The notes under the pieces were generated by a model. The model did not search any database. It saw only the letters and a program-made list of their open reading frames with translations, and was not told the origin of the DNA. A program made the translations under genes and the position numbers. Shown in pieces: positions 1 through 64,000 of a stretch of 64,000 nucleotides of DNA; position 1 is the stretch's first letter; every line of letters begins with the position of its first letter. The DNA is from Kordia zhangzhouensis. GTDB lineage: Bacteria > Bacteroidota > Bacteroidia > Flavobacteriales > Flavobacteriaceae. Where the stretch lies: NCBI RefSeq assembly GCF_001005305.1, contig NZ_LBMH01000004.1:1-64000 (forward strand), in the 5' to 3' direction.

Positions 1-3000
1 TTCATGATAGCTTACAGTAACTTGTCCTGGAAGTATTCCTCCTGTGATTTGACTTTCTGTACTTCGAATGTTAAATGGTCCAAAACCATCATTGTCTGTA
101 TCACAGATTTCTAGAGGAGAAGGTTGATTGGCAATTGGTGCTTCGCTTACCACAATATCAAAGTTTGTAATGCTGTAACAGCCTGTACTTCCATTTTCTA
201 CTCTCGCATAAATGGTTTGCGGATTTACAGTATTCATGTACGGGCTTGATAAGGCATTTACGTTATTTTCTGCATCTGCTTGAGTTGCATAGTATTGAAC
301 TGATAAGCCCATTTGTGATCCAATAATTTCTGCAGATTTTGAGTTTAAATCTACAGTAGTGAATCCATCAAAAGGAGTTTCATCACATATGGATAAGTTT
401 GAAGGAGTGTTTGCTATTGGATTTTCATTAATAATCAATTCAAAATTCATGTTCGTGTTTATACAACCAGTAATAGTATTGGTAGCACGTACATAAATGG
501 TTCTAGGAAATGTAGTGTATGGACTCGCAATAGAGCTTGTACCAGCATCTGCGTGCACTTGTGTTTCATGATAGGTTACACTTATATTAGATTGCCCGTT
601 GACAACTTCTGAGTCTTTTGTAGTAAGATCAAATGTAAATTGATTAGCAATATCACTACATACTACATAGTCTGTCACTGTGTTTTGAGTAGGTATAGGA
701 TTTACTGTTAGGGTAATGTGTTCTCCAAGTCCTAAACACGCATTATTTGTATCACTATCTACTCGAACTACAATGTTTTGAATGTTTGGAGAGGCATCGT
801 TTCTATGGTTGCTAACGTCTGGTATAGCATTTTGCTCTGCTAAAGCATCCGCAAAGTTTTCATAGTAAGTGATTGTTAAGTTTTGCCCAGAAGGAAAAAG
901 AGCATTGATTTGTGCGTCTGCATCACTAAAATCGAAAGTAGCAATTCCGTTTGTATTGTCACCATCTACAGTAGTATCATCACATACTTCGTAGGTAAGT
1001 TGAAAACTGCTTGGTATTTGAGTCGTCGTGACAATAAGATTTACTTCTCCTGTTCTAAAACAACCATTAACTGTTTCAATACGAGCAAATACTTGTCCGC
1101 CGTTTCCACTATTGTAAACTGTGTCATTTACGATAGGATTTGTGGCATTTTGTGCATCTATTAGACTTGTATAATAGGTAAATATTTCATTTATGGCATT
1201 TGTAGACAGGTTGGAATTTGCTTCTGTTAAGTTGAAATCAGAGAAGCCATCTGTGTCATCGTCGCACTGACTTAATGCGACAGGTTGTAAGACAACTGGC
1301 AACGGATTTACAATTACATTGAAAGAAATCGTACTATAACAGTTTGGATTGTCTACATTTTCAATACGTGCAATGACTTCATTTCCTCCTGTAGTTGTGT
1401 TAGTATAGTTAGTAGGCAATGCATTCATATTATCATCAGCATCCAATTGATTGGCATGGTAGGAAATATTGAATTGTGCTGCGTTTTGCATTCCTAACAC
1501 TTCAGTGTTAATAATAGATAAATCGAAATTTGTAAAACCATTAGTGTCGTCACCATCTGTATCGTCATCACAACGTTCGTAGTTGGTCACTACATTTGCA
1601 GTAGGTTGATCAAATACGTCAAAAATAAAAGAAGTTGTATCGAAACAGTCGGTATTATCATTGTTTTCAATTCGGATATAAATTGTTTCTTGTCCATACG
1701 CTACTTGATTGATATATGGAGTCGCTAAAGCATTCGTATTTGCATCAGCATCTGCTTGACTAGAATGGAAGCTTACTGTAAACTGTGTGGCAGATTGTGC
1801 TCCAAGAACAGTAGAAGCTATTGAGGTTAAATCTAAAGACCATAATCCGTCATTGTTATCGTCGCAAATAAGTTGATCATCAACAGGGTTGGCAGTTGGT
1901 AGGGTAAAGATGAATACATTTGCTTCACCCATTAACGGACATTCTCCATTATTCTGGTCAATTTCTACAGCATATAATCCTGCATCAGATAGACTTACAT
2001 TTGATAAGTTTAATTGAAAAGAGGTTTCTGCTAAAGGATTTCCATTAAAAGTCCATGTATACGTAGCTCCTGGAATATTATCAGCCATCAACGTGTAACT
2101 TTGTGTAGTACATAAGGATAATTCTGTTGAAGAAATACCATTTCTGATAATGTCAACAGGAGTCGCAAATAGTGATTGAATAAATGGCGGAAGTCCAATT
2201 CTAGATAAATTACTATTTGTATTGGTTAGGTCTAATAAGATTCCGTTTTCGTTGTATATAACGCTAGCTGCTGCTGCTTCAGGATTTTCAATCACGCCTA
2301 AAAATCGTCCTGTGTTGTTGAAATTCGCAAAATCTACTAAGGCTCTGTATATTTTTCCATCAATTCCAACTTGGATAGCTCCTGCCGAATTTGCTGATGA
2401 GTTGTGAATTGTGAATTGTGACCCCGGAATATCAACCGCTTGTAGGTCATATTGTAATAATAAACTATTTCCTGTTCCGCTATTTCCTAGCCCAACAGTT
2501 GCATATAGTTTGGTAGCTTGTGGAGAAAATTCTACTCCATATGGAGCGTCTCCGTTATATAATTCTAGCTCATTGCTAACAATTCCAGTACTATTATCAA
2601 AATCGTATAGCATAATTTTCCCAGGACCATCACCACCTTCAATAGTTGCTAATCCTAAATGCGCTACGGCAAGTTTATCACCTTGAGGAGAGGCTTTTGC
2701 ATACCCTAAAGCATTTCTGCGATATCCAGAAATAGGAACTGTTAGCGGCGTGTTGCTAATAACAGGAGTGGTGTCTACACCGTTTATATCTACCCTAAAA
2801 GAATAGAAATTATTGATAAAGTGCGTTACAACCCAAAATGAATCACAGTCGGCACTTTTTACTGCGGTGATTTTTTCAGAACATTTGAATCTCGATTCAT
2901 TTGTATCTGTTGTATCATAGGTAATTAGTGGTACGTTTTTTTGTGTATTATCTACTTCACCAATTCCATTGCTCATATCAACCACGGTATAATTGAGACC

Positions 3001-3393
3001 ATGATTAACTCCTCCATCATTATGATGAGGCTCATCAACGGTAAAGATGTAAAAAATATTAGGGTCTTGTGGTTTTGGTACTATAATCGCAGAAGATGTA
3101 CTTGATGGATCCCCGTTTAGACCCGTTCCATTGGTCATAATTAAGTGATTTCTATTCCAAACTGTAATTCCGTCTGTATAAAATAGTAAATTTCCTTGTG
3201 CATCAGATATGGAAGCACAACCTTCAAGAGTGTCCAAACTTCCATCAGTAACAGCAGTTACGTTACCTGTAGTTACATCAAATTGCAGACCTGCTCTTTG
3301 CCCAAAATACCAATTAGCAGCTTCTCCTTGCGCCGTAACAAATGTTGGTGTCACTACAAGAATAAAAAAGAATAATAGTAATTTTTTCATCAT
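1..3393 (-). CDS. Giant repeat-containing secreted protein (T9SS type B-like), 3' end outside window
   Basis: The frame is open from 3393 (or the second ATG at 3390) to the left edge, giving 1131 codons without a stop. Residues 1-21 form a signal peptide ending in VTAQ. The next ~400 residues (NWYFGQRAG..., LLFYTDGITVWN) match the N-terminal propeller-like region found on many flavobacterial proteins with gliding-motility-associated C-terminal (type B) sorting domains. After an Ig/PKD-like stretch come seven units of about 93-108 residues. Each begins with a Cys-Asp-Asp type acidic motif (near 1867, 1573, 1267, 985, 661, 389 and 110) and contains an xYHxxQxDA motif and an IYxRxEN motif. Likely exported through the type IX system and attached to or released from the cell surface as an adhesin-like protein. 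The C-terminal sorting signal lies outside the window, so the T9SS assignment is inferred from the family. Confidence 0.85.
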   Translation of the reverse strand, partial: MMKKLLLFFFILVVTPTFVTAQGEAANWYFGQRAGLQFDVTTGNVTAVTDGSLDTLEGCASISDAQGNLLFYTDGITVWNRNHLIMTNGTGLNGDPSSTSSAIIVPKPQDPNIFYIFTVDEPHHNDGGVNHGLNYTVVDMSNGIGEVDNTQKNVPLITYDTTDTNESRFKCSEKITAVKSADCDSFWVVTHFINNFYSFRVDINGVDTTPVISNTPLTVPISGYRRNALGYAKASPQGDKLAVAHLGLATIEGGDGPGKIMLYDFDNSTGIVSNELELYNGDAPYGVEFSPQATKLYATVGLGNSGTGNSLLLQYDLQAVDIPGSQFTIHNSSANSAGAIQVGIDGKIYRALVDFANFNNTGRFLGVIENPEAAAASVIYNENGILLDLTNTNSNLSRIGLPPFIQSLFATPVDIIRNGISSTELSLCTTQSYTLMADNIPGATYTWTFNGNPLAETSFQLNLSNVSLSDAGLYAVEIDQNNGECPLMGEANVFIFTLPTANPVDDQLICDDNNDGLWSLDLTSIASTVLGAQSATQFTVSFHSSQADADANTNALATPYINQVAYGQETIYIRIENNDNTDCFDTTSFIFDVFDQPTANVVTNYERCDDDTDGDDTNGFTNFDLSIINTEVLGMQNAAQFNISYHANQLDADDNMNALPTNYTNTTTGGNEVIARIENVDNPNCYSTISFNVIVNPLPVVLQPVALSQCDDDTDGFSDFNLTEANSNLSTNAINEIFTYYTSLIDAQNATNPIVNDTVYNSGNGGQVFARIETVNGCFRTGEVNLIVTTTQIPSSFQLTYEVCDDTTVDGDNTNGIATFDFSDADAQINALFPSGQNLTITYYENFADALAEQNAIPDVSNHRNDASPNIQNIVVRVDSDTNNACLGLGEHITLTVNPIPTQNTVTDYVVCSDIANQFTFDLTTKDSEVVNGQSNISVTYHETQVHADAGTSSIASPYTTFPRTIYVRATNTITGCINTNMNFELIINENPIANTPSNLSICDETPFDGFTTVDLNSKSAEIIGSQMGLSVQYYATQADAENNVNALSSPYMNTVNPQTIYARVENGSTGCYSITNFDIVVSEAPIANQPSPLEICDTDNDGFGPFNIRSTESQITGGILPGQVTVSYHE

Positions 3394-3612
3394 TCATCAA
3401 TAATTTTCAAACTAAAAAAACTCAATAATCCATTGTAATAACTCTTTGAAAGAATTATTATTTCATGATTTTGAGAATTGTTTCTTTTGTTAAATGAGTG
3501 TAATTGAAATAACAGTGTACAAAATCCTGCCAAAAATCAATTGTTATTTAGGGAATGATGGCGATTTTTATTGTGATTACTTCATAGCAATTTTTAAACA
3601 CTCAATTGCCGT

Positions 3613-3620
3613 CAAATATA
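3613..3620 (-). promoter_or_regulatory. Putative flavobacterial -7 box (TATATTTG)
   Basis: Reads TATATTTG on the minus strand and matches the Bacteroidota TAnnTTTG element. The nearest gene in that direction is the giant secreted protein starting at 3393. No convincing -33 TTG was seen at the usual distance. Confidence 0.35.
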
Positions 3621-3637
3621 GTAATTCACAATGAAAA

Positions 3638-3661
3638 AAAGAGCGATATCACACGCTCTTT
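3638..3661 (-). terminator. Rho-independent terminator of ABC permease gene
   Basis: Arms AAAGAGCG and CGCTCTTT enclose an 8-nt loop. On the minus strand the stem is followed by a run of T. It lies 33 bases after the permease stop codon. Confidence 0.75.
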
Positions 3662-3694
3662 CTCTTAAATCTAGTTGATTTGTATACTATTTTG

Positions 3695-4525
3695 TTATAA
3701 ATCTCTTCTTTTTAACAATCGGTACGATAAAAAGATATAAATAAATACCCAAGTCAATGCAATTAATACTTCATACCAATGTACGGCATAATCTGTAGGA
3801 ATAATTTCTGTAGGATCATGTACATTTTTCATTCGGATGAAAGGATGATCTACTAAGTTCCACATAGATGTGAATGGAAAGAACTGCATGATTGATTTAG
3901 CCGTAGTTTCATTATACCACTCAAACCATAATAGCGAGTACAAAATCATTTCGGCAATAAAGCTCACGAACAAAAAACCTAGAGAGAAGGCAGAACGTTT
4001 AATCAATACTCCTACAAATAAGCAGAAACTATAAAAAGTAAGCAGTTTGACAAAATAACCTAAGATAAACTCTGAACCGTTAAAAATGGTATCTAAATAC
4101 AAATCTGCCGTAGGTGTATTGACCATACCTAATATTAAAACAATCAAACTTACCACTAAGGTTGTCACTAGTGAATACGCGAGAATGAAGTAAAATTTTG
4201 AAAGAATGACTTCTTTTTTACTCAATCCGTCAATGAGGTTTTGTTTTAAAGTACGATTGCTATACTCGTTTCCAATCATGGAAACCACCACAATTGCAAA
4301 GAAAAATTTAAAAAAGGCAACAAAAAAAGTCGTAATGTGCCATATATATGGAAACTCAAAAATTTTAGTTTCTGATAAATCTAATGTGAAATATCCAAAA
4401 AAGTTAATCTTAATTGAGGAAAGGATCAGTATAGATAATGGAAAAATAAACGATATGTATATTAGTATTCTACTCGTTTTATTTAACCAAAGTTTTTGGA
4501 ACTCTATTTGTAATAAACGTAACAT
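3695..4525 (-). CDS. ABC-2 type transporter permease
   Basis: A 276-residue integral membrane protein with about six hydrophobic segments (near residues 20-38, 66-90, 111-137, 150-180, 183-200 and 250-270), typical of ABC-2 family export permeases. The N-terminus (LLQIEFQKLWLNKTSR) is the cytoplasmic lead-in usual in this family. It starts 17 bases after the ATPase gene stop, so the two are almost certainly co-transcribed and form one exporter with a dimeric ATPase. The substrate cannot be told from sequence; related pairs handle antibiotics, bacteriocins or lipids. A terminator follows immediately. Confidence 0.85.
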   Translation of the reverse strand: MLRLLQIEFQKLWLNKTSRILIYISFIFPLSILILSSIKINFFGYFTLDLSETKIFEFPYIWHITTFFVAFFKFFFAIVVVSMIGNEYSNRTLKQNLIDGLSKKEVILSKFYFILAYSLVTTLVVSLIVLILGMVNTPTADLYLDTIFNGSEFILGYFVKLLTFYSFCLFVGVLIKRSAFSLGFLFVSFIAEMILYSLLWFEWYNETTAKSIMQFFPFTSMWNLVDHPFIRMKNVHDPTEIIPTDYAVHWYEVLIALTWVFIYIFLSYRLLKRRDL

Positions 4526-4542
4526 AGTAGTAGCGAAATAAA

Positions 4543-5445
4543 TTAGTTAGATTGGTTTTTAGTCAATGTTAAGAATTGTTCTTCTAAGCTTTCTTTTCGC
4601 TTCACTAAGTGTGATAATACAATTCCTTGATTAAACATTTTTTGGTTAAAATCTGCAGCATTTAAAGGTTCTTTCAAAAAGGCAACAATTTTGTCGTCTA
4701 CTTTCTTAACAGAACCAAAAGCAGTGTCATTTTCTAAATATGAAAGTAACTGATCTTCTTTGTCTGTTTGGAGTTCAAAGAAACCTTGACTAGCAACCAT
4801 TTCGTCTACACGGCCTGAATATATTTTTTCTCCTTTTCGTAAAATTACAACGTGAGAACATACTTTTTCAACTTCATCCAAAAGGTGGGAAGCTAATAAA
4901 ATAGTAGTTCCTTGGGTAGCAATTTCTTTAATAATCTCTCTTATTTGATGAATTCCTTGCGGATCCAATCCGTTAGTTGGCTCATCTAAGATTAAAATTT
5001 CAGGATCATTCAATAGGGCAGAAGCAATTGCTAATCGTTGTTTCATCCCTAAAGAAAATGTTTTGAATCGGCTGTCTTTTCGTTCTAAAAGACCAACAAT
5101 CGCTAACTTTTCGTCAATTTTTTCGGTTGATACGTTTTTAATTTTGCATACAAGCTTTAAGTTGTCGTATGCAGTCATATACGGGTAAAAATTTGGACGT
5201 TCAATAATGGCTCCAACTTTTTTAAGTGCATCATGAACGGCTACGGAACCGTCAAACCAATAGAATTGTCCTGAGGATTTATTGACCACATTTAAAACCA
5301 TTCCTAAAGTGGTGGATTTTCCACTTCCATTAGGTCCTAAAATGCCATACACATTTCCTTTTTCAATAGAAAATGATAAGTCTTGTACTGCTTTGAGTCT
5401 ACCGTAATTTTTACTCAAATTTTGCAGTGTTAAAATAGTTTTCAA
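4543..5445 (-). CDS. ABC transporter ATP-binding protein
   Basis: A 300-residue ATPase with Walker A GPNGSGKST (37-45), signature SLGMKQR (131-137), Walker B LILDEPTNGLDP (151-162) and an H-loop histidine in LASHLLDE near 187. The first ~215 residues are the nucleotide-binding domain. The C-terminal ~80 residues are the regulatory extension common in CcmA/NatA-like exporters. It powers the adjacent ABC-2 permease from the cytoplasmic face. It is the first gene of a two-gene unit; no clear TAnnTTTG box was found upstream. Confidence 0.93.
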   Translation of the reverse strand: MKTILTLQNLSKNYGRLKAVQDLSFSIEKGNVYGILGPNGSGKSTTLGMVLNVVNKSSGQFYWFDGSVAVHDALKKVGAIIERPNFYPYMTAYDNLKLVCKIKNVSTEKIDEKLAIVGLLERKDSRFKTFSLGMKQRLAIASALLNDPEILILDEPTNGLDPQGIHQIREIIKEIATQGTTILLASHLLDEVEKVCSHVVILRKGEKIYSGRVDEMVASQGFFELQTDKEDQLLSYLENDTAFGSVKKVDDKIVAFLKEPLNAADFNQKMFNQGIVLSHLVKRKESLEEQFLTLTKNQSN

Positions 5446-5552
5446 TATAAATAGCTTTTTGATTGATTGTATATAGTTGACGACTTAAACGAAAAATTGT
5501 TACAAAATATGCAAAGCTTCTTTCAATGAGCTAATCTCAAAGTAATAAAAAA

Positions 5553-5575
5553 GCCTCTACTTTTTTGGTAAAGGC
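5553..5575 (-). terminator. Rho-independent terminator after nucleoid-associated protein gene
   Basis: Arms GCCTCTAC and GTAAAGGC (one mismatch) with a 7-nt loop. On the minus strand the stem is followed by TTTTTTA. It lies just after the stop codon at 5585. Confidence 0.7.
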
Positions 5576-5584
5576 TCTTCAGTT

Positions 5585-6643
5585 TTATGATTTTTGTTCT
5601 TTGTTAAAATAGACCAAATAATAATACATTTGCTTTTCTTCGTCCCAGCCTTTTTCAACAAACTTTTCTGCAGATTCTGGATTGATAAAATCCATTTTTA
5701 TTTGAATATTCGTATCTAAACTAATCGTATTTTTGATGCTTTTTCGTGCAGAAGAAACGGCTTTGTTGGCAATTGGAAACTCTGAAATATCTTCAATGCT
5801 ATATTTTGGCCCTTTTTCGACTTTGTAATGTTTGAATTCTGGAATCAAATCAGGATTTTCGATAACATCATTTAAAAATTGTGTTTCTTCAAAAGTATCA
5901 TTCTTTGCAAAATGATTTACTGCACGGTTCATAAACATCACTTCTTCCTTTTTATCTTCAGCAGGAAATACGACATCTTTTGCAAAGTTTTGACAGAATT
6001 TTAGGTATTTTTTAGTGTAAAAATTTTCATCAGCAAAAGCATCGACACCTAAAAAATGATCTAACCAATATTTGGTGTCATATTTATTACTATCTACAGA
6101 AAGAATTTTGTAACCTTCTTCTTTTTTTACATTAAAAATAATGCATCCTTTGTCAAGTTTGTTAAGTGAAACACCTTGTTGTAATAAAATATCAAGATTA
6201 CTTCCTTTTTCTTCAAATTGAAGGAAATCATGTTTGATTTCAGATTTGAAAATACCAATAGCATCAACTTTTTCATTGTCAATCATTACATTTTCAAAAT
6301 ATCCTACATACACTTCTCCGCTTTTAATATGCGGATGTTGAGATTGTTCAAAAAGGAGTGAAGCAATCTTTTTAGAATTTTCATGAACAGTAGCAGGATT
6401 TCCAAAAATATCTACAACAATGGTGTATAATGGATTGAATTCTAGATCGACTTCATTGGTAAATTGAAAATAGTTTTCTTCTTTGTCTCGAAAAGGCTTA
6501 AAAAAGTATTCTTTAATTAAAGGAGTTAACTCATCAGTAAGTTGATACGCTTCGGCAGAAAGAAATACATTTTCGTTTCTACTTTTATTTCCAACTTTAT
6601 GAATAGATAAAGTATCTACTTGCGCACTGTATAAATTGATCAT
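5585..6643 (-). CDS. Nucleoid-associated protein (NdpA/YejK family)
   Basis: A 352-residue soluble protein that looks like a member of the 37-kDa nucleoid-associated family, of which E. coli YejK is the type member. Supporting segments are the N-terminal LSIHKVGNKSRNE, the central VDAIGIFKSE and KGCIIFNVKKEEGY, the YWLDHFLGV block, and the C-terminal ISLDTNIQIKMDF. The length is usual for the family. YejK-type proteins associate with chromosomal DNA and are linked to topoisomerase function, but their molecular role is unsettled. It stands alone, with its own terminator downstream. Nothing unusual was noticed. Confidence 0.8.
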   Translation of the reverse strand: MINLYSAQVDTLSIHKVGNKSRNENVFLSAEAYQLTDELTPLIKEYFFKPFRDKEENYFQFTNEVDLEFNPLYTIVVDIFGNPATVHENSKKIASLLFEQSQHPHIKSGEVYVGYFENVMIDNEKVDAIGIFKSEIKHDFLQFEEKGSNLDILLQQGVSLNKLDKGCIIFNVKKEEGYKILSVDSNKYDTKYWLDHFLGVDAFADENFYTKKYLKFCQNFAKDVVFPAEDKKEEVMFMNRAVNHFAKNDTFEETQFLNDVIENPDLIPEFKHYKVEKGPKYSIEDISEFPIANKAVSSARKSIKNTISLDTNIQIKMDFINPESAEKFVEKGWDEEKQMYYYLVYFNKEQKS

Positions 6644-6761
6644 TATTAGGGTATATTTTTATTGCGTTAGGTGTTCAGGTAGCTCAAATTACATGTAAAA
6701 GTAACGTGAATTACGTAAAATTGATATTTAAGTTAGTAGAGAATGAGCTAGCTTGCAAAAA

Positions 6762-7277
6762 CTAATTCCAATTCTCGTCAAAATTTAGGCTATCGTAGTC
6801 ATTGATATCTAAATTGTCATCATCATTAAAACCATATGGATCTTCATCTTCATCGGCTTCAAATTGCTTATCGGGAGCGCTATCTGGTAGCACACCATGA
6901 GAAAACAGTAAATTTGGATACGATTGCCCGTTAATTGGTTCTGCAATTTCTGCCAATTCTACTAAAAACGTCCACATATTTAAGAAGTCGTAAATATAAA
7001 TCATGCGTGTTTGATCTTCAGAAAAAATGCTATCTAATGTGGTCTCATTCATCAATCGAACAGAATCATTTCCTTCACCCATGTCAAATTGAGAAATTTC
7101 TTCCCCTTGGTTCCATTCATCATCACTTACATAAAAAGACGCCATTTCCATACCGTCAAGCCCAAATGCTTGTGTTATGGCATTACTAAAATCTTCAAAA
7201 GTTGCTTCTTCTTGAATTTCAATATCTCTAAAGATATCTTCGGTAGCATCTAATATTACTCTAAATCTAAAAATCAT
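6762..7277 (-). CDS. Plasmid pRiA4b ORF-3-like family protein
   Basis: A 171-residue acidic protein. The first ~120 residues (FRFRVILDATEDIFRDIEI, ATFEDFSNAITQAFG, ASFYVSDDEWNQGEE) match the IS1096 TnpR-like/pRiA4b ORF-3 family. The C-terminal ~45 residues are strongly acidic (DEDEDPYGFNDDDN) and probably disordered. The biochemical function of this family is unknown. In Bacteroidota it is a chromosomal gene and not evidence of a plasmid. A TAAATTTG box at 7300-7307 supports its own promoter inside the end of ctaA. Confidence 0.75.
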   Translation of the reverse strand: MIFRFRVILDATEDIFRDIEIQEEATFEDFSNAITQAFGLDGMEMASFYVSDDEWNQGEEISQFDMGEGNDSVRLMNETTLDSIFSEDQTRMIYIYDFLNMWTFLVELAEIAEPINGQSYPNLLFSHGVLPDSAPDKQFEADEDEDPYGFNDDDNLDINDYDSLNFDENWN

Positions 7278-7299
7278 ACTCGATAAAAAATTAGGACTG

Positions 7300-7307
7300 C
7301 AAATTTA
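7300..7307 (-). promoter_or_regulatory. Putative -7 box (TAAATTTG) for pRiA4b-like gene
   Basis: TAnnTTTG match on the minus strand, 23 bases before the start codon at 7277. It overlaps the ctaA stop codon. Confidence 0.45.
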
Positions 7308-8339
7308 CAAACTTTTGGCGTGCTTTCGCGTTTTATTTGCCTCTAAGATGAGATAAAATTGTATTCCAAATAATATTGTGGCTAATACTATGTGAATGGT
7401 TTGGGTTCCAAAAGGAAAGTCAAAATAATACATGGCAATTCCTGAAATGATTTCTAAAGCAATCAATAACATAACCCAATTTACTTTTTGAAACCCAAGG
7501 CGTAGTTTTTTATATCGATACCAAAGCCAAACATTAACTAGAAAAACGATGATGGAAAATGAGCGATGAACATAAAAATCTAACTCAGGATTTGCTAACC
7601 ATAATGACTTGCTTGTTTCTCCTACCATTTTTACTTGTTCGTCAACAAATTGACGTACTTGTGTACCTAGTATAATTTGAATGAAAGTCAACATTATACT
7701 AGCGATTAATAGCTGCATGAAAATTTTGTCATACGTGTGTGACTTAATCTTGGTAGAAGTTTTGTGTACAATATATAATAAGGCAGCTACAATAACGAGT
7801 GCCATTGCCATGTGTGTGGTAATTTTAAAAGGAGCAAGATTTGAATCGACTACAGTTTTTCCTAACCAAGCTTGAAATCCCATACCTAAAACAACAAATA
7901 AAGACAGTAAAGGAATTAATTTTTGTGATTTCCAATAGCTAAAAGAAATAATTAATAATACGATTGTGGCAATTCCAGAAAGAGCTCCAAACAAACGATT
8001 AATGTATTCTACCCACGTATGATACGGGTTAAAAATAGCATAATCATGTTTTGTATACGGTTCCCAATTAGTATTGTTATATACACTTGATGTGGTAAAA
8101 TCGTCTTTGGCAACTTGCAGTGTTTCGTTCACAATAATCACCATTCCACTTTCGTAAAAGTGGTTGGGTTTCCATTGCAATTGAGATTCTTCGGTTGGCG
8201 GAATGTAATACCCAAAACATTTTGGCCAATCAGGGCAACCCATTCCACTTCCTGTCATTCGAACAAATGCGCCTGCTATAATTACTAAATATACCAAGAC
8301 AAGCGTAACTTTAGCAATCGTATTAAAATGTTTTTTCAT
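7305..8339 (-). CDS. ctaA: Heme A synthase (COX15/CtaA)
   Basis: A 344-residue membrane protein with about eight transmembrane helices. It oxidises the C8 methyl group of heme O to the formyl group of heme A for cytochrome c oxidase. The N-terminal RMTGSGMGCPDWPKCFGYY is the family hallmark. Heme-ligand histidines are expected in the EYINRLFGALSG, KITTHMAMA, VHRSFS and TIHIVLA regions, and all four His/Arg-containing helices are visible. It lies 27 bases after cca on the same strand. The length is normal and no defects were seen. Confidence 0.93.
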   Translation of the reverse strand: MKKHFNTIAKVTLVLVYLVIIAGAFVRMTGSGMGCPDWPKCFGYYIPPTEESQLQWKPNHFYESGMVIIVNETLQVAKDDFTTSSVYNNTNWEPYTKHDYAIFNPYHTWVEYINRLFGALSGIATIVLLIISFSYWKSQKLIPLLSLFVVLGMGFQAWLGKTVVDSNLAPFKITTHMAMALVIVAALLYIVHKTSTKIKSHTYDKIFMQLLIASIMLTFIQIILGTQVRQFVDEQVKMVGETSKSLWLANPELDFYVHRSFSIIVFLVNVWLWYRYKKLRLGFQKVNWVMLLIALEIISGIAMYYFDFPFGTQTIHIVLATILFGIQFYLILEANKTRKHAKSL

Positions 8340-8366
8340 ATGGTATTTTTTACTTCTTGTAGAAAA

Positions 8367-9794
8367 TTACTTGTTTGAAGTGTTTTCTACTAAACCTAGT
8401 TCTTTTCCTTTGGCAATCATAAATTGGTGAGCTGCTTCATATTCGTTAGGAATTTCACCTTCTAGAATTGCTTCTTTAATAGCGTGTTTGATAATTCCAA
8501 TTTCTTTAGAAGGTTTTAAATTGAATGTTTCCATAATTTCTTCACCTGAAACTGGAGGTTGAAAGTTCCGAACATGATCACGTTCTTCTACTTCTACAAT
8601 TTTTTGTCGGACAATTTGAAAGTTATGATGGTATTTTTGGAACTTTCTTGGGTTTTTTGTCGTGATATCTGCTTCGCAAAGTGTCATTAAATCATCCACA
8701 TGATCGCCAGCATCAAATACCAAGCGACGTACAGCAGAATCGGTAACACCATCTTGAGATAAAACGATTGGACGAGAACTCATTGAAACCATTTTTTGGA
8801 CATATTTCACTTTCTCATTTAGCGGCATTCGTAAGCGTTTAAAAAGTTTATACACCATTTTTCCGCCTACAAATTCATGTCCGTGAAATGTCCAACCTAT
8901 TTTTTTATGAAAGCGTTTAGTTGGAGCTTTACCAATATCGTGTAACAATGCAGCCCAACGTAACCAAACATTTTCGGTGTTTGGTACAATATTATCAACT
9001 ACTTCTAAGGTATGATAAAAATTGTCTTTATGACGTTGTCCTTCTTTTTCATCAATTCCTTTCAAGGCGGCTAATTCTGGAAGAATATAGGAAAGAAGTC
9101 CTGTTTTTTCCAAAAGTTTGAACCCAATAGAAGGCGTATTGCTTGCCAAAATTTTATTGAGCTCAACTACAATACGTTCTTTGGAAATAATCTCTATACG
9201 TTCAGCATTTCGCTTGATTGCTTCAAGTGATTCAGGGTCAATTTTAAAATTGAGTTGTGTTGCAAATCGTATAGCACGCATCATCCGTAACGGATCATCA
9301 GAATAAGTAATATCTGGATTGAGAGGCGTTACAATACGCTTATTTTCTAGATCTTGTAATCCGTTAAAAGGATCTAAAAGGTCTCCAAAATTTTCCGTAT
9401 TAAGGCTTAAAGCCATTGCATTGATCGTAAAATCACGGCGATCTTGATCATCTTTTAGCGTCCCATTTTCTACAGCAGGATTCCTACTGTTACGTTCATA
9501 GCTTTCTTTTCGTGCACCTACAAATTCCACTTCAATTTCTTCAGTGAGAATCATAGCTGTGCCATAATTTTTAAACACCTGTACTTTTGGTTTTCCAGGG
9601 AGTAAAGAAGCTACTTTTTTTGCCAATTCAATTCCACTTCCTACGGCAACAATATCGACATCTTTGGCATCTCCTCTTTGCAGTAAAAAATCACGCACAT
9701 AGCCGCCAATCACATAAGTTTCTAGCTGTAATTCGGTAGCTGCTTTTGAAATGATTGAAAATATATCGAGTTGTAAGGCTTCTTTATAATTCAT
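8367..9794 (-). CDS. cca: CCA tRNA nucleotidyltransferase with HD domain
   Basis: A 475-residue class II tRNA nucleotidyltransferase that adds or repairs the 3' CCA of tRNA. The N-terminal catalytic domain has GGYVRD (30-35), the metal-binding DVD (45-47) and [10 protein letters not shown] (119-128). The PolyA-pol RNA-binding region follows ([13 protein letters not shown], ~166-178), then an HD domain ([19 protein letters not shown], His285-Asp286) that commonly has phosphohydrolase activity. It follows tsaC on the same strand, so two tRNA-maturation genes sit together. A perfect 14-nt palindrome lies 32-45 bases upstream of the start. Confidence 0.93.
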
Positions 9795-9825
9795 TAATTG
9801 TACTACTTATAGCGATGGGACGAAG

Positions 9826-9839
9826 TTTGACATGTCAAA
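9826..9839. promoter_or_regulatory. 14-nt perfect palindrome upstream of cca
   Basis: TTTGACATGTCAAA is self-complementary. It sits in the 96-base gap between tsaC and cca, 32 bases before the cca start. It could be an operator, a small hairpin or chance; no regulator can be named. Confidence 0.3.
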
Positions 9840-9890
9840 AAAGATTTAGAACTATTATACGTCTAAAAATTCAAACGACAAACATCAAAA

Positions 9891-10451
9891 CTACTCTCTA
9901 ATGATCTTTATTTCTCCGTTAGATCGCAACTGTATGATTGTTGACGGTTTGGAGACTTTATTTTCGTCTTGCAAATTTACAACATAGTCCACACCTTTTA
10001 AAATCTCTTGGCTAATTTCTTGATAGCTTTTTGGAGTAGGTTGCCCACTAATGTTTGCAGAAGTAGAAACGATTGGGCGTTTGAATCTTCGTATGAGTTG
10101 TTGACAAAAATCATTTGCAGGGATACGAATCGCCAAAGTACAATCTGCGGCTACTAAATTTTTAGCAATCCCTACAGGATTGTCATAGATGATAGTAGTT
10201 GGTCTATCAGCAGCTTCTAATAGTTCGTATGCAACTGGAGGAATATTTTCCACAAAGCGTTCTAGCATGTGAACATCACTCACTAAACAGATTAAGGCTT
10301 TGCTTTCTTCTCGTTTTTTAAGTTGATAAATTTTAGCTACAGCAGCAGGATTTGTAGCGTCACAACCCAATCCCCAAACCGTATCTGTAGGATACAAAAT
10401 GGTGTTTCCTTGTTGCAGTTGTGCTAGTGTTTTTTCAATTTCTTCTGTCAT
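9891..10451 (-). CDS. tsaC: L-threonylcarbamoyladenylate synthase (Sua5/YciO/YrdC family)
   Basis: A 186-residue YrdC-domain protein that makes threonylcarbamoyl-AMP from threonine, bicarbonate and ATP for the t6A37 modification of ANN-decoding tRNAs. The hallmark YPTDTVWGLGCD is at 20-31, followed by KREESKALICLV and PIVSTSANISGQPT near the C-terminus. It is the short TsaC form without the C-terminal Sua5 extension. It starts eight bases after the stop of the upstream glycosyltransferase, suggesting co-transcription, and cca follows. Confidence 0.92.
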   Translation of the reverse strand: MTEEIEKTLAQLQQGNTILYPTDTVWGLGCDATNPAAVAKIYQLKKREESKALICLVSDVHMLERFVENIPPVAYELLEAADRPTTIIYDNPVGIAKNLVAADCTLAIRIPANDFCQQLIRRFKRPIVSTSANISGQPTPKSYQEISQEILKGVDYVVNLQDENKVSKPSTIIQLRSNGEIKIIRE

Positions 10452-10459
10452 AATCTAAT

Positions 10460-11362
10460 CTAAAAACGAATTTGCTGTTGTTGTTTTAGAGACTCGGATA
10501 CATGTGCACCTTTCCAAACAAGTGCCAACATGAACCATTTTTTAGGTTTTATTAAAAAACTAAGGCAATAATAGCTTCTGATGAATAAATACTTGGCGTA
10601 GGAATAATTTTTTTTAATCACGTACAAGTGTGAAATCATGCCTTCTTTACTGATTGCTTGAGAGACTCCGGTGCTAACGCCTTGGTAGTGTGTGATTTTT
10701 GCTTCAGGAACTAAAACACTGGTATACCCATTCTTGCGTAAGCGAAAACAAATGTCCATTTCTTCAAAGTACAGAAAAATATTGGTGTCAAATCCGCCAA
10801 CTTTTTCAAAGGCTTCACGTCTAAAAAACATAAAAGCTCCATTTACAAAATTTACGTTAACAGGTTCTGTGTATTGCTTTTTCCGTTTTGGAAATTGAGC
10901 AGGCCAATTTTTTTCTAAAAAACTACGACCTACTAATAACTTTCGAATTCCTTTATCATGATCAAATGAAATAACATGCTGATTATGCTCATCGTAATTT
11001 TGCGCAGTAGATACCCCAATATTTGGATGCTGTTCCATATAATTATATAAAATTGACAGACAATCATTTTGAAAAAAAGCATCGTTATTTAGAAATAAGA
11101 TATATTTTCCATTGGTGTATTGCGCTCCGAACATATTTCCTCCACCAAAACCAGTATTAATTATGCTTCGATGTAGAGACAGGTGTTCTGCTTTTGGAAA
11201 ATGTTCTTGTAAGTAGGTAAAATCTTCAGATTTAGAATTATTGTCCACAACTACAATCTCATACGAGAGTGAATTGTCCGTAAGTTGAAGGACAGAGTTC
11301 ACACATTTAAGCGTGTATTTTGCGGTATTATAATTAATGATAACAATCGAAATATCTTTCAT
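10460..11362 (-). CDS. Glycosyltransferase family 2 (WbbL/rhamnosyltransferase-like)
   Basis: A 300-residue GT-A glycosyltransferase. It opens with SIVIINYNTAKYT and has the nucleotide-binding VVVDNNS (38-44), a DxD-like LNNDA (91-95) and the FLYFEEMDICFRLR block near residue 197 that is typical of WbbL-type rhamnosyl or related transferases. It probably adds one sugar to a surface glycan at the cytoplasmic face of the inner membrane; donor and acceptor are unknown. It opens the glycan region and is divergent from the methyltransferase at 11437. A TAATTTTG box lies at 11379-11386. Confidence 0.85.
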   Translation of the reverse strand: MKDISIVIINYNTAKYTLKCVNSVLQLTDNSLSYEIVVVDNNSKSEDFTYLQEHFPKAEHLSLHRSIINTGFGGGNMFGAQYTNGKYILFLNNDAFFQNDCLSILYNYMEQHPNIGVSTAQNYDEHNQHVISFDHDKGIRKLLVGRSFLEKNWPAQFPKRKKQYTEPVNVNFVNGAFMFFRREAFEKVGGFDTNIFLYFEEMDICFRLRKNGYTSVLVPEAKITHYQGVSTGVSQAISKEGMISHLYVIKKNYSYAKYLFIRSYYCLSFLIKPKKWFMLALVWKGAHVSESLKQQQQIRF

Positions 11363-11378
11363 AAGAGCAGATGTTGGG

Positions 11379-11386
11379 CAAAATTA
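11379..11386 (-). promoter_or_regulatory. Putative -7 box (TAATTTTG) for GT2-tsaC unit
   Basis: TAnnTTTG match on the minus strand, 17 bases before the start at 11362. It is paired divergently with the plus-strand box at 11409-11416. Confidence 0.45.
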
Positions 11387-11408
11387 CATAATTTTATATT
11401 GAATTTTA

Positions 11409-11416
11409 TACTTTTG
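11409..11416 (+). promoter_or_regulatory. Putative -7 box (TACTTTTG) for methyltransferase gene
   Basis: TAnnTTTG match 20 bases before the ATG at 11437. It supports that start over longer upstream frames. Confidence 0.45.
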
Positions 11417-11436
11417 CGAAAACACAAACCAGAATT

Positions 11437-12033
11437 ATGGGACTTCGTTCAAAATTTAAAAAATACCTATTACACAAAAGACTACCGATTGAAACCTATG
11501 TACCAATCAAAAAGTCTAGACCTGAAAATATTAAAGAAATGGTCACTGCTTGGAAAGGCTTGGAATTAATCATAGAAGATATTTTAGAACGATTTAATAT
11601 TGGGCGTGATTCCTGTATTGAATTTGGGGTTGAGTTTGGCTATTCGGCAGTAGTTTTTTCTAATTTCTTTAAAGAAGTAAAAGGAATTGATATTTTTATT
11701 GGGGATGAACATACAGATCATAAAGGAGATCATTATGAAAAGACAAAAGCATCTTTAACAGAATATACCAATATTGAACTCATCAAATCAGATTATCGTG
11801 ATTGGATTAAAAAAGACGATAAACAGTACAATTTTTCGCATGTAGATATTGTTCATAATTACAAAGAAACGTATGAATGTGGTTTGTGGGCTGCACAACA
11901 TAGTGAATGCACCATTTTTCATGATACGGAAAGTTTTCCAGAAGTGCGTCGTGCTGTGATTGATATTGCAAAAGCTACAGGAAAACGTGTATATAACTAT
12001 CCGCATTGCAACGGATTAGGGATTATTGTGTAA
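11437..12033 (+). CDS. Class I SAM-dependent methyltransferase-like protein
   Basis: A 198-residue protein whose centre carries a glycine-containing SAM-binding strand (CIEFGVEFGYSAVVFSNFF, ~residues 63-80). It then has an acidic strand end (VKGIDIFIGDEHTD) and a later HVDIVHNY...CTIFHDTE segment. This layout fits the Methyltransf_24 group often found in surface-glycan loci, which can methylate sugars. The first ~25 residues are basic. It is followed six bases later by the TTG-started gene at 12040, so the two are probably co-transcribed. The substrate is unknown. Confidence 0.65.
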   Translation: MGLRSKFKKYLLHKRLPIETYVPIKKSRPENIKEMVTAWKGLELIIEDILERFNIGRDSCIEFGVEFGYSAVVFSNFFKEVKGIDIFIGDEHTDHKGDHYEKTKASLTEYTNIELIKSDYRDWIKKDDKQYNFSHVDIVHNYKETYECGLWAAQHSECTIFHDTESFPEVRRAVIDIAKATGKRVYNYPHCNGLGIIV

Positions 12034-12039
12034 TTTCTG

Positions 12040-12996
12040 TTGAATACTACTAAAAAAATACTCATTATTGCGCCGTATGCTTTTGGTTATACATCGCATA
12101 TTCACAATGCATTACAGCAATATGATAATGTAGAAGCGAATATTGTGTATTTGGACTTTCCCGTATTTCAGTACAAAAACTTTTTTCATAAGCTTCAGAA
12201 TTTTTTCTCAAAGGCATTTTTAGGGAAAAATTTAAAAAAGACTTTTGTTGACAATCGTATTTTAAAAAGACTAAAAGAACTAGGAAAGCAGGATGAAATT
12301 TTTATCATCCGTCCTGATATGTTGAGTGACGTTGTGTTGCAGTTACTAAAAACACACACTCAAAAGTTTATTGCTTATTATTATGATAGTACACGTCGTT
12401 TTCAACGAAAAGTAGCTATTATTCCTTTGTTTGATAAAGTGTATAGTTATGACCGATTGGATGTTGAAAAATATCAATTGTCGTTTTTAACCAATTACAT
12501 TTTTGAAGAAAGTCGCCAAGAATCATATGATTATCAGTTTTTTAACATTTCTACGAACGATTATCGTTTTCCGCTCATTGAAAATGTGGCAAAATACTTA
12601 AAAGAAAATGGTTGGACGTATAACATACAAGTGTATAATGGAAGCGATATGCCTGCAGAGCATGTAACAATTATTACAACGCAAAAATCCATTCAAGAAG
12701 TCTCACAACTGATTCAAAAAGCAAAAATTATCGTGGAAATTCAACGTACTGAACAAGTTGGTTTATCATTTCGTATTTTCGAAGCGTTGGGACATCGCAA
12801 AAAACTCATTACAACGAATAAAGATATCATAAATTACGATTTTTATCATCCGCAAAATATTTTGGTTGTGGACGAAGAAAATATTGAAATCCCAGAGTCA
12901 TTTGTAACTTCTCCGTACGTAGAAATAGACGAAAACATTCTTTCCAAATACAAAATAGAAAATTGGGTGCGACCTATTTTTGAGCTGTCAAACTAG
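12040..12996 (+). CDS. Glycosyltransferase-like protein of unknown specificity (TTG start)
   Basis: A 318-residue soluble protein not recognised with certainty. The N-terminal KKILIIAPYAFGYTSHIHNAL is a Rossmann-type start like that of GT-B glycosyltransferases. The C-terminal IIVEIQRTEQVGLSFRIFEALGHRKKLITTN resembles the acceptor-independent GT-B segment (the family usually has EGxxxxxxEA here), with Gln-Val-Gly-Leu-Ser in the loop. It resembles LPS-biosynthesis proteins annotated only as hypothetical or CgeB-like in flavobacteria. The only in-frame start near the preceding stop is TTG at 12040, six bases downstream, consistent with coupling to the methyltransferase. Convergent with the lipoprotein gene at 13036. 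Confidence 0.6.
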   Translation: MNTTKKILIIAPYAFGYTSHIHNALQQYDNVEANIVYLDFPVFQYKNFFHKLQNFFSKAFLGKNLKKTFVDNRILKRLKELGKQDEIFIIRPDMLSDVVLQLLKTHTQKFIAYYYDSTRRFQRKVAIIPLFDKVYSYDRLDVEKYQLSFLTNYIFEESRQESYDYQFFNISTNDYRFPLIENVAKYLKENGWTYNIQVYNGSDMPAEHVTIITTQKSIQEVSQLIQKAKIIVEIQRTEQVGLSFRIFEALGHRKKLITTNKDIINYDFYHPQNILVVDEENIEIPESFVTSPYVEIDENILSKYKIENWVRPIFELSN

Positions 12997-13035
12997 CCTC
13001 ATTTATATTGTAGTTTTAAAACAATAGAGAGAAAA

Positions 13036-13641
13036 TTATTGTATCTCGTATACCAACGTAGCTCCGCCTTGATATTCTTCGATAGAGTCATCTTCCCTTA
13101 AAATACGTGTAGTGATTAAAGAAAAGAATATTTGTTCTCGAGGCAATTCAATTGTAAGTACGGTTTCATTATTTGAAAGTGTACCTGAATAAAAAACTTG
13201 CCCATTCAAACAAAAATTGATTGTATCTCCGTCTTGAATATATCTTAGCGCTGGTCCGTCAATATTTCCGCCAGAATGAATGGCTTGCATTAATCCTCCA
13301 TTTCCGTCAGAAACAACATTGAATCCTAATGTGACATGTGTGAAATTCTCAACTGAAAAATCATTAGAAAATTGAATAATGTGTTGACCTAAAGTAGTTT
13401 CAGTCATTAGATTAGCAGAATACACACCATCATTATTTCCATCAATCGTACTATCAATAAAAAAACCTGTTCGATTCCATAAAGTTCCTTGAAATGCTGG
13501 CGGATTGTTGGTGTCAATAATGCATGCAGAATTTTGTGGATTTGAATTTCCATTAGCAGGAATCAAGTCGCTTTCAATACTATCAACATTACATGCTATA
13601 AAAAGTGAAGAAACTAGGAAAACAAGGAATATCTTTTTCAT
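13036..13641 (-). CDS. Hypothetical lipoprotein
   Basis: A 201-residue protein with a lipoprotein signal peptide ending in the lipobox LFIAC (Cys17). The mature part is acidic and probably beta-rich (TLWNRTGFFIDSTIDGNNDG, TLGFNVVSDGNGG, INFCLNGQVFYSGTL) and belongs to no family recognised here. It lies between glycan genes but faces the opposite strand to the gene before it. It is separated from the GT4 gene by 62 bases, so a functional link to glycan synthesis is not shown. Confidence 0.75.
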   Translation of the reverse strand: MKKIFLVFLVSSLFIACNVDSIESDLIPANGNSNPQNSACIIDTNNPPAFQGTLWNRTGFFIDSTIDGNNDGVYSANLMTETTLGQHIIQFSNDFSVENFTHVTLGFNVVSDGNGGLMQAIHSGGNIDGPALRYIQDGDTINFCLNGQVFYSGTLSNNETVLTIELPREQIFFSLITTRILREDDSIEEYQGGATLVYEIQ

Positions 13642-13703
13642 AACGATATTTTTATGCGTGTTACTTTTTAGATGTTGTTTTTAATAAAAGGTTGCGTTGC
13701 GAC

Positions 13704-14771
13704 TTATAACAAACTACGATACACTTTTTTGTATTCTTTGGCTGTAGCATTCCAATCAAAGCTTTGGGCACGTTCTATATAAGCACGTTCATACATGTCT
13801 TTATTGGTTTCAAAAATATGCATGCCTTGTTCAAAGACTTCCGCCATGTATTTTGAGTCGTAATGTTCCCAAAAAAAGGCGTGTTTCCCTCCAATTTCAG
13901 GTAAAGATGTATTATGCGATAAAAATATGGGTTTTCCAAAGCGCATGGCTTCTATTGGAGGAATGCCAAACCCTTCTCGTAACGACGGAAAAACAAAAGC
14001 AGTACAATTTTGAAGGTAATATTGTTTCTCTAAATCGTCAATTTTTCCTGTAATGAGTACGCGTTCTTGCAAGTTGTATTTTTGAATTGTTTCGGCAAGT
14101 TTTCCCTGAGCATATTGAGTTTGATTATTTCCCGAAAGAATTAAATTAAAATCAGGAAGGCATGTTAACATTTCTACTAGAGTATGAAAATTTTTTCGAG
14201 GAGTAAACTCGCCAATGCTGAACAAATACGGCTTGTTAGAAACCAATTTTGGTTGATAATTTTCAGGCAGTGTAACCTCCCGAATTGGATTGCCATTATA
14301 TATCACATATTCAGGAACGTTTGGTACGTCAAAATACTGATGTGTAGATGCTTTGGCAAAGTTAGAAATATATGTAATGGCACTACTGCGTTGTAATTTT
14401 TCACGAAAACGAACATTGCGTTCGTGATTCATATCGCTTGATTCTTCCTCAATAAAATTTACATCATGTACAGTAAGCAAATACGGAATATCATGATAAG
14501 GCTCAATCTTTATATTTTGGTTTAAGGAATGCCACAAATTGTATTTTTTGCGAATACGTAATAACGGATAACGGCGAAATGATTGATACTTTTTATAGTT
14601 AAAATAATCACCAAATTCATGTTTTAATTTGCTGATATCTTTTGCGTGAAGAGTCATTTTAAAATCATCAATTTTTGCTTGGTATAATCCTTTAATCAAA
14701 TGATAGTTAAATTGACCAAAGCCAAAATGTAAATTTTTGATATTGTGAGATTCTAAAAAGACGTTCTTCAT
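13704..14771 (-). CDS. Glycosyltransferase family 4 (GT-B, family 1 superfamily)
   Basis: A 355-residue GT-B enzyme. The C-terminal Rossmann domain carries GEFTPRKN (187-194, the donor phosphate loop) and the E-x7-E motif in REGFGIPPIEA (Glu266, Glu274), both hallmarks of retaining GT4 enzymes. The N-terminal domain has LLTVHDVNFIEEE (~98-110). It probably adds a hexose to the LPS core or another surface glycan; sugar specificity cannot be read. It starts 9 bases after the stop of the GT2 gene at 14781, so both belong to one transcript. Confidence 0.88.
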   Translation of the reverse strand: MKNVFLESHNIKNLHFGFGQFNYHLIKGLYQAKIDDFKMTLHAKDISKLKHEFGDYFNYKKYQSFRRYPLLRIRKKYNLWHSLNQNIKIEPYHDIPYLLTVHDVNFIEEESSDMNHERNVRFREKLQRSSAITYISNFAKASTHQYFDVPNVPEYVIYNGNPIREVTLPENYQPKLVSNKPYLFSIGEFTPRKNFHTLVEMLTCLPDFNLILSGNNQTQYAQGKLAETIQKYNLQERVLITGKIDDLEKQYYLQNCTAFVFPSLREGFGIPPIEAMRFGKPIFLSHNTSLPEIGGKHAFFWEHYDSKYMAEVFEQGMHIFETNKDMYERAYIERAQSFDWNATAKEYKKVYRSLL

Positions 14772-14780
14772 GCTTCTAAT

Positions 14781-15533
14781 TTAATCTATTTTTCGGTACA
14801 TAGTCCAAAGTTGTAAATAACGCTTAAATACTGAAAATGCATGTACATAGCACAAAATAAATCCTTCTTTTCCATCCATAAATCCTAATCGCAAAAAATA
14901 TTGATGTAGGAAACGATACAATGGACGGAAGAAAAAATGATACGCATTAGGACGTACATTTTTTTTATATAATGCAGCAGCTTGTAAACGACTGTAATGA
15001 CTTAGTTTTTGGTTGTAGTTATCGAAACTTTTATATGTTTGATGCGCAACCGCATGTTTCAATTTGCCAATCTTTTCGGTAGTTTGAATTGTTTCATGTA
15101 CAGGTTTTCCATTGTAACGAGCAAATTGCTTATGAAACAATCGAACTGAAATATCTGTTTGAAAACCACTGTATTTCATGCGTTTCCCCATAAAGTGGAA
15201 ATCGCGTTTTACATGATACGCTTTATAAGGGTTTTCACTATTTACAACTGTTATAATCTCTTCGGCAAGAGCTTCTGGAACTTTTTCGTCCAAATCAAAA
15301 AAGATTATCCAATCGTTTGAAGCTTGGTCAATAGCAAAATTCTTCTGTGAAGAAAAATCGTCAAATCTACGTTGAATGATCTTTACATCATATTGTTTAG
15401 CGAGTTGTACAGTATTGTCAGTACTAAAAGAATCTACAATAATAATTTCGTCCGCAAAGGATAGTTGTTCAATATAGGCTTCAATATTGTCTTCTTCATT
15501 GAATGTTATAGCGAGCGCACTAATTTTCTGCAT
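14781..15533 (-). CDS. Glycosyltransferase family 2, WaaE/KdtX-like
   Basis: A 250-residue GT-A enzyme. SALAITFNEEDNI starts the fold, VDSFSTDNT (34-42) binds nucleotide, FDLDEK (79-84) carries the DxD motif, and the C-terminal RFLHQYFLRLGFMDGKEG is characteristic of the WaaE/KdtX group that adds beta-1,4-glucose to core heptose in proteobacteria. It is paralogous to the gene at 17445. The ATG at 15533 lies inside the last codons of a 45-residue upstream ORF (15520-15657), so its translation may be coupled to that ORF. The GT4 gene follows after 9 bases. Confidence 0.88.
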   Translation of the reverse strand: MQKISALAITFNEEDNIEAYIEQLSFADEIIIVDSFSTDNTVQLAKQYDVKIIQRRFDDFSSQKNFAIDQASNDWIIFFDLDEKVPEALAEEIITVVNSENPYKAYHVKRDFHFMGKRMKYSGFQTDISVRLFHKQFARYNGKPVHETIQTTEKIGKLKHAVAHQTYKSFDNYNQKLSHYSRLQAAALYKKNVRPNAYHFFFRPLYRFLHQYFLRLGFMDGKEGFILCYVHAFSVFKRYLQLWTMYRKID

Positions 15534-15657
15534 TTTCCACTTTTTCTTTAATGCGTAAATTCTTTTTGGTATGATACGTAGAAATGTGACGTCCTCTAGA
15601 GCTTCCTCTAGGGTAAAATAAAAATAATGCCATAATAAAGAAAAAGCCTATCAGCAT
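15520..15657 (-). CDS. Small 45-residue membrane protein overlapping GT2 start
   Basis: A short ORF starting at ATG 15657. It has an N-terminal hydrophobic segment (IGFFFIMALFLFY, residues 3-15) followed by a basic tail (RGSSRGRHIS, TKKNLRIKEK) and ends in TAG at 15520-15522. Its last 14 bases overlap the start of the GT2 gene at 15533 in another frame. A TACTTTTG box at 15710-15717 would place it first in the transcript. It could be a genuine single-pass membrane protein assisting the glycosyltransferases, or a leader ORF for translational coupling. No homologue is recognised. Confidence 0.5.
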   Translation of the reverse strand: MLIGFFFIMALFLFYPRGSSRGRHISTYHTKKNLRIKEKVENAEN

Positions 15658-15709
15658 AAATAATTTCTGTTTGGTGTTGAATCATTTTCATGACATCACA
15701 TCTGCAAGA

Positions 15710-15717
15710 CAAAAGTA
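15710..15717 (-). promoter_or_regulatory. Putative -7 box (TACTTTTG) for small ORF-GT2-GT4 unit
   Basis: TAnnTTTG match on the minus strand, 53 bases before the ATG of the 45-residue ORF. It forms a divergent pair with the box at 15758-15765. Confidence 0.45.
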
Positions 15718-15757
15718 ACAATTTTAAGAAGATTAAAAGAAATCATTGAAAGATTAG

Positions 15758-15765
15758 TATTTTTG
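15758..15765 (+). promoter_or_regulatory. Putative -7 box (TATTTTTG) for NodB deacetylase gene
   Basis: TAnnTTTG match 19 bases before the ATG at 15785, predicting a leader of roughly 15 nt. Confidence 0.45.
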
Positions 15766-15784
15766 ATGGCATAACATCGTATAT

Positions 15785-16507
15785 ATGCCTAAACTACCTA
15801 TCTTAATGTATCATGCTGTTTCTGAAAATGCTTTAGAAAGTAAAGGGTTAACGATTTCTACTGATAATTTGGAAGCGCAATTTCGCTATTTAAAAGAAAA
15901 CGATTATACAAGTTTACATTTTGGCGATTTGCAGCAATTAAAAACACCTTCCGACTTCCCTAAAAAAGCTGTAATCATTACGTTTGATGATGTATATATA
16001 AATCAGTTGGAATTGGCATATCCATTGTTGCAAAAGTACCATTTGAAAGCCAGTTTTTATATTCCGTTTCAATATGTGAACGGAGTAGACGAGTGGAATA
16101 CAGGCAAAGAAAAAATTATGTCTGTTGAACAATTAAAAAGCATGGACGAAGCGACAATCGAACTTGGTTTGCATTCGTTTGCACACAAAAAATACGATGC
16201 ACTTACTGAGGAGGAAATGGATAAAGATTTTGAAAAATGCAAAGCATTTATTGTTGAAAATCAATTAAATGTAAGTAATGTGTTGGCTTATCCGTATGGA
16301 AAATATCCTAGAAAAGATCCGCAACAAACGAGTTTCTTCAAAAAATTACATGAGCACAAAGTGGCTTTTGGTTTACGTATAGGAAATCGTGTAAATAACT
16401 ATCCGTTCAAAAATAATTATGAAGTACAACGATTAGACATAAAGGGAGAAGACTCGTTAAAAAAGTTTATTTCGAAATTGAAACGAGGTAAATCGTTATT
16501 TTTCTAG
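15785..16507 (+). CDS. Polysaccharide deacetylase family protein (NodB domain)
   Basis: A 240-residue carbohydrate esterase family 4 protein. It shows motif 1 ITFDDVY with the paired metal/base aspartates (~67-72), motif 2 HSFAH (H-S/T-x-x-H zinc site, ~119-123) and the later LAYPYGKYP strand. There is no signal peptide, so it should act in the cytoplasm or be exported in an unrecognised way. Such enzymes remove N-acetyl groups from sugars. Within this locus it may modify a core or O-antigen amino sugar. It is followed 23 bases later by the acetolactate-decarboxylase-like lipoprotein gene. Confidence 0.85.
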   Translation: MPKLPILMYHAVSENALESKGLTISTDNLEAQFRYLKENDYTSLHFGDLQQLKTPSDFPKKAVIITFDDVYINQLELAYPLLQKYHLKASFYIPFQYVNGVDEWNTGKEKIMSVEQLKSMDEATIELGLHSFAHKKYDALTEEEMDKDFEKCKAFIVENQLNVSNVLAYPYGKYPRKDPQQTSFFKKLHEHKVAFGLRIGNRVNNYPFKNNYEVQRLDIKGEDSLKKFISKLKRGKSLFF

Positions 16508-16530
16508 AATCATCATATAAAAAATAATTC

Positions 16531-17256
16531 ATGCGTATTTTCAAGAGTTTTTTAATTACTTACGTCCTTTTTCTTTCTGTTGGTTGTGAATCTACTAAAA
16601 AAGATTCTGCAAGGATAGTATATGACGATATTACGATTATATCGGCAATGAAAAACGTCATGTGGAAAGGAGAGTTGCAAGGAAAAATTCAGTTAGATAC
16701 TATTACCAATAAAAAAGGACTTTACGGAATTGGACCAGAAAGTTTCTTAACTGGAGAAATATTAATAAACGATGGAAAAAGCTATGTATCAAGAGTTACT
16801 TCTGATTCGACAATGATTGTAGAAGAACGTTTTGATATTTCTGCACCATTTTTTGTGTATGGTCATGTCGTTCAATGGAAAGAGATTGAATTGCCTAATG
16901 ATATTCGTTCTTTAAAAGATGTAGCGTTTTTTGTGAATGCAGAAACAGTAGGATATAAACGACCGTTGGCATTCAAATTAGTTGGTAAGCTCAAAACAGC
17001 CACAATTCACGTTCAAAATTTACCCAAAGGAACAATAGTTTCCTCTCCTGCAGAAGCGCATCAAGGGCAAATAAATTATCAGCTATATAATGAAGAAGTT
17101 GATATCGTTGGATTTTTTTCTACAGAACACAAAGGGATTTTTACACATCATGACTCTAATGTTCATATGCATTTAATCAATGAGACAAAAACAATGATGG
17201 GACATGTAGATGCTTTAGAAATTGACAAAATGAAACTTTTGCTTCCTGTAAAATAA
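16531..17256 (+). CDS. budA: Acetolactate decarboxylase family lipoprotein
   Basis: A 241-residue protein with a lipoprotein signal (LSVGC, Cys19). Its body matches alpha-acetolactate decarboxylase: GIGPESFLTGEILINDGK (~66-83, with Glu76 in the place of a catalytic Glu), RPLAFKLVGKLKT (~144-156) and VHMHL...MMGHVDALE. His212, His214 and His225 have the 2- and 13-residue spacing of the family's zinc ligands. The usual Lys-Thr-Arg segment reads KTA here, so an active-site Arg may be missing (from memory of the family). BudA enzymes convert acetolactate to acetoin in the cytoplasm, and export as a lipoprotein is odd. No acetolactate synthase or butanediol dehydrogenase gene is nearby. Whether it decarboxylates acetolactate is open. 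Confidence 0.75.
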   Translation: MRIFKSFLITYVLFLSVGCESTKKDSARIVYDDITIISAMKNVMWKGELQGKIQLDTITNKKGLYGIGPESFLTGEILINDGKSYVSRVTSDSTMIVEERFDISAPFFVYGHVVQWKEIELPNDIRSLKDVAFFVNAETVGYKRPLAFKLVGKLKTATIHVQNLPKGTIVSSPAEAHQGQINYQLYNEEVDIVGFFSTEHKGIFTHHDSNVHMHLINETKTMMGHVDALEIDKMKLLLPVK

Positions 17257-17277
17257 TTGACATTCATGTTTAGATGC

Positions 17278-17305
17278 AAAAGAGTTCTTCGAGAAGAACT
17301 CTTTT
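17278..17305 (+). terminator. Strong hairpin terminator after acetolactate-decarboxylase-like gene
   Basis: Thirteen-base perfect arms (17278-17290 and 17293-17305, AAAAGAGTTCTTC and its complement) around a GA loop, ending in TTTT. The A-rich left arm makes it able to work in both directions. It lies between convergent genes. Confidence 0.8.
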
Positions 17306-17444
17306 GGCCGTAAATAAAAAGGGGGTAATGTATTTATAAAAAATACACTACTCAAAAGTAATACGAAATACGTTTGTATTTATTTTTTTTAGATAAAAGA
17401 AAGGAATTTTATAGATGAGTAGTACGAAAATTAATATTTAGTTC

Positions 17445-18182
17445 CTATCGAATCCCTTTTTGTAGTAATAGTAATTTTACATACCTAGAAAAAACACCAT
17501 AAGCATTTATTCCTGCAACGGCTAGTCCGGGAACTCCGTCCATAAAACCTCTTTTTACGATATATTCATGAAAAAAGCGATACAAAGGCTTAAACGCTAG
17601 ATGAAAATAGGTTGCTTTTTTACCTTTTTCTAGCATGCGTTCTGCTTGAAACCAAGCATAACTATCTTTTTTACTGATGTAATGTAGTAGTCCTTTGTAA
17701 GTGTAATGCAATACCATATTTTTTAATTTGCCTACAGTACCATCAACGATTAATTTTTCATGTACATTTCCTTCAAAATGACACTTTTCTCGTTGTACCA
17801 ATCGCGTGACGTCATTATTATGATGATACAAGAAACGATTCATGTAAAAATGAGGAAAATTGAGTTTGTAAGCAGTATGTTTTCCTGATTGCATAGCTAC
17901 TTGTATTTCTTTTTGTAATACATACGGAATGCGTTCGTCGCCATCTAAAAACAATACCCAATCACAGGTAGCGAATTGCAACGCATGATTTTTCTGATTG
18001 GAAAAATTATCAAACTTTCTAGAAACTACTTTGCAACCATGTGCTTCGGCTATCGCAACTGTGTCATCAGTGCTTAATGAATCAATCACAATAATTTCAT
18101 CTGCAAATTGTACCGAATACAAAGCTCCTTCAAGATATAAAGCTTCGTTATATGTAGGAATAATGACAGATAATGTTGGCAT
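17445..18182 (-). CDS. Glycosyltransferase family 2, WaaE/KdtX-like (second paralogue)
   Basis: A 245-residue GT-A enzyme starting MPTLSVIIPTYNEA. It has VIDSLSTDD (32-40), FLDGDE (78-83, DxD) and a C-terminal RFFHEYIVKRGFMDGVPG that matches the paralogue at 14781 in place and sequence. The start at 18182 is preferred over longer frames because a TACTTTTG box (18198-18205) lies inside them. It likely acts on the same glycan as its paralogue but on a different acceptor or linkage. It is convergent with the preceding gene and divergent from the next. Confidence 0.87.
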   Translation of the reverse strand: MPTLSVIIPTYNEALYLEGALYSVQFADEIIVIDSLSTDDTVAIAEAHGCKVVSRKFDNFSNQKNHALQFATCDWVLFLDGDERIPYVLQKEIQVAMQSGKHTAYKLNFPHFYMNRFLYHHNNDVTRLVQREKCHFEGNVHEKLIVDGTVGKLKNMVLHYTYKGLLHYISKKDSYAWFQAERMLEKGKKATYFHLAFKPLYRFFHEYIVKRGFMDGVPGLAVAGINAYGVFSRYVKLLLLQKGIR

Positions 18183-18197
18183 GATAAAATTAAAACA

Positions 18198-18205
18198 CAA
18201 AAGTA
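18198..18205 (-). promoter_or_regulatory. Putative -7 box (TACTTTTG) deciding the GT2 start at 18182
   Basis: TAnnTTTG match on the minus strand, 15 bases before ATG 18182. It rules out the longer frames that begin upstream of it. Confidence 0.5.
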
Positions 18206-18351
18206 CATATAATTTTTTCATTAAAAACTTTATAAAAAGCCAATGAAAAAATATTTGTACTAATAAAATGCTTCTTGATGCAAAGCAAAATTTTGTATTC
18301 TTTATTTGTTTCAAAATTTAGCTCTTGCAGAAGAAACTTACTAAAAAACTT

Positions 18352-18359
18352 TATCTTTG
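18352..18359 (+). promoter_or_regulatory. Putative -7 box (TATCTTTG) close to GT2 start at 18368
   Basis: TAnnTTTG match only 8 bases before ATG 18368. A TTG lies 24 bases upstream (18325-18327). It implies a very short leader and excludes the upstream in-frame ATG at 18275. Confidence 0.5.
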
Positions 18360-18367
18360 CAGACTGT

Positions 18368-19201
18368 ATGACAACAATAGACACATCCATAATTATTAGT
18401 ACGTATAACTCTCCAGAGTGGTTGGCAAAAGTTTTACATGGTTACAACAATCAAACGTATCGTTTGTTTGAAATTGTCATTGCTGATGATGGTTCCAAGC
18501 AAGAAACTCGTGATTTGATTGACAAATTGCAAAAAGAGGTTTTTTATCCAATTGTTCATGTGTGGCACGAAGACAATGGTTTTCAAAAGTCGCAAATTCT
18601 CAATAAAGCAATTGTAAAATGTAGTACGCCATATATAATTATGTCTGATGGAGATTGTATTCCGCGCGCTGATTTTGTAGAACATCACGTTAAACATCGT
18701 GAAGAAGGATTTTTCCTTTCGGGTGGATACTTTATGCTTCCAATGAATATATCTGAATTGATTACTAAAGAAGATATTTATGAAGGAAATTGTTTTGATG
18801 TGTCATGGTTGAAAAAACACGGATTGAAAGCTTCTTTTAAAAATAACAAGTTGACGTCTACAGGTTTAAAGTCACGCTTTTTAAATGCAATTACGCCTAC
18901 TAATGCTAGTTGGAACGGACATAATGCTTCAGGTTGGAAAGAAGATATTGTAGCAATCAATGGTTTTGATGAACGCATGCAATATGGAGGACAAGATCGA
19001 GAATTGGGCGAACGATTATTTAATTATGGATTAAAAAGTAAACAAATTCGCTACAGTGCGGTTTGTGTGCATCTAGATCATCCGAGAGGTTATAAAAATC
19101 AAGAATCTATCAATAAAAATTTAGCCATTCGTAAAACCACCAAAGACGAAAAGCGAAAGTGGACGAATTTTGGAATTGTGAAGGAGAATGGTGTGGCGTA
19201 A
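18368..19201 (+). CDS. Glycosyltransferase family 2 with galactosyltransferase C-terminal (7C) domain
   Basis: A 277-residue enzyme starting MTTIDTSIIISTYN. The N-terminal GT-A domain has VIADDGSKQE (37-46) and the DxD-like MSDGDCIP (92-99). The C-terminal half has NASWNGHNASGWKEDIVAING followed by GGQDRELGERL, as in the Glyco_transf_7C domain of chondroitin-polymerase-like enzymes. It probably adds one residue to a surface glycan. The start follows from the nearby promoter box; the extra 31 residues of the longest frame are not protein-like. It is convergent with the methyltransferase at 19265. Confidence 0.85.
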   Translation: MTTIDTSIIISTYNSPEWLAKVLHGYNNQTYRLFEIVIADDGSKQETRDLIDKLQKEVFYPIVHVWHEDNGFQKSQILNKAIVKCSTPYIIMSDGDCIPRADFVEHHVKHREEGFFLSGGYFMLPMNISELITKEDIYEGNCFDVSWLKKHGLKASFKNNKLTSTGLKSRFLNAITPTNASWNGHNASGWKEDIVAINGFDERMQYGGQDRELGERLFNYGLKSKQIRYSAVCVHLDHPRGYKNQESINKNLAIRKTTKDEKRKWTNFGIVKENGVA

Positions 19202-19264
19202 AATATTGTCTTGATGTGCTGTGTTGTTTAGAGAAATTTATTCTTTGATATGGAGTATAAAAAA

Positions 19265-19834
19265 TTAAACCTTATACACGCCAATCTTCCAATAGGTTTT
19301 TTCTTCGTTAGTTTTGACTGTTTTGAAATTGAGTTGTTTTAATTTATCAAAATACTCCCAACAACCAATTCCTTCTCGATATATAGACACAATTAGTATT
19401 CCGTTGTCTGCTAAGTGTGAAAGCATTCTGTCGAGTACGTTTTGTTTTTCAGATTCGTGCACATAATAAAAAGCCTCATTAAAAATAATAACATCAAACT
19501 TTTGGTGAGGAGAATAAGTATGAATATCTGCAGTAAGAAATTCAGCTTTCACAAAATTTCTAGTCTTAGCTTTTTCAATAGAAACACTTGAAAAATCTAC
19601 ACCTAAAAAGTATGAATAATCTTTTGGACTTAAATATTCGTTCAGTACACCTTCACCAGCACCAAGATCTAAAATACTAGGTTTTAATTTTCCATAAGAT
19701 TTTATAAACTCTATAATTGTGGTATAACGTCCAGCTTCAATAGGCTTGCGAAGATTATCCCAACGACCTCTACGGTATTGTTTGTTCCAACGAAGTTTTC
19801 GTCGCCAATTATGAAATTTATCTAGTAGGTTCAT
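19265..19834 (-). CDS. Class I SAM-dependent methyltransferase
   Basis: A 189-residue Methyltransf_11/12-type protein. SAM motif I is ILDLGAGEGVL (54-64), the acidic second strand is FLGVDFSSVSIEKA, and the motif IV region is FDVIIFNEAFYYVHE. The N-terminal 30 residues are basic. The start codon overlaps the stop of the GT9 gene by 4 bases (ATGA), so the two are translationally coupled and probably act on the same glycan. Sugar methylation is the obvious guess, but small-molecule or lipid targets cannot be excluded. Confidence 0.82.
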   Translation of the reverse strand: MNLLDKFHNWRRKLRWNKQYRRGRWDNLRKPIEAGRYTTIIEFIKSYGKLKPSILDLGAGEGVLNEYLSPKDYSYFLGVDFSSVSIEKAKTRNFVKAEFLTADIHTYSPHQKFDVIIFNEAFYYVHESEKQNVLDRMLSHLADNGILIVSIYREGIGCWEYFDKLKQLNFKTVKTNEEKTYWKIGVYKV

Positions 19835-20901
19835 GGTTTTCTTGGTATGTGTAATGCTAAGAATTTTTCCAATTTAGGAATAATCATCTCTGGCGTTAGT
19901 TGTTTGTATAGGTCATGAGGATTTTCTTCAATTTTCTTTCGTTCCTCAAATGTAAATGTATCAAATAAATTAGGTTTTTCTTCTAACAAATGAATGGAAG
20001 TGTGCTTTTTTCCATCTTCAAAACTTGCCCAATGATCTTTGTTTACGTACGGCGAAAATATAGTAAATGTGGGTTTGTTCAACGCTTTTGCTATGTGTAC
20101 AATGCCACCTTCATTTGCAACCATTAAATCGCAAGTATACATGAGTTGTATAAATCCACGAATACTATCTTCATAAATGTCCAAAATAATTTGTTCTTTC
20201 TGTTTGCAAAGTTCATAGATTTTGTTTGCTTCCGCTTTTTGATGCGGTGCATAATTAAATAAAATATGTACGTTGCGGGTAGAAACTATATAATCTACAA
20301 TTTCTGCTATATATTCATAGGGCATTGATTTTTGTGGAGTACTGCCTAAAATCCCCAACATAATAACAGGGTACTTATATGTTTTTAGTTTTGGGTAATT
20401 TTTTTCTTCTTCAGTTAAAGTAATTTTTGGCTCAAAATCGGGTTCTTTTAATGAAAAAACACTTGTAATTAAATTTACGCGATCTTCAATTGCTTTTCCG
20501 CAGTTTTGTGTCTTTTCATCCAACAAATTTACAGGATGCGAATAGAAGGGAAGAGGTAATTTTTTATGTTTTCGCTTATTTCCAATGCGATACGCAGCTT
20601 TAGAAAAATAGCAAATCAAGCGGCTTTGCAATTTTGAATACGGGTCAAAAATGATATCATATCGTTCTTTCCGAACTTTACGAATCATTCTAATTAAATT
20701 AGGGATTTTTTTTAATTCCTTTTCATTGATTGGTATAATTCGATCAATATTAGGATTATTTTCGATGACGCCAGTAGTAAAATCATACGCCATAAAATCT
20801 ACACGACTTTCGGGGAATATTTTTTTGATATTATTGGCAATTACAGAACTAATTAATACATCTCCGATGCGTTTATTCTGTATAATCAATATTTTTTTCA
20901 T
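19831..20901 (-). CDS. Glycosyltransferase family 9 (heptosyltransferase-like)
   Basis: A 356-residue GT-B enzyme of the LPS heptosyltransferase family. The N-terminal ILIIQNKRIGDVLISSVIANNIK is the WaaC/WaaF-type opening, the next strand is VDFMAYDFTTGVIENNPNIDRIIPI, and the C-terminal domain has VANEGGIVHIAKALNKPTFTIF with the family's acidic donor-binding site. It would transfer a heptose or related sugar to the Kdo-lipid A or inner core. It overlaps the methyltransferase gene by 4 bases and is divergent from the Kdo-kinase-like gene. This gene is the best evidence that the region builds LPS core. Confidence 0.88.
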   Translation of the reverse strand: MKKILIIQNKRIGDVLISSVIANNIKKIFPESRVDFMAYDFTTGVIENNPNIDRIIPINEKELKKIPNLIRMIRKVRKERYDIIFDPYSKLQSRLICYFSKAAYRIGNKRKHKKLPLPFYSHPVNLLDEKTQNCGKAIEDRVNLITSVFSLKEPDFEPKITLTEEEKNYPKLKTYKYPVIMLGILGSTPQKSMPYEYIAEIVDYIVSTRNVHILFNYAPHQKAEANKIYELCKQKEQIILDIYEDSIRGFIQLMYTCDLMVANEGGIVHIAKALNKPTFTIFSPYVNKDHWASFEDGKKHTSIHLLEEKPNLFDTFTFEERKKIEENPHDLYKQLTPEMIIPKLEKFLALHIPRKP

Positions 20902-21005
20902 GTAGTGTAAATAGTAAAACTAACGATTTGTGCAAAATATCATTTTTTCACCGTTTATTAAAATTTCATTCTGTGTAATTCGGTTTTTATTCAAAAATCA
21001 AAAAG

Positions 21006-21037
21006 TTGTCCTATTTACTGTCATTTGTATATCTTTG
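21006..21037 (+). promoter_or_regulatory. Putative promoter (TTG-N21-TATCTTTG) for Kdo-kinase-like gene
   Basis: TTG at 21006-21008 and TATCTTTG at 21030-21037 are 21 bases apart, within the range known for flavobacterial promoters. The box lies inside the longer frame beginning at TTG 21025, so the ATG at 21055 is the start. Confidence 0.55.
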
Positions 21038-21054
21038 AAAAATATCTTCACATT

Positions 21055-21816
21055 ATGCAAAAGGTACATATCCATCCTACATTTCAAGCTCAAAAAGAAG
21101 CTATTTTAACTTGTATACAGAACTTTGAATCTCAAGGAGAATATGTGACTAAAGGAGAGCGAAATGTAATTAAATCATTTCCACTAGGAGAAAATACAAT
21201 TAATGTAAAGTCTTTTCGTGTGCCAAAAGCATTCAATAGTTTTGTGTATAGATACTTTCGCCTTTCAAAAGCGAGGCGTTCTTTTGAATATGCTGAAAAA
21301 TTGTTGATGCGTGCAATTAAAACACCTTTTCCAGTCGCTTATGTTGAAAATTACAGAGGTTTGGGCTTAAAAGAAAGCTATTATGTGAGTTTACATATAG
21401 ATTATGATTTTGATTTTCGCGCATTAATCCACGATCCGTTGTTTGAAAATCGTACCGTTATTTTGGAGCAATTTGCTGAGTTTTGTTTTCAATTGCATGA
21501 AAATAACATCAACTTTTTAGATCATTCGCCAGGAAATACGTTGATAGTTAAACGGAATAATACTAAATACGATTTTTATTTAATCGACTTGAATCGTATG
21601 AAGTTTGAATCTATGAATTTGGTGCAGCGAATGGAAAATTTAAAACGTTTGTGGCTTTCTAAACAAATGATTCACATTATTAGTAAACGTTATGCTGAAT
21701 TAGTCAATAAAGAATTATATGAAGTACAAGACTTACTTTTAAAATACAGTCAGGCTTTCAAGCGTAAAATCAATCGTAAAAAGTATTTGAAGAAAAAATA
21801 TTTGAAACGACGATAA
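21055..21816 (+). CDS. Lipopolysaccharide (Kdo/WaaP-type) kinase family protein
   Basis: A 253-residue protein with a kinase-like fold. Candidate residues are a beta3 lysine in VKSF (Lys52), the catalytic loop FLDHSPGN (154-161, like the HxDxxxxN loop of KdkA/WaaP, with Asp156 and Asn161) and the metal-binding LIDLN (177-181, DFG-equivalent). The C-terminus is very basic (KRKINRKKYLKKKYLKRR). Such enzymes phosphorylate Kdo or heptose in the LPS inner core at the inner membrane. Gene context beside GT9 and other glycosyltransferases fits. Convergent with dapD; a long inverted repeat lies between them. Confidence 0.8.
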   Translation: MQKVHIHPTFQAQKEAILTCIQNFESQGEYVTKGERNVIKSFPLGENTINVKSFRVPKAFNSFVYRYFRLSKARRSFEYAEKLLMRAIKTPFPVAYVENYRGLGLKESYYVSLHIDYDFDFRALIHDPLFENRTVILEQFAEFCFQLHENNINFLDHSPGNTLIVKRNNTKYDFYLIDLNRMKFESMNLVQRMENLKRLWLSKQMIHIISKRYAELVNKELYEVQDLLLKYSQAFKRKINRKKYLKKKYLKRR

Positions 21817-21854
21817 ACGTATCAAATTGTAGAAGTTATAAAAGTACTTTGTAG

Positions 21855-21924
21855 GTTAGATTTTTAGACTTTTATAAAGTTATAATCAATAGTTGTAACA
21901 ATCAATCAAGTCTAAAAATCTAAC
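21855..21924. repeat. 17-bp perfect inverted repeat with 36-nt spacer
   Basis: GTTAGATTTTTAGACTT at 21855-21871 is the exact reverse complement of 21908-21924. It lies between the convergent stops of the Kdo-kinase-like gene (21816) and dapD (21934). It may act as a bidirectional transcription barrier or be a MITE-like relic. No flanking target duplication was seen, and the loop is too long for a classic terminator. Confidence 0.7.
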
Positions 21925-21933
21925 AAATATAAA

Positions 21934-22749
21934 TTATACTGCTACATCATGTTCACGTAAAGCATCATTTAGCGATGTTTTTTTATCGGTACTTTCTTTT
22001 CGTTTTCCAATAATTAAAGCGCAAGGTACTTGGTAATCTCCCGCAGGGAATTTTTTAGTATAACTACCAGGAATTACCACTGAACGTGCAGGAACTCTCC
22101 CTTTTAATTCAATAGGATTTTCTCCAGTTACATCAATAATTTTTGTTGAGGCAGTTAGTACTACATTAGCTCCTAAAACGGCTTCTTTTTCTACACGAAC
22201 GCCTTCTACTACAATACAACGTGAACCAATAAAAGCATTATCTTCAATAATTACTGGAGCAGCCTGTAGCGGTTCTAATACACCACCAATTCCAACACCG
22301 CCAGAAAGATGAACATTTTTACCAATTTGTGCACAACTTCCAACAGTAGCCCAAGTATCAACCATGGTTCCTTCATCAACATACGCACCAATATTTACAT
22401 AACTAGGCATCATGATGACACCTTTGGAAACATATGCTCCGTGTCGAGCAATAGCATGAGGAACAACTCGAATTCCTTTTTCAGCATATCCACGTTTAAG
22501 AGGAATTTTATCATGATACTCAAAAATTCCAGCTTCTAATGTTTCCATTTTTTGTATTGGGAAGTAGAGTACAACCGCTTTTTTAACCCATTCATTTACT
22601 TGCCAACCATTGGTTGTAGGTTCTGCAACACGTAATTCTCCAGCGTCGAGTAAATCGATAACTTTACGAATGACAGCTTGTGTATCTTCATTTTTTAATA
22701 ATTCTCGGTTGTCCCAAGCATTTTCAATAGCTTCTTTTAATGCGATCAT
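21934..22749 (-). CDS. dapD: 2,3,4,5-tetrahydropyridine-2,6-dicarboxylate N-succinyltransferase
   Basis: A 271-residue left-handed beta-helix acyltransferase. It succinylates tetrahydrodipicolinate in the succinylase branch of lysine and diaminopimelate synthesis. The N-terminal helical domain (AIENAWDNRELL) is followed by hexapeptide repeats (VIMMPSYVNIGAYVDEGTMV, VGSCAQIGKNVHLSGGVGIGG, NAFIGSRCIVVEGVRVEKEAV). The length is as expected. A TATCTTTG box at 22783-22790 gives it its own promoter. dapB of the same pathway lies apart at 41341. Confidence 0.95.
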   Translation of the reverse strand: MIALKEAIENAWDNRELLKNEDTQAVIRKVIDLLDAGELRVAEPTTNGWQVNEWVKKAVVLYFPIQKMETLEAGIFEYHDKIPLKRGYAEKGIRVVPHAIARHGAYVSKGVIMMPSYVNIGAYVDEGTMVDTWATVGSCAQIGKNVHLSGGVGIGGVLEPLQAAPVIIEDNAFIGSRCIVVEGVRVEKEAVLGANVVLTASTKIIDVTGENPIELKGRVPARSVVIPGSYTKKFPAGDYQVPCALIIGKRKESTDKKTSLNDALREHDVAV

Positions 22750-22782
22750 ATTCTGTGTGTGTTTTTCTTAAATTGTGTTATG

Positions 22783-22790
22783 CAAAGATA
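22783..22790 (-). promoter_or_regulatory. Putative -7 box (TATCTTTG) for dapD
   Basis: TAnnTTTG match on the minus strand, 33 bases before the dapD ATG. Confidence 0.45.
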
Positions 22791-23037
22791 GAACGTTCCT
22801 TAGAAACTTTTGTTGATTTTTACAAGTGTAACAGATTTTACTGATTTCAAACAAAATGTAATTTTTTTATTCCTTTACTATTTACATTTTTAGGATGCGT
22901 TTCAAAATTATTTTTTAGCAAAGAACAGTAATAATGACTTCCTTCTTTATAAGAATTATTAATTGAAAAAACAGCGATAGATTTTTCTTTACTAGAATTA
23001 ACCTCGCAATTGCGTGTATACAATAAAATATATACCC

Positions 23038-23045
23038 TATTTTTG
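23038..23045 (+). promoter_or_regulatory. Putative -7 box (TATTTTTG) for ruvX
   Basis: TAnnTTTG match 11 bases before the ATG at 23057. A TTG lies 25 bases upstream at 23010-23012. Confidence 0.45.
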
Positions 23046-23056
23046 TAAAAAAAATT

Positions 23057-23464
23057 ATGGCACGTATTGTTGCAATAGATTATGGTAAAAAACGTACTGG
23101 AATTGCAGTTACAGACGAAATGCAACTCATTGCATCTGGCTTAACAACTGTGCGTACACATGATTTGATTCAATTTTTAAAAGACTATGTTGCCAATGAA
23201 AATGTTGAATTATTTTTAGTTGGTGAGCCAAAACAAATGAACAATGAAGCTTCAGAAAGTGAAGTGTTAATTCAAAAATTTATTCAGTTACTTCAAAAAG
23301 CAATTCCTTCAATCCCTATAAAACGAGTTGATGAACGTTTTACATCAAAAATGGCTTTTCAAACAATGATAGATAGTGGATTGAAAAAAAAGCAACGTCA
23401 AAATAAAGAGCTGATTGACGAAATAAGTGCTACTATCATTTTACAATCGTATCTATACAAGTGA
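23057..23464 (+). CDS. ruvX: Holliday junction resolvase-like protein RuvX/YqgF
   Basis: A 135-residue RNase H-fold protein. IVAIDYGKKRTGIAVTD holds the first catalytic Asp (Asp7), LFLVGEPKQMNNEASESE the central region, VDERFTSKMA a conserved arginine, and LIDEISATIILQSYL the C-terminal acidic residue. Family members act in pre-16S rRNA 5' processing and/or as junction resolvases. In many flavobacteria it stands directly next to def. Here a small T9SS cargo gene lies between them. Confidence 0.92.
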   Translation: MARIVAIDYGKKRTGIAVTDEMQLIASGLTTVRTHDLIQFLKDYVANENVELFLVGEPKQMNNEASESEVLIQKFIQLLQKAIPSIPIKRVDERFTSKMAFQTMIDSGLKKKQRQNKELIDEISATIILQSYLYK

Positions 23465-23585
23465 TAAAATGCTGTTTTTAGCTTTAATTATATGCATTTT
23501 GTCGAATCTCCAGTTTTAGTAAGTATTCTAAGTTGTATTAAATAAAAAAATTGTAATTTTCTTACATATTATAAATTTCCTACTT

Positions 23586-24167
23586 ATGAATAAAATAGTA
23601 ACCTTTGTAATTGCTTTGCTTCTAGCGTCTTATGCGTTTTCGCAAACATGCCCTGGTACACTAGCTAATCAAACGACAGCAAGTGAACCTTTTTTTAAAA
23701 TTGATCAAGGAAATACCAATTGTTCAGATTGGCCTATGACTATTACGATAGATGGTAGTGTTTTTGAACAAACCTCTTGTAATGGAGCTAATTTAGAATA
23801 TGTATTGGTATCGGGTCCACCTTTGGCCGATCCAAATAACTTTGTGGCAGATTTTGGCTTTGGAGAGTGTACCTATGTCAATGGAACTTTGAGCGGACAA
23901 ACTCTTTCTACTAATGAACTCGAAACTACTGAAATAAAGATATATCCAAATCCTTCTGAAAAAAGAAATGGTTCTGTGCTATCTTTTGGAAAAAAAGTTT
24001 CAGGAACAGTTTCTATTTATACCATCAACGGATTACGTATAGCGAAGCATGCAGTACATAATGTAAATACTTTTCATATTGAAACGGTTTCTCTAAAACA
24101 AGGAATTTATATGGTAAGTGTACAAGTAGAAGATCAAAAACTTACTAAAAAACTTGTTGTCTATTAA
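23586..24167 (+). CDS. Small secreted protein with T9SS type A sorting domain
   Basis: A 193-residue protein with a signal peptide (MNKIVTFVIALLLASYAFSQ) and a C-terminal type A sorting domain. The domain opens with IKIYPNPSE near residue 118, has VSIYTINGLRIA, LKQGIYMVSVQVEDQ, and ends in KKLVVY. The passenger between them is only about 95 residues, has four cysteines (PGTL, NCSDW, SCNGAN, GECTY) and matches no family recognised here. It should cross the outer membrane via the type IX system and be anchored or released. It is inserted between ruvX and def. Confidence 0.85.
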   Translation: MNKIVTFVIALLLASYAFSQTCPGTLANQTTASEPFFKIDQGNTNCSDWPMTITIDGSVFEQTSCNGANLEYVLVSGPPLADPNNFVADFGFGECTYVNGTLSGQTLSTNELETTEIKIYPNPSEKRNGSVLSFGKKVSGTVSIYTINGLRIAKHAVHNVNTFHIETVSLKQGIYMVSVQVEDQKLTKKLVVY

Positions 24168-24208
24168 TATTAAAATCTCTTATAGTGTAGTAATTTCGTA
24201 ATACTTTG

Positions 24209-24216
24209 TATTTTTG
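24209..24216 (+). promoter_or_regulatory. Putative -7 box (TATTTTTG) deciding the def start
   Basis: TAnnTTTG match 21 bases before ATG 24238. A longer frame would begin at a TTG inside this box, which argues for the ATG. Confidence 0.5.
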
Positions 24217-24237
24217 CAGTCGCAAAATGAAAGAAAT

Positions 24238-24828
24238 ATGATTTTACCAATTGTCGCTTTTGGCGATCCAGTGTTACGAAAAGTTGCTACTGACATTACA
24301 CCAGAATACCCAAACTTAGATACGCTTTTAGAAGATATGTTTGAAACTATGTATAATGCGTATGGTGTTGGTTTGGCGGCTCCTCAAATAGGATTACCAA
24401 TTCGTTTATTTATTATTGATGCGACTGGTTTTGCCGATGATGAAGAACTGGATGAAGCACAAAGAAAGCAATTAGAAGGCATGAAAAAAGTCTTCATTAA
24501 TGCAAAAATCGTAGAACGCGATGGAGAACCTTGGGTTTTTAACGAAGGTTGCTTAAGCATTCCAGATGTTCGTGAAGATGTATTTCGTCCTGAAACGATT
24601 AAAATTGAGTATTACGATGAGCAATTCAATAAACATGTAGAAGAATTTGATGGTTTGGCTGCACGAGTGATTCAGCATGAATACGATCACATTGAAGGAA
24701 TTTTATTTACGGATAAACTTTCTGCACTAAAAAGACGTTTATTGAAAGGAAAATTGAGTAATATATCACGTGGACGCATTAAAGTTGATTATAAAATGCG
24801 TTTTCCTGAAGCGAAAAAAATACGATAA
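24238..24828 (+). CDS. def: Peptide deformylase
   Basis: A 196-residue metalloenzyme that removes the N-formyl group from nascent proteins. All three motifs are present: GVGLAAPQIG (~45-54), EGCLSIP (~108-114, metal-ligand Cys) and QHEYDHIEG (~151-159, HExxH metal site). The length is typical of the bacterial type I/II group. The ATG at 24238 is chosen because a promoter box precedes it. It lies 70 bases after the T9SS cargo gene. Confidence 0.95.
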   Translation: MILPIVAFGDPVLRKVATDITPEYPNLDTLLEDMFETMYNAYGVGLAAPQIGLPIRLFIIDATGFADDEELDEAQRKQLEGMKKVFINAKIVERDGEPWVFNEGCLSIPDVREDVFRPETIKIEYYDEQFNKHVEEFDGLAARVIQHEYDHIEGILFTDKLSALKRRLLKGKLSNISRGRIKVDYKMRFPEAKKIR

Positions 24829-24858
24829 TAACGCTGGTAAATTAACGTTAAAATTGTG

Positions 24859-24886
24859 TTGTAATTAGGCACAATTTTTATATTTG
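24859..24886 (+). promoter_or_regulatory. Promoter with full consensus (TTG-N17-TATATTTG) for DUF5606 gene
   Basis: TTG at 24859-24861 and TATATTTG at 24879-24886 are 17 bases apart, the best match in the window to the Bacteroidota consensus. The TSS should lie just before the ATG at 24896 or 24911. Confidence 0.65.
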
Positions 24887-24910
24887 CCATCCTTAATGAA
24901 GAAAATAACT

Positions 24911-25324
24911 ATGAGTTTAGAAAAAATATTAGCTATTTCTGGGAAACCAGGACTTTATGAATTGAAAACACAAACTCGCAACGGTTTTGTTGCAGAATCT
25001 TTAGCAGATGGAAAGAAAATCTCTGTAAGTTTGCGACACAATGTAAGTTTATTATCTGAAATTGCAATCTATACGAATACAGAAGAAATGCCGCTTGGAG
25101 ATGTATTAGAAAAAGTAAAAGAAAAAGAAAGCGGAGCAGCTACTTCAATTAGTCATAAGGATTCGAAAGAAGCTTTAGTTGATTATTTTTCGGAAGTTCT
25201 TCCAGATTATGATCAAGATAGAGTGTACCCAAGCGATATTAAAAAAGTAATTCAATGGTATAATCTATTGCATTCTAAAGGAATTACTGAGTTTACTTCA
25301 GCAAGTTCTTCTGAAGAAGAATAA
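24911..25324 (+). CDS. DUF5606 domain-containing protein
   Basis: A 137-residue soluble protein of a Bacteroidota-specific family of unknown function. It opens with the family hallmark MSLEKILAISGKPGLYELK, then NGFVAESLADGKKISVS and ALVDYFSEVLPDYDQDRVYPSDIKKVIQWYNLL. Start 24911 is chosen by family likeness; an in-frame ATG at 24896 would add five residues. The gene has its own near-consensus promoter and a strong terminator, so it is a single-gene unit next to def. Confidence 0.85.
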   Translation: MSLEKILAISGKPGLYELKTQTRNGFVAESLADGKKISVSLRHNVSLLSEIAIYTNTEEMPLGDVLEKVKEKESGAATSISHKDSKEALVDYFSEVLPDYDQDRVYPSDIKKVIQWYNLLHSKGITEFTSASSSEEE

Positions 25325-25352
25325 ATAGCACGAATTACCAAAGTTTAGTCAA

Positions 25353-25380
25353 AAAAAATCCAGCTTTCGCTGGATTTTTT
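25353..25380 (+). terminator. Terminator after DUF5606 gene
   Basis: AAAAAATCCAGC and GCTGGATTTTTT form a 12-base stem with a TTTC tetraloop and a T run. It lies between convergent genes and can serve both strands. Confidence 0.85.
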
Positions 25381-25398
25381 AGTTTAAAAAAGATCAAA

Positions 25399-25896
25399 TT
25401 AATACTTTTTGACTACTGATTGTGCAGAAGCATTAATCGCGTCTGTATATTTTTTGTCAGCGCCTTCTTCAACCATTCCTATAAACATGATACAAGTATT
25501 AGCATCATATTCTATACAATAAATAGTATTGTTCAATGTAACGCCTTCGGCTTCGCTAGTTCCATTCATATATAAAACTTTAACGCCATTGATTTCTTTT
25601 TCTCCTTTGCTAGTTACATTGAATTTATTAGACATGTCTGTGTCCATTTTTTTCTTAGAATCTGCATAAGTTTCAGGAATCATCATTGCCATTACTACAG
25701 CTTTTGGATTTTCAGAAACATAAGTGTTTTGAGTTACTGCCATAAATAATTCCTCATCTACAGTCATATCTACTTTTTTAGACATGAGTTCCATAGCTCT
25801 AGCAGCTTTTTGCTTATCTACTTCTGCTTGTTCTGTTTGTGCTTGCGCATTGAATCCGATAAATAGAATACACAGAGCGAATAGTGTTTTTTTCAT
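25399..25896 (-). CDS. Hypothetical secreted protein
   Basis: A 165-residue protein with a clear signal peptide (MKKTLFALCILFIGFNAQAQ). The mature part is small and alpha/beta in pattern, with an early helical segment (KAARAMELMSKK). It resembles flavobacterial periplasmic proteins without known function. A TACATTTG box at 25920-25927 precedes the gene, and the terminator at 25353-25380 follows it. No enzyme motif was seen. Confidence 0.75.
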   Translation of the reverse strand: MKKTLFALCILFIGFNAQAQTEQAEVDKQKAARAMELMSKKVDMTVDEELFMAVTQNTYVSENPKAVVMAMMIPETYADSKKKMDTDMSNKFNVTSKGEKEINGVKVLYMNGTSEAEGVTLNNTIYCIEYDANTCIMFIGMVEEGADKKYTDAINASAQSVVKKY

Positions 25897-25919
25897 TGTT
25901 ATTTTATGTTTTATAATTT

Positions 25920-25927
25920 CAAATGTA
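25920..25927 (-). promoter_or_regulatory. Putative -7 box (TACATTTG) for secreted-protein gene
   Basis: TAnnTTTG match on the minus strand, 23 bases before the ATG at 25896. Confidence 0.4.
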
Positions 25928-26160
25928 CGGAATAGTTTTTACTACAAACTTAATTCCGTAATTATATTGTATCATGTAAGACATAAAGCATGCCATATTT
26001 TGCAAAATAACACATAGACGCTTATTCGTACTATATGAAAAGTCTAACTATTTACTAGGAATGATTTGATTTGAATAATACGGATGTATTACCTTTTTTA
26101 TTTTGAACCTGTATCCCAATCGGTTTTGTTCACTAGTAATTATCCGGAAAAATAGTAGTA

Positions 26161-26604
26161 TTATTGATCTAGCAAACGCCTGTGGTAATTAATTTGTCCA
26201 ATATGATAACTCAAATGCCAAAATAGATGTAATAGCATATGTCCGATGGTAACTATTTCGCCATTTTTTTCTATTGGATAGTTTTTGGCGAGATCTTCTT
26301 CTTGTAATTGGGTTAATGAAGAAACAACAGTTTTTTGTACAGTTTTAATTTCCGTAAGTAATGTAGCTTTAGGTGTATTTTTTGTGTCAAATTCTGCTTC
26401 GCGGTGACGAACATAATCGGTATTTCCTATATATTTTCCAATAAAATGATGTAAGTTTCCAATTAAATGAAGGCATAAATTGCCTCCTGAATTTGAAATA
26501 TGATCGGCAAGTTTCCATAAAGAATCTTCTTCTATGTACGAATCAATTTCTGTATATAATCGGTCAAGTTCTCTTTTGTATAATTCGGTAATGGTTGTTT
26601 TCAT
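26161..26604 (-). CDS. DinB family protein (DUF1572-like)
   Basis: A 147-residue four-helix-bundle protein of the DinB/YfiT superfamily. Candidate metal-ligand histidines are in LHLIGNLHHFIG (~52-60) and HLSYHIGQINYHRR (~129-142). Many DinB-like proteins are thiol transferases or metal-dependent enzymes, but this member cannot be assigned a reaction. It is divergent from mazG with a 110-base gap. Confidence 0.8.
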   Translation of the reverse strand: MKTTITELYKRELDRLYTEIDSYIEEDSLWKLADHISNSGGNLCLHLIGNLHHFIGKYIGNTDYVRHREAEFDTKNTPKATLLTEIKTVQKTVVSSLTQLQEEDLAKNYPIEKNGEIVTIGHMLLHLFWHLSYHIGQINYHRRLLDQ

Positions 26605-26685
26605 GGTGTTTTTTTATGTAGTTAAAAGTACAAAGATTGTCTACATTCTACAATGAAAAGTAGGAGAGATTGCCGTTAAAATTAG

Positions 26686-26693
26686 TAGTTTTG
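26686..26693 (+). promoter_or_regulatory. Putative -7 box (TAGTTTTG) for mazG
   Basis: TAnnTTTG match 21 bases before the ATG at 26715. Confidence 0.4.
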
Positions 26694-26714
26694 TGCTTCT
26701 CATAAATTACATAT

Positions 26715-27488
26715 ATGAATTCTAGACAAGTACAATTGGCTGCCTTTGATCGCTTACTAACTATAATGAATGAACTTCGAGAGCAATGTCCGTGGGACAA
26801 GAAGCAAACAATGCAAAGTTTACGTCATTTAACTATTGAGGAAACTTATGAGCTTGGCGATGCGATTTTAGATAATGACTTGGAAGAAGTTAAAAAAGAG
26901 TTGGGAGATGTGTTGTTACACATCGTATTTTACGCAAAAATAGGAAGCGAAACTAATGCTTTTGATATTGCTGATGTCGCAAATGAAATCTGTGAAAAAT
27001 TAATTGCACGCCATCCGCATATTTATGGAGATGTTAAAGTGAAAGATGAAGAAGAAGTGAAGCGCAATTGGGAGAATTTAAAATTAAAGGAAGGAAAAAA
27101 ATCAGTATTAGAAGGCGTGCCTAGAAGTTTGCCGGCATTGGTAAAAGCCAACAGAATTCAAGATAAAGTAGCAGGTGTTGGTTTTGATTGGGAAGAGCCA
27201 CAACAGGTTTGGGAGAAGTTGCAAGAAGAGTTGTCTGAGTTTCAAGAGGAAGTGGCTAAAGGAGATCGTGATGCAATGGAATCTGAGTTTGGAGATGTAT
27301 TATTTTCTATGATTAATTATGCGCGATTTTTAAAAATTAATCCTGAAAATGCATTAGAGCGAACCAATAAAAAGTTTATCAAACGCTTTCAATATTTAGA
27401 AACAAAAGCAGCAGAACTTAATAAAAAGCTAGCCGATATGACTTTGGCAGAAATGGATGTTTTTTGGGAAGAAGCAAAACAATTATAA
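26715..27488 (+). CDS. mazG: Nucleoside triphosphate pyrophosphohydrolase MazG
   Basis: A 257-residue two-domain MazG. The N-terminal domain has LREQCPWDKKQTMQSL, the helical EETYELGDAI and EEVKKELGDVLLH (the ExxE...ExxD magnesium site). The second copy reads EELSEFQEEV and ESEFGDVLFSMINYARF. It hydrolyses NTPs to NMP and pyrophosphate, helping to clear aberrant nucleotides. It is a single gene between a DinB gene (divergent) and the DUF349 gene (convergent), with a bidirectional terminator downstream. Confidence 0.94.
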   Translation: MNSRQVQLAAFDRLLTIMNELREQCPWDKKQTMQSLRHLTIEETYELGDAILDNDLEEVKKELGDVLLHIVFYAKIGSETNAFDIADVANEICEKLIARHPHIYGDVKVKDEEEVKRNWENLKLKEGKKSVLEGVPRSLPALVKANRIQDKVAGVGFDWEEPQQVWEKLQEELSEFQEEVAKGDRDAMESEFGDVLFSMINYARFLKINPENALERTNKKFIKRFQYLETKAAELNKKLADMTLAEMDVFWEEAKQL

Positions 27489-27521
27489 TAATTTGATAAT
27501 TACTGTTGCGTCTTAAAAATA

Positions 27522-27550
27522 AAAAACCGTTTCAATTTGAAACGGTTTTT
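27522..27550 (+). terminator. Bidirectional terminator between mazG and DUF349 gene
   Basis: Twelve-base arms AAAAACCGTTTC and GAAACGGTTTTT around a 5-nt loop, with A and T runs on both sides. It sits between convergent stops at 27488 and 27571. Confidence 0.85.
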
Positions 27551-27570
27551 ATATATAAATTATATTCATT

Positions 27571-29550
27571 TTACAATGAACGAAGCTGGTTAAGTTTGGC
27601 TTTCCATGTATCCAGCGCTCTTTTTTGTCGTTTGATATCTTGATGTACTTTCTTAATCATAGGATTATCTGCAGACGCATCAGAGAAGAACTGTAAGTTG
27701 TTTTCTAACTGGCGAATTTCTCCTGATATTTCATCAATTTTTCGTCTTATAAAAATACGTTCAGAGTTAATCTTTGATTCATCTAAATTTTCTAAACGAT
27801 TACTGTATTTGATTAATTCAGACTCTTGCTTATCAATATTTAGTTGTTTAAATAAATCATCAATTACTTTATTAAACTTAGTGTCAATATTTTTCTTATT
27901 GTAGGGAACTCTGCCAATAGCTTTCCAATCTGCAATTTTTTCTTTGATGTTTTCAATATCTTTTTCTGCATCACCAGATAATGTATAGGATAGCATGGTT
28001 TCCAAAAAGGCTTCTTTTTTCTCAAGAGCAACTTTTTCTTCAGCACTAGCGGCATTTTTTTGAGCGTGTAAACGGTCAAAATAGTGATTGCAAGCATCCT
28101 TGAACTGTTTCCAGATTTTATCGGATATCTTTTTAGGAACGTGTCCTATTTTTTTCCAATCAGACTGTACTTTTTTCATTTTAGGAGTTACATCATTCCA
28201 ATCTTCACTATCCTTCAATGATTCAGCAAGTTCAATAAGTGCTAGTTTTTTAGCTAAATTTTCTTGTTGTTCTTTCTTTAAAGATTTGTAAAAAGCATTT
28301 TTATTAGCGTTAAACTCACGTACAGCTTGTTTAAATTTAGCCCACGTTTCTTCATTGACTTTTAGAGGAACTTTTCCTGCGTTGAAAAAAGCTTCTCGTA
28401 ACTTTTCTACATCTTTAATTTTGTTTTGCCATTGATTGTGGACTTTAAAATTTCCAGTAGCAATATCTTTGATTTTAGCAATGATTTCTTCTTTAACGAC
28501 TAAATTTTGCTCGTAAATCTGATCAATATTTTTAAAGTATTCTTGGCGTTTGTCGTGAATGATTTTAGTTACTTCACTAAATTCATTCCAAATATCTTCA
28601 CGTAGTTCTTTAGCAACAGGACCAACATCTTCCTTCCACAATCTGTGTAAATTTTGCAATTCACGAAATGCATGGATTACATTCTCTTCATTTGCTAATT
28701 CTTTTGCGCGTGCTACAATTTTTTGTTTTTCTTCGTAATTGCGTTTAAAATCCAAATCACGTAAGTCTCTATTCAAGTGTAAAAAATCGTAAAAACGCTC
28801 TACGTGATGATGATACGTTCGCCAAACATTATTGTATTGAGCTTTTGGAATAGCGCCAGCATTACGCCAAGCTTCTTGGATTTGTTTAAATTGTTTGTAG
28901 GTCGTGTTAATATTTTCTTCTATATTCAACAACCCTTTTAGTTCTTCAATTAAAGCTAAACGTCTATCTAAATTTGCGTTGAGATCTTTTTCAAGATTTT
29001 TATAATATTCTGAACGCTTACTACGATATTCGTTATACATCACATTGAAGCGACCTTTTACAGGCAATGAAAATTGAAAGTCAATACTATTACCACCATC
29101 CGCCAAAAACTCTTCTTTTCGCTGTTCTAGCACTTCATTGTATTTTTCTTTAAATTCAGATTTTATGCCTTCCACATGTTCTCTAATGGCTTGTACCTTT
29201 TCATTCTTGACGAGTTTTTCCAATTCGTCTACTAAGGCTTCCATGCTCATTGAATGATAATCTAACAAAGGAATTTCATGTCGTTCGTTTGCACTTTCGT
29301 CTTCAGCATCTTCGGCAACACTTTCGTGAACTTCATTTACTGCATCTTTATGCTCTTCTTTAGTTTGTTCAGAATCTTCTACTTCATCGTCAGAAGTTTG
29401 ATTTACTGATTGAGTGTTACTGATATCTGTATCAACTGCTGTTGAATGGTTATTTTCTGTGTCAGCAACAGGATTCGTGTTTTCAGTAGCAGATTGCTTT
29501 TCTAAATTTCCATCTGCATTTTGCAGGTTATCATCTTTTTCTTCTAACAT
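27571..29550 (-). CDS. DUF349 repeat protein
   Basis: A 659-residue helical protein. Residues ~1-110 are acidic and low complexity (glutamate, aspartate, serine). The rest consists of five to six DUF349 units. Each has a W-(K/R)-x2-G-x2-P motif (WRNAGAIP, WKKIGHVP, WKAIGRVP and relatives) followed by a tryptophan- or aromatic-rich helix. The start at MLEEKDDNLQ (29550) is preferred, because the 22 codons upstream look like untranslated leader. The function is unknown in Bacteroidota. It is the last gene of the run starting at the TPR or DUF368 genes. Confidence 0.85.
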   Translation of the reverse strand: MLEEKDDNLQNADGNLEKQSATENTNPVADTENNHSTAVDTDISNTQSVNQTSDDEVEDSEQTKEEHKDAVNEVHESVAEDAEDESANERHEIPLLDYHSMSMEALVDELEKLVKNEKVQAIREHVEGIKSEFKEKYNEVLEQRKEEFLADGGNSIDFQFSLPVKGRFNVMYNEYRSKRSEYYKNLEKDLNANLDRRLALIEELKGLLNIEENINTTYKQFKQIQEAWRNAGAIPKAQYNNVWRTYHHHVERFYDFLHLNRDLRDLDFKRNYEEKQKIVARAKELANEENVIHAFRELQNLHRLWKEDVGPVAKELREDIWNEFSEVTKIIHDKRQEYFKNIDQIYEQNLVVKEEIIAKIKDIATGNFKVHNQWQNKIKDVEKLREAFFNAGKVPLKVNEETWAKFKQAVREFNANKNAFYKSLKKEQQENLAKKLALIELAESLKDSEDWNDVTPKMKKVQSDWKKIGHVPKKISDKIWKQFKDACNHYFDRLHAQKNAASAEEKVALEKKEAFLETMLSYTLSGDAEKDIENIKEKIADWKAIGRVPYNKKNIDTKFNKVIDDLFKQLNIDKQESELIKYSNRLENLDESKINSERIFIRRKIDEISGEIRQLENNLQFFSDASADNPMIKKVHQDIKRQKRALDTWKAKLNQLRSL

Positions 29551-29667
29551 CTTCAAATGTTTAGGTTCGTCGTAAGCTTTAAAGTCCCAAGATACTAACA
29601 ACAAACAAAATGACAAAGTTTTACTGAAGAGAAACTGCGAGAATTGCTCTAAAAAATCAGACTTTTT

Positions 29668-30429
29668 TTAAGAATTCCAGATTTTCCAAGCTTTTTCGGC
29701 TTGATATTCTAACATTTTATACCCATTTACAATTTGTGCTCCTTGTAAACGACCGAGTTTGAGAAAAGTAGTTTCTGACGGATTATAGATTAGATCGAAC
29801 AGCAAGAAATCCTTTGAAACATATTTGTAAGGAATATCAGGACAATCGTCAATTTTTGGAAAAGTACCTAATGGCGTACAATTCACAATTACAGGATGTG
29901 ATTTCATTATTTTTTCACTTAAATCCTGATAGGATATTGTTTGCGTGTTTTTGGGTTTTCGAGATACGTATTGATAATCAATACCAAGTTCTTCAAAAAC
30001 AAATGCTATCGCCTTAGAAGCACCACCAGTCCCTAAAATTAGTGCTTTCGTATGGTGTTTTTCTAAATAGGGCTTAATGGATTTTTTAAAGCCATAACAG
30101 TCAGTGTTGTAGCCTTTTAGAGAACCGTCTTTTTTAATTTTGATAGTGTTGACAGCACCAATTTTTTTCGCTTTTTTATGAAGATTGTCCAGATAGGGTA
30201 TCACTGCTTCTTTGTAAGGAATTGTAACGTTCATTCCTTTGAGATTTGAATATTCAGAGATGAGTTGAGGAAATTTTTCAATACTAGGAATATCAAAATT
30301 GGTATAAAAATGGTCGTCCCGATTTAACTTCTTGAATTTATCTGAAAAATATCCACGAGAAAACGAATACGCAATGTGTTTACCGAGTAGTCCAAAAAGT
30401 GTTTTATACGTTTTGAGTTCGTTTTCCAT
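29668..30429 (-). CDS. aroE: Shikimate dehydrogenase
   Basis: A 253-residue NADPH-dependent enzyme of the shikimate pathway that reduces 3-dehydroshikimate. Substrate-binding YSFSRGYFSDKF (~18-29) and MNVTIPYKEAV (the Lys/Asn pair) lie in the N-terminal domain, NTDCYGFKKS in the centre, and the nucleotide-binding LGTGGASKAIAF in the C-terminal domain. The start overlaps the upstream DUF368 gene by 26 bases, which implies tight translational coupling. The length is slightly short for AroE but normal for this phylum. Confidence 0.92.
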   Translation of the reverse strand: MENELKTYKTLFGLLGKHIAYSFSRGYFSDKFKKLNRDDHFYTNFDIPSIEKFPQLISEYSNLKGMNVTIPYKEAVIPYLDNLHKKAKKIGAVNTIKIKKDGSLKGYNTDCYGFKKSIKPYLEKHHTKALILGTGGASKAIAFVFEELGIDYQYVSRKPKNTQTISYQDLSEKIMKSHPVIVNCTPLGTFPKIDDCPDIPYKYVSKDFLLFDLIYNPSETTFLKLGRLQGAQIVNGYKMLEYQAEKAWKIWNS

Positions 30430-31420
30430 ACCAATCTAAAGCTAATACAATTAAAATTCCGATACAAATAAAGAAGATTGCAATCCACGTTTCGCTTGAA
30501 GCAATATTAGGGAGCATTCGCTCATAGTTCTGAATGATCATTTTTCCGTTAGAATCTAATAAATGAATGCCAGTATCATCTGTTTTGTAGATGGTTTCTT
30601 TCCAGGGCCATACAACACCTAGAGAACCCGAAATAAAACCAATAATAACTGCCGTAGTAATATGCTTGTAGTGCTTTAAAACATAATTCAACAGATGTGA
30701 TAGTGTAACTAATCCTACAGCAGAACCTGCGGTAAAAACACCGAGAATTTTTAGTTCACGAATACGCTCAGGGTTGTTTGTAAATTCAAAGTTCCCTTTT
30801 AACATATCTGCCATTGTATCGTACAAAGCATTAACAGAGTCTACCAATAACAGTACATAATTTCCTAAAAGGATAAGAATAAATGAGCCTGAAAGCCCGG
30901 GAAGCGTCATTCCAGAAACGCTAATAATTCCACAAATGAATACAAAGCCTAGATGGTCATTTTCTTTGGCAGGATTCATTAAGCTAATAGCAATTCCGCA
31001 GAATGCGCCTATAAGCAAGCTTATTATTGTTGCTTGATTCCAGTGTTTAAAATCTTTTGAGATATAATAGATTGAACCTAGAATCATTCCAAAAAAAGCA
31101 GACCAAACATAGAGTTCGTAATGTTGAATAAAGTAATCGAGTATTTTGGAAACGCTAAAATAGCTGATTAACATTCCGAGAATAAGCAATCCTAAAAATC
31201 GCCCGTTAATGTATTCGAAAAAGCTTTTAAAACGTCCGTTGAATAGCAGTTTGAATGCTTTTCCATTGATGCGTTGTAATGAAAAGATAAATTCTTCGTA
31301 AAATCCTACAACAAACGCTACAACACCGCCAGAAACTCCAGGTACTTTATTGGCAGCACCCATTGCTAAGCCTTTTATAACTAGCAATATTTTGTCTTTC
31401 AGTGTGCGCGTGTTTTCCAT
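30404..31420 (-). CDS. DUF368 membrane protein, second of a tandem pair (putative polyprenyl-phosphate translocase)
   Basis: A 338-residue protein with about eight transmembrane segments. Two inverted half-repeats carry the conserved motif: KGLAMGAANKVPGVSGGVVA (~14-33) and SGMTLPGLSGSFILILLG (~168-185). DUF368 proteins have recently been shown to be undecaprenyl-phosphate translocases (PopT), recycling the lipid carrier across the membrane. It starts 5 bases after the first DUF368 gene and overlaps aroE by 26 bases. It differs from its neighbour in having an Asn-Lys in place of Asp-Val before the PGVSGG motif. Confidence 0.85.
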   Translation of the reverse strand: MENTRTLKDKILLVIKGLAMGAANKVPGVSGGVVAFVVGFYEEFIFSLQRINGKAFKLLFNGRFKSFFEYINGRFLGLLILGMLISYFSVSKILDYFIQHYELYVWSAFFGMILGSIYYISKDFKHWNQATIISLLIGAFCGIAISLMNPAKENDHLGFVFICGIISVSGMTLPGLSGSFILILLGNYVLLLVDSVNALYDTMADMLKGNFEFTNNPERIRELKILGVFTAGSAVGLVTLSHLLNYVLKHYKHITTAVIIGFISGSLGVVWPWKETIYKTDDTGIHLLDSNGKMIIQNYERMLPNIASSETWIAIFFICIGILIVLALDWYGKRTQNV

Positions 31421-31425
31421 AAAGG

Positions 31426-32373
31426 TTAGGAATGTTTTTTGTTTTTGCTAGAAGCAAATTTTTCCATTATAAAAATAGTTAGAAATCCCACAATCATCAA
31501 TACTATTGCAAAAAGGATTTGAGGTTCTATCTGATTGACAGTCTCAAATGTATTTGGGAGGACACTTTTTCCATACACGTTTACTTCTTGTCCGTGCGAA
31601 TCGATACGAGTTCCTGTGATTATTTTCCAGGGCCAAATTTTATTGAGAGAACCTAAAATGAAACCTGTTAATAGGGCAAGTGTCAAGTTTTTATAATGGC
31701 TAAATAACCATTTCAATAATTTGGAAAAAGATAACAATCCAATCACGGCACCTACTGCAAAAATAGCAATGGTTTTTATATCTCTATTGTTAATAGCCGA
31801 CAGTACGGGTTCATATGCACCCAAAAGAACTAAAATAAAAGCTCCTGAAATACCAGGAAGAATCATGGCACAAATGGCTAATGCACCAGCAATAAAAACA
31901 AACCAAGATGCCTGTATACTTTCATCTCCACTTGGTAAAATAGTAATGTAATAGGCGAGAACTGTGCCTAGTAAAAAAACGAGAATTGTTTTCCAATTCC
32001 AATTTTCTATTTGTTTGCCAATAAAGAGAATACTAGCGATTACTAATCCAAAGAAAAAAGACCATAAAAGTACTGGTTCGTCATTAAGTAATGATTTAAT
32101 GATTTTGGCTAATGATAAAATACTGATACCAATACCAAGAAGTAGTGCAAGTAAAAAGTTACCATTAAGTTGTGCCCACGCAGCTTTAATTCCTTTGTTT
32201 TTAAATGTTTTAAAAAGATCTAGATTGATGTTATTGATTGAGGTAATCAATTCTTCATAAATGCCAGAAATAAAAGCAATGGTTCCACCAGAAACACCAG
32301 GAACAACATCTGCAGCGCCCATTGCAATTCCTTTGAAGGTAATAATCAAATAATCGAATAGGTTTCTATTCAT
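31426..32373 (-). CDS. DUF368 membrane protein, first of a tandem pair (putative polyprenyl-phosphate translocase)
   Basis: A 315-residue protein with about eight transmembrane segments and the DUF368 signature KGIAMGAADVVPGVSGGTIA (~14-33), repeated in inverted form as CAMILPGISGAFILVLLG. It keeps the standard Ala-Asp-Val-Val-Pro core. As in the other copy, the likely role is return of C55-P or a similar carrier to the cytoplasmic leaflet for peptidoglycan and LPS/O-antigen synthesis. A TACATTTG box lies upstream at 32404-32411, so the DUF368-DUF368-aroE-DUF349 unit has its own promoter. Confidence 0.88.
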   Translation of the reverse strand: MNRNLFDYLIITFKGIAMGAADVVPGVSGGTIAFISGIYEELITSINNINLDLFKTFKNKGIKAAWAQLNGNFLLALLLGIGISILSLAKIIKSLLNDEPVLLWSFFFGLVIASILFIGKQIENWNWKTILVFLLGTVLAYYITILPSGDESIQASWFVFIAGALAICAMILPGISGAFILVLLGAYEPVLSAINNRDIKTIAIFAVGAVIGLLSFSKLLKWLFSHYKNLTLALLTGFILGSLNKIWPWKIITGTRIDSHGQEVNVYGKSVLPNTFETVNQIEPQILFAIVLMIVGFLTIFIMEKFASSKNKKHS

Positions 32374-32403
32374 TTGTAGCTAATTTAATTTAATAGTCAA
32401 ACA

Positions 32404-32411
32404 CAAATGTA
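32404..32411 (-). promoter_or_regulatory. Putative -7 box (TACATTTG) for DUF368-aroE unit
   Basis: TAnnTTTG match on the minus strand, 30 bases before ATG 32373. Confidence 0.45.
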
Positions 32412-32452
32412 AATGTATTTGCGTTTGGAAAGCTACGCAAAAGTATGGAATT

Positions 32453-33859
32453 TTATGTGGACGATTTTTTAAATTCTGAAATAATATTTTTTACAGAAAT
32501 TCGTGTAAATACAGATGGAAATAATTTTTGAAATTGTAAGTGTTGGGTAAAATTATTTCGCAATGCATTTTTTAAATGAAATGTACCTTTATTTTGTTCT
32601 CCAAGTGTAAAATACATACCTGCTAGTCGGTATTCAATCTTTGAATTGTCAGGATAAAATTCTAGTGCTTGTAACAGTACATGAATGCTGTTATTGTACT
32701 CTCCTAATAGTTTCAAGATGTCTGCCCAAGAAATCCACGTGCTAAGTTCATAATTTCCTAACTCAACTGTTTTTTGGTAGGCAATATCAGCCTCTTCATA
32801 GAGTTGTAAAGATTTATGAATTTCGGCACTTCGTTTCCAATAGGAAACATTTTCAGTATCTATATTAATAGCTTTGTTAATGTAGTACAATGCTTTTTGA
32901 TAGTTTTCCTGGCGCATATAAAAATCAGTAATTGCTGTCCAGCCCTTATCTAATAAAGGGTCTTCGTGTACAGTTTTGTAGTAAAATTTGACAGCAAGTT
33001 CTTTTTGGCCTAATTTTTCATAGCATTTTCCGATACGCAAATATGCAAATGATGTTGGGTCATCAAGTTCAAGAGTAATTTGATAATTATAGATAGCTTC
33101 TTCGTAGTCACCTAATTTTTCAAGAACTTTTCCTTTTTCAATATATGCACCAATAAATCGATCGTCTGCAATAATTGCAAAGTCAAAAGCGGTTAATGCT
33201 TCAGGGAACATTTTTTTAGCATAATATTGTTTTCCGAGTTGATGCCAAGCTACTTCCGAATACGGGTTTTTATCAATATATTCATTCAAATAACTAATAG
33301 CTCCATCGATATCTTCTAAAAATTCAAAACAATAAATGATATTGTAAAGTGAAGAATAATCATCAATGTCGAGCTCCAAACATTTCATAAAATAACGTTT
33401 GGCTTCTTTAAAATCATCAATAAAAAGATATTCCATTCCTATTAACGAGTTTACATCTGCCAAATCATCACTATATTCTAAAGCAGTTTTTAGGAGTTCA
33501 ATCGCTTTGTAATGTTCGTCTCTTTTAGAGTAGATATTTGCTTTTTGTATGTAAATTTCTGCATTTGAAGTTTCTAATAAATACAGATTATCCAACAACT
33601 TTTCTGCTTCATCCAATTTATTTTCAAATACCATTAGTTCAATCTCCATGAGTTTTAAATTCACAGAACTTGGATGTTGTTCTAGGCTAATTTTAATTGC
33701 TTTTTTGGCAAGAGCAACTTTTCCAGAATCAAGGTAATGATGAATGATATCTTCAAATTCGGCAGAATCAAAAAAGAAAACATTATTTGTTTTCAGCATA
33801 GATTCAAACCTTGAAAGGGCAAAATTTTCATCTTCATTAGAGCTAAATAGCATAGGCAA
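32453..33859 (-). CDS. Tetratricopeptide repeat protein
   Basis: A 468-residue protein made almost wholly of TPR units (for example YFMKCLELDIDDYSSLY, ALTAFDFAIIADDRFIGAYIEKGKVLEKL, ALYYINKAINIDTENVSYW). I estimate ten or more helix-turn-helix repeats. There is no signal peptide or membrane segment, so it is probably a cytoplasmic scaffold. It lies 79 bases upstream of the DUF368 pair on the same strand, an order that I recall as common in flavobacteria, but its partner is unknown. Confidence 0.85.
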   Translation of the reverse strand: MPMLFSSNEDENFALSRFESMLKTNNVFFFDSAEFEDIIHHYLDSGKVALAKKAIKISLEQHPSSVNLKLMEIELMVFENKLDEAEKLLDNLYLLETSNAEIYIQKANIYSKRDEHYKAIELLKTALEYSDDLADVNSLIGMEYLFIDDFKEAKRYFMKCLELDIDDYSSLYNIIYCFEFLEDIDGAISYLNEYIDKNPYSEVAWHQLGKQYYAKKMFPEALTAFDFAIIADDRFIGAYIEKGKVLEKLGDYEEAIYNYQITLELDDPTSFAYLRIGKCYEKLGQKELAVKFYYKTVHEDPLLDKGWTAITDFYMRQENYQKALYYINKAINIDTENVSYWKRSAEIHKSLQLYEEADIAYQKTVELGNYELSTWISWADILKLLGEYNNSIHVLLQALEFYPDNSKIEYRLAGMYFTLGEQNKGTFHLKNALRNNFTQHLQFQKLFPSVFTRISVKNIISEFKKSST

Positions 33860-34020
33860 TACGTGCTTTTAGATTTCTATAACATTAAATGTAGTTGATG
33901 TTCTTGTTGATTTGAGAGTAATTCTCTAATTGTTTTCAACAAAATAATCAACAACGTTTTCTTATTGATGGTTACAATGATTATTTAAGGCTGGTGTGTA
34001 TAAACGAATAATTGTTCAAT

Positions 34021-35202
34021 TTAGTCTCTTATATTTCGTAAAACTTTCATAATTATAGCGCACCCTTGTTTTATTTCTTCTTCAGAAATGGTTAAAGGTG
34101 GAGTAATTCGTACTGCGCGCGGTTCAAACAGCAACCAAAACAAAATAAGACCTTCATCTAAACAGTTTAAAATAATTTGATTGGCAATGTCAGCATTTTT
34201 TACAATTAGAGATAGCATTAGTCCTTTTCCTCTAATTTCTTCAATGTGCTTGTGTTGCAATAATTCTCTAAAAAGTTTTTCTTTTTCAAGTGCTTGCATC
34301 ATTAGGTCGCTATCAGTAATTTCTGTAAGCGTAGCCAAACTTGCGGCGGCAATCACTGGATGACCACCAAATGTAGTAATATGCCCTAGTTTAGGTTGAT
34401 CATAAAGAGAGTCCATAATTTCCGCAGAAGCAGTAAATGCTCCAACAGGCATTCCGCCACCCATACCTTTTCCCATGACTAATATATCGGGAACTACATT
34501 GTAATGCTGGAAACCAAACAATTTTCCTGTGCGACCAAAACCAGGTTGTATTTCGTCCAAAATTAATAAGGCTCCGACTTCTTCACAACGTCTTTTTACC
34601 TTCGTCAAATAATTATTTGTAGGAACAATAAAACCAGCGCCGCCTTGTATTGTTTCTAAAACTACACCGGCTGTTTTGGTAGTAATGTTGTTCAAATCAT
34701 CTTCATTATTAAACTCTATGAAGTTAATGTTTGGAAGCAGTGGGCGGAATGGTCCTTTACGTTCTTCGAATCCCATGATACTCATCGCACCTTGTGTATT
34801 TCCGTGGTAAGCGCGTTTGGCAGCAATAATCTCAGACCTTCCTGTGAAACGTTTGGCAAGTTTCATAGCGCCTTCAATGGCTTCAGTTCCTGAATTAGTA
34901 AGATATGTTTTTTCTAAAGGTTTAGGTAGTTGAGAAGCTAGCAATTTGGTAAAATCTACTGCAGTTTTTTGTACATATTCTCCATACACCATTACGTGTA
35001 AGTATTGATCAAGTTGTTCTTTGATAGCGTTAACAACTCTCGGGTGTTTATGACCTAAGCTACATGCAGAAACGCCTGCTACAAAATCCAAATATGCTTT
35101 TTGATTGGTATCATAAATATAACTTCCTTCAGCATGCGATATTTCCATAGCGAGTGGATGAGGACTTGTTTGGGCTTGATATGTAAAAAAGTCTTTTTTC
35201 AT
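34021..35202 (-). CDS. Class III aminotransferase (ornithine/acetylornithine-type)
   Basis: A 393-residue PLP-dependent fold-type I aminotransferase. It has LTNSGTEAIEGAMKLAKRF (the phosphate-binding Gly-Thr and helix), AYHGNTQGAMS, LILDEIQPGFGRTGK (Asp-Glu for the pyridine ring and specificity) and VMGKGMGGGMPVGAF with the Schiff-base Lys. The specificity is not decided by sequence: ornithine, acetylornithine or another omega-amino donor are possible. Gene order beside the OstA-like gene is common in Bacteroidota. A TATCTTTG box at 35233-35240 lies upstream. Confidence 0.88.
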   Translation of the reverse strand: MKKDFFTYQAQTSPHPLAMEISHAEGSYIYDTNQKAYLDFVAGVSACSLGHKHPRVVNAIKEQLDQYLHVMVYGEYVQKTAVDFTKLLASQLPKPLEKTYLTNSGTEAIEGAMKLAKRFTGRSEIIAAKRAYHGNTQGAMSIMGFEERKGPFRPLLPNINFIEFNNEDDLNNITTKTAGVVLETIQGGAGFIVPTNNYLTKVKRRCEEVGALLILDEIQPGFGRTGKLFGFQHYNVVPDILVMGKGMGGGMPVGAFTASAEIMDSLYDQPKLGHITTFGGHPVIAAASLATLTEITDSDLMMQALEKEKLFRELLQHKHIEEIRGKGLMLSLIVKNADIANQIILNCLDEGLILFWLLFEPRAVRITPPLTISEEEIKQGCAIIMKVLRNIRD

Positions 35203-35232
35203 TTATAAAATGATGCTTTTAGAAAATAAAAG

Positions 35233-35240
35233 CAAAGATA
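35233..35240 (-). promoter_or_regulatory. Putative -7 box (TATCTTTG) for aminotransferase gene
   Basis: TAnnTTTG match on the minus strand, 30 bases before the ATG at 35202. Confidence 0.45.
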
Positions 35241-35312
35241 CAAAGTAAATTACTGCGAAGTATTTGTTTTAGTGCTTAGTTTCTGTCTACAGAAAAAAGA
35301 GAGGTTTGACAA

Positions 35313-35348
35313 AAAAAAGGAATACTGACAACTCAGTATTCCTTTTTT
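35313..35348 (-). terminator. Strong terminator after astacin-like gene
   Basis: Sixteen-base perfect arms (35313-35328 and 35333-35348) around a CAAC loop, with a T run on the minus strand. It lies 22 bases after the protease stop codon. Confidence 0.9.
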
Positions 35349-35370
35349 CTTATTGTTTTATACGTTGTTT

Positions 35371-36765
35371 TTAAAGAGGGACGCTACCACCATCTCCATC
35401 ATTGCAGTTGGTAGGAATAAATTTGGAGAAATAGTTAGTTTCGCCGCATGAATTCGTGGCTTTTACTTGTACTGTAAATCCATTGGGGTCATTTACAGGT
35501 TCTACTGAAATTGTATCAGAGCTTCCTACATAAGTATTATCGTTTGCTAAAGCAGGAAAATTAATTGTTCCTCTAGAGATACTCCATTCGTATGTTTCAG
35601 CGCCAAGAATTTTTGCAGTTATAGTACTTCCAACACATGTAAATACAGGTTCATGGATGAGGTCTGTAGGAAGTAACGGCTTTCCAATCCATATTTCTTT
35701 TGTTGTGATAAGTCCGTTCATATCGGTGCGTATCCAAGCTTCGTCGGATGTGCTGGAATCTAGTGCTTGTACCGTAATAGATATGTTTGAACTTGAAATA
35801 ATTTGTAGATTACTTGAAACCGACCAAGAAGGAGCTGTTGGGACAAAAGTATCAAGATTATACGTAACGCTTCTATTATCACAAATAATAGAAGTTCCAT
35901 TAATTTCAGGATGATCGTACATTTTACTAACAGTCTCTAGATCTCCTTCAGATAATGAGCTTCTATTGGCAAGAAAAGTACTTCCGTCTAACTTGACAAT
36001 AGTTGGCAGTCCATTGCTGCTATAGTCAAAAGAGCCATTCATCATAATTGAGTTAAAATCAAAAGGACCAAATTGAAACCCATTGATATTGTCATCAGCA
36101 TACGTATTAAAATGAGAGGTTTCTTCATTTACTATATTTTCCCAATTGATTAGAATGGCACTGTCTCTGTCTGTTCGTTGTATTTCATGAATGAGCCCAA
36201 GTGAGTGACCAATTTCATGAATTATATTTCCTGTATTGCAACTTGAAGCGACAAAAATATATTGTCGTCCACCAACCATTCCTAAAAAAGAACTACATCC
36301 ACGACCAACAGTAAACATGACGTAGTTGGTTTCAGAAGTTCTTTCTACAAATCGAATTGAAGGAACATTTGCTTCCCAATGGGCAATAGCGTCTGTAATT
36401 CGTGTTTGATCTGGAATGTTTCGAGCAATTGTATAATAAATTATACCATCTGGCCAGCGTTTTGCTAAGTCGTTACTACCTGCTCGTTCAGCTAGATTTG
36501 GGTTGTTTAACTTTGCTACTTGATCTTCTGATAGAATCATGTCGTTATTCCATATAAACTTTCCGTCAATGAAATCAACACGAGTAGGATTTGAGGATTT
36601 AGAGTTCAAATAGAAAATTTCTCCTTTTTCATGAGGATAGGCTTTTTCGGGGCTTGAAAAAGAGGTTTCTGCATTTTTTTGAATGGACTCGGGCGCTGAT
36701 ATATCATGAGAGCAGCTTACAATTGTAAGACTTAAAGCGCCAAGCATAAGTTTTTTTCGTAACAT
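35371..36765 (-). CDS. Astacin-like (M12A) metalloprotease lipoprotein
   Basis: A 464-residue protein with a lipobox (TIVSC, Cys18). The propeptide-like region ends before the catalytic domain that starts near RWPDGIIYYTI. The zinc-binding HEIGHSLGLIHE (183-194) is the full astacin signature, including the third His and the following Glu. The Met-turn reads SIMMNG (239-244), so the usual SxMHY tyrosine ligand is absent (position verified in the DNA). After ~290 come Ig/PKD-like beta domains (CDNRSVTYNL, FTCVGSTITAKIL, CGETNYF). It probably degrades proteins at the cell surface. The start at 36765 is preferred because a TAATTTTG box abuts the longer one. Confidence 0.88.
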   Translation of the reverse strand: MLRKKLMLGALSLTIVSCSHDISAPESIQKNAETSFSSPEKAYPHEKGEIFYLNSKSSNPTRVDFIDGKFIWNNDMILSEDQVAKLNNPNLAERAGSNDLAKRWPDGIIYYTIARNIPDQTRITDAIAHWEANVPSIRFVERTSETNYVMFTVGRGCSSFLGMVGGRQYIFVASSCNTGNIIHEIGHSLGLIHEIQRTDRDSAILINWENIVNEETSHFNTYADDNINGFQFGPFDFNSIMMNGSFDYSSNGLPTIVKLDGSTFLANRSSLSEGDLETVSKMYDHPEINGTSIICDNRSVTYNLDTFVPTAPSWSVSSNLQIISSSNISITVQALDSSTSDEAWIRTDMNGLITTKEIWIGKPLLPTDLIHEPVFTCVGSTITAKILGAETYEWSISRGTINFPALANDNTYVGSSDTISVEPVNDPNGFTVQVKATNSCGETNYFSKFIPTNCNDGDGGSVPL

Positions 36766-36788
36766 TTTATTTAGGTTTTTGTTCATTT

Positions 36789-36796
36789 CAAAATTA
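36789..36796 (-). promoter_or_regulatory. Putative -7 box (TAATTTTG) for astacin-like gene
   Basis: TAnnTTTG match on the minus strand, ending 2 bases before an upstream in-frame ATG (36786). The transcript would start at or inside that ATG, which favours the second ATG at 36765 as the start. Confidence 0.5.
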
Positions 36797-37034
36797 TGAG
36801 GAAAAACCTGTGTTTTTGTATGTGTTTGGATTAAAATGTATATGGGAAAACGTGAAACTTATAAGCGGTAATAGATTGACTTACAGAAGAGCTAATATTT
36901 ATATTAAATGCGTTACTGTTATTAATTTAATTTTTACAATTTGCAAGGTTTGTAAGGATGTGAACAGCTGGAATAATACACATATACACAAAGTAATTTC
37001 TGTGAATATTATAGAAAATATAAAGTGTACGTCT

Positions 37035-38741
37035 TTAATGTTTCTCTTTTTCAGATTGAGCCGTTAGTTTTTTTGCTTTGAGTTGTTTTTTCTTATCAGG
37101 AACAGTGGTTTTAACCGTTGGCTTTACAGGCGTATTATCAGGATCTTTTTCATCTTCTTTTAAAGGATCTATAGGGTTGTTTATACCTCGTATTACTGGT
37201 AAAACTATATTATTGTCGTCTTCATCAAAGATGTCATCTTTAGTATACATACGTTCATCACCTCGCCAAATAAAACCACGAAGTTTACGAGCATTTTTAG
37301 GTAAGTCTTTATCTGGGTAAATTACACCATCAGGACGTGTAAAAAAGGTAATATCTTCTATTTGATTATTATTCAATGTTAGGTTGATAGCGCTACAGAT
37401 TGTTTTGTCAATTCCGATAAACTCATTCTTATCATTGTACATAAAATAGACAACTTCTGTATTTTTGATAACATCAACTTCGTATAATTTGTTGTCTCTA
37501 AATTTTCCATACAAATTTTGACCTTTTACTTGATTATACCCATCTCCAAGAGTGTCTTTTTTCACAATAAAAGCGTTATTAATTACTTTGAGAGAGTCTA
37601 ACTTTTCGGTTTCAACATTTGAGATTAGAAAAATAGTATCTCCTGTCATCTGGCTATCTCCGTTCCACATAATTGGACGACGAAGCAATTTTGTTATACC
37701 AGATTTGTTGTCGGCAAATAATGAATCGCATTTTCCGCTCATGTCAGTTTTGAAAAACTTGACATTTTTGTAAGCTCTAATAACTCTGTTTTTTTCTGGT
37801 CCTGTAACAAGTAAACGATCTCCGTGAATGTACATGGAATCTTCTTCTATCAGACTAATAGCCACAGCACGTTTGGTTATAAAAGCAGAATCTTTGGCTT
37901 TAAAAATTTCGCCATAATGCCCTTTCAAGACCATTTTATTAATGGTGTCTGTAATTTTTATGTTGTTTGTTGCAGATGCGAATTCAGTATTTTTTTCAAA
38001 ATATAAACTGTCACCATTTATAATTCGGTTGTCATAATCAATTCGTGATTCCTTAACAAAATACCCAGTTTCAGAAACTGTATTGTAAAAACCGCGTTTG
38101 CAAAATATTGTATATTCTTTTCCTTTAATTGTGGATGGTCCATACATATATGCATGTTTGGAATCTGTGTAATAATCTAATTGGGCAGAATTGACTGTAT
38201 ATTCAGGATTGTTAATTTGTACATTTTTTAGGAACTGATATTTATTTTTTTCCATAAAATAACGTCCTTCGATACTGGTTAATGTACTTGCACTATCTTT
38301 TACAACTCCTTTTGTGTTAAAATAGGCTTCTTGTGCGTTTCTATCAAAATATAAAGTGTCTGTTGTCAATGTCATGTCTGTATTTTGCAGACGTACATTT
38401 CGTTTGGAAACAGCTAGTTTAGTATTGCCATCATACTCAATATATTCGCTAGACATTTCAACAGAATCTCCTTGTTGAATAAATACATTTCCGTATGCTT
38501 TTACCCAATTTCTGTCTTGAAACAAAACTGCTCTATCACACCACAAATCCATTCCTTCATGTTCAAAACGCACTTGTCTTGTATCTGTTTTAGAAAATAT
38601 TTTTGCGCCAGGGTATTTATTTTCGTTCACAGTTAAATCACCACCATATACTATTTTGATAATGGTCTTTTGGCTATTAGTAGGCTGTGTTTGCGAAAAT
38701 ACAATCTGTGTAAAAAAAAGTAAGACAATTAATTTCTTCAT
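37035..38741 (-). CDS. OstA-like (LptA-domain) protein
   Basis: A 568-residue exported protein (signal peptide MKKLIVLLFFTQIVFSQ). The body has repeated beta-strand pairs of the LptA/OstA type, such as VRFEHEGMDLWCDRAVLFQDRNWVKAYGNV and VEMSSEYIEYDGNTKLAVSKRNVRL, giving a long beta-jellyroll or solenoid. The C-terminus is charged (KKKQLKAKKLTAQSEKEK). LptA-type domains bind LPS between inner and outer membrane, so a role in LPS transport is plausible but not proved. Long OstA-like forms are usual in Bacteroidota. Divergent from parA. Confidence 0.82.
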   Translation of the reverse strand: MKKLIVLLFFTQIVFSQTQPTNSQKTIIKIVYGGDLTVNENKYPGAKIFSKTDTRQVRFEHEGMDLWCDRAVLFQDRNWVKAYGNVFIQQGDSVEMSSEYIEYDGNTKLAVSKRNVRLQNTDMTLTTDTLYFDRNAQEAYFNTKGVVKDSASTLTSIEGRYFMEKNKYQFLKNVQINNPEYTVNSAQLDYYTDSKHAYMYGPSTIKGKEYTIFCKRGFYNTVSETGYFVKESRIDYDNRIINGDSLYFEKNTEFASATNNIKITDTINKMVLKGHYGEIFKAKDSAFITKRAVAISLIEEDSMYIHGDRLLVTGPEKNRVIRAYKNVKFFKTDMSGKCDSLFADNKSGITKLLRRPIMWNGDSQMTGDTIFLISNVETEKLDSLKVINNAFIVKKDTLGDGYNQVKGQNLYGKFRDNKLYEVDVIKNTEVVYFMYNDKNEFIGIDKTICSAINLTLNNNQIEDITFFTRPDGVIYPDKDLPKNARKLRGFIWRGDERMYTKDDIFDEDDNNIVLPVIRGINNPIDPLKEDEKDPDNTPVKPTVKTTVPDKKKQLKAKKLTAQSEKEKH

Positions 38742-39043
38742 AAAAGCGTTTCATAATCTAAAAACAATTGCGTCAAAGTAGTTTATAGCAAAGGATGACA
38801 ATTGTTTAAATTTTCGTTCAAAAATAAACTTTTTTATATGCAATGTTTAGAATTTATGATTTTTTAACTTGTAAATACGACACTCTTTCTTCTAAACCAG
38901 TGGATTCCCTCACAATCTACAATTCAATGGAATACAATTTCAAGATGTATATTTAACGAAAACTTAGTATAGTTGTTAATAATTTTCATTTCATTAACTC
39001 AATAATAATTGTATTTTTATCGCTTAAAATCCTCAAACAAAAA
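38742..39043. other. Divergent intergenic region between OstA-like gene and parA
   Basis: About 300 AT-rich bases. It holds a 9-bp inverted repeat (AAACAATTG at 38762-38770, CAATTGTTT at 38799-38807, 28-nt spacer). No TAnnTTTG box matches exactly; a near match TATTTTTA lies 5' of parA. No palindrome resembling a parS core (CACGTG) was found here. Confidence 0.45.
38762..38807. repeat. 9-bp inverted repeat near OstA-like start
   Basis: AAACAATTG and CAATTGTTT are exact reverse complements flanking 28 bases, beginning 21 bases upstream of the OstA-like ATG. It could be an operator or chance in AT-rich DNA. Confidence 0.35.
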
Positions 39044-39814
39044 ATGGGCAAAATAATTGCTATTGCAAACCAAAAAGGTGGTGTTGGAAAAACAACCACA
39101 TCAGTGAATTTAGCCGCGTCTCTAGGCGTACTTGAAAAAAAGGTGTTATTAATTGATGCTGATCCGCAAGCAAATGCTACTTCTGGGTTGGGAATTGATG
39201 TTGAAAGTATTGAAAAAGGAACCTACCAATTATTAGAACATACTTTAGAGGCGAAAGATGTTGTGATGGAGACAAGTTCTCCAAATTTAAGTATCATTCC
39301 AGCACATATTGATCTAGTAGCGATTGAAATTGAATTGGTCGATAAAGATCAGCGCGAATATATGCTGCGTAAGGCATTAGCATCTGTTAAAGATGAATAC
39401 GACTATATTTTGATAGATTGTGCGCCATCTTTAGGATTGTTGACATTAAATGCCTTAACAGCTGCTGATGCAGTAATGATTCCGATACAGTGCGAATATT
39501 TTGCATTGGAAGGTTTAGGAAAACTATTAAACACGATTAAAAGTGTTCAAAAAATACACAATCCTGCATTAGATATAGAAGGATTGTTACTAACGATGTA
39601 TGATTCTCGTTTGCGTTTGTCAAACCAAGTGGTAGAAGAAGTACAAAAACATTTTAATGATATGGTATTTTCAACCATTATTCAGCGAAATGTGCGATTA
39701 AGTGAAGCTCCAAGTTATGGAGAAAGTATCATTAATTATGATGCAGGTAGCAAAGGAGCTACCAATTATTTAAGCTTGGCACACGAAGTGATCAAGAAAA
39801 ACAGTGGTAAATAA
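39044..39814 (+). CDS. parA: Chromosome partitioning ATPase ParA (Soj)
   Basis: A 256-residue deviant Walker-type ATPase. KGGVGKTTTSVNLAASLG (P-loop, ~10-27) includes the signature first lysine, VLLIDADPQANATSGLG lies at ~38-54 and YILIDCAPSLGLLT at ~119-132. It binds DNA in the ATP state and works with ParB to separate newly replicated origins. It forms a plus-strand run with parB (5-base gap), DUF5683, dapB and lepB, a gene order that is common in Bacteroidota. Confidence 0.96.
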   Translation: MGKIIAIANQKGGVGKTTTSVNLAASLGVLEKKVLLIDADPQANATSGLGIDVESIEKGTYQLLEHTLEAKDVVMETSSPNLSIIPAHIDLVAIEIELVDKDQREYMLRKALASVKDEYDYILIDCAPSLGLLTLNALTAADAVMIPIQCEYFALEGLGKLLNTIKSVQKIHNPALDIEGLLLTMYDSRLRLSNQVVEEVQKHFNDMVFSTIIQRNVRLSEAPSYGESIINYDAGSKGATNYLSLAHEVIKKNSGK

Positions 39815-39819
39815 GATTT

Positions 39820-40725
39820 ATGGCGAAGGCAACAAAAAAGCAAGCATTAGGACGTGGATTATCGGCATTATTAAAAGATCCTGAAAATGATATTACATCG
39901 GCTTCAGATAAGAATGCAGATAAAGTTGTTGGAAATATTGTAGAATTAGCAATAGAAACAATTGAGGTAAACCCTTTTCAACCACGAACTAATTTTAATG
40001 AAGAATCGTTGCGAGAATTAGCTTCTTCTATCAAAGAGTTAGGAGTTATTCAACCTATTACGGTTCGAAAATTAGGTTTTGATACCTATCAATTGGTTTC
40101 TGGAGAACGTCGTTATCGCGCGTCTAAAATGATAGGTTTAGAAACAATTCCAGCATACGTACGTATTGCCAACGATCAAGAGTCACTCGAAATGGCATTA
40201 GTTGAAAATATTCAACGTTCAGATCTGGATCCTATTGAAATAGCACTTTCTTATCAACGATTGATTGACGAAATTAACTTGACACAAGAACAAATGAGTC
40301 AGCGTGTAGGGAAAAAACGTTCAACCATAGCAAATTATTTACGGTTATTAAAGCTTGATCCAATCATTCAAACCGGAATGCGCGATGGTTTTTTAAGTAT
40401 GGGACATGGACGTGCTTTAGTAAATGTTGAAAACACAAACGATCAGTTAGAGATTTACGAGGCAATATTATCCAAATCATTGTCAGTTCGTGACACAGAA
40501 GCTTTAGTGAAAAACTATAAGAAAGATCACATTATTGAAACTCCTGTCAAAGAGGAAGAAGAAATGCCAAAATACATCAAAAAAGGAATGAAAGAATTCT
40601 CAGAATATTTTGGACATAGAGTAGATGTGAAAGTTGGGAAAAATGGTAGAGGAAAAATCACAATTCCTTTCCATTCTGAAGAAGATTTTACACGAATTAA
40701 AAAATTGCTTAAGAGTGGGAAATAA
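39820..40725 (+). CDS. parB: Chromosome partitioning protein ParB (Spo0J)
   Basis: A 301-residue ParB. The N-terminus (KKQALGRGLSALLK) carries the ParA-stimulating motif. The CTP-binding domain has PFQPRTNF, LRELASSIKELGVIQPITVR and GERRYRASKM. The helix-turn-helix (LTQEQMSQRVGKKRSTIANYLRLL) binds parS. A C-terminal dimerisation segment (KVGKNGRGKITIPF) closes the protein. It loads at parS and spreads as a CTP-dependent clamp. No perfect parS was found by reading the window. It is followed by the DUF5683 gene with a single base between stop and start. Confidence 0.95.
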   Translation: MAKATKKQALGRGLSALLKDPENDITSASDKNADKVVGNIVELAIETIEVNPFQPRTNFNEESLRELASSIKELGVIQPITVRKLGFDTYQLVSGERRYRASKMIGLETIPAYVRIANDQESLEMALVENIQRSDLDPIEIALSYQRLIDEINLTQEQMSQRVGKKRSTIANYLRLLKLDPIIQTGMRDGFLSMGHGRALVNVENTNDQLEIYEAILSKSLSVRDTEALVKNYKKDHIIETPVKEEEEMPKYIKKGMKEFSEYFGHRVDVKVGKNGRGKITIPFHSEEDFTRIKKLLKSGK

Positions 40726-40726
40726 G

Positions 40727-41320
40727 ATGCTGTTTATGCTCTGTTTTTTCTGTATTATAGTGCAATTTTCATGGGCACAAAACGAAACAGAACAAACAAC
40801 CGAAGAAAAAGAGAAAAAAGAAACGGTATTAAAAATTAAAGATACTGTAAATACTGCTGAGAAAAAGGCAATTGATCCATTGTCTCCATCAAAAGCAGCT
40901 TTTTATTCTGCTATTTTACCAGGACTAGGACAGGCATACAATAAAAAATATTGGAAAATTCCTATTGTATATGCTGCACTTGGAACAGGAATATATTTTT
41001 ATGTAGATAATAACAATAAATACAATAGGTATCGTCGTGCCTACAAACGCCGTTTAGCAGGCTTTACTGATGACGAGTTTCAAGGAATCGTAGCAGACAA
41101 TGATGCGTTAATTGATGCTCAAGAATTTTATCAACGAAATCGAGATTTATCACTTTTACTTACTGTGGTGGCCTATGTGCTAAATATTGTAGATGCTAAT
41201 GTAGATGCGCATTTACTTCAGTTTAATGTTAGTGACGATTTGTCACTACGCCCACATATAGATCAAAATGCGGTAGATTTTACAAGAAACCTAGGAGTTA
41301 CACTTAACTTTAAGTTTTAG
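40727..41320 (+). CDS. DUF5683 domain-containing protein
   Basis: A 197-residue protein with a signal peptide (MLFMLCFFCIIVQFSWAQ), a charged linker, and the DUF5683 core. The core is SPSKAAFYSAILPGLGQAYNKKYWKIPIVYAAL (~53-85), then two further hydrophobic stretches with NNKYNRYRRAY and LLTVVAYVLNIVDANVDAHL. It is an envelope protein of unknown function restricted to Bacteroidota and nearly always next to parB. The ATG at 40727 lies one base after the parB stop (TAAG-ATG), so it is translationally coupled. Confidence 0.88.
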   Translation: MLFMLCFFCIIVQFSWAQNETEQTTEEKEKKETVLKIKDTVNTAEKKAIDPLSPSKAAFYSAILPGLGQAYNKKYWKIPIVYAALGTGIYFYVDNNNKYNRYRRAYKRRLAGFTDDEFQGIVADNDALIDAQEFYQRNRDLSLLLTVVAYVLNIVDANVDAHLLQFNVSDDLSLRPHIDQNAVDFTRNLGVTLNFKF

Positions 41321-41340
41321 TTTTTCAAAACAAAATATAT

Positions 41341-42042
41341 ATGAATATTGCTTTACTCGGCTATGGTAGAATGGGGAAGGAGATTGAAAAAATTGCCATA
41401 GAGAGAGGACACACAATTATACACAAAATTTCTAATGACATTGCGTCGTATGACTTTTCAAATGTTGATATAGCCATCGATTTTAGCATTCCGTCAGCAG
41501 CTTTTCAAAATATTACACATTGCTTTCAAAAACAAGTGCCTGTCATTTCTGGTACAACTGGATGGTTGGAAAAATACGATGAAGTTGTTGCTCTCTGTGA
41601 TAAAATGAAAGGAGCATTTATTTATGCTTCTAACTTTAGTTTGGGAGTCAATATTTTCTTTGAGATGAATGCATATTTGGCTAAAATGATGTCTCAACTG
41701 CAAGATTATAAAGTAAGTGTCGAAGAAATTCATCATACAAAAAAGCTTGATGCTCCGAGTGGTACTGCAATTACCTTGGCTGAAGGAGTTATGAAATATA
41801 CCAATTATGATAGCTGGAAATTAGATAGTACTGAAAAAGAAAACGAAATTCCAATCATAGCAAAGCGAATTCCAGAAGTTCCCGGGACACATGAAATTAC
41901 GTATAGTTCAACTATTGACACTATCTCTATAAAGCATGAAGCTCATAACCGACAAGGATTCGCATTAGGTGCTGTAGTAGCCGCAGAATGGCTTCAAGGT
42001 AAAAATGGCGTATACACGATGAAAGACGTGTTAAACATATAA
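41341..42042 (+). CDS. dapB: 4-hydroxy-tetrahydrodipicolinate reductase
   Basis: A 233-residue NAD(P)H-dependent reductase of the lysine/diaminopimelate pathway. NIALLGYGRMGKEIEKIA (nucleotide-binding GxGxxG-type) is at the N-terminus, IDFSIPSAAF and ISGTTGW follow, and the substrate-binding VEEIHHTKKLDAPSGTAITLAE (His-His-x3-Lys) lies near 137-158. The length is slightly short for DapB but usual in Flavobacteriia. It follows DUF5683 by 20 bases and precedes lepB by 59. Confidence 0.94.
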   Translation: MNIALLGYGRMGKEIEKIAIERGHTIIHKISNDIASYDFSNVDIAIDFSIPSAAFQNITHCFQKQVPVISGTTGWLEKYDEVVALCDKMKGAFIYASNFSLGVNIFFEMNAYLAKMMSQLQDYKVSVEEIHHTKKLDAPSGTAITLAEGVMKYTNYDSWKLDSTEKENEIPIIAKRIPEVPGTHEITYSSTIDTISIKHEAHNRQGFALGAVVAAEWLQGKNGVYTMKDVLNI

Positions 42043-42053
42043 TAAATATCAAA

Positions 42054-42080
42054 TATATTTGCATTCGACTTATATATTTG
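42054..42080 (+). promoter_or_regulatory. Two putative -7 boxes (TATATTTG) upstream of lepB
   Basis: TATATTTG occurs at 42054-42061 and again at 42073-42080, 21 bases before the lepB ATG for the second. They suggest that lepB and later genes can be expressed apart from parAB-dapB. Confidence 0.4.
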
Positions 42081-42101
42081 TAAAAATCAAAAGAAACAAC
42101 C

Positions 42102-43661
42102 ATGACGTTTACGCAAGGATTTATACTATTTTTCTTATTAGTACAAGTAATTCATTTTCTAGGAACATGGAAACTCTATATAAAAGCAGGTAGAAAAGCG
42201 TGGGAAGCTGCAATTCCTGTATATAATGCAGTGGTATTAATGAAGATTATCAATAGACCTAAAGAGTGGTATTGGGTAATCTTATTATTTGTTCCAATCG
42301 TAAATTTAATCGTATTCCCAGTACTTTGGGTAGAAACGATTCGAAGTTTTGGTCGTACAGATCGCATGGAAACAATTTTGGTAATTGTAACCTTAGGATT
42401 TTACATTTACTACGTAAATTATATGTTGGATGTCTCATATGTACATGAGCGAAGCCTAAAACCAAGAACACCAGCAGGCGAGTGGATAGCTTCAATTTTG
42501 TTTGCCGTTGTAGCAGCAACATTAGTACATACGTATGTGATGCAGCCATTCGTGATTCCAACATCTTCCTTAGAAAAAACATTACTAGTAGGTGATTTTC
42601 TATTTGTAAGTAAAATACATTATGGAGCGCGTACACCAATGACGGCTGTTGCATTGCCAATGGTTCATGATGCAGTGCCTTTTACAGGGATGAAATCATA
42701 TCTTAAAGAACCACAATTACCATATTACAGATTTCCTGGTTTTGAAACCATTGAACGAAATGATATTGTAGTGTTTAACTGGCCAGCAGATACGTTGACC
42801 GTGATTAATAATCCTAATAGTAAATCAATTTATAAACCTTTAGATAAACGTTCTAATTATGTAAAACGCTGTGTTGGTTTGCCTGGCGATAAGTTAGAAG
42901 TTCGTGATGGCTACGTTTACATTGATGGAGTACAAAATGATTTACCAGATCGTGCAAAATTGCAGTTTAGTTATTTAGTACAATCTAAAGGAGCTCCTTT
43001 CTCTAAACAATATTTACATGATCGTTATGACATCACTGATGATATATATACAGGTCAAAATAATATATATCAATTTGCAGGGATGACGGAAAAGACTGCA
43101 GAAGAATTGAAAAATCATCACAATGTAGCTTCTGTACAAAAGATTCAGTTCCCAAAAGGAGAGCGCGGAGATGTGTTTCCTCATTCTGAGAAATTTGAAT
43201 GGAATGTGTATCAATACGGACCAATTACCATTCCAGCTAAAGGAATGACTGTACAATTAAATATGGATAATATTCCTTTGTATAAACGTGCTATTGCAGA
43301 ATATGAAGGGAAAAATTTAACTGTAAAAGACAATCAAATCCAAATCGATGGAAAACCAGTTACTTCTTATACATTTGAGCAAGATTATTATTGGATGATG
43401 GGTGACAATAGAGGAAACTCTCAAGACTCTAGAAGTTGGGGATTTGTACCATTTGATCACGTATTAGGAAAACCAGTGTTTATTTGGATGAGTTGGGATA
43501 CGGATGCTAAAGGTATATTTAATAAAATTCGATGGAATCGATTATTCACTACGGTTAGCGGTAATGGAGAACCAATATCATACTTCAAATACTTTTTATT
43601 TGCTCTCGCAGGTTGGTTTGCATTCAACTATTTTAGAAAGAGAAAAAAAGAAGCAAAATAA
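42102..43661 (+). CDS. lepB: Signal peptidase I (long Bacteroidota form)
   Basis: A 519-residue inner-membrane serine-lysine protease that cleaves signal peptides. Three or four N-terminal hydrophobic segments (1-110) and another at ~128-147 precede the catalytic Ser in IPTSSLEKTL (Ser156). The general-base lysine is in NYVKRCVGLPGD (Lys255), and MGDNRGNSQDSRSWGFVP lies near 440-460. A final membrane segment (FKYFLFALAGWFAFNYF) ends the protein. The stretch ~275-400 is a large insertion relative to the 324-residue E. coli enzyme but is usual in this phylum. Confidence 0.93.
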   Translation: MTFTQGFILFFLLVQVIHFLGTWKLYIKAGRKAWEAAIPVYNAVVLMKIINRPKEWYWVILLFVPIVNLIVFPVLWVETIRSFGRTDRMETILVIVTLGFYIYYVNYMLDVSYVHERSLKPRTPAGEWIASILFAVVAATLVHTYVMQPFVIPTSSLEKTLLVGDFLFVSKIHYGARTPMTAVALPMVHDAVPFTGMKSYLKEPQLPYYRFPGFETIERNDIVVFNWPADTLTVINNPNSKSIYKPLDKRSNYVKRCVGLPGDKLEVRDGYVYIDGVQNDLPDRAKLQFSYLVQSKGAPFSKQYLHDRYDITDDIYTGQNNIYQFAGMTEKTAEELKNHHNVASVQKIQFPKGERGDVFPHSEKFEWNVYQYGPITIPAKGMTVQLNMDNIPLYKRAIAEYEGKNLTVKDNQIQIDGKPVTSYTFEQDYYWMMGDNRGNSQDSRSWGFVPFDHVLGKPVFIWMSWDTDAKGIFNKIRWNRLFTTVSGNGEPISYFKYFLFALAGWFAFNYFRKRKKEAK

Positions 43662-43687
43662 CAAGGGTATAACTAATTTATAGCAGA

Positions 43688-44308
43688 GTGAATAGCATTG
43701 TTCATCCTACATATTTTCCAAGTATTGCGCATTATGTTGTCTTTGCAAATGCGGAGGAGATTGTATTTGAAATGGAAGATAATTTCCAAAAACAAACCTA
43801 TCGAAATCGAACATATATTTATGGTGCAAACGGAAGCCTCATGTTAAATGTTCCGGTGCGTCATTCTAAAAAAGATAAGCATCAAAAATATAGAGATATT
43901 CAAATTGCGAATGAAACAGCTTGGCAACGATTACATTTTAAATCGCTTGAAAGCGCTTATAGAGCATCCCCTTATTTTGAATATTATGAAGACGAGCTAC
44001 TTCCTCTTTTTAAAAAAAAGTATACTTATTTAATCGATCTGAATTTTGATACGATTGAGATTATCAACGAATGTTTGCAACTAGAAGTAAATACTCAAAA
44101 AACACAAAAATATCAATCAATAGTTTCTGATCTAAAAGACTTTAGAGAATTGGTTGATGTAAAAAAAGAAGCTATTCATCAATTTGATGAATATACGCAA
44201 GTCTTTGATGCCAAACATGGCTTTCTTCCCAACTTAAGTATATTAGACCTCCTATTCAATGAAGGAACAAATGCTCTTTCTTATTTAGAGCAGCAAACTA
44301 TCAAATAA
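43688..44308 (+). CDS. WbqC-like family protein (GTG start)
   Basis: A 206-residue soluble protein of the WbqC family, found in glycan and lipid biosynthesis settings but without proven reaction. It opens with IVHPTYFPSIAHYVVFANA and has the conserved FQKQTYRNRTYIYGANG, NVPVRH and AWQRLHFKSLESAYRASPYFEYYE. The frame begins at GTG 43688, 26 bases after lepB. An ATG start in frame would be much later, so GTG is preferred. Its stop overlaps the next gene's ATG by one base. Confidence 0.88.
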   Translation: MNSIVHPTYFPSIAHYVVFANAEEIVFEMEDNFQKQTYRNRTYIYGANGSLMLNVPVRHSKKDKHQKYRDIQIANETAWQRLHFKSLESAYRASPYFEYYEDELLPLFKKKYTYLIDLNFDTIEIINECLQLEVNTQKTQKYQSIVSDLKDFRELVDVKKEAIHQFDEYTQVFDAKHGFLPNLSILDLLFNEGTNALSYLEQQTIK

Positions 44309-44625
44309 TGGAATTGCGAGCGTTTGTGCATTATGGATTGCATTTTATCGTTCCTCTATTGGTGGCTGTGTTCTTTTTTCGAAGATCCTGGAAAATGGTT
44401 TATGGTATTTTTTTATTAGGAATGTTGATTGATTTAGATCATTTACTTGCGACTCCTATTTTTGATCCGAATCGCTGTAGTATCAATTTTCATCCGTTAC
44501 ATAGCTATTATGCTATTGTAGTGTATTTTACTATGTTATTCTTCCGTAAAACACGACTATTAGCTTTAGGATTGCTATTTCATATACTAGCAGATGCGGC
44601 AGATTGCTGGATGATGGCGTTTTGA
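44308..44625 (+). CDS. DUF6122 family membrane protein
   Basis: A 105-residue protein with three predicted transmembrane segments. The sequence ALVHYGLHF-like start (FVHYGLHFIVPLLVAVFFF), GMLIDLDHLLATPIFDPNRCSINFHPLHSYYA and LFHILADAADC contain conserved His and Asp residues (HY, DLDH, HPLHS, HxLADAxDC) reminiscent of a membrane-embedded metal site. The function is unknown. Its ATG shares one base with the stop of the WbqC-like gene (TAATG), indicating translational coupling, and it ends the plus-strand run that starts at parA. Confidence 0.85.
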   Translation: MELRAFVHYGLHFIVPLLVAVFFFRRSWKMVYGIFLLGMLIDLDHLLATPIFDPNRCSINFHPLHSYYAIVVYFTMLFFRKTRLLALGLLFHILADAADCWMMAF

Positions 44626-44646
44626 TAAAATTAATGATAACCAAAT

Positions 44647-44671
44647 TACCTCGGAGCAAGCTCGCGAGGTA
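44647..44671. repeat. GC-rich near-perfect palindrome (REP-like candidate)
   Basis: TACCTCGGAGC and GCTCGCGAGGTA form a stem of ten pairs or more with an AA loop and one bulged base. It is far more GC-rich than its surroundings. It lies between the DUF6122 stop and the RiPP-precursor stop, with no T run in either direction, so it does not look like a normal terminator. It resembles dispersed REP-type palindromes of flavobacteria. A single copy was seen in this window. Confidence 0.55.
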
Positions 44672-44691
44672 TTCTTAAAATGTACAAAAGC

Positions 44692-44907
44692 TTAAGAGCC
44701 TGAACAATATGTAGGTTCTGTTTGGCAATTTAACTCTGTAAAATTACATTCATTCCCATCATTAGAATAGCAAATACTGGTTTTGCATATCGATTCCAAT
44801 GTATGTGTGCAACCCCAAGTTTTGCCTCCACCCATAATTTTTATTGGTTTAAGACTAGAAATTTTTTGCCTATTAAGTAATAGCAATTTAGCATTCTCTT
44901 TCTTCAT
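44692..44907 (-). CDS. Orphan RiPP (class I lanthipeptide-like) precursor peptide
   Basis: A 71-residue peptide. The leader has the Bacteroidota class I lanthipeptide motif L-x-L-N-x3-I-S-x-L (residues 9-19) and ends in Gly26-Gly27-Gly28, a double-Gly-type cleavage site for a C39 peptidase. The core (29-71) has six cysteines (33, 41, 46, 54, 61, 68) interspersed with Ser and Thr, enough for thioether rings or disulfides. No LanB, LanC, radical-SAM or C39 transporter gene occurs in the window, so modification would have to occur in trans. It could instead be a disulfide-bonded secreted peptide. Confidence 0.75.
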   Translation of the reverse strand: MKKENAKLLLLNRQKISSLKPIKIMGGGKTWGCTHTLESICKTSICYSNDGNECNFTELNCQTEPTYCSGS

Positions 44908-45068
44908 AATAAAAAGGTTTTAAAATTAATGTGAGTGCTAAAATATCGTTACAAAATGTTGAATGCAAGAACGGTAGCCGTCGTTTTATAAAACAAATGT
45001 TCCTATAAAAGAATATGGAAAATTGCTAAAGAAAAAGGTGTAGTATAAATTTTAATTCCCAAAAAAAA

Positions 45069-46109
45069 TCACTGCAATGAAATCACACTTTGTACAGGGA
45101 AATGATCAGAATAGTGTTCCGAAAAGGTTTTGAATTTGTGAACCACGAACGATTGATCCGCTAAAATAAAATCAATTCGCATTGGGAAAAAAGCAAAATC
45201 GAGCGTTTTTCCAAAACCTTGTCCAGCTTCTACAAACGCATCTTTCATGTCGCCTTTAATTTTTTTATATACGTTTGAAAATTGTGTATTATTAAAATCT
45301 CCCAAAATAATTTCTCTATGATGACTTTGCTTGCGATGTTGTTCAAAAAGTTCAGCTTGTGTTTGCTGCATTTTGAACGTATTTGCCATGCGTTTTAACA
45401 AACGCCCCGAATTTTCTTGTGAAAGTTCTTCTTTTTGCGGATTAATACGAAGTGATTCTAAATGTATATTATAAATTCGAATAGTGTCTTTATTCTTAAC
45501 AATATCTATAAAGATGGCATTGTTTGCTGTATTCGGAAAGTCTAAAGAACCTTTGTGAATGATAGGATATTTTGAAAAAATGGCTTGTCCAGTCTTTTTA
45601 TTCTTTCCTGTAAGAACCACATATTGATGTGGATAAAAGGAAAAAGCAGGGATTTGTTTTTTGTGGAATTCTTGAAAAGCAATAATGTCTGGAAACTCTG
45701 CATGTACAAGATCTACAATTTTTTTGTCTACATGCGATTCCTTAAGCCATTCATAAATGTTAAATAAACGAACATTATAGCTCATTACAGAAATTGAATT
45801 TTCAGTAGCTTTAGATGTGTTTTTAGAAAACTTATACAAAGACGTTACATGCGAATAGCCAATAATTAGCACTACAAATGATACTAAAAACTGTCTTCGA
45901 ACATTTAAAATCCAAAACAGCATGAAGAAAAAATTAATAATAATAAATACCGGGACTAGTAGGCTCAAAACAGACAAAATAGGAAAGCTTTTAGGAACCG
46001 CATATGGTAATATATAAGAAAGGAGTAGTAATGCAGCAAACACAGAGTTGAAGAAGAAGATAATTCTACTTAAAAAACTTAACTTTTTCTTCTTCTTTTC
46101 TTCGTTCAT
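45069..46109 (-). CDS. Membrane-anchored endonuclease/exonuclease/phosphatase family protein
   Basis: A 346-residue protein. The N-terminal ~100 residues hold three hydrophobic segments, then the EEP domain begins at SVMSYNVRLFN. The canonical metal and catalytic residues are visible: FQEF (Glu), ILGDFNN (Asp-x-Asn), RIDFIL (Asp) and SDHFPV (Asp-His). It hydrolyses a phosphodiester or phosphoester substrate, likely outside the cytoplasm because the domain follows membrane helices. The substrate is unknown. It starts 4 bases after the rhomboid gene stop, as the last gene of the mutL run. Confidence 0.88.
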   Translation of the reverse strand: MNEEKKKKKLSFLSRIIFFFNSVFAALLLLSYILPYAVPKSFPILSVLSLLVPVFIIINFFFMLFWILNVRRQFLVSFVVLIIGYSHVTSLYKFSKNTSKATENSISVMSYNVRLFNIYEWLKESHVDKKIVDLVHAEFPDIIAFQEFHKKQIPAFSFYPHQYVVLTGKNKKTGQAIFSKYPIIHKGSLDFPNTANNAIFIDIVKNKDTIRIYNIHLESLRINPQKEELSQENSGRLLKRMANTFKMQQTQAELFEQHRKQSHHREIILGDFNNTQFSNVYKKIKGDMKDAFVEAGQGFGKTLDFAFFPMRIDFILADQSFVVHKFKTFSEHYSDHFPVQSVISLQ

Positions 46110-46113
46110 ATGA

Positions 46114-47022
46114 TTAATTATCTTTTCCAGCTTTAAACAAAAAATCCTTTTCAGCTTTGGTCAAACTTTCATAACCAGACTTACTAATTTTATCTAAAAT
46201 AGCGTCAATTTTTTGCTGTTTTTCCGAAGATGGAGTTGATGCGCTGCTTTTGGTAGTAGTAGAACGTTTTTTCTCCTCTTTTTTGTATACTGTTTTCAAA
46301 GGAGATTTCTTTTTTGTTGTAAAAAAAGCGTTCAGTCGATCCCAAAAACGCTCAAAACCTATTCCTATATCATTTCCCTTTTGTAATTGTTTTACAAAAA
46401 TATAGCCAATTAATAATCCGCCTAGATGCGCAAAATGACCGCCAGCATTGTCATACGGAATGGAAGCAATATATGAAATGACGAGTAAGATGGCCAGTAC
46501 CCAATATTTTATAGGAAATACACCAAATAAATTCACGATTAAATTTGGAGCATACGTAGCGCCTGCCGCTGTAACTGCCAAAACAGCTGCAGAAGCACCC
46601 ATTAAAGTAGCTCTGTCGCCCGCAAAAGCAGGTAGTAAATTATAAGCAAGCAAAAATGCCAAAGCGCCTGCAAAAATTCCGTAAACATAAACGGTAATAA
46701 ATTGTTTTTCAGTAAAAAACATATAAAAAATACGTCCTGTAAAATACAAGCCAATGCAGTTAAAAATTAAATGAAAAAAACCGCCGTGCATGAATGCATA
46801 GGTAACGATCGTCCAAGGTTTTACAAGTAATTCACCTAGATCTTTTGGAAGAGCTAAGTAATCGTAAAAAAACGAAACATAATCTTTCGTAAACATATGA
46901 TAAACGGCACTAAATACAGCTACAATTGCAAAAATGGCAATATTAAGCGCGATCAGTTTTTCATATGCATTGAATCCACGAAACGTAGTTAATATGCGTG
47001 TTTTTGAGTCCATCAGTCCCAA
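46114..47022 (-). CDS. Rhomboid family intramembrane serine protease (second of pair)
   Basis: A 302-residue membrane protein with about six transmembrane helices, followed by a charged C-terminal tail (~230-302) with KKKSPLKTVYKKEEKKR and a helical SHOCT-like end. The active-site motif is LMGASAAVLAV, with Ser in GxSA, not GxSG. The catalytic His is in HFAHLGGLLIGY. Rhomboids cleave single-pass membrane proteins in the bilayer. The gene overlaps the first rhomboid gene by 10 bases. Confidence 0.88.
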   Translation of the reverse strand: MGLMDSKTRILTTFRGFNAYEKLIALNIAIFAIVAVFSAVYHMFTKDYVSFFYDYLALPKDLGELLVKPWTIVTYAFMHGGFFHLIFNCIGLYFTGRIFYMFFTEKQFITVYVYGIFAGALAFLLAYNLLPAFAGDRATLMGASAAVLAVTAAGATYAPNLIVNLFGVFPIKYWVLAILLVISYIASIPYDNAGGHFAHLGGLLIGYIFVKQLQKGNDIGIGFERFWDRLNAFFTTKKKSPLKTVYKKEEKKRSTTTKSSASTPSSEKQQKIDAILDKISKSGYESLTKAEKDFLFKAGKDN

Positions 47023-47795
47023 CGATTTTTGTTAAACTGTGTTTTAGTAAAGTACCACATAAGCAAAAAGCCAAATAAAGCTCCTCCTAAATGAGCGAAA
47101 TGAGCAATTTTTCCAGCGCCAAATAAACTGAAGCCACCTGCAACTCCGCCAATAAAATCTAACAAAAGTAGTCCGGGAATGAAATACTTTGCCTTAATCG
47201 GAATTGGTAAAAATAATAACATCAATTCTGTATTTGGATACATCATTCCAAAAGCGACTAACACGCCATACAATGCGCCTGAAGCACCAAGTGCCGGTAC
47301 ATAATATGATATTCCATTATTATAAACTGCTTGCGCATCTATAATTTTACTTGCGTTAGAATTTAGTATATTATAAAAACCTTCATATGAAGATTGGAAA
47401 AGTTCATTTATTTGAGCTATGGAAAATCCGCTTTCTAGTAATAAATTCTGTGCTGTATGAAATTCGTAATAATTCACTAAGGTGTGTATGAGGCCAGCGC
47501 CCACTCCAGTAATCATATAAAAACTAAGAAATTTTATTTTTCCCCAACGCATTTCCAATGCAGAACCAAACATCCACAAACTAATCATATTGAATAAAAT
47601 ATGTGCTGGACTCTCTGTTGAGTGCATAAACATACTCGTTACAGGTTGCCAAAACCGAAAGTTTGGATTTTCCGGAAAATGCAACGCAAGTAAAGAAACT
47701 AAGTCAATACCTCTTTCTAGTAATATCATAGTGGCAAGCCAAAGAATGACATTAATAATGATTAAATGTTTTACAGTGTCGGTAATTCGCATCAT
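47013..47795 (-). CDS. Rhomboid family intramembrane serine protease (first of pair)
   Basis: A 260-residue protein with about six transmembrane helices. The serine motif ALGASGALYG (GxSG) and the later HFAHLGGALFGFL histidine are intact, and FMHSTESPAHILFNMISLWMFG is the conserved helix-2 region. A longer extracytoplasmic loop separates helices 3 and 4 (ESGFSIAQINELFQSSYEGF). It starts 3 bases after mutL and overlaps the next rhomboid by 10 bases, so the two are expressed together. Confidence 0.9.
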   Translation of the reverse strand: MMRITDTVKHLIIINVILWLATMILLERGIDLVSLLALHFPENPNFRFWQPVTSMFMHSTESPAHILFNMISLWMFGSALEMRWGKIKFLSFYMITGVGAGLIHTLVNYYEFHTAQNLLLESGFSIAQINELFQSSYEGFYNILNSNASKIIDAQAVYNNGISYYVPALGASGALYGVLVAFGMMYPNTELMLLFLPIPIKAKYFIPGLLLLDFIGGVAGGFSLFGAGKIAHFAHLGGALFGFLLMWYFTKTQFNKNRWD

Positions 47796-47798
47796 ACC

Positions 47799-49664
47799 TT
47801 ATATGAATTTTTTATCGAGATCATCTACGCTAAGCGTGATGAAAATAGTTTTTTGAAAAGGTGAAATAGTGGGTTCTTTACAAGCAAATAGGTTGTTTAC
47901 TAGTGCTTCTTGTTCGGCAATTTCGAGTTTTTTTCCTGTTCGAATCGCCATACTTTTTGCCAATGATTTGACCAAAACATCGGTTTGACTAAATCCAGCA
48001 TCTGGAATTTCTCCTTGGAAATCGTTTAACATTTGTTCAATGATAATTTGTAACTCGCTCTCAGAAATATTGGACGGAATTCCAGAAAGTTCTATACTGT
48101 CGTCGCCAATATTGCTAAACATGAAACCAATATTTTCTAAACTTTCCTTTACTTCTGTTAAAAGCGCAATCTCACTAGTAGAAAACGTCAAGGTGACAGG
48201 AAATAATAACTGCTGACTTACGGCATCACTTACTGTAATATTTCGTAGCAATTGTTCATACAAAACACGTTGATGTGCTCTGTGTTGGTCAATAACCACA
48301 ATGCCCGATTTGATTGAACTTACAATATATTTTCGATGTAATTGATAGGTTAGTGTTTCTTTTTGCTCTTCATTGGTAAATAAAGAACTTGTCACTTCTT
48401 CCGATTCAAATTCTATATTTTCAGTAGAAAAAGCAGTATTTCCATTCGATTTTGATTCTAAGCCAACATATAAACTTTCCCAACCTTCATTTGATTCTTT
48501 CTTATAGTGTGTATATCTCGGAGCTGTTGCCGTGTTTCCTATTCCTTTTTTTTCATTGGAAAAAGGATTAAAACTGCGATCTACCTGAATATTTGGAATA
48601 GAAGCTTGTTTGTCTTTATAATTATAAGGCGTATCCAAATTGGCATCACGATCAAAATCTAAAACAGGAGCAATATTAAATTGTCCCAAACTATGTTTTA
48701 CCGTAGCGCGCAACATTGCGTAGAGCGAATGTTCATCGTCAAATTTAATCTCTGTTTTTGTGGGATGAATATTGATATCAATCGTTTCTGGATTTACTTC
48801 TAAATAGATGAAATAACTCGGTTGCATTTTTTCCTTGAGTAAGCCTTCAAACGCTGCGCCAATTGCATGATGCAAATACGGACTTTTGATAAAACGATCG
48901 TTTACAAAGAAAAACTGTTCGTTCCGATTCTTTTTAGCAAATTCAGGTTTTCCAACAAAACCACTGATTTTTACAATATCTGTATCTTCATTAATAGGAA
49001 CCAACTTTTCATTGGTTTTTCCTCCTAAAATATTTACAATACGCTGACGAATGTTACTTACAGGAAGATTAAATAATTCATTTCCATTGTGATATAACAC
49101 AAAAGAAATAGCAGGGTGTGCCAATGCAACTCGTTGAAATTCATCGATAATGTGTCGCAATTCTACAGCGTCAGATTTTAAAAAATTACGTCGTGCTGGA
49201 ATATTATAAAATAGATTTTTTACCGCAATTGAGGTTCCTGTAGGTGTCGTAACAACTTCTTGCGAGATAATCTTACTACCTTCAATTTTGATACGGCAAC
49301 CCAATTCGACTTCTTCTTTCTTCGTATGTAACTCTACGTGTGCAATTGCGGCAATTGAAGCCAAGGCTTCTCCACGAAAACCCTTAGTGTGTAAATTAAA
49401 CAAGTCTTCAGCAGTACGGATTTTGGATGTTGCATGTCGTTCAAAACAAAGACGTGCATCAGTTTCGCTCATTCCAAATCCGTTGTCAATAACTTGTACG
49501 AGTGTTTTCCCTGCTTCTTTAACAATCAGTTTAATTTCGGTTGCTTTAGCGTCAATTGCATTTTCAAGTAATTCTTTTACTACTGATGCAGGGCGCTGTA
49601 CCACTTCTCCTGCGGCAATCTGATTCGCTACATGATCGGGTAAAAGCTTTATTATGTCTGCCAT
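47799..49664 (-). CDS. mutL: DNA mismatch repair protein MutL
   Basis: A 621-residue MutL. The N-terminal GHKL ATPase domain has LLENAIDAKAT (Glu/Asn), VIDNGFGM and TKGFRGEALASIAAI. The linker is poorly conserved. The C-terminal domain has the VIDQHRAHQRVLYEQLL (DQHAxxER-like endonuclease motif reads DQHRAHQR) and FACKEPTIS regions, so it may be of the nicking type; check against B. subtilis MutL. It heads a run with two rhomboid genes and the EEP gene. Confidence 0.94.
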   Translation of the reverse strand: MADIIKLLPDHVANQIAAGEVVQRPASVVKELLENAIDAKATEIKLIVKEAGKTLVQVIDNGFGMSETDARLCFERHATSKIRTAEDLFNLHTKGFRGEALASIAAIAHVELHTKKEEVELGCRIKIEGSKIISQEVVTTPTGTSIAVKNLFYNIPARRNFLKSDAVELRHIIDEFQRVALAHPAISFVLYHNGNELFNLPVSNIRQRIVNILGGKTNEKLVPINEDTDIVKISGFVGKPEFAKKNRNEQFFFVNDRFIKSPYLHHAIGAAFEGLLKEKMQPSYFIYLEVNPETIDINIHPTKTEIKFDDEHSLYAMLRATVKHSLGQFNIAPVLDFDRDANLDTPYNYKDKQASIPNIQVDRSFNPFSNEKKGIGNTATAPRYTHYKKESNEGWESLYVGLESKSNGNTAFSTENIEFESEEVTSSLFTNEEQKETLTYQLHRKYIVSSIKSGIVVIDQHRAHQRVLYEQLLRNITVSDAVSQQLLFPVTLTFSTSEIALLTEVKESLENIGFMFSNIGDDSIELSGIPSNISESELQIIIEQMLNDFQGEIPDAGFSQTDVLVKSLAKSMAIRTGKKLEIAEQEALVNNLFACKEPTISPFQKTIFITLSVDDLDKKFI

Positions 49665-49674
49665 GAATTACTGT

Positions 49675-49926
49675 CTAAAAAAAGATTGATATTTCAAAGT
49701 CTAGAAGATAAAGTGCAATAAAAACCAAGACTGAAAATATAATAACCAGACGTATGGAGACTTCTGAATTTTTTCTGTTTCTACTTGCTTCGCCAGCATC
49801 TTCCCAAGCTCTTCTGTACCTAGCAAAACTTCTATCGGGCAAGGAACGTTCTTCTTCAGGTTTGTAGTACTGAGGAGTATAATTGAAAGTTCTATTTTTT
49901 CTCTTTTTAAAGAATCCGCCTAACAT
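49675..49926 (-). CDS. Small membrane protein of unknown function
   Basis: An 83-residue protein. A basic, aromatic N-terminal part (FFKKRKNRTFNYTPQYYKPEEERSL) ends in one C-terminal membrane segment (LVIIFSVLVFIALYLL). Flavobacterial homologues are common and sometimes mislabelled as riboflavin synthase; no function is known. The start at 49926 is chosen because a TAACTTTG box at 49951-49958 covers a longer start at 49953. It precedes mutL by 10 bases, so it opens that transcript. Confidence 0.75.
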   Translation of the reverse strand: MLGGFFKKRKNRTFNYTPQYYKPEEERSLPDRSFARYRRAWEDAGEASRNRKNSEVSIRLVIIFSVLVFIALYLLDFEISIFF

Positions 49927-49950
49927 AAAAATCGCTTTACTAGTTAATAT

Positions 49951-49958
49951 CAAAGTTA
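49951..49958 (-). promoter_or_regulatory. Putative -7 box (TAACTTTG) for small membrane gene-mutL unit
   Basis: TAnnTTTG match on the minus strand, 24 bases before ATG 49926. It also overlaps the longer start, which it excludes. Confidence 0.5.
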
Positions 49959-50026
49959 CCTAAAAACTTAACAAAAACCATTCCTAAAGCCATAAAAAAT
50001 GTTAAAACCCTTAAAAATGACACAAA

Positions 50027-50053
50027 AAAAAGCTCCCAATTTGGAAGCTTTTT
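50027..50053 (-). terminator. Terminator after purA
   Basis: Arms AAAAAGCTCCC and GGAAGCTTTTT (one mismatch) with a 5-nt loop and a T run on the minus strand. It sits immediately after the purA stop (50056). Confidence 0.8.
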
Positions 50054-50055
50054 AA

Positions 50056-51327
50056 TTATCTATGAATCGTTTGTGTTCTGTCGGGTCCAACAGAAACAAT
50101 CTTGATTGGAATTTCCAGTTCTTTTTCTAAAAAGTTGATGTAATCATTCAACTCTTTTGGAAATTGTGAAGGATTGGTCATTTTTGTCAAATCTTCTTTC
50201 CAGCCGTTAAATTCTGTGTAGATTGGTTCTACATTTTCTTCTTCTATATTGTAAGGTAAATGTGAGATGGTTTGACCTTTGTATTTGTATGCAGTACATA
50301 CTTTTAAGGTTTTAAATCCAGAAAGTACATCACCTTTCATCATCATTAATTGTGTAACACCATTTACTTGACAAGCATATTTTAACGCTACCAAATCCAG
50401 CCATCCACAACGTCTTGGTCGCCCTGTTACTGCACCAAATTCGTGTCCGATACGCGCCATTTCTGAACCAACTTCATCAAAAAGTTCTGTAGGGAAAGGA
50501 CCAGAGCCTACACGAGTGGTATATGCTTTAAAAATTCCAAATACATCTTGTACTTTATTTGGTGGAACACCTAAACCTGTACATGCGCCAGCAGCTGTTG
50601 TGTTGGAAGAAGTTACAAAAGGATACGTTCCAAAATCAATATCAAGTAATGAACCTTGTGCGCCTTCTGCTAATATGGTTTTTCCATTTTTTTGTGCTTG
50701 ATGAAGATATTCTTCACTATCGATAAACTGTAATGTTTTCAATACTTCGACAGCTTCAAAAAATTCCGCTTCCATTTCAGCAAGATCATATTGGACATCT
50801 ACGTTGTAGAAGTCAATCATTGCTTCATGTTTGTTGGTTAATGAGCGATATTTTTCTTGCCAATTGTCTAGTTCCAAATCACCTATACGAATTCCGTTTC
50901 TACCAGTTTTGTCCATGTATGTTGGGCCAATTCCTTTGAGTGTTGAACCAATTTTAGCTTTTCCTTTTGCTGCTTCAGAAGCAGCATCAAGTAAGCGATG
51001 CGTAGGCAGAATTAGGTGTGCTTTTCTAGAGATGATTAACTTTTTTTGAATGTCAATATTGAATTGCGCTAATCCATCTAATTCTTTTTTGAATACTACA
51101 GGATCAATCACAACGCCATTTCCAATCACATTGGTAGCTGTTTCATGAAAAATTCCTGAAGGAATGGTTCTGAGTACGTGTTTAATTCCATCAAATTCTA
51201 GTGTATGTCCTGCATTTGGGCCACCTTGAAAGCGTGCAATAATATCGTAGTTTGCGGTAAGAACGTCAACAATTTTTCCTTTGCCTTCGTCTCCCCATTG
51301 AAGTCCGAGTAGTAAATCTACTGCCAT
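50056..51327 (-). CDS. purA: Adenylosuccinate synthetase
   Basis: A 423-residue GTP-dependent enzyme that joins IMP and aspartate in AMP synthesis. The P-loop-like LQWGDEGKGKIVD (~9-21) with its catalytic Asp is followed by GGPNAGHT (IMP/His site), GSTLKGIGPTYMDK, LDIDFGTYPFVTSSNTTAAG and GRPRRCGWLDLVAL. The length is standard. It is the gene after fur on the same strand, with a 41-base gap, and a terminator follows it. Confidence 0.97.
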   Translation of the reverse strand: MAVDLLLGLQWGDEGKGKIVDVLTANYDIIARFQGGPNAGHTLEFDGIKHVLRTIPSGIFHETATNVIGNGVVIDPVVFKKELDGLAQFNIDIQKKLIISRKAHLILPTHRLLDAASEAAKGKAKIGSTLKGIGPTYMDKTGRNGIRIGDLELDNWQEKYRSLTNKHEAMIDFYNVDVQYDLAEMEAEFFEAVEVLKTLQFIDSEEYLHQAQKNGKTILAEGAQGSLLDIDFGTYPFVTSSNTTAAGACTGLGVPPNKVQDVFGIFKAYTTRVGSGPFPTELFDEVGSEMARIGHEFGAVTGRPRRCGWLDLVALKYACQVNGVTQLMMMKGDVLSGFKTLKVCTAYKYKGQTISHLPYNIEEENVEPIYTEFNGWKEDLTKMTNPSQFPKELNDYINFLEKELEIPIKIVSVGPDRTQTIHR

Positions 51328-51368
51328 TGTATTAAATTAGTTTGTGTTGTTTGTGTTTGCTTGTGCAA

Positions 51369-51803
51369 TTATTTTTTCTTCGTTGCGTAAAAATATAATG
51401 AGTGATTGTGAATATCGATATCAAAAATTTCTTCGATTGTTTTTTTTATGCTTTGAATTCTTGGGTCACAAAACTCCATTACTTCTCCAGAATCTGTCAA
51501 AATGATATGATCATGTTGTTTGTCAAAATATGATTTTTCGTAATGTGCTTGGTTTTGCCCAAATTGATGTTTGCGTACCAAGTTACTTTCTAACAAAAGC
51601 TCAATTGTGTTGTAAAGTGTAGCTCTACTCACGCGATAATTTTTGTTTTTCATTTTGATGTACAACGATTCGATATCGAAGTGCTCTTCGCTTTCGTAAA
51701 TCTCTTGTAGTATTGCAAAGCGTTCAGGAGTTTTTCGATGACCATTGTCTTCTAAAAACTTCGTAAAAACGTTCTTTACAATTTCTTGATTATTCTCATC
51801 CAT
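51369..51803 (-). CDS. fur: Fur family transcriptional regulator
   Basis: A 144-residue winged-helix regulator. [29 protein letters not shown] is the DNA-binding part, [21 protein letters not shown] (metal-binding His and acid residues) the start of the dimerisation domain, and [13 protein letters not shown] the end. No CxxC pair is present, as in many Bacteroidota members. Iron (Fur), zinc (Zur) or peroxide (PerR) sensing cannot be distinguished by sequence alone. A TAACTTTG box at 51836-51843 is its likely promoter. Confidence 0.88.
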
Positions 51804-52242
51804 ATATAGTTGCCTCTATGCTGAAGATTAAAGAACAAAGTTACATTTATTTTTGATATTAGGAATATATTCTGAAGTAGAATTTAGATATACCATTGTA
51901 GTAACAGCCTTTTGAAAGGCTCATTTAATGATTTCTTTATTTGCTAGCTGTAAATAGTGAACTAAAAATATATAAATCTGTTAATCAAAGATGTATGTGT
52001 GTTTAATTTCCAATCCAAAATTTTTGGAATGTATAGCTGTCTTCTTTTTTATAAATGTTCAATGATTGTATTTATAGGGTAAAATCATCATTGTTTCAAA
52101 TTTGTAGTGAATCCTGAGAAAACTATTTTTAAATGAATTTTCAATATTTAATACTACTTTTTTAAAACAATCTTTTTTTTAGAAAAAAATGTAATTAAAC
52201 AAATACTACCTATTAGTTTTAATGAATCTTTTAAAAGGTGTT
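51804..52242. other. Long intergenic region between RelA/SpoT gene and fur
   Basis: About 440 AT-rich bases without a credible gene. It contains the fur promoter box (51836-51843) and a small hairpin AGCCTTT/AAAGGCT at 51906-51921 with no clear T run. CTTTTAAAAG near 52228 is close to the RelA/SpoT stop. No ncRNA family was recognised. Confidence 0.5.
51836..51843 (-). promoter_or_regulatory. Putative -7 box (TAACTTTG) for fur
   Basis: TAnnTTTG match on the minus strand, 32 bases before the ATG at 51803. Confidence 0.45.
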
Positions 52243-54456
52243 TCATCCTCGCGTAACTTTTTCAATACCATTGATTTTTTGTAAATTCATAATCAATCGT
52301 TTGAGAATAGTATTGTTCTTAACAATTACAGTAATTCTTCCAATAAAAATTCCATCATTAGTTTCAAAACTGATGTTTCTGATGTTTACATGCATATTGT
52401 TCGAAATGATTTTCGTTACATCATTTACGAGCCCTATATTATCAATTCCTGTAAGTTCTAATAGTGCTGTAAATTCTTCTTGAGAAGAATCAATCCACTT
52501 AGCGTTCATAATACGATACGCATAATTTGCTTGTAGACTTACTGCATTTGGGCAATCTTTTTTATGAACTTTAATTCCATCATTAACAGTGACAAAACCA
52601 AATACAGGATCTCCAGGAATAGGATTGCAACAACTTGCCAGTTTATAATTTAGTTTTTCTTCTTCTTTTCCAAAAACAATCAAATCATAACGATTTGATA
52701 TTTCTGGGGTGTCAATTTCTTCTTGCGGAATAGAAGGTGTTCTGCGAATTTTATTTTTAAAAAATTTGAAAAAGCTACTACTGCGTTGTGCGGCAAAATC
52801 CTTTAGCTTTTGGTTGTCAATTGTCCCAATTCCAACACGATAAAATAAATCTAAACTTGTTTTTAATTTAAAATAGCTTACGAGTTCATTGATTGATTTT
52901 TCATCAAGTGTAATTTTAAGTTGTTTTAACTTTCTTCGTAGAATTTCTTTCCCGTCTTCGGCAATTTCCTTCTTTTCTTCACGTAAAGACGATTTAATTT
53001 TGGAACGCGCTCTAGAAGTTGTCGCATAGTCGAGCCAGTTTGCATTTGGCTTAGACTTGTCTGATGTTATGATTTCTACTTGGTCTCCACTTTTAAGTTC
53101 ATGACTTAACGGAACTAATTTTCCGTTTACTTTAGCGCCACGAGTACGAGATCCGACTTCGGTGTGAATACTAAAAGCAAAATCTAAAGGAGTAGCTCCT
53201 TTAGGAAGCGATTTTAGGTCTCCGGTAGGAGTGAATACAAAGATTTCTTTAGCGTATAAGTTCAACTTAAATTGCTCAACAAAATCTACTGCATTAGCTT
53301 CTTGGTTTTCTAGAGCTTCTTGTAATTTATTTAACCAAGGTTCAAGTCCGTGTTCTTTTTGATCTCCTTGTTTGTATTTAAAATGTGCAGCATATCCTTT
53401 TTCTGCAATTTCATGCATGCGGTGTGAGCGAATTTGGACTTCTACCCAACGACCTTTAGGTCCCATGACAGTGATATGCAAAGCCTCATATCCTGTAGAT
53501 TTAGGAGAAGAAATCCAATCACGAAGACGCACCGGATTCGGGCGAAAATGGTCTGTTACAATTGAGTATATTTTCCAAGCTAGGAATTTTTCATTGCTTA
53601 AATCTTCGGTTTCATAGATGATACGGATGGCAAATTTATCATATACTTCATCGAAAGTAACACCTTGCTTAACCATTTTTCTACGGATAGAAAAAATGGA
53701 TTTGAAACGACCTTTAATTTCGTAGGTTAAATTTTCCTTATCCAATGAATTTTTTATAATTGAAGAGAAGTTATCAATATATTGTTGTTGTTCTTCTTTA
53801 CTTTCTTCAATTTTGTTTTGGATATCGTTAAAAACTTCTGGTTCTGTATATTTTAGCCCTAAATCTTCTAGTTCAGTCTTAATATTATACAGCCCAATAC
53901 GGTGCGCCAAAGGAGCATAGATATACAATGTTTCAGAAGCAATTTTGACTTGTTTATGAGCAGGCATTGATTCCATTGTTTGCATATTGTGCAAACGATC
54001 GGCAATTTTGATAATAATTACACGTACATCGTCGTGGATAGTCAAAAGCATTTTACGGAAGTTTTCCGCTTGCATTGACACATCTTTATCTTTTTTTAGA
54101 TGCGAGATTTTGGTTAATCCATCGACAATTTTGGCAACAGTAATTCCAAACATACGCTCAATATCTTCCAACGTATATTCAGTATCTTCCACAACATCAT
54201 GTAATAGGGCAGAAGCAATAGAAGTAGCATCCATACCAATTTCAGAAGCTACAATTTTGGCAACTGCAATGGGATGAAATATATAAGCTTCTCCACTTTT
54301 TCTTCGCTGATTTTTATGTGCGTCAACAGCAACATCAAATGCTTTTCGGATTACTTTTTTGTCTTCCGCAGAAAGCACTTGATAACTGATGCGTAACAGT
54401 TCCTTGTACTGTTTGGCAATCGCAGCATTTTCTTTTTCGATATCAATTTCTGTCAT
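52243..54456 (-). CDS. RelA/SpoT family (p)ppGpp synthetase/hydrolase
   Basis: A 737-residue bifunctional-type RSH enzyme. The HD hydrolase domain is complete (SALLHDVVEDTEYTLEDIERMFG, and KIADRLHNMQTM near 150). The synthetase domain has IKGRFKSIFSIRRKMVKQG, DKFAIRII and STGYEALHITVMGP. TGS (VFTPTGDLKSLPKGATPLDFAF) and ACT (FTALLELTGIDNIGLVNDVTKII) domains complete the protein. It sets (p)ppGpp levels in the stringent response. The start at 54456 (MTEIDIEKEN) is preferred to a longer frame that includes an unlikely 12-residue extension. Confidence 0.93.
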   Translation of the reverse strand: MTEIDIEKENAAIAKQYKELLRISYQVLSAEDKKVIRKAFDVAVDAHKNQRRKSGEAYIFHPIAVAKIVASEIGMDATSIASALLHDVVEDTEYTLEDIERMFGITVAKIVDGLTKISHLKKDKDVSMQAENFRKMLLTIHDDVRVIIIKIADRLHNMQTMESMPAHKQVKIASETLYIYAPLAHRIGLYNIKTELEDLGLKYTEPEVFNDIQNKIEESKEEQQQYIDNFSSIIKNSLDKENLTYEIKGRFKSIFSIRRKMVKQGVTFDEVYDKFAIRIIYETEDLSNEKFLAWKIYSIVTDHFRPNPVRLRDWISSPKSTGYEALHITVMGPKGRWVEVQIRSHRMHEIAEKGYAAHFKYKQGDQKEHGLEPWLNKLQEALENQEANAVDFVEQFKLNLYAKEIFVFTPTGDLKSLPKGATPLDFAFSIHTEVGSRTRGAKVNGKLVPLSHELKSGDQVEIITSDKSKPNANWLDYATTSRARSKIKSSLREEKKEIAEDGKEILRRKLKQLKITLDEKSINELVSYFKLKTSLDLFYRVGIGTIDNQKLKDFAAQRSSSFFKFFKNKIRRTPSIPQEEIDTPEISNRYDLIVFGKEEEKLNYKLASCCNPIPGDPVFGFVTVNDGIKVHKKDCPNAVSLQANYAYRIMNAKWIDSSQEEFTALLELTGIDNIGLVNDVTKIISNNMHVNIRNISFETNDGIFIGRITVIVKNNTILKRLIMNLQKINGIEKVTRG

Positions 54457-54540
54457 ATAATTAAAATTACTACAAAGAAATGTAACAAACAAGTTTGTTG
54501 TATGAATAAAAATGAAAAATAGATTGGGTATTTTTATCTC

Positions 54541-55353
54541 TTAAAACGCTTCAAAATTACGTTGCCGTTTGGCTTCAAAAATAAGGATTGCTGCAGCTAC
54601 TGAAACGTTCATCGAATCTATTTTTCCTTGCATTGGGATAATGATATTTTGCGAAGAGTTTGACAGCCATTCATCACTTAAACCTGTAGCTTCTGTGCCA
54701 ACAACAATTGCACTAGGTTTTGTAAAGTTTTGATGGTGATAGGGTTCTGAAGCTGTAAGAGCAGCGCAATAAATCGCTATATTTTTTTCTTTGAGAAATG
54801 AAATAATTTCAGAGGTACTTCCTGTAGCAATTTGAGTGGTAAATACGCACCCTACACTTGAGCGAACAATGTTTGGGTTGTAGAGGTCTGTTTTAGGATT
54901 GGCTATTAAAACAGCATCAACATTTGCAGCATCTGCTGTGCGAAGTAAGGCACCAATATTTCCAGGTTTTTCAGGAGCTTCTGCCACAAGAATGAGCGGA
55001 GAATTCTTAGATAGTTGAAGGTTGGATAGAGTATGTTTTTTGGTATGAACAATTGCTAATACGCCTTCAGTGCTACTGCGGTATGCAATTTTTTGATAGA
55101 CTTCTTTTGTGATTTCAATATATTCGGGAGAATTAGAAGCTTTCTTGATGAGTTCTTGAATGTGAGGTTGTGGACAAATCTCAGGATAGAATAAAATAGT
55201 TTCTATGGTATAGTTGCCTTCCATTGCAAGAGATAATTCCCGAAAACCTTCTAAGATACATTTTCCTTCTTTTTTACGATTTCTTGATTTCTCTTGAAGC
55301 TGTAAAATGTATTTTATAGTTGTATTTTGTGTGCTTGAGATTTGCTTGTACAT
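54541..55353 (-). CDS. TrmH-family RNA 2'-O-methyltransferase (SPOUT)
   Basis: A 270-residue SPOUT methyltransferase. The N-terminal substrate-binding domain (KYILQLQEKSRNRKKEGKCILEGFREL) is followed by the knotted SAM-binding domain: LVAEAPEKPGNIGALLRTADAANVDAVL, YNPNIVRSSVGCVF, IVVGTEATGLSDEWL and IIPMQGKIDSMNVSVAAAILIFE. It probably methylates rRNA or tRNA; the exact nucleotide is unknown. A TATCTTTG box ends 4 bases before the ATG, so the mRNA may be leaderless. Confidence 0.92.
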   Translation of the reverse strand: MYKQISSTQNTTIKYILQLQEKSRNRKKEGKCILEGFRELSLAMEGNYTIETILFYPEICPQPHIQELIKKASNSPEYIEITKEVYQKIAYRSSTEGVLAIVHTKKHTLSNLQLSKNSPLILVAEAPEKPGNIGALLRTADAANVDAVLIANPKTDLYNPNIVRSSVGCVFTTQIATGSTSEIISFLKEKNIAIYCAALTASEPYHHQNFTKPSAIVVGTEATGLSDEWLSNSSQNIIIPMQGKIDSMNVSVAAAILIFEAKRQRNFEAF

Positions 55354-55357
55354 GTTG

Positions 55358-55365
55358 CAAAGATA
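55358..55365 (-). promoter_or_regulatory. Putative -7 box (TATCTTTG) abutting methyltransferase start
   Basis: TAnnTTTG match on the minus strand, separated from the ATG at 55353 by only 4 bases. The expected TSS would be at or next to the ATG. Confidence 0.5.
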
Positions 55366-55442
55366 AAAAAGAGTTTATTTTTTTATTCATATTAATTGAT
55401 ATTGTGTAATGAAGTATGTTTAGTTCCGACTGAATTGTTTAT

Positions 55443-55463
55443 ATGAAAAAAACTAACAAATGA
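55443..55463 (+). CDS. Six-residue minicistron (MKKTNK)
   Basis: A tiny ATG-initiated frame with stop TGA at 55461-55463 that overlaps the ATG of the lipoprotein gene (55460). Possibly a translational coupling or leader ORF, more likely coincidental. Confidence 0.2.
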   Translation: MKKTNK

Positions 55464-56263
55464 AAAGAAATTTATGTTTCTTATTAGGAACACTTTTATT
55501 AACTGCTTGTGCCGAGCAAACAAAGAAGCCTGTTGCTTCAGAATCTAACACAGTGCTAAACGCAATTACTAAAAAATATCCTGAAAATTTAGAGAAGGTT
55601 TTTGATGCGCATGGAGGGATTAGTCAATGGAACAAAGCTCAAACTCTAGTGTATGAAATGGTAAAGCCTGACCATTTAGAAAAACACACTACTGATTTGC
55701 CTTCTAGGAAAACTCGTATTGATGGAAAAAACTTTACAATCGGTTTTGATGGAAAAGATGTATGGTTAGCTCAAAAAGATTCAACAGCCTTTAGAAGTAA
55801 TGCCCGTTTTTACCACAATTTATATTTCTACTTTTATGCAATGCCTTTTGTATTGGGAGATGATGGAATTACCTATGAAAAAACAGACAGTTTGTTGTAT
55901 GATGGCGTTTTGTATCCAGGAATTAAAGTTTCATATGGAGAAAACATAGGAGATTCTCCGGAAGATAATTATTTCTTGTATTATGATCCAGAAAGTTATC
56001 AAATGGAATGGTTAGGTTATACGGTAACCTATTTTAACGGAGAACCAAGTGATAAAGTTAGTTATATTCGCTATGGAGATTGGCAAAAAGTAAAAGGTGT
56101 TTTATTGCCTAAAACACTTACTTGGTATCACACGGACGATACAGGTAAAGTAACAGAGGCTAGAAATACAGTTACATTTACCAACGTAGTGTTAACAGAT
56201 AAAGAATATAGTAATGATACATATGCACTGCCAGAAAATGCGGTTGTAGTGCCAAGGGAATAA
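55460..56263 (+). CDS. DUF6503 family lipoprotein
   Basis: A 267-residue lipoprotein with a signal ending in the lipobox LLTAC (Cys17). The mature part has the DUF6503 features FDAHGGISQWNKAQTLVYEM (~49-68), DGKDVWLAQKD, FYFYAMPFVLGDDGI and a C-terminal strand series ending TYALPENAVVV. It is a periplasmic or outer-membrane lipoprotein of unknown function, widespread in Bacteroidota. It lies between the methyltransferase gene (divergent) and a convergent small secreted gene. A perfect bidirectional terminator follows. Confidence 0.87.
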   Translation: MKRNLCFLLGTLLLTACAEQTKKPVASESNTVLNAITKKYPENLEKVFDAHGGISQWNKAQTLVYEMVKPDHLEKHTTDLPSRKTRIDGKNFTIGFDGKDVWLAQKDSTAFRSNARFYHNLYFYFYAMPFVLGDDGITYEKTDSLLYDGVLYPGIKVSYGENIGDSPEDNYFLYYDPESYQMEWLGYTVTYFNGEPSDKVSYIRYGDWQKVKGVLLPKTLTWYHTDDTGKVTEARNTVTFTNVVLTDKEYSNDTYALPENAVVVPRE

Positions 56264-56290
56264 ATTGAATATTGAAAAAGAAAAAGTATT

Positions 56291-56324
56291 AAAAAAACCT
56301 CTTCCATATGGAAGAGGTTTTTTT
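56291..56324. terminator. Perfect bidirectional terminator
   Basis: The whole 34 bases are self-complementary (arms AAAAAAACCTCTTCC with a central CATATG turn), with T runs in both directions. It lies between convergent stops at 56263 and 56336 and serves both genes. Confidence 0.92.
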
Positions 56325-56335
56325 ATATTGTTTAA

Positions 56336-56746
56336 TTAAAATTGACCTCTATAGGCTTCGTTTAGATGCAATTGATTGATATCAAATCCATTAAACATGA
56401 TGTTGTTTAAACTATTTCTCAATTGGAAACGTTGAGAACTAATATTTGGTAAGATGGAGTGCTCTGAAGTTAGATTGCGAAACGTAGCAGAAATACTATT
56501 TTCATCGAACCTGTTTTGAGGGATACTTTTTTGAATATGTTCGCCAATGTTTGCTAAATTTGGTAATCTTTCATGTGTAGTCGTATACTCAGTGGCAATA
56601 TGATTTGATAACTCAGTAAAACTTGGTAATTGAAAATTTTCAATGGTAGGATTGTCTTTATTCATAGTGACTGCTTGCTCTTGGGCAGACATTTGACAAA
56701 CTATTGCGAGTCCTAATACGAATGTTAATTTTTGTATCTTTTTCAT
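56336..56746 (-). CDS. Small secreted hypothetical protein
   Basis: A 136-residue protein with a signal peptide (MKKIQKLTFVLGLAIVCQMSAQ). The mature part is Asn-, Ile- and Ser-rich with repeated amphipathic motifs (LPSFTELSNHIA, LPNLANIGEHIQ, LPNISSQRFQLRNSLNNIM). It belongs to no family recognised here and may be lineage specific. A TAGCTTTG box lies at 56749-56756, only 2 bases before the ATG. Confidence 0.65.
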   Translation of the reverse strand: MKKIQKLTFVLGLAIVCQMSAQEQAVTMNKDNPTIENFQLPSFTELSNHIATEYTTTHERLPNLANIGEHIQKSIPQNRFDENSISATFRNLTSEHSILPNISSQRFQLRNSLNNIMFNGFDINQLHLNEAYRGQF

Positions 56747-56748
56747 AA

Positions 56749-56756
56749 CAAAGCTA
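56749..56756 (-). promoter_or_regulatory. Putative -7 box (TAGCTTTG) abutting secreted-protein start
   Basis: TAnnTTTG match on the minus strand, 2 bases before ATG 56746, predicting a leaderless transcript if real. Confidence 0.35.
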
Positions 56757-56801
56757 TTTTACAATTCTATAAACATAGATATTTCAATTTTTTTATTAAA
56801 G

Positions 56802-58106
56802 TTACTGTTTTTCACTATATTTTTTAGAGTAACGTTGCCATAATTTTGTTTGGTGTGTTTCCAAACTAATTTCACGACCATTGATAAATGCATGTGTCAA
56901 GATATTTCCGCGCATATCCAATGCATCTCCTTCACTTACAAATAAAGTAGCATCTTTACCAACTTCTAATGTTCCTAAACGATCATTAATTCCTAAGATT
57001 TGTGCCGTATTTGAAGTAATCAATTGCAATGCTTTTTCTTTATTCAAACCATGCGCTGCAACTGTTCCAGCTAAAAAAGGAAGGTTACGTGTGTTCATAC
57101 GTTCCATCTGCCCGCTGTTTTCCAACCCAACAAGCACGCCAGCATCCATTAATAACTTTGCTTTTTTGTATGACAAATCGTAGTCTTCGTCATCTAACTC
57201 AGGAACAGAATGTGTTCTGTGTAATAATACAGGAACTTTATGTAAACGTAGCTCATTAGCCACTTTATGTGCATTGTATCCTCCAACGATTACTATTTTT
57301 AACTTGTTTTTCTTTCCAAAATCAATCGCATCTAAAATTCCTTTTTCTGATTCTACATGAACAAATAGTGATTGAGTTCCCTTTAGTAAGCCACTCATTG
57401 CTTCAAAAGGTAGATTTTTTGGGCTTCGGTCACCATTTAGATAAGCTGCGGCTTCATCAAAGGTTTTTTGTATCTCTTGAACTTGTTTAGAATAATTTTC
57501 ATTAGGGCGTAAACCTCTAGATTCGCCAAGCCATGATCTACCTTTTGTGTAATCATTGGGCCAATTTATATGAATTCCGTCATCTGCTTTTAAGGCTGCA
57601 TCTTCCCAATTCCAAGCGTCCAATTGTACAATGGAGGAAGTCCCAGAAACACGTCCACCACGAGGTGTTACCTGTGCTATTAAAATTCCATTAGGGCGAC
57701 AACTTTCCACAACTTTTGATTCTGTATTATATGCGATTAGACTTCGTATATGCGGATTAAAACTACCTGTTTCGTCTTGGTCGCGAGTTGCTCTTACGGC
57801 ATCTACTTCTACCAAGCCTAGCGTAGAATTTGGCGCAATAAATCCAGGATAAATGTGTTTTCCTTTGGCATCAATAATTTTTCCATCTGTTCGAGTGGAT
57901 GCAGCTGATCCGATTCGAACTATTTTCCCATTTTCAAAAACAATGGTCGCATTTTCAATGACAGTTCCGTTTCCGATGTGTGCTGTGGCTCCAACAATTG
58001 AAATGGCTTGTGCTTGTTTAGGAGCTGGTGTTTGCTGTGCAAGCCCTGTAAAACTTATACATAAGCTTATGCAAATTGAATATATGAATAGATATTTTTT
58101 CATCAC
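56802..58106 (-). CDS. Exported amidohydrolase-like protein with degenerate metal site
   Basis: A 434-residue protein with a signal peptide (SICISLCISFTGLAQQ) and an amidohydrolase-fold body (IVGATAHIGNGTVI at the N-terminal beta-domain, GLNKEKALQLITSNTAQILGI and LEVGKDATLFV at the C-terminus). The usual HxH metal motif after KHIYPGFI reads APNSTL (91-96), and the late active-site Asp region reads ENSGQM, so the standard metal ligands are missing. It starts 8 bases after the 989-residue amidohydrolase gene, so both are expressed together and may form a complex. Confidence 0.85.
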   Translation of the reverse strand: MMKKYLFIYSICISLCISFTGLAQQTPAPKQAQAISIVGATAHIGNGTVIENATIVFENGKIVRIGSAASTRTDGKIIDAKGKHIYPGFIAPNSTLGLVEVDAVRATRDQDETGSFNPHIRSLIAYNTESKVVESCRPNGILIAQVTPRGGRVSGTSSIVQLDAWNWEDAALKADDGIHINWPNDYTKGRSWLGESRGLRPNENYSKQVQEIQKTFDEAAAYLNGDRSPKNLPFEAMSGLLKGTQSLFVHVESEKGILDAIDFGKKNKLKIVIVGGYNAHKVANELRLHKVPVLLHRTHSVPELDDEDYDLSYKKAKLLMDAGVLVGLENSGQMERMNTRNLPFLAGTVAAHGLNKEKALQLITSNTAQILGINDRLGTLEVGKDATLFVSEGDALDMRGNILTHAFINGREISLETHQTKLWQRYSKKYSEKQ

Positions 58107-58114
58107 AAAATAGA

Positions 58115-61084
58115 TTAAAGTTGTCCAGTGTCACAATGATTGTGTATTTTTTCTTTCTTTTTTACAGGCTGTGTTTTCATGCCTTTTCCTTTTTCCTGAA
58201 GCATCATATTGATGAGTTTGGCACGATCATTCTGAATGTTTCTACGTAATTGAGTATCGCGTTCTAAATCAAAGTAAATCGTTCCTTCAATCATGGTTGT
58301 TTGTGCTTTTGTGTAAATTGACATTGGATGATCTGTCCACAACACTAAATCTGCTTGTTTGCCTGTTTTTATACTCCCTACTTTGTCATCAATATGTAAC
58401 AATTTAGCAGGATTCAATGTTACAAATTTCCATGCATCTTCTTCGGATACACCTCCATATTTAACAGCTTTTGCGGCTTCCTGATTCAATCTACGAGACA
58501 TTTCTGCATCGTCAGAGTTAAAAGCAACAAGAACTCCTTGATTATGCATGATTGCTCCATTATATGGAATTGCGTCGTTTACTTCGTATTTGTATGCCCA
58601 CCAATCAGAAAAAGTAGAACCACCTACGCCGTGTTCTTTCATTTTATCGGCTACTTTGTATCCTTCTAGAATGTGTGTAAAAGTATTGATATTGAAACCA
58701 AATTTTTCTGCAACTTTCATTAACATGTTGATTTCACTTTGAACGTAGGAGTGGCATGATACAAAGCGTTTGCTATTTAAAATTTCTGAAATCGTTTCCA
58801 TTTCAATATCATAGCGATAATTTCCTGATTTCTTTTTTGCTTCATATTCTTTGGCACGTTGAAAGTAGTCTGTGAAAACTTGTTCAACACCCATACGAGT
58901 TTGTGGGAAACGAGTGGTTTCTGTATCACCCCAATTACTTTGCTTAACATTTTCTCCCAATGCAAATTTGATGAATCCATCGGCATCTTTAAACAACATT
59001 TCATCTGCTGAGCGTCCCCATTTTAAACTTAAAATAGCAGAACGACCACCAATTGGATTGGCAGAACCATGTAACAACTGGATTGTAGTTACACCTCCTG
59101 CAAGGTTTCTATAGATATCAACGTCTTCAGGATCTACAACATCTGCCATATTTACTTCTGCAGTGGAGTTATGTCCTGCTTCGTTGATTGCAAAAGCGGC
59201 AATGTGCGAATGTTCGTCGATAATTCCCGCAGTTAGATGTTTTCCTGTGGCATCAATAATTTTAGCATTACTAGCACTGATATTTTTGCCGATTCGTGCT
59301 ATTTTACCATCTTTCACTAAAACATCTGTATTTTGAAGAATTCCTTCTTTTTCATTGGTCCAAACAGTTGCATTTTTGAATAAAATGGTTTCTTGACGAG
59401 GTAATGTTGTTGATCCATACGCACCATTAGGATAAGAAATAGGAAGCATTTCAGGAGTTTCCTCTTGCTTTTCTTTTTTGTCTTTTTCTTCTGATGAAGA
59501 GGTTGCTTTTTGCGTTGCATTGAAGGTGGTTTCATATCCTGTATCTAATACTGCTTTTCCTGAAATATAGGTTGGATTTTTCACCGAAGCTGTCAGTCTA
59601 ATAAAACCAGTATTTGTAGTGTCAGGTGTGGTAAATTGCAACTGTAGCCAGCCATCAGAAAACGAAAGTTTTGATCCTAATTGTAATGAATCTATAATGA
59701 CATCAGATTTTAACTTTTCAGGTGTTCCAGTAATGGCAAGTTGGTATGTTTTTCCAGCTATGTTGAGGTCGTACTTTCCGCGAAGATCAACCAAAGATTT
59801 GTCACTAAAGATATTTTGATTTCCTTGTACCCAATTTTCATAGATTACAGTTTCTTTATCAAAAAGATCTCCAGAGGTTATTATAAAATTGGCTTGGCGG
59901 CCGTTTTGTAAACTTCCAATTTTATCTTCTTGTTTTAGAATGCGAGCAGGAATCGTTGTCAATGCTTCCAAAGCTTTAGTTTTATCCAAACCATAAGCGA
60001 TTGCTTTATGAATATTACTCATAAATTCTTTTCCAGATTTAGAATCGTGTAGGGTAAAGCTAAATGTAATTCCTTTGTCAGAGAGCATTTTTGGATTAGC
60101 AGGTGCTTGATTCCAATGTTTCATATCTTCCAATTCTAACACAGTTGATGCATACGGATCTGAAACATCATAAGCATTAGGGAAATTTACAGGAATTATA
60201 AATGATGCATTTGTAGCTTTCATCGCATCAATATTTTCATATTCACTTCCATCACCAACTAGAACGTATTGAATTCCGAAGTCATCGCCAATCGCATCCG
60301 TTTTGATACTATTATGTTTGCTTCCTGAATGAAAGATTTGAACCAAATTTTTATTTGCTACTAAAGCTTCTAATGCTAGGTCTGTACGATTTGCATTTCC
60401 TTTAGCATACCAATCTGCGTCATGGTACATTTGGCGTATTAATGCCATTGCGCCCATTAAAGATGTTGGATAGGATTGCCTTGAAGCTGCACTTTTTTCG
60501 TACGATAGATATTGAGCAGAACGATCATCTAAAATTCGCGTGCTATTATCTCCCGAAGTATTCAGGGCGACTAAAATTCCGTTTCCACGAACAATTCCGT
60601 CATGTTTATGAGTGTTTACAGTTCCAAATCCTGCTTTGAGAAGTTCATTAGCTTTTTTATTGTCAAAAGTAAATTCTTCCAAAGGATTCGTTTCTGGTCG
60701 AATATGATCATTCCAATAATAGCCTTCTCGACCAGCATCGTATTGTGGGGCTTCTCTCCAATTTCTGTTTCTTTTTGGTTTTTCAATCCCGAAATCTGAA
60801 AACGGATCAATAAATGAAGGGTAAATTGTTTTTCCGTTAAGATTCATAACAACAGCTCCTTTTGGAACAGAGATATTGGTTCCTACTTGTAGCACTTTTC
60901 CATCTTTAATGACAAGTGTTCCGTTGTCAATTATTTGCGAAGGTGTTACATAAATTTTTGCATTGGTAAATGCTGTTATGGTCTTTGTATCAGTTTTGAC
61001 TCCATCATTCTTCGGAAAATATTCTTGAGCGAAGGCGGAGAAACTACACAGAATGACAAACAGCAACAAGTAAGGTTTGTTCAT
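58115..61084 (-). CDS. Exported double-domain amidohydrolase
   Basis: A 989-residue secreted protein (signal MNKPYLLLFVILCSFSAFAQ) made of two amidohydrolase modules. The first (~20-430) has IYPSFIDPFSDFG where HxH is expected, so its metal site is degenerate. The second (~570-980) is complete: EHSHIAAF (HxH near 624), SCHSYVQSE, THILEGYK and NSDDAEM supply the His and Asp ligands. Between them is a beta-rich linker (~440-560). It would act on a periplasmic or external substrate, perhaps an imidazolonepropionase- or dipeptidase-like amide. It is followed by the degenerate single-domain paralogue. Confidence 0.88.
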   Translation of the reverse strand: MNKPYLLLFVILCSFSAFAQEYFPKNDGVKTDTKTITAFTNAKIYVTPSQIIDNGTLVIKDGKVLQVGTNISVPKGAVVMNLNGKTIYPSFIDPFSDFGIEKPKRNRNWREAPQYDAGREGYYWNDHIRPETNPLEEFTFDNKKANELLKAGFGTVNTHKHDGIVRGNGILVALNTSGDNSTRILDDRSAQYLSYEKSAASRQSYPTSLMGAMALIRQMYHDADWYAKGNANRTDLALEALVANKNLVQIFHSGSKHNSIKTDAIGDDFGIQYVLVGDGSEYENIDAMKATNASFIIPVNFPNAYDVSDPYASTVLELEDMKHWNQAPANPKMLSDKGITFSFTLHDSKSGKEFMSNIHKAIAYGLDKTKALEALTTIPARILKQEDKIGSLQNGRQANFIITSGDLFDKETVIYENWVQGNQNIFSDKSLVDLRGKYDLNIAGKTYQLAITGTPEKLKSDVIIDSLQLGSKLSFSDGWLQLQFTTPDTTNTGFIRLTASVKNPTYISGKAVLDTGYETTFNATQKATSSSEEKDKKEKQEETPEMLPISYPNGAYGSTTLPRQETILFKNATVWTNEKEGILQNTDVLVKDGKIARIGKNISASNAKIIDATGKHLTAGIIDEHSHIAAFAINEAGHNSTAEVNMADVVDPEDVDIYRNLAGGVTTIQLLHGSANPIGGRSAILSLKWGRSADEMLFKDADGFIKFALGENVKQSNWGDTETTRFPQTRMGVEQVFTDYFQRAKEYEAKKKSGNYRYDIEMETISEILNSKRFVSCHSYVQSEINMLMKVAEKFGFNINTFTHILEGYKVADKMKEHGVGGSTFSDWWAYKYEVNDAIPYNGAIMHNQGVLVAFNSDDAEMSRRLNQEAAKAVKYGGVSEEDAWKFVTLNPAKLLHIDDKVGSIKTGKQADLVLWTDHPMSIYTKAQTTMIEGTIYFDLERDTQLRRNIQNDRAKLINMMLQEKGKGMKTQPVKKKEKIHNHCDTGQL

Positions 61085-61112
61085 TGTTTTATGATTAGAT
61101 TAATTAGATTAG

Positions 61113-61124
61113 TTAAACGTTTAA
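61113..61124. promoter_or_regulatory. 12-nt palindrome upstream of double-domain amidohydrolase
   Basis: TTAAACGTTTAA is self-complementary and lies 28 bases upstream of the ATG at 61084. It may be an operator or chance in AT-rich DNA. A related TTTAACGTTTATTT stretch occurs near 61163. Confidence 0.3.
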
Positions 61125-61174
61125 AGATACGCTATGAATGCACTAAGTAAGAGGTTTTTAGATTTTTTTAACGT

Positions 61175-61954
61175 TTATTTATGAATTGGAATCTCAGTAT
61201 TTGTAATCCATTTTTCAATAAGCTTTTTATTGGAAGAAATTTCTGCAATTACATAGATATCACTTTGAAAACAACTAGAAGTAAGAGCTTTTTCTATTAA
61301 TACTTTGTTGTCGCAATAACTAGAGTGCAAAAAGTAAATTTCTTTGTTGCGAATGACTAGATATCCCACATGATTGCTTAATCCTACAAAATATAATCCG
61401 TCGTTGTATACTTTATTTAATTCTTCGTTGAGTGTTTCTGCAGAAATGTTTCGATATATTTTTAGTTTTGAACTAGTTTGTAATGTAATAGCTTCGTTCA
61501 TGCCTCCTTCCTGAGCCATTTTATAGCGGTTTAGTTGAAAACCAACATGTTTTAACGTGGTTGATACGAAATAGCCGCACGCAATTTCTCCAGTATTTGG
61601 AATATGTGTGTGTCCATTAAAATCCCAAGGAGTTCCATACCAATGAGGAATAATATCATTTAGAAGTTTGTGGTATACATACTGTGAAGCAGAATCGATT
61701 GCTTTTTCTTTGTTTTGTTGATACTTCCGTAGAAAGTAAACACGATCAATTTGTATAGATTGTTTGATGCTATTATAATCTCCTTTTGCTGTAAAGTTTA
61801 TTCCTAAATTGGTAGAATCTATCGTGTTGGAATCGGAAATAAGGGCTGTCTCTTTTTGAGTAACAGTCATTTTTACCGCGACTTTTGTACGATTTTCGGT
61901 TTTTTCCGCACAAGCGAAACATATAAAACATACAAAAAGAAGAAGTCTGTACAT
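61175..61954 (-). CDS. Lipoprotein with putative NlpC/P60-like cysteine peptidase fold
   Basis: A 259-residue protein with a lipobox (ICFAC, Cys15). After a ~90-residue N-terminal part, HWYGTPWDFNG leads to GEIACGYFVSTTLKHVG, with a candidate nucleophile Cys126. The candidate His195 is in GLSNHVGYLV, followed by FLHSSY (His210), the order expected for a papain-like NlpC/P60 or CHAP-type peptidase. If right, it would cleave cell-wall peptides or a related amide. The full catalytic triad is not proven. It starts 33 bases after the DUF3810 gene on the same strand, which carries an HExxH motif. Confidence 0.6.
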   Translation of the reverse strand: MYRLLLFVCFICFACAEKTENRTKVAVKMTVTQKETALISDSNTIDSTNLGINFTAKGDYNSIKQSIQIDRVYFLRKYQQNKEKAIDSASQYVYHKLLNDIIPHWYGTPWDFNGHTHIPNTGEIACGYFVSTTLKHVGFQLNRYKMAQEGGMNEAITLQTSSKLKIYRNISAETLNEELNKVYNDGLYFVGLSNHVGYLVIRNKEIYFLHSSYCDNKVLIEKALTSSCFQSDIYVIAEISSNKKLIEKWITNTEIPIHK

Positions 61955-61987
61955 AAAAAGAAAACGAAAAAAAATACGCTTTGGTAT

Positions 61988-63061
61988 TTAAGGAATTATA
62001 GGATATTTTTTATCATAATTCACTAAAAGAGAAACCACATAGCTGTAACTTAAAATTCCTTTTGATTGATTATTTGCCTTTAAAAACTGATCAAACGTAT
62101 ATTTAAACAAAGGTTTCAACGGATTTTTATGTGCATTCCAAAAGGCACGCACTTCATCATAATTTTTTTGAATTCCTAAATTAAGTGTTTTTTGTAAACG
62201 CTCATATTCTTTAGAATCTCTGTTGTGCACTTCTTTTAAACAATGCCAAACCATAAAGTTATATGCTCCGTATTGAAAATAAATATCTTCATTATATAAA
62301 GCAGCCATGCACCCAATAAAATTGGCTTCATTTTCAGCAGAATATCCTATTTGATGCGCCTGTTCATGACAAGCTGTAACGGGAAATTTATACACAGGAA
62401 TTTTTCTATTAATCTGTGCTTCATTTGTAAAAGGATTTAAATATCCGCTAAATCCCATTATGGTTAAAAAACGACTATACAAAGAGGTTTTTAAACTTGG
62501 ATGTGTAAATGTAAATTGAGGTTGTTGCTCACTTAAATTGGTATATCCTGCTTGGGTTTTGGTAAAAATTTCACTCGTTTTATAAGGAATTTCAACCTTA
62601 GTTGTGTCATTTTGAGTAATTTGAAGTTGTACAGTATTGGCTTTAGCAATGACTTTTTCTGTAAAGCTAACCAGTTCTTCGGTTGTATATTTTCTATCTA
62701 ACTCTAACGATTTGTATAAAGGCAAACGATAATAATTCATGCCCCATAATAAATGAAAAGCAAAATATACAATAGTGATGACAATGTATGTATCCAGCGC
62801 TATTCGTTTCCACTCTTTGCGGAACAAGCGATAATTTTTATAGATATACCGAATAATCAAAATTCCAGCAATGGTATAAAAAATGTCGCCAATCGAAAAA
62901 GGAATCCAACCAAAAACAATCCGAAATGTTTTTGAAATGTAGGGATAAATTCCATTACTATAATATGTTTCTATAAATTCGGGATAGTAAGACAATATCT
63001 TTATCAAAATAAATTGAACAGGGAAAGATAAAGCAATTAGTAGTTTCGTCCTCTTGGTCAT
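61988..63061 (-). CDS. DUF3810 membrane protein with HExxH motif
   Basis: A 357-residue Bacteroidota family protein (an upstream start at 63073 adds four residues). Three N-terminal transmembrane segments (near 5-25, 45-75 and 90-110) precede a soluble domain with ACHEQAHQIGYSAENEANFIG. This has an HExxH zinc site (~232-236) and a downstream acidic ENEAN that can supply a third ligand, as in gluzincin peptidases. It probably is a membrane zinc peptidase, but its substrate is unknown. The NlpC-like lipoprotein gene follows in the same transcript. Confidence 0.82.
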   Translation of the reverse strand: MTKRTKLLIALSFPVQFILIKILSYYPEFIETYYSNGIYPYISKTFRIVFGWIPFSIGDIFYTIAGILIIRYIYKNYRLFRKEWKRIALDTYIVITIVYFAFHLLWGMNYYRLPLYKSLELDRKYTTEELVSFTEKVIAKANTVQLQITQNDTTKVEIPYKTSEIFTKTQAGYTNLSEQQPQFTFTHPSLKTSLYSRFLTIMGFSGYLNPFTNEAQINRKIPVYKFPVTACHEQAHQIGYSAENEANFIGCMAALYNEDIYFQYGAYNFMVWHCLKEVHNRDSKEYERLQKTLNLGIQKNYDEVRAFWNAHKNPLKPLFKYTFDQFLKANNQSKGILSYSYVVSLLVNYDKKYPIIP

Positions 63062-63215
63062 AAAGCAATACATTTGTTCATCATTCGGGTAAATGATACG
63101 TAGCTAATATAAAAAAAACTATGTCACAATGTAGATTGAACGTGATATTTTTGACATAAAGATGCCTATTGAAAAACCTCTCTCTAGTAAAATAGGCAAT
63201 TTGGAATCAAACATT

Positions 63216-63223
63216 TACCTTTG
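63216..63223 (+). promoter_or_regulatory. Putative -7 box (TACCTTTG) for pepD
   Basis: TAnnTTTG match 33 bases before the ATG at 63257, in the divergent gap between DUF3810 gene and pepD. Another TATTTTTG lies at 63146-63153. Confidence 0.45.
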
Positions 63224-63256
63224 TGACTCTAAAAACACAATCATAAATACTAAAGA

Positions 63257-64000
63257 ATGAGTCAAGACATACGAACGCTAGAACCTACAAAGCTTTGGAA
63301 TAATTTTGCTAATCTGAATGCAGTGCCTAGACCTTCAAAAAAAGAAGAGCGTGTTATCGCTTTTATGAAAAATTTTGGAGAAAATCTTGGGTTAGAAACT
63401 GTTGTTGATGAAATTGGAAATGTAATCATTAAAAAGCCAGCCACAGCAGGAATGGAAAATCGCAAACCAATTGTGATGCAATCACACTTGGATATGGTAC
63501 ATCAAAAAAATGCAGATACTGAATTCGATTTTGACAAGCAAGGAATCGATATGTTTGTGGATGGAGATTGGGTAAAAGCAAAAGGAACAACATTAGGAGC
63601 AGATAACGGACTTGGTGTTGCTACAATCATGGCGATTTTAGAAAGTGATGACATTCCTCATCCTGCGCTAGAAGCATTATTTACGATAGATGAAGAAACA
63701 GGCATGACAGGAGCAATGGGCTTAAAAGGAGGACTACTTTCAGGAGAGATTTTGTTGAATTTAGATACGGAAGAGGATGATGAAATTGGAATCGGTTGTG
63801 CTGGAGGAATAGATGTAACAGCTACACGTTCGTACCTTGTAGAAGATTTGCCAGAAAGTGTAATTGCATATTCTATAAAAATCAGTGGATTACAAGGAGG
63901 ACATAGTGGTATGGATATTCATAAAGGATTTGGAAATGCCAATGTACTCATGAATCGTTTGTTATTTGATGGTTTTGAAAATTTTGGATTGCGAATTGCA
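63257..64000 (+). CDS. pepD: Aminoacyl-histidine dipeptidase, 3' end outside window
   Basis: 248 codons of an M20C family metallopeptidase that splits beta-alanyl-histidine (carnosine) and other dipeptides, open to the right edge. Visible: MSQDIRTLEPTKLWNNFANLN at the N-terminus, MQSHLDMVHQKN (His and Asp metal ligands, ~73-84), GTTLGADNGLGVA (Asp ligand), DEETGMTGAMGL (Glu catalytic base and ligand) and the GLQGGHSGMDIH lid region. The C-terminal metal His is outside the window. Divergent from the DUF3810 gene. Confidence 0.92.
   Translation, partial: MSQDIRTLEPTKLWNNFANLNAVPRPSKKEERVIAFMKNFGENLGLETVVDEIGNVIIKKPATAGMENRKPIVMQSHLDMVHQKNADTEFDFDKQGIDMFVDGDWVKAKGTTLGADNGLGVATIMAILESDDIPHPALEALFTIDEETGMTGAMGLKGGLLSGEILLNLDTEEDDEIGIGCAGGIDVTATRSYLVEDLPESVIAYSIKISGLQGGHSGMDIHKGFGNANVLMNRLLFDGFENFGLRIA

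Follow-up and report, generated by a model that had tools for sequence, protein, structure and literature searches.

The open reading frame at 44692..44907 on the minus strand of the window (the whole 64,000-nucleotide stretch analysed, corresponding to contig C33:1-64000) is one of about 120 dispersed precursor genes that share a common leader. It most probably encodes a class I lanthipeptide precursor that is matured in trans by one promiscuous enzyme hub located on a different contig. This reading draws on the existence of the gene family and of only one hub, on the link between the leader and the dehydratase LanB, on the statistics of the core peptides, and on the upstream elements that the precursors share. 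The original prediction had described the gene as a lone orphan. It has more than 100 relatives with the same leader in its own genome.

Leader and Core of the Window Precursor

The gene starts with ATG and encodes 71 amino acids followed by a stop codon. It has homologues in its own genome and syntenic homologues in other Kordia, and by these sequence criteria it is confirmed as a real gene. The peptide opens with MKKENAKLLLLNRQKISSL and runs on to a Gly-Gly-Gly at residues 26-28, the full leader being read as MKKENAKLLLLNRQKISSLKPIKIMGGG. Alignment, a leave-one-out HMM, and the published motif (PMC7268733) delimit a Cys-free leader of 27 residues, MKKENAKLLLLNRQKISSLKPIKIMGG (44827..44907, minus strand), and a core of 44 residues with six Cys and 12 Ser/Thr, GKTWGCTHTLESICKTSICYSNDGNECNFTELNCQTEPTYCSGS (44695..44826, minus strand), whose Cys spacing is common to the syntenic homologues. 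Cleavage is expected after Gly-Gly (GG/GGG). Counted from after the GGG, the core is KTWGCTHTLESICKTSICYSNDGNECNFTELNCQTEPTYCSGS, the 43-residue, six-Cys stretch that had been predicted, and the frame was confirmed at exactly those coordinates.

Leaders of the LxLxKx5L...GG type are known from Bacteroidota class I lanthipeptides (PMC7268733; NCBIfam NF038153). The window leader carries the motif as LxLx[K/R]x5L, with Arg replacing Lys (LLLNRQKISSL). An HMM of the leader built without the window peptide ranked this peptide first among 436 short window ORFs (E = 3e-7; runner-up 0.1), and the 44692-44907 ORF alone among the 436 matched the profile. A second HMM, built solely from precursors at the LanB loci of Lacinutrix, Aquimarina, and Leptobacterium and therefore independent of the window family, also placed it at the top of the window (E = 3e-4). 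Both searches uphold the earlier assignment of the leader to the Bacteroidota class I type. An HMM made from hub-linked leaders of one subfamily was too narrow and missed the window peptide, and the peptide used alone as a query against the genome contigs found no relative. Scans of the peptide with Pfam and NCBIfam gave no match, nor did the TIGR04149 leader model, which had been proposed as a check, at E<=10. The nearest curated model, NF038153 (lant_leader_L1a), scores only some siblings. Among nine of them, one passes (25.5 bits against a cut-off of 22), six score below the cut-off, and two have no match; the window peptide likewise has no match and falls short of the cut-off.

Two neighbouring genes, one for a WbqC-family protein (43688-44308) and one for a small membrane protein, have the precursor behind them. 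As had been noted, none of the genome's matches to LanB, LanC, C39, or radical-SAM proteins falls within the 64-kb window. A radical-SAM maturase in the window was rejected for this reason; the genome as a whole encodes 22 radical-SAM proteins.

A Dispersed Precursor Family in Kordia

The source genome (G000) is a draft of 4.03 Mb and 99.97% completeness. Its hub LanB assigns it to Kordia (Flavobacteriaceae), with K. algicida, K. periserrulae, K. jejudonensis, and K. aestuariivivens among the species indicated. The leader profile matched this genome 122 times at E<=10, and 99 of the matches reached E<=0.01. About 124 peptides with leader and core were extracted from it, 117 of which contain GG and 120 a relaxed LxLxKx5L motif. 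The coordinates of 119 of these 124 precursors distribute them over about 82 places on 16 contigs, with 55 standing as single genes. Just past the right end of the window, at G000:C33:64902 and 65615, the family has two more precursors. Each of the 10 other Kordia genomes holds 103 to at least 150 leader matches, and across all 11 the number of precursors per genome ranges from 99 to at least 150.

The WbqC-family gene locus offers a view of how the window gene has fared within the genus. One or two leader peptides occur at the equivalent place in six of the 10 other Kordia genomes, with similar Cys spacing, and four syntenic relatives have no obvious precursor copy within 1.5 kb. Two orthologous precursor pairs from this locus, with dN/dS values of 0.45 and 0.05, are under purifying selection. 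If the window gene were a remnant of precursor duplication, in decay and no longer expressed, its isolation, the K-to-R change in its leader motif, and the four relatives without a copy would be readily explained. However, its frame is intact, its Cys pattern and upstream palindrome are conserved across Kordia, and selection has preserved the two orthologous pairs, all of which renders decay highly improbable.

A Single Enzyme Hub on Another Contig

For a working class I precursor without maturation genes nearby, action in trans by a remotely encoded enzyme set had been proposed, together with a whole-genome search for maturases and peptides with the same leader. That search yielded, besides the roughly 124 peptides, a single hub. 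The LanB domain PF04738 occurs exactly once in each of the 11 Kordia genomes, where it adjoins LanC and has a C39-ABC exporter nearby. In G000 the hub (L099; C12:9500-29400) comprises, in order, a sigma-like factor, a TPR protein, LanC, the N-part (762 aa) and the C-part (300 aa) of a split LanB, a TPR-AraC regulator, two precursors, HlyD, and a C39-peptidase ABC exporter. This order is kept across the other Kordia hubs that were read, and hub LanB proteins are 86-89% identical among Kordia. The hub domains PF04738, PF14028, and PF05147 are present, and every hub domain scores well over its Pfam cut-off. The LanB resembles NisB, MibB, and 9g04, the LanC resembles NisC and 8byk, and the exporter resembles PCAT1 (4ry2); compared with solved relatives, the CHG and WCYG motifs of LanC and the RY.DP..HIR.R block of the LanB C-part are retained. 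The TPR-AraC regulator occurs in duplicate together with its MKSLKLKK... peptide in some hubs (L108 in G003 and L110 in G002), which suggests that they form a regulator-peptide pair.

The hub lies on a different contig from the window gene, and the two would still be about 60 kb apart if these contigs abut. In the single-contig genome G003, about 2 Mb separate the WbqC-locus homologue (L162) from the sole LanB. The presence of one locus with split LanB, LanC, and C39 exporter on another contig supports the proposed action in trans.

The association of the leader with LanB extends beyond Kordia. Among 299 genomes drawn across the Flavobacteriaceae (leader threshold E<=0.001), the leader was found in 11 and LanB in 25, and all 11 leader genomes lie within the 25 (hypergeometric P=1.3e-13). 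Six of the nine leader genomes outside Kordia have a leader gene no more than about 4 kb from LanB; in genome G219 the two are on different contigs. LanB is, as judged by this co-occurrence, the enzyme that appears to track the leader across genera. Two genomes of one non-Kordia genus, one of which is Leptobacterium flavescens by its coordinates, carry dispersed precursors (8 and at least 23 matches), and dispersal is therefore not unique to Kordia.

The same comparisons bear on whether the window peptide could be the RiPP precursor of another enzyme, namely a class V-like LanC/APH/HopA1 set, a LanC-nucleotidyltransferase, or a radical-SAM protein. Such loci are present in G000, and in one of them (L101) a leader-type precursor lies directly behind a LanC-nucleotidyltransferase pair. 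Nevertheless, G004 has no LanC except that of its hub and still carries 103 precursors, so another LanC is not needed; no radical-SAM protein is found in the window or tied to the leader; and it is LanB that the leader accompanies in other genera. A different maturation enzyme is thus very unlikely, and the LanB hub is retained as the probable partner.

The class V-like locus (L100:3513-9980; G000:C1, about 104.0-110.5 kb) encodes a subtilase-type protease, a 310-aa tandem-repeat peptide (GPTGTQGC...), an APH-type kinase, a HopA1-domain protein, and a LanC with same-length homologues in nine of the 10 other Kordia genomes. The second locus (L101:8361-10450; G000:C12, about 70.4-72.4 kb) has a divergent LanC and a nucleotidyltransferase ahead of its precursor, which seems to be the pairing that PMC11118758 noted for Kordia. 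A LanC domain also occurs inside open frames of 974-982 aa at G002:C2:129796, G006:C34:229372, and G010:C5:128579; these are perhaps LanM-type enzymes, which are absent from the genome of the window.

Composition of the Core Peptides

Leaders and cores of the family differ sharply in composition. Cys makes up 11.7% of core residues versus 0.1% of leader residues, and Ser/Thr accounts for 19% of the cores. Pairs of cores do not resemble each other more than shuffled cores do (identity 0.23 versus 0.22), and leader identity is 0.46. In 103 non-redundant cores, Ser/Thr-x4-Cys is found 7.9 s.d. above shuffles and Ser/Thr-x5-Cys 4.1 s.d. above; the reverse order, Cys-x4-Ser/Thr, is 3.0 s.d. below shuffles in this set (z about -3 to -4 for the cores in general). 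This one-directional spacing spans Ser/Thr-x2-5-Cys, and in the same shuffle test neither acidic/amide nor hydrophobic residues before Cys gave a comparable x4 peak. The order and spacing of Ser/Thr-x4-Cys correspond to those of lanthionine rings, as far as the sequences can indicate. In addition, neighbouring C-C pairs are depleted, in no core do Cys outnumber Ser/Thr, and cores with odd and even Cys counts stand at 61:63. These statistics hold for the set, and some members may be unmodified.

Disulfides had been offered originally as another route of maturation. In that case, the window gene would encode a bacteriocin-like or signalling peptide that carries disulfides but is otherwise unmodified, and its Gly-Gly leader would serve only for cleavage and export by the C39-ABC transporter. 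A Gly-Gly leader and a C39 exporter suffice for export, and a second family of Gly-Gly peptides (MLKSI...) shares the putative TACGGT operator without having a LanB-type leader. Yet within the family sample the leader is confined to genomes with LanB. Moreover, obligate disulfides are disfavoured because half of the cores carry an odd number of Cys, and this parity, together with the directional Ser/Thr-Cys spacing and the depletion of C-C neighbours, argues against the disulfide reading. We regard it as unlikely and favour thioether formation by the hub.

Shared Upstream Elements

The window gene is preceded by an A-rich translation-initiation context (44908..44921, minus strand) with A at -11..-14 and at -3, a pattern seen family-wide: A is found at -12 in 92% of precursors versus 53% of control genes and at -3 in 81% versus 45%. 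These A-rich starts are in line with the Kozak-like start signals known in Flavobacterium johnsoniae (PMC6847099).

Farther upstream, at -85, the window gene has the palindrome TTTATAAA within gTTTTATAAAAc (44985..44992, no strand assigned), a putative shared operator or promoter element that is also found upstream of the syntenic homologues. At about -85 (-108..-75), TTTATAAA precedes 26 of 123 precursors, the window gene included, and one of 178 control genes (P=2.5e-10). A second palindrome, TACGGTnTTaCCGTA, lies at about -70 in 18 of the 123 precursors and three of the 178 controls (P = 3e-5). None of the 123 precursors carries both. The TACGGT operator is absent upstream of the window gene, and the classical Bacteroidota -33/-7 promoter (TTG-N-TAnnTTTG) is not enriched upstream of precursors. 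Sites matching TACGGTnTTaCCGTA with at most one mismatch number 20 in the genome, about 14 of which lie 62-76 bp before a gene for a Gly-Gly peptide, making it a candidate operator of a peptide regulon. Both palindromes are putative operators. Flanks inherited by duplicated genes could contribute to their being shared, although the surrounding sequence has diverged.

About 50 sites of the TACGGTnTTaCCGTA palindrome were counted in G000, five of them exact and some without a peptide gene behind them. At a fixed distance, it precedes two kinds of Gly-Gly peptide genes. The second kind has the leader MLKSI.NL...K..Q.NI.GG and Cys-rich cores; a search of the genome gave about 16 good matches, a large share of which follow TACGGTnTTaCCGTA at about -70 (loci L188, L189, L191, L193, L195, L196, and L198).

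Proposed Maturation in Trans and Relation to Known Systems

In the mechanism that we propose, the conserved leader would be recognised by the one split dehydratase and the one LanC of the hub. The N-subunit of LanB would glutamylate Ser/Thr and its C-subunit would eliminate the glutamate, and LanB together with LanC would thereby install thioether rings in the core. The hub C39-peptidase/ABC exporter and HlyD would then cut after Gly-Gly and export the product. The same hub would serve the other precursors, about 120 in number, that are dispersed over the chromosome; from a constant leader and one tolerant enzyme set there would arise a large library of cyclic peptides with unrelated sequences, at least partly under shared promoter elements. 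Points against this proposal include the Arg for Lys in the leader, the missed NF038153 cut-off, the failure of the HMM of hub-linked leaders to reach the window peptide, the contig split in G219, and the presence of other RiPP enzymes in the genome.

The leader family itself is known. Like the L1a (LxLxKx5L) class I lanthipeptides of Bacteroidota, the window peptide has the leader motif (with Arg for Lys), a Gly-Gly site and a C39-peptidase exporter, and a core of Cys with Ser/Thr, and its genome encodes LanB (N and C, split as in the pinensins; PMC7268733) and LanC. Related enzyme sets, Chryseobacterium ChmABC and Runella RuiABC, made thioether rings in E. coli supplied with native-type GluRS/tRNA-Glu (PMC9993889). 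In those systems, however, the precursors stand beside LanB/LanC, whereas the window precursor, as a member of a set of about 120, is far from the sole hub, which is on another contig. In the survey that described the leader type (PMC7268733), only genes up to seven positions away from LanC were covered, and the dispersed Kordia precursors were therefore out of its reach.

In layout, the closer parallel is with the prochlorosins and synechococsins (ProcM, SyncM; PMC10783134, PMC12328550), in which one enzyme of a marine bacterium likewise serves numerous dispersed precursors that are alike in leader but unrelated in core. The genome of the window has one LanB for 124 precursors at about 82 places, with putative enzyme tolerance. 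In contrast to the class II LanM and Nif11-type leaders of prochlorosins, Kordia has a separate class I LanC, a split LanB, and an unrelated leader, the window peptide matching no Pfam or NCBIfam model. The prochlorosin maximum is 83 precursors per genome (PMC10783134), compared with 99 to at least 150 in Kordia. Kordia has been called RiPP-rich, with many lanthipeptide and radical-SAM precursors predicted and a LanC-nucleotidyltransferase locus seen; the main-text passages of that report (PMC11118758) do not describe a single hub for more than 100 dispersed precursors or shared operators. A genus-wide combination of class I enzymes, split LanB, and more than 100 dispersed precursors per genome was not found in the freely available main texts searched, and the scale and trans layout appear to be undescribed.

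On balance, we lean towards a broader view in which every Kordia genome holds a one-enzyme class I library of a hundred or more precursors, above any prochlorosin set in the literature searched, and in which at least two palindromic operators, one also controlling the second Gly-Gly family, make it a coordinately regulated, genome-wide arsenal. Surveys of LanC neighbourhoods miss dispersed precursor genes of this kind. If one class I hub does accept more than 100 unrelated cores, nature would have furnished proof that class I enzymes can work by leader-only recognition, and the hub would be a tool for cyclic-peptide libraries. The single lanB gene in Kordia makes this directly testable by genetics. 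Kordia would also provide a second, independent case beside the prochlorosins for asking what makes marine bacteria retain lanthipeptide repertoires of such size.
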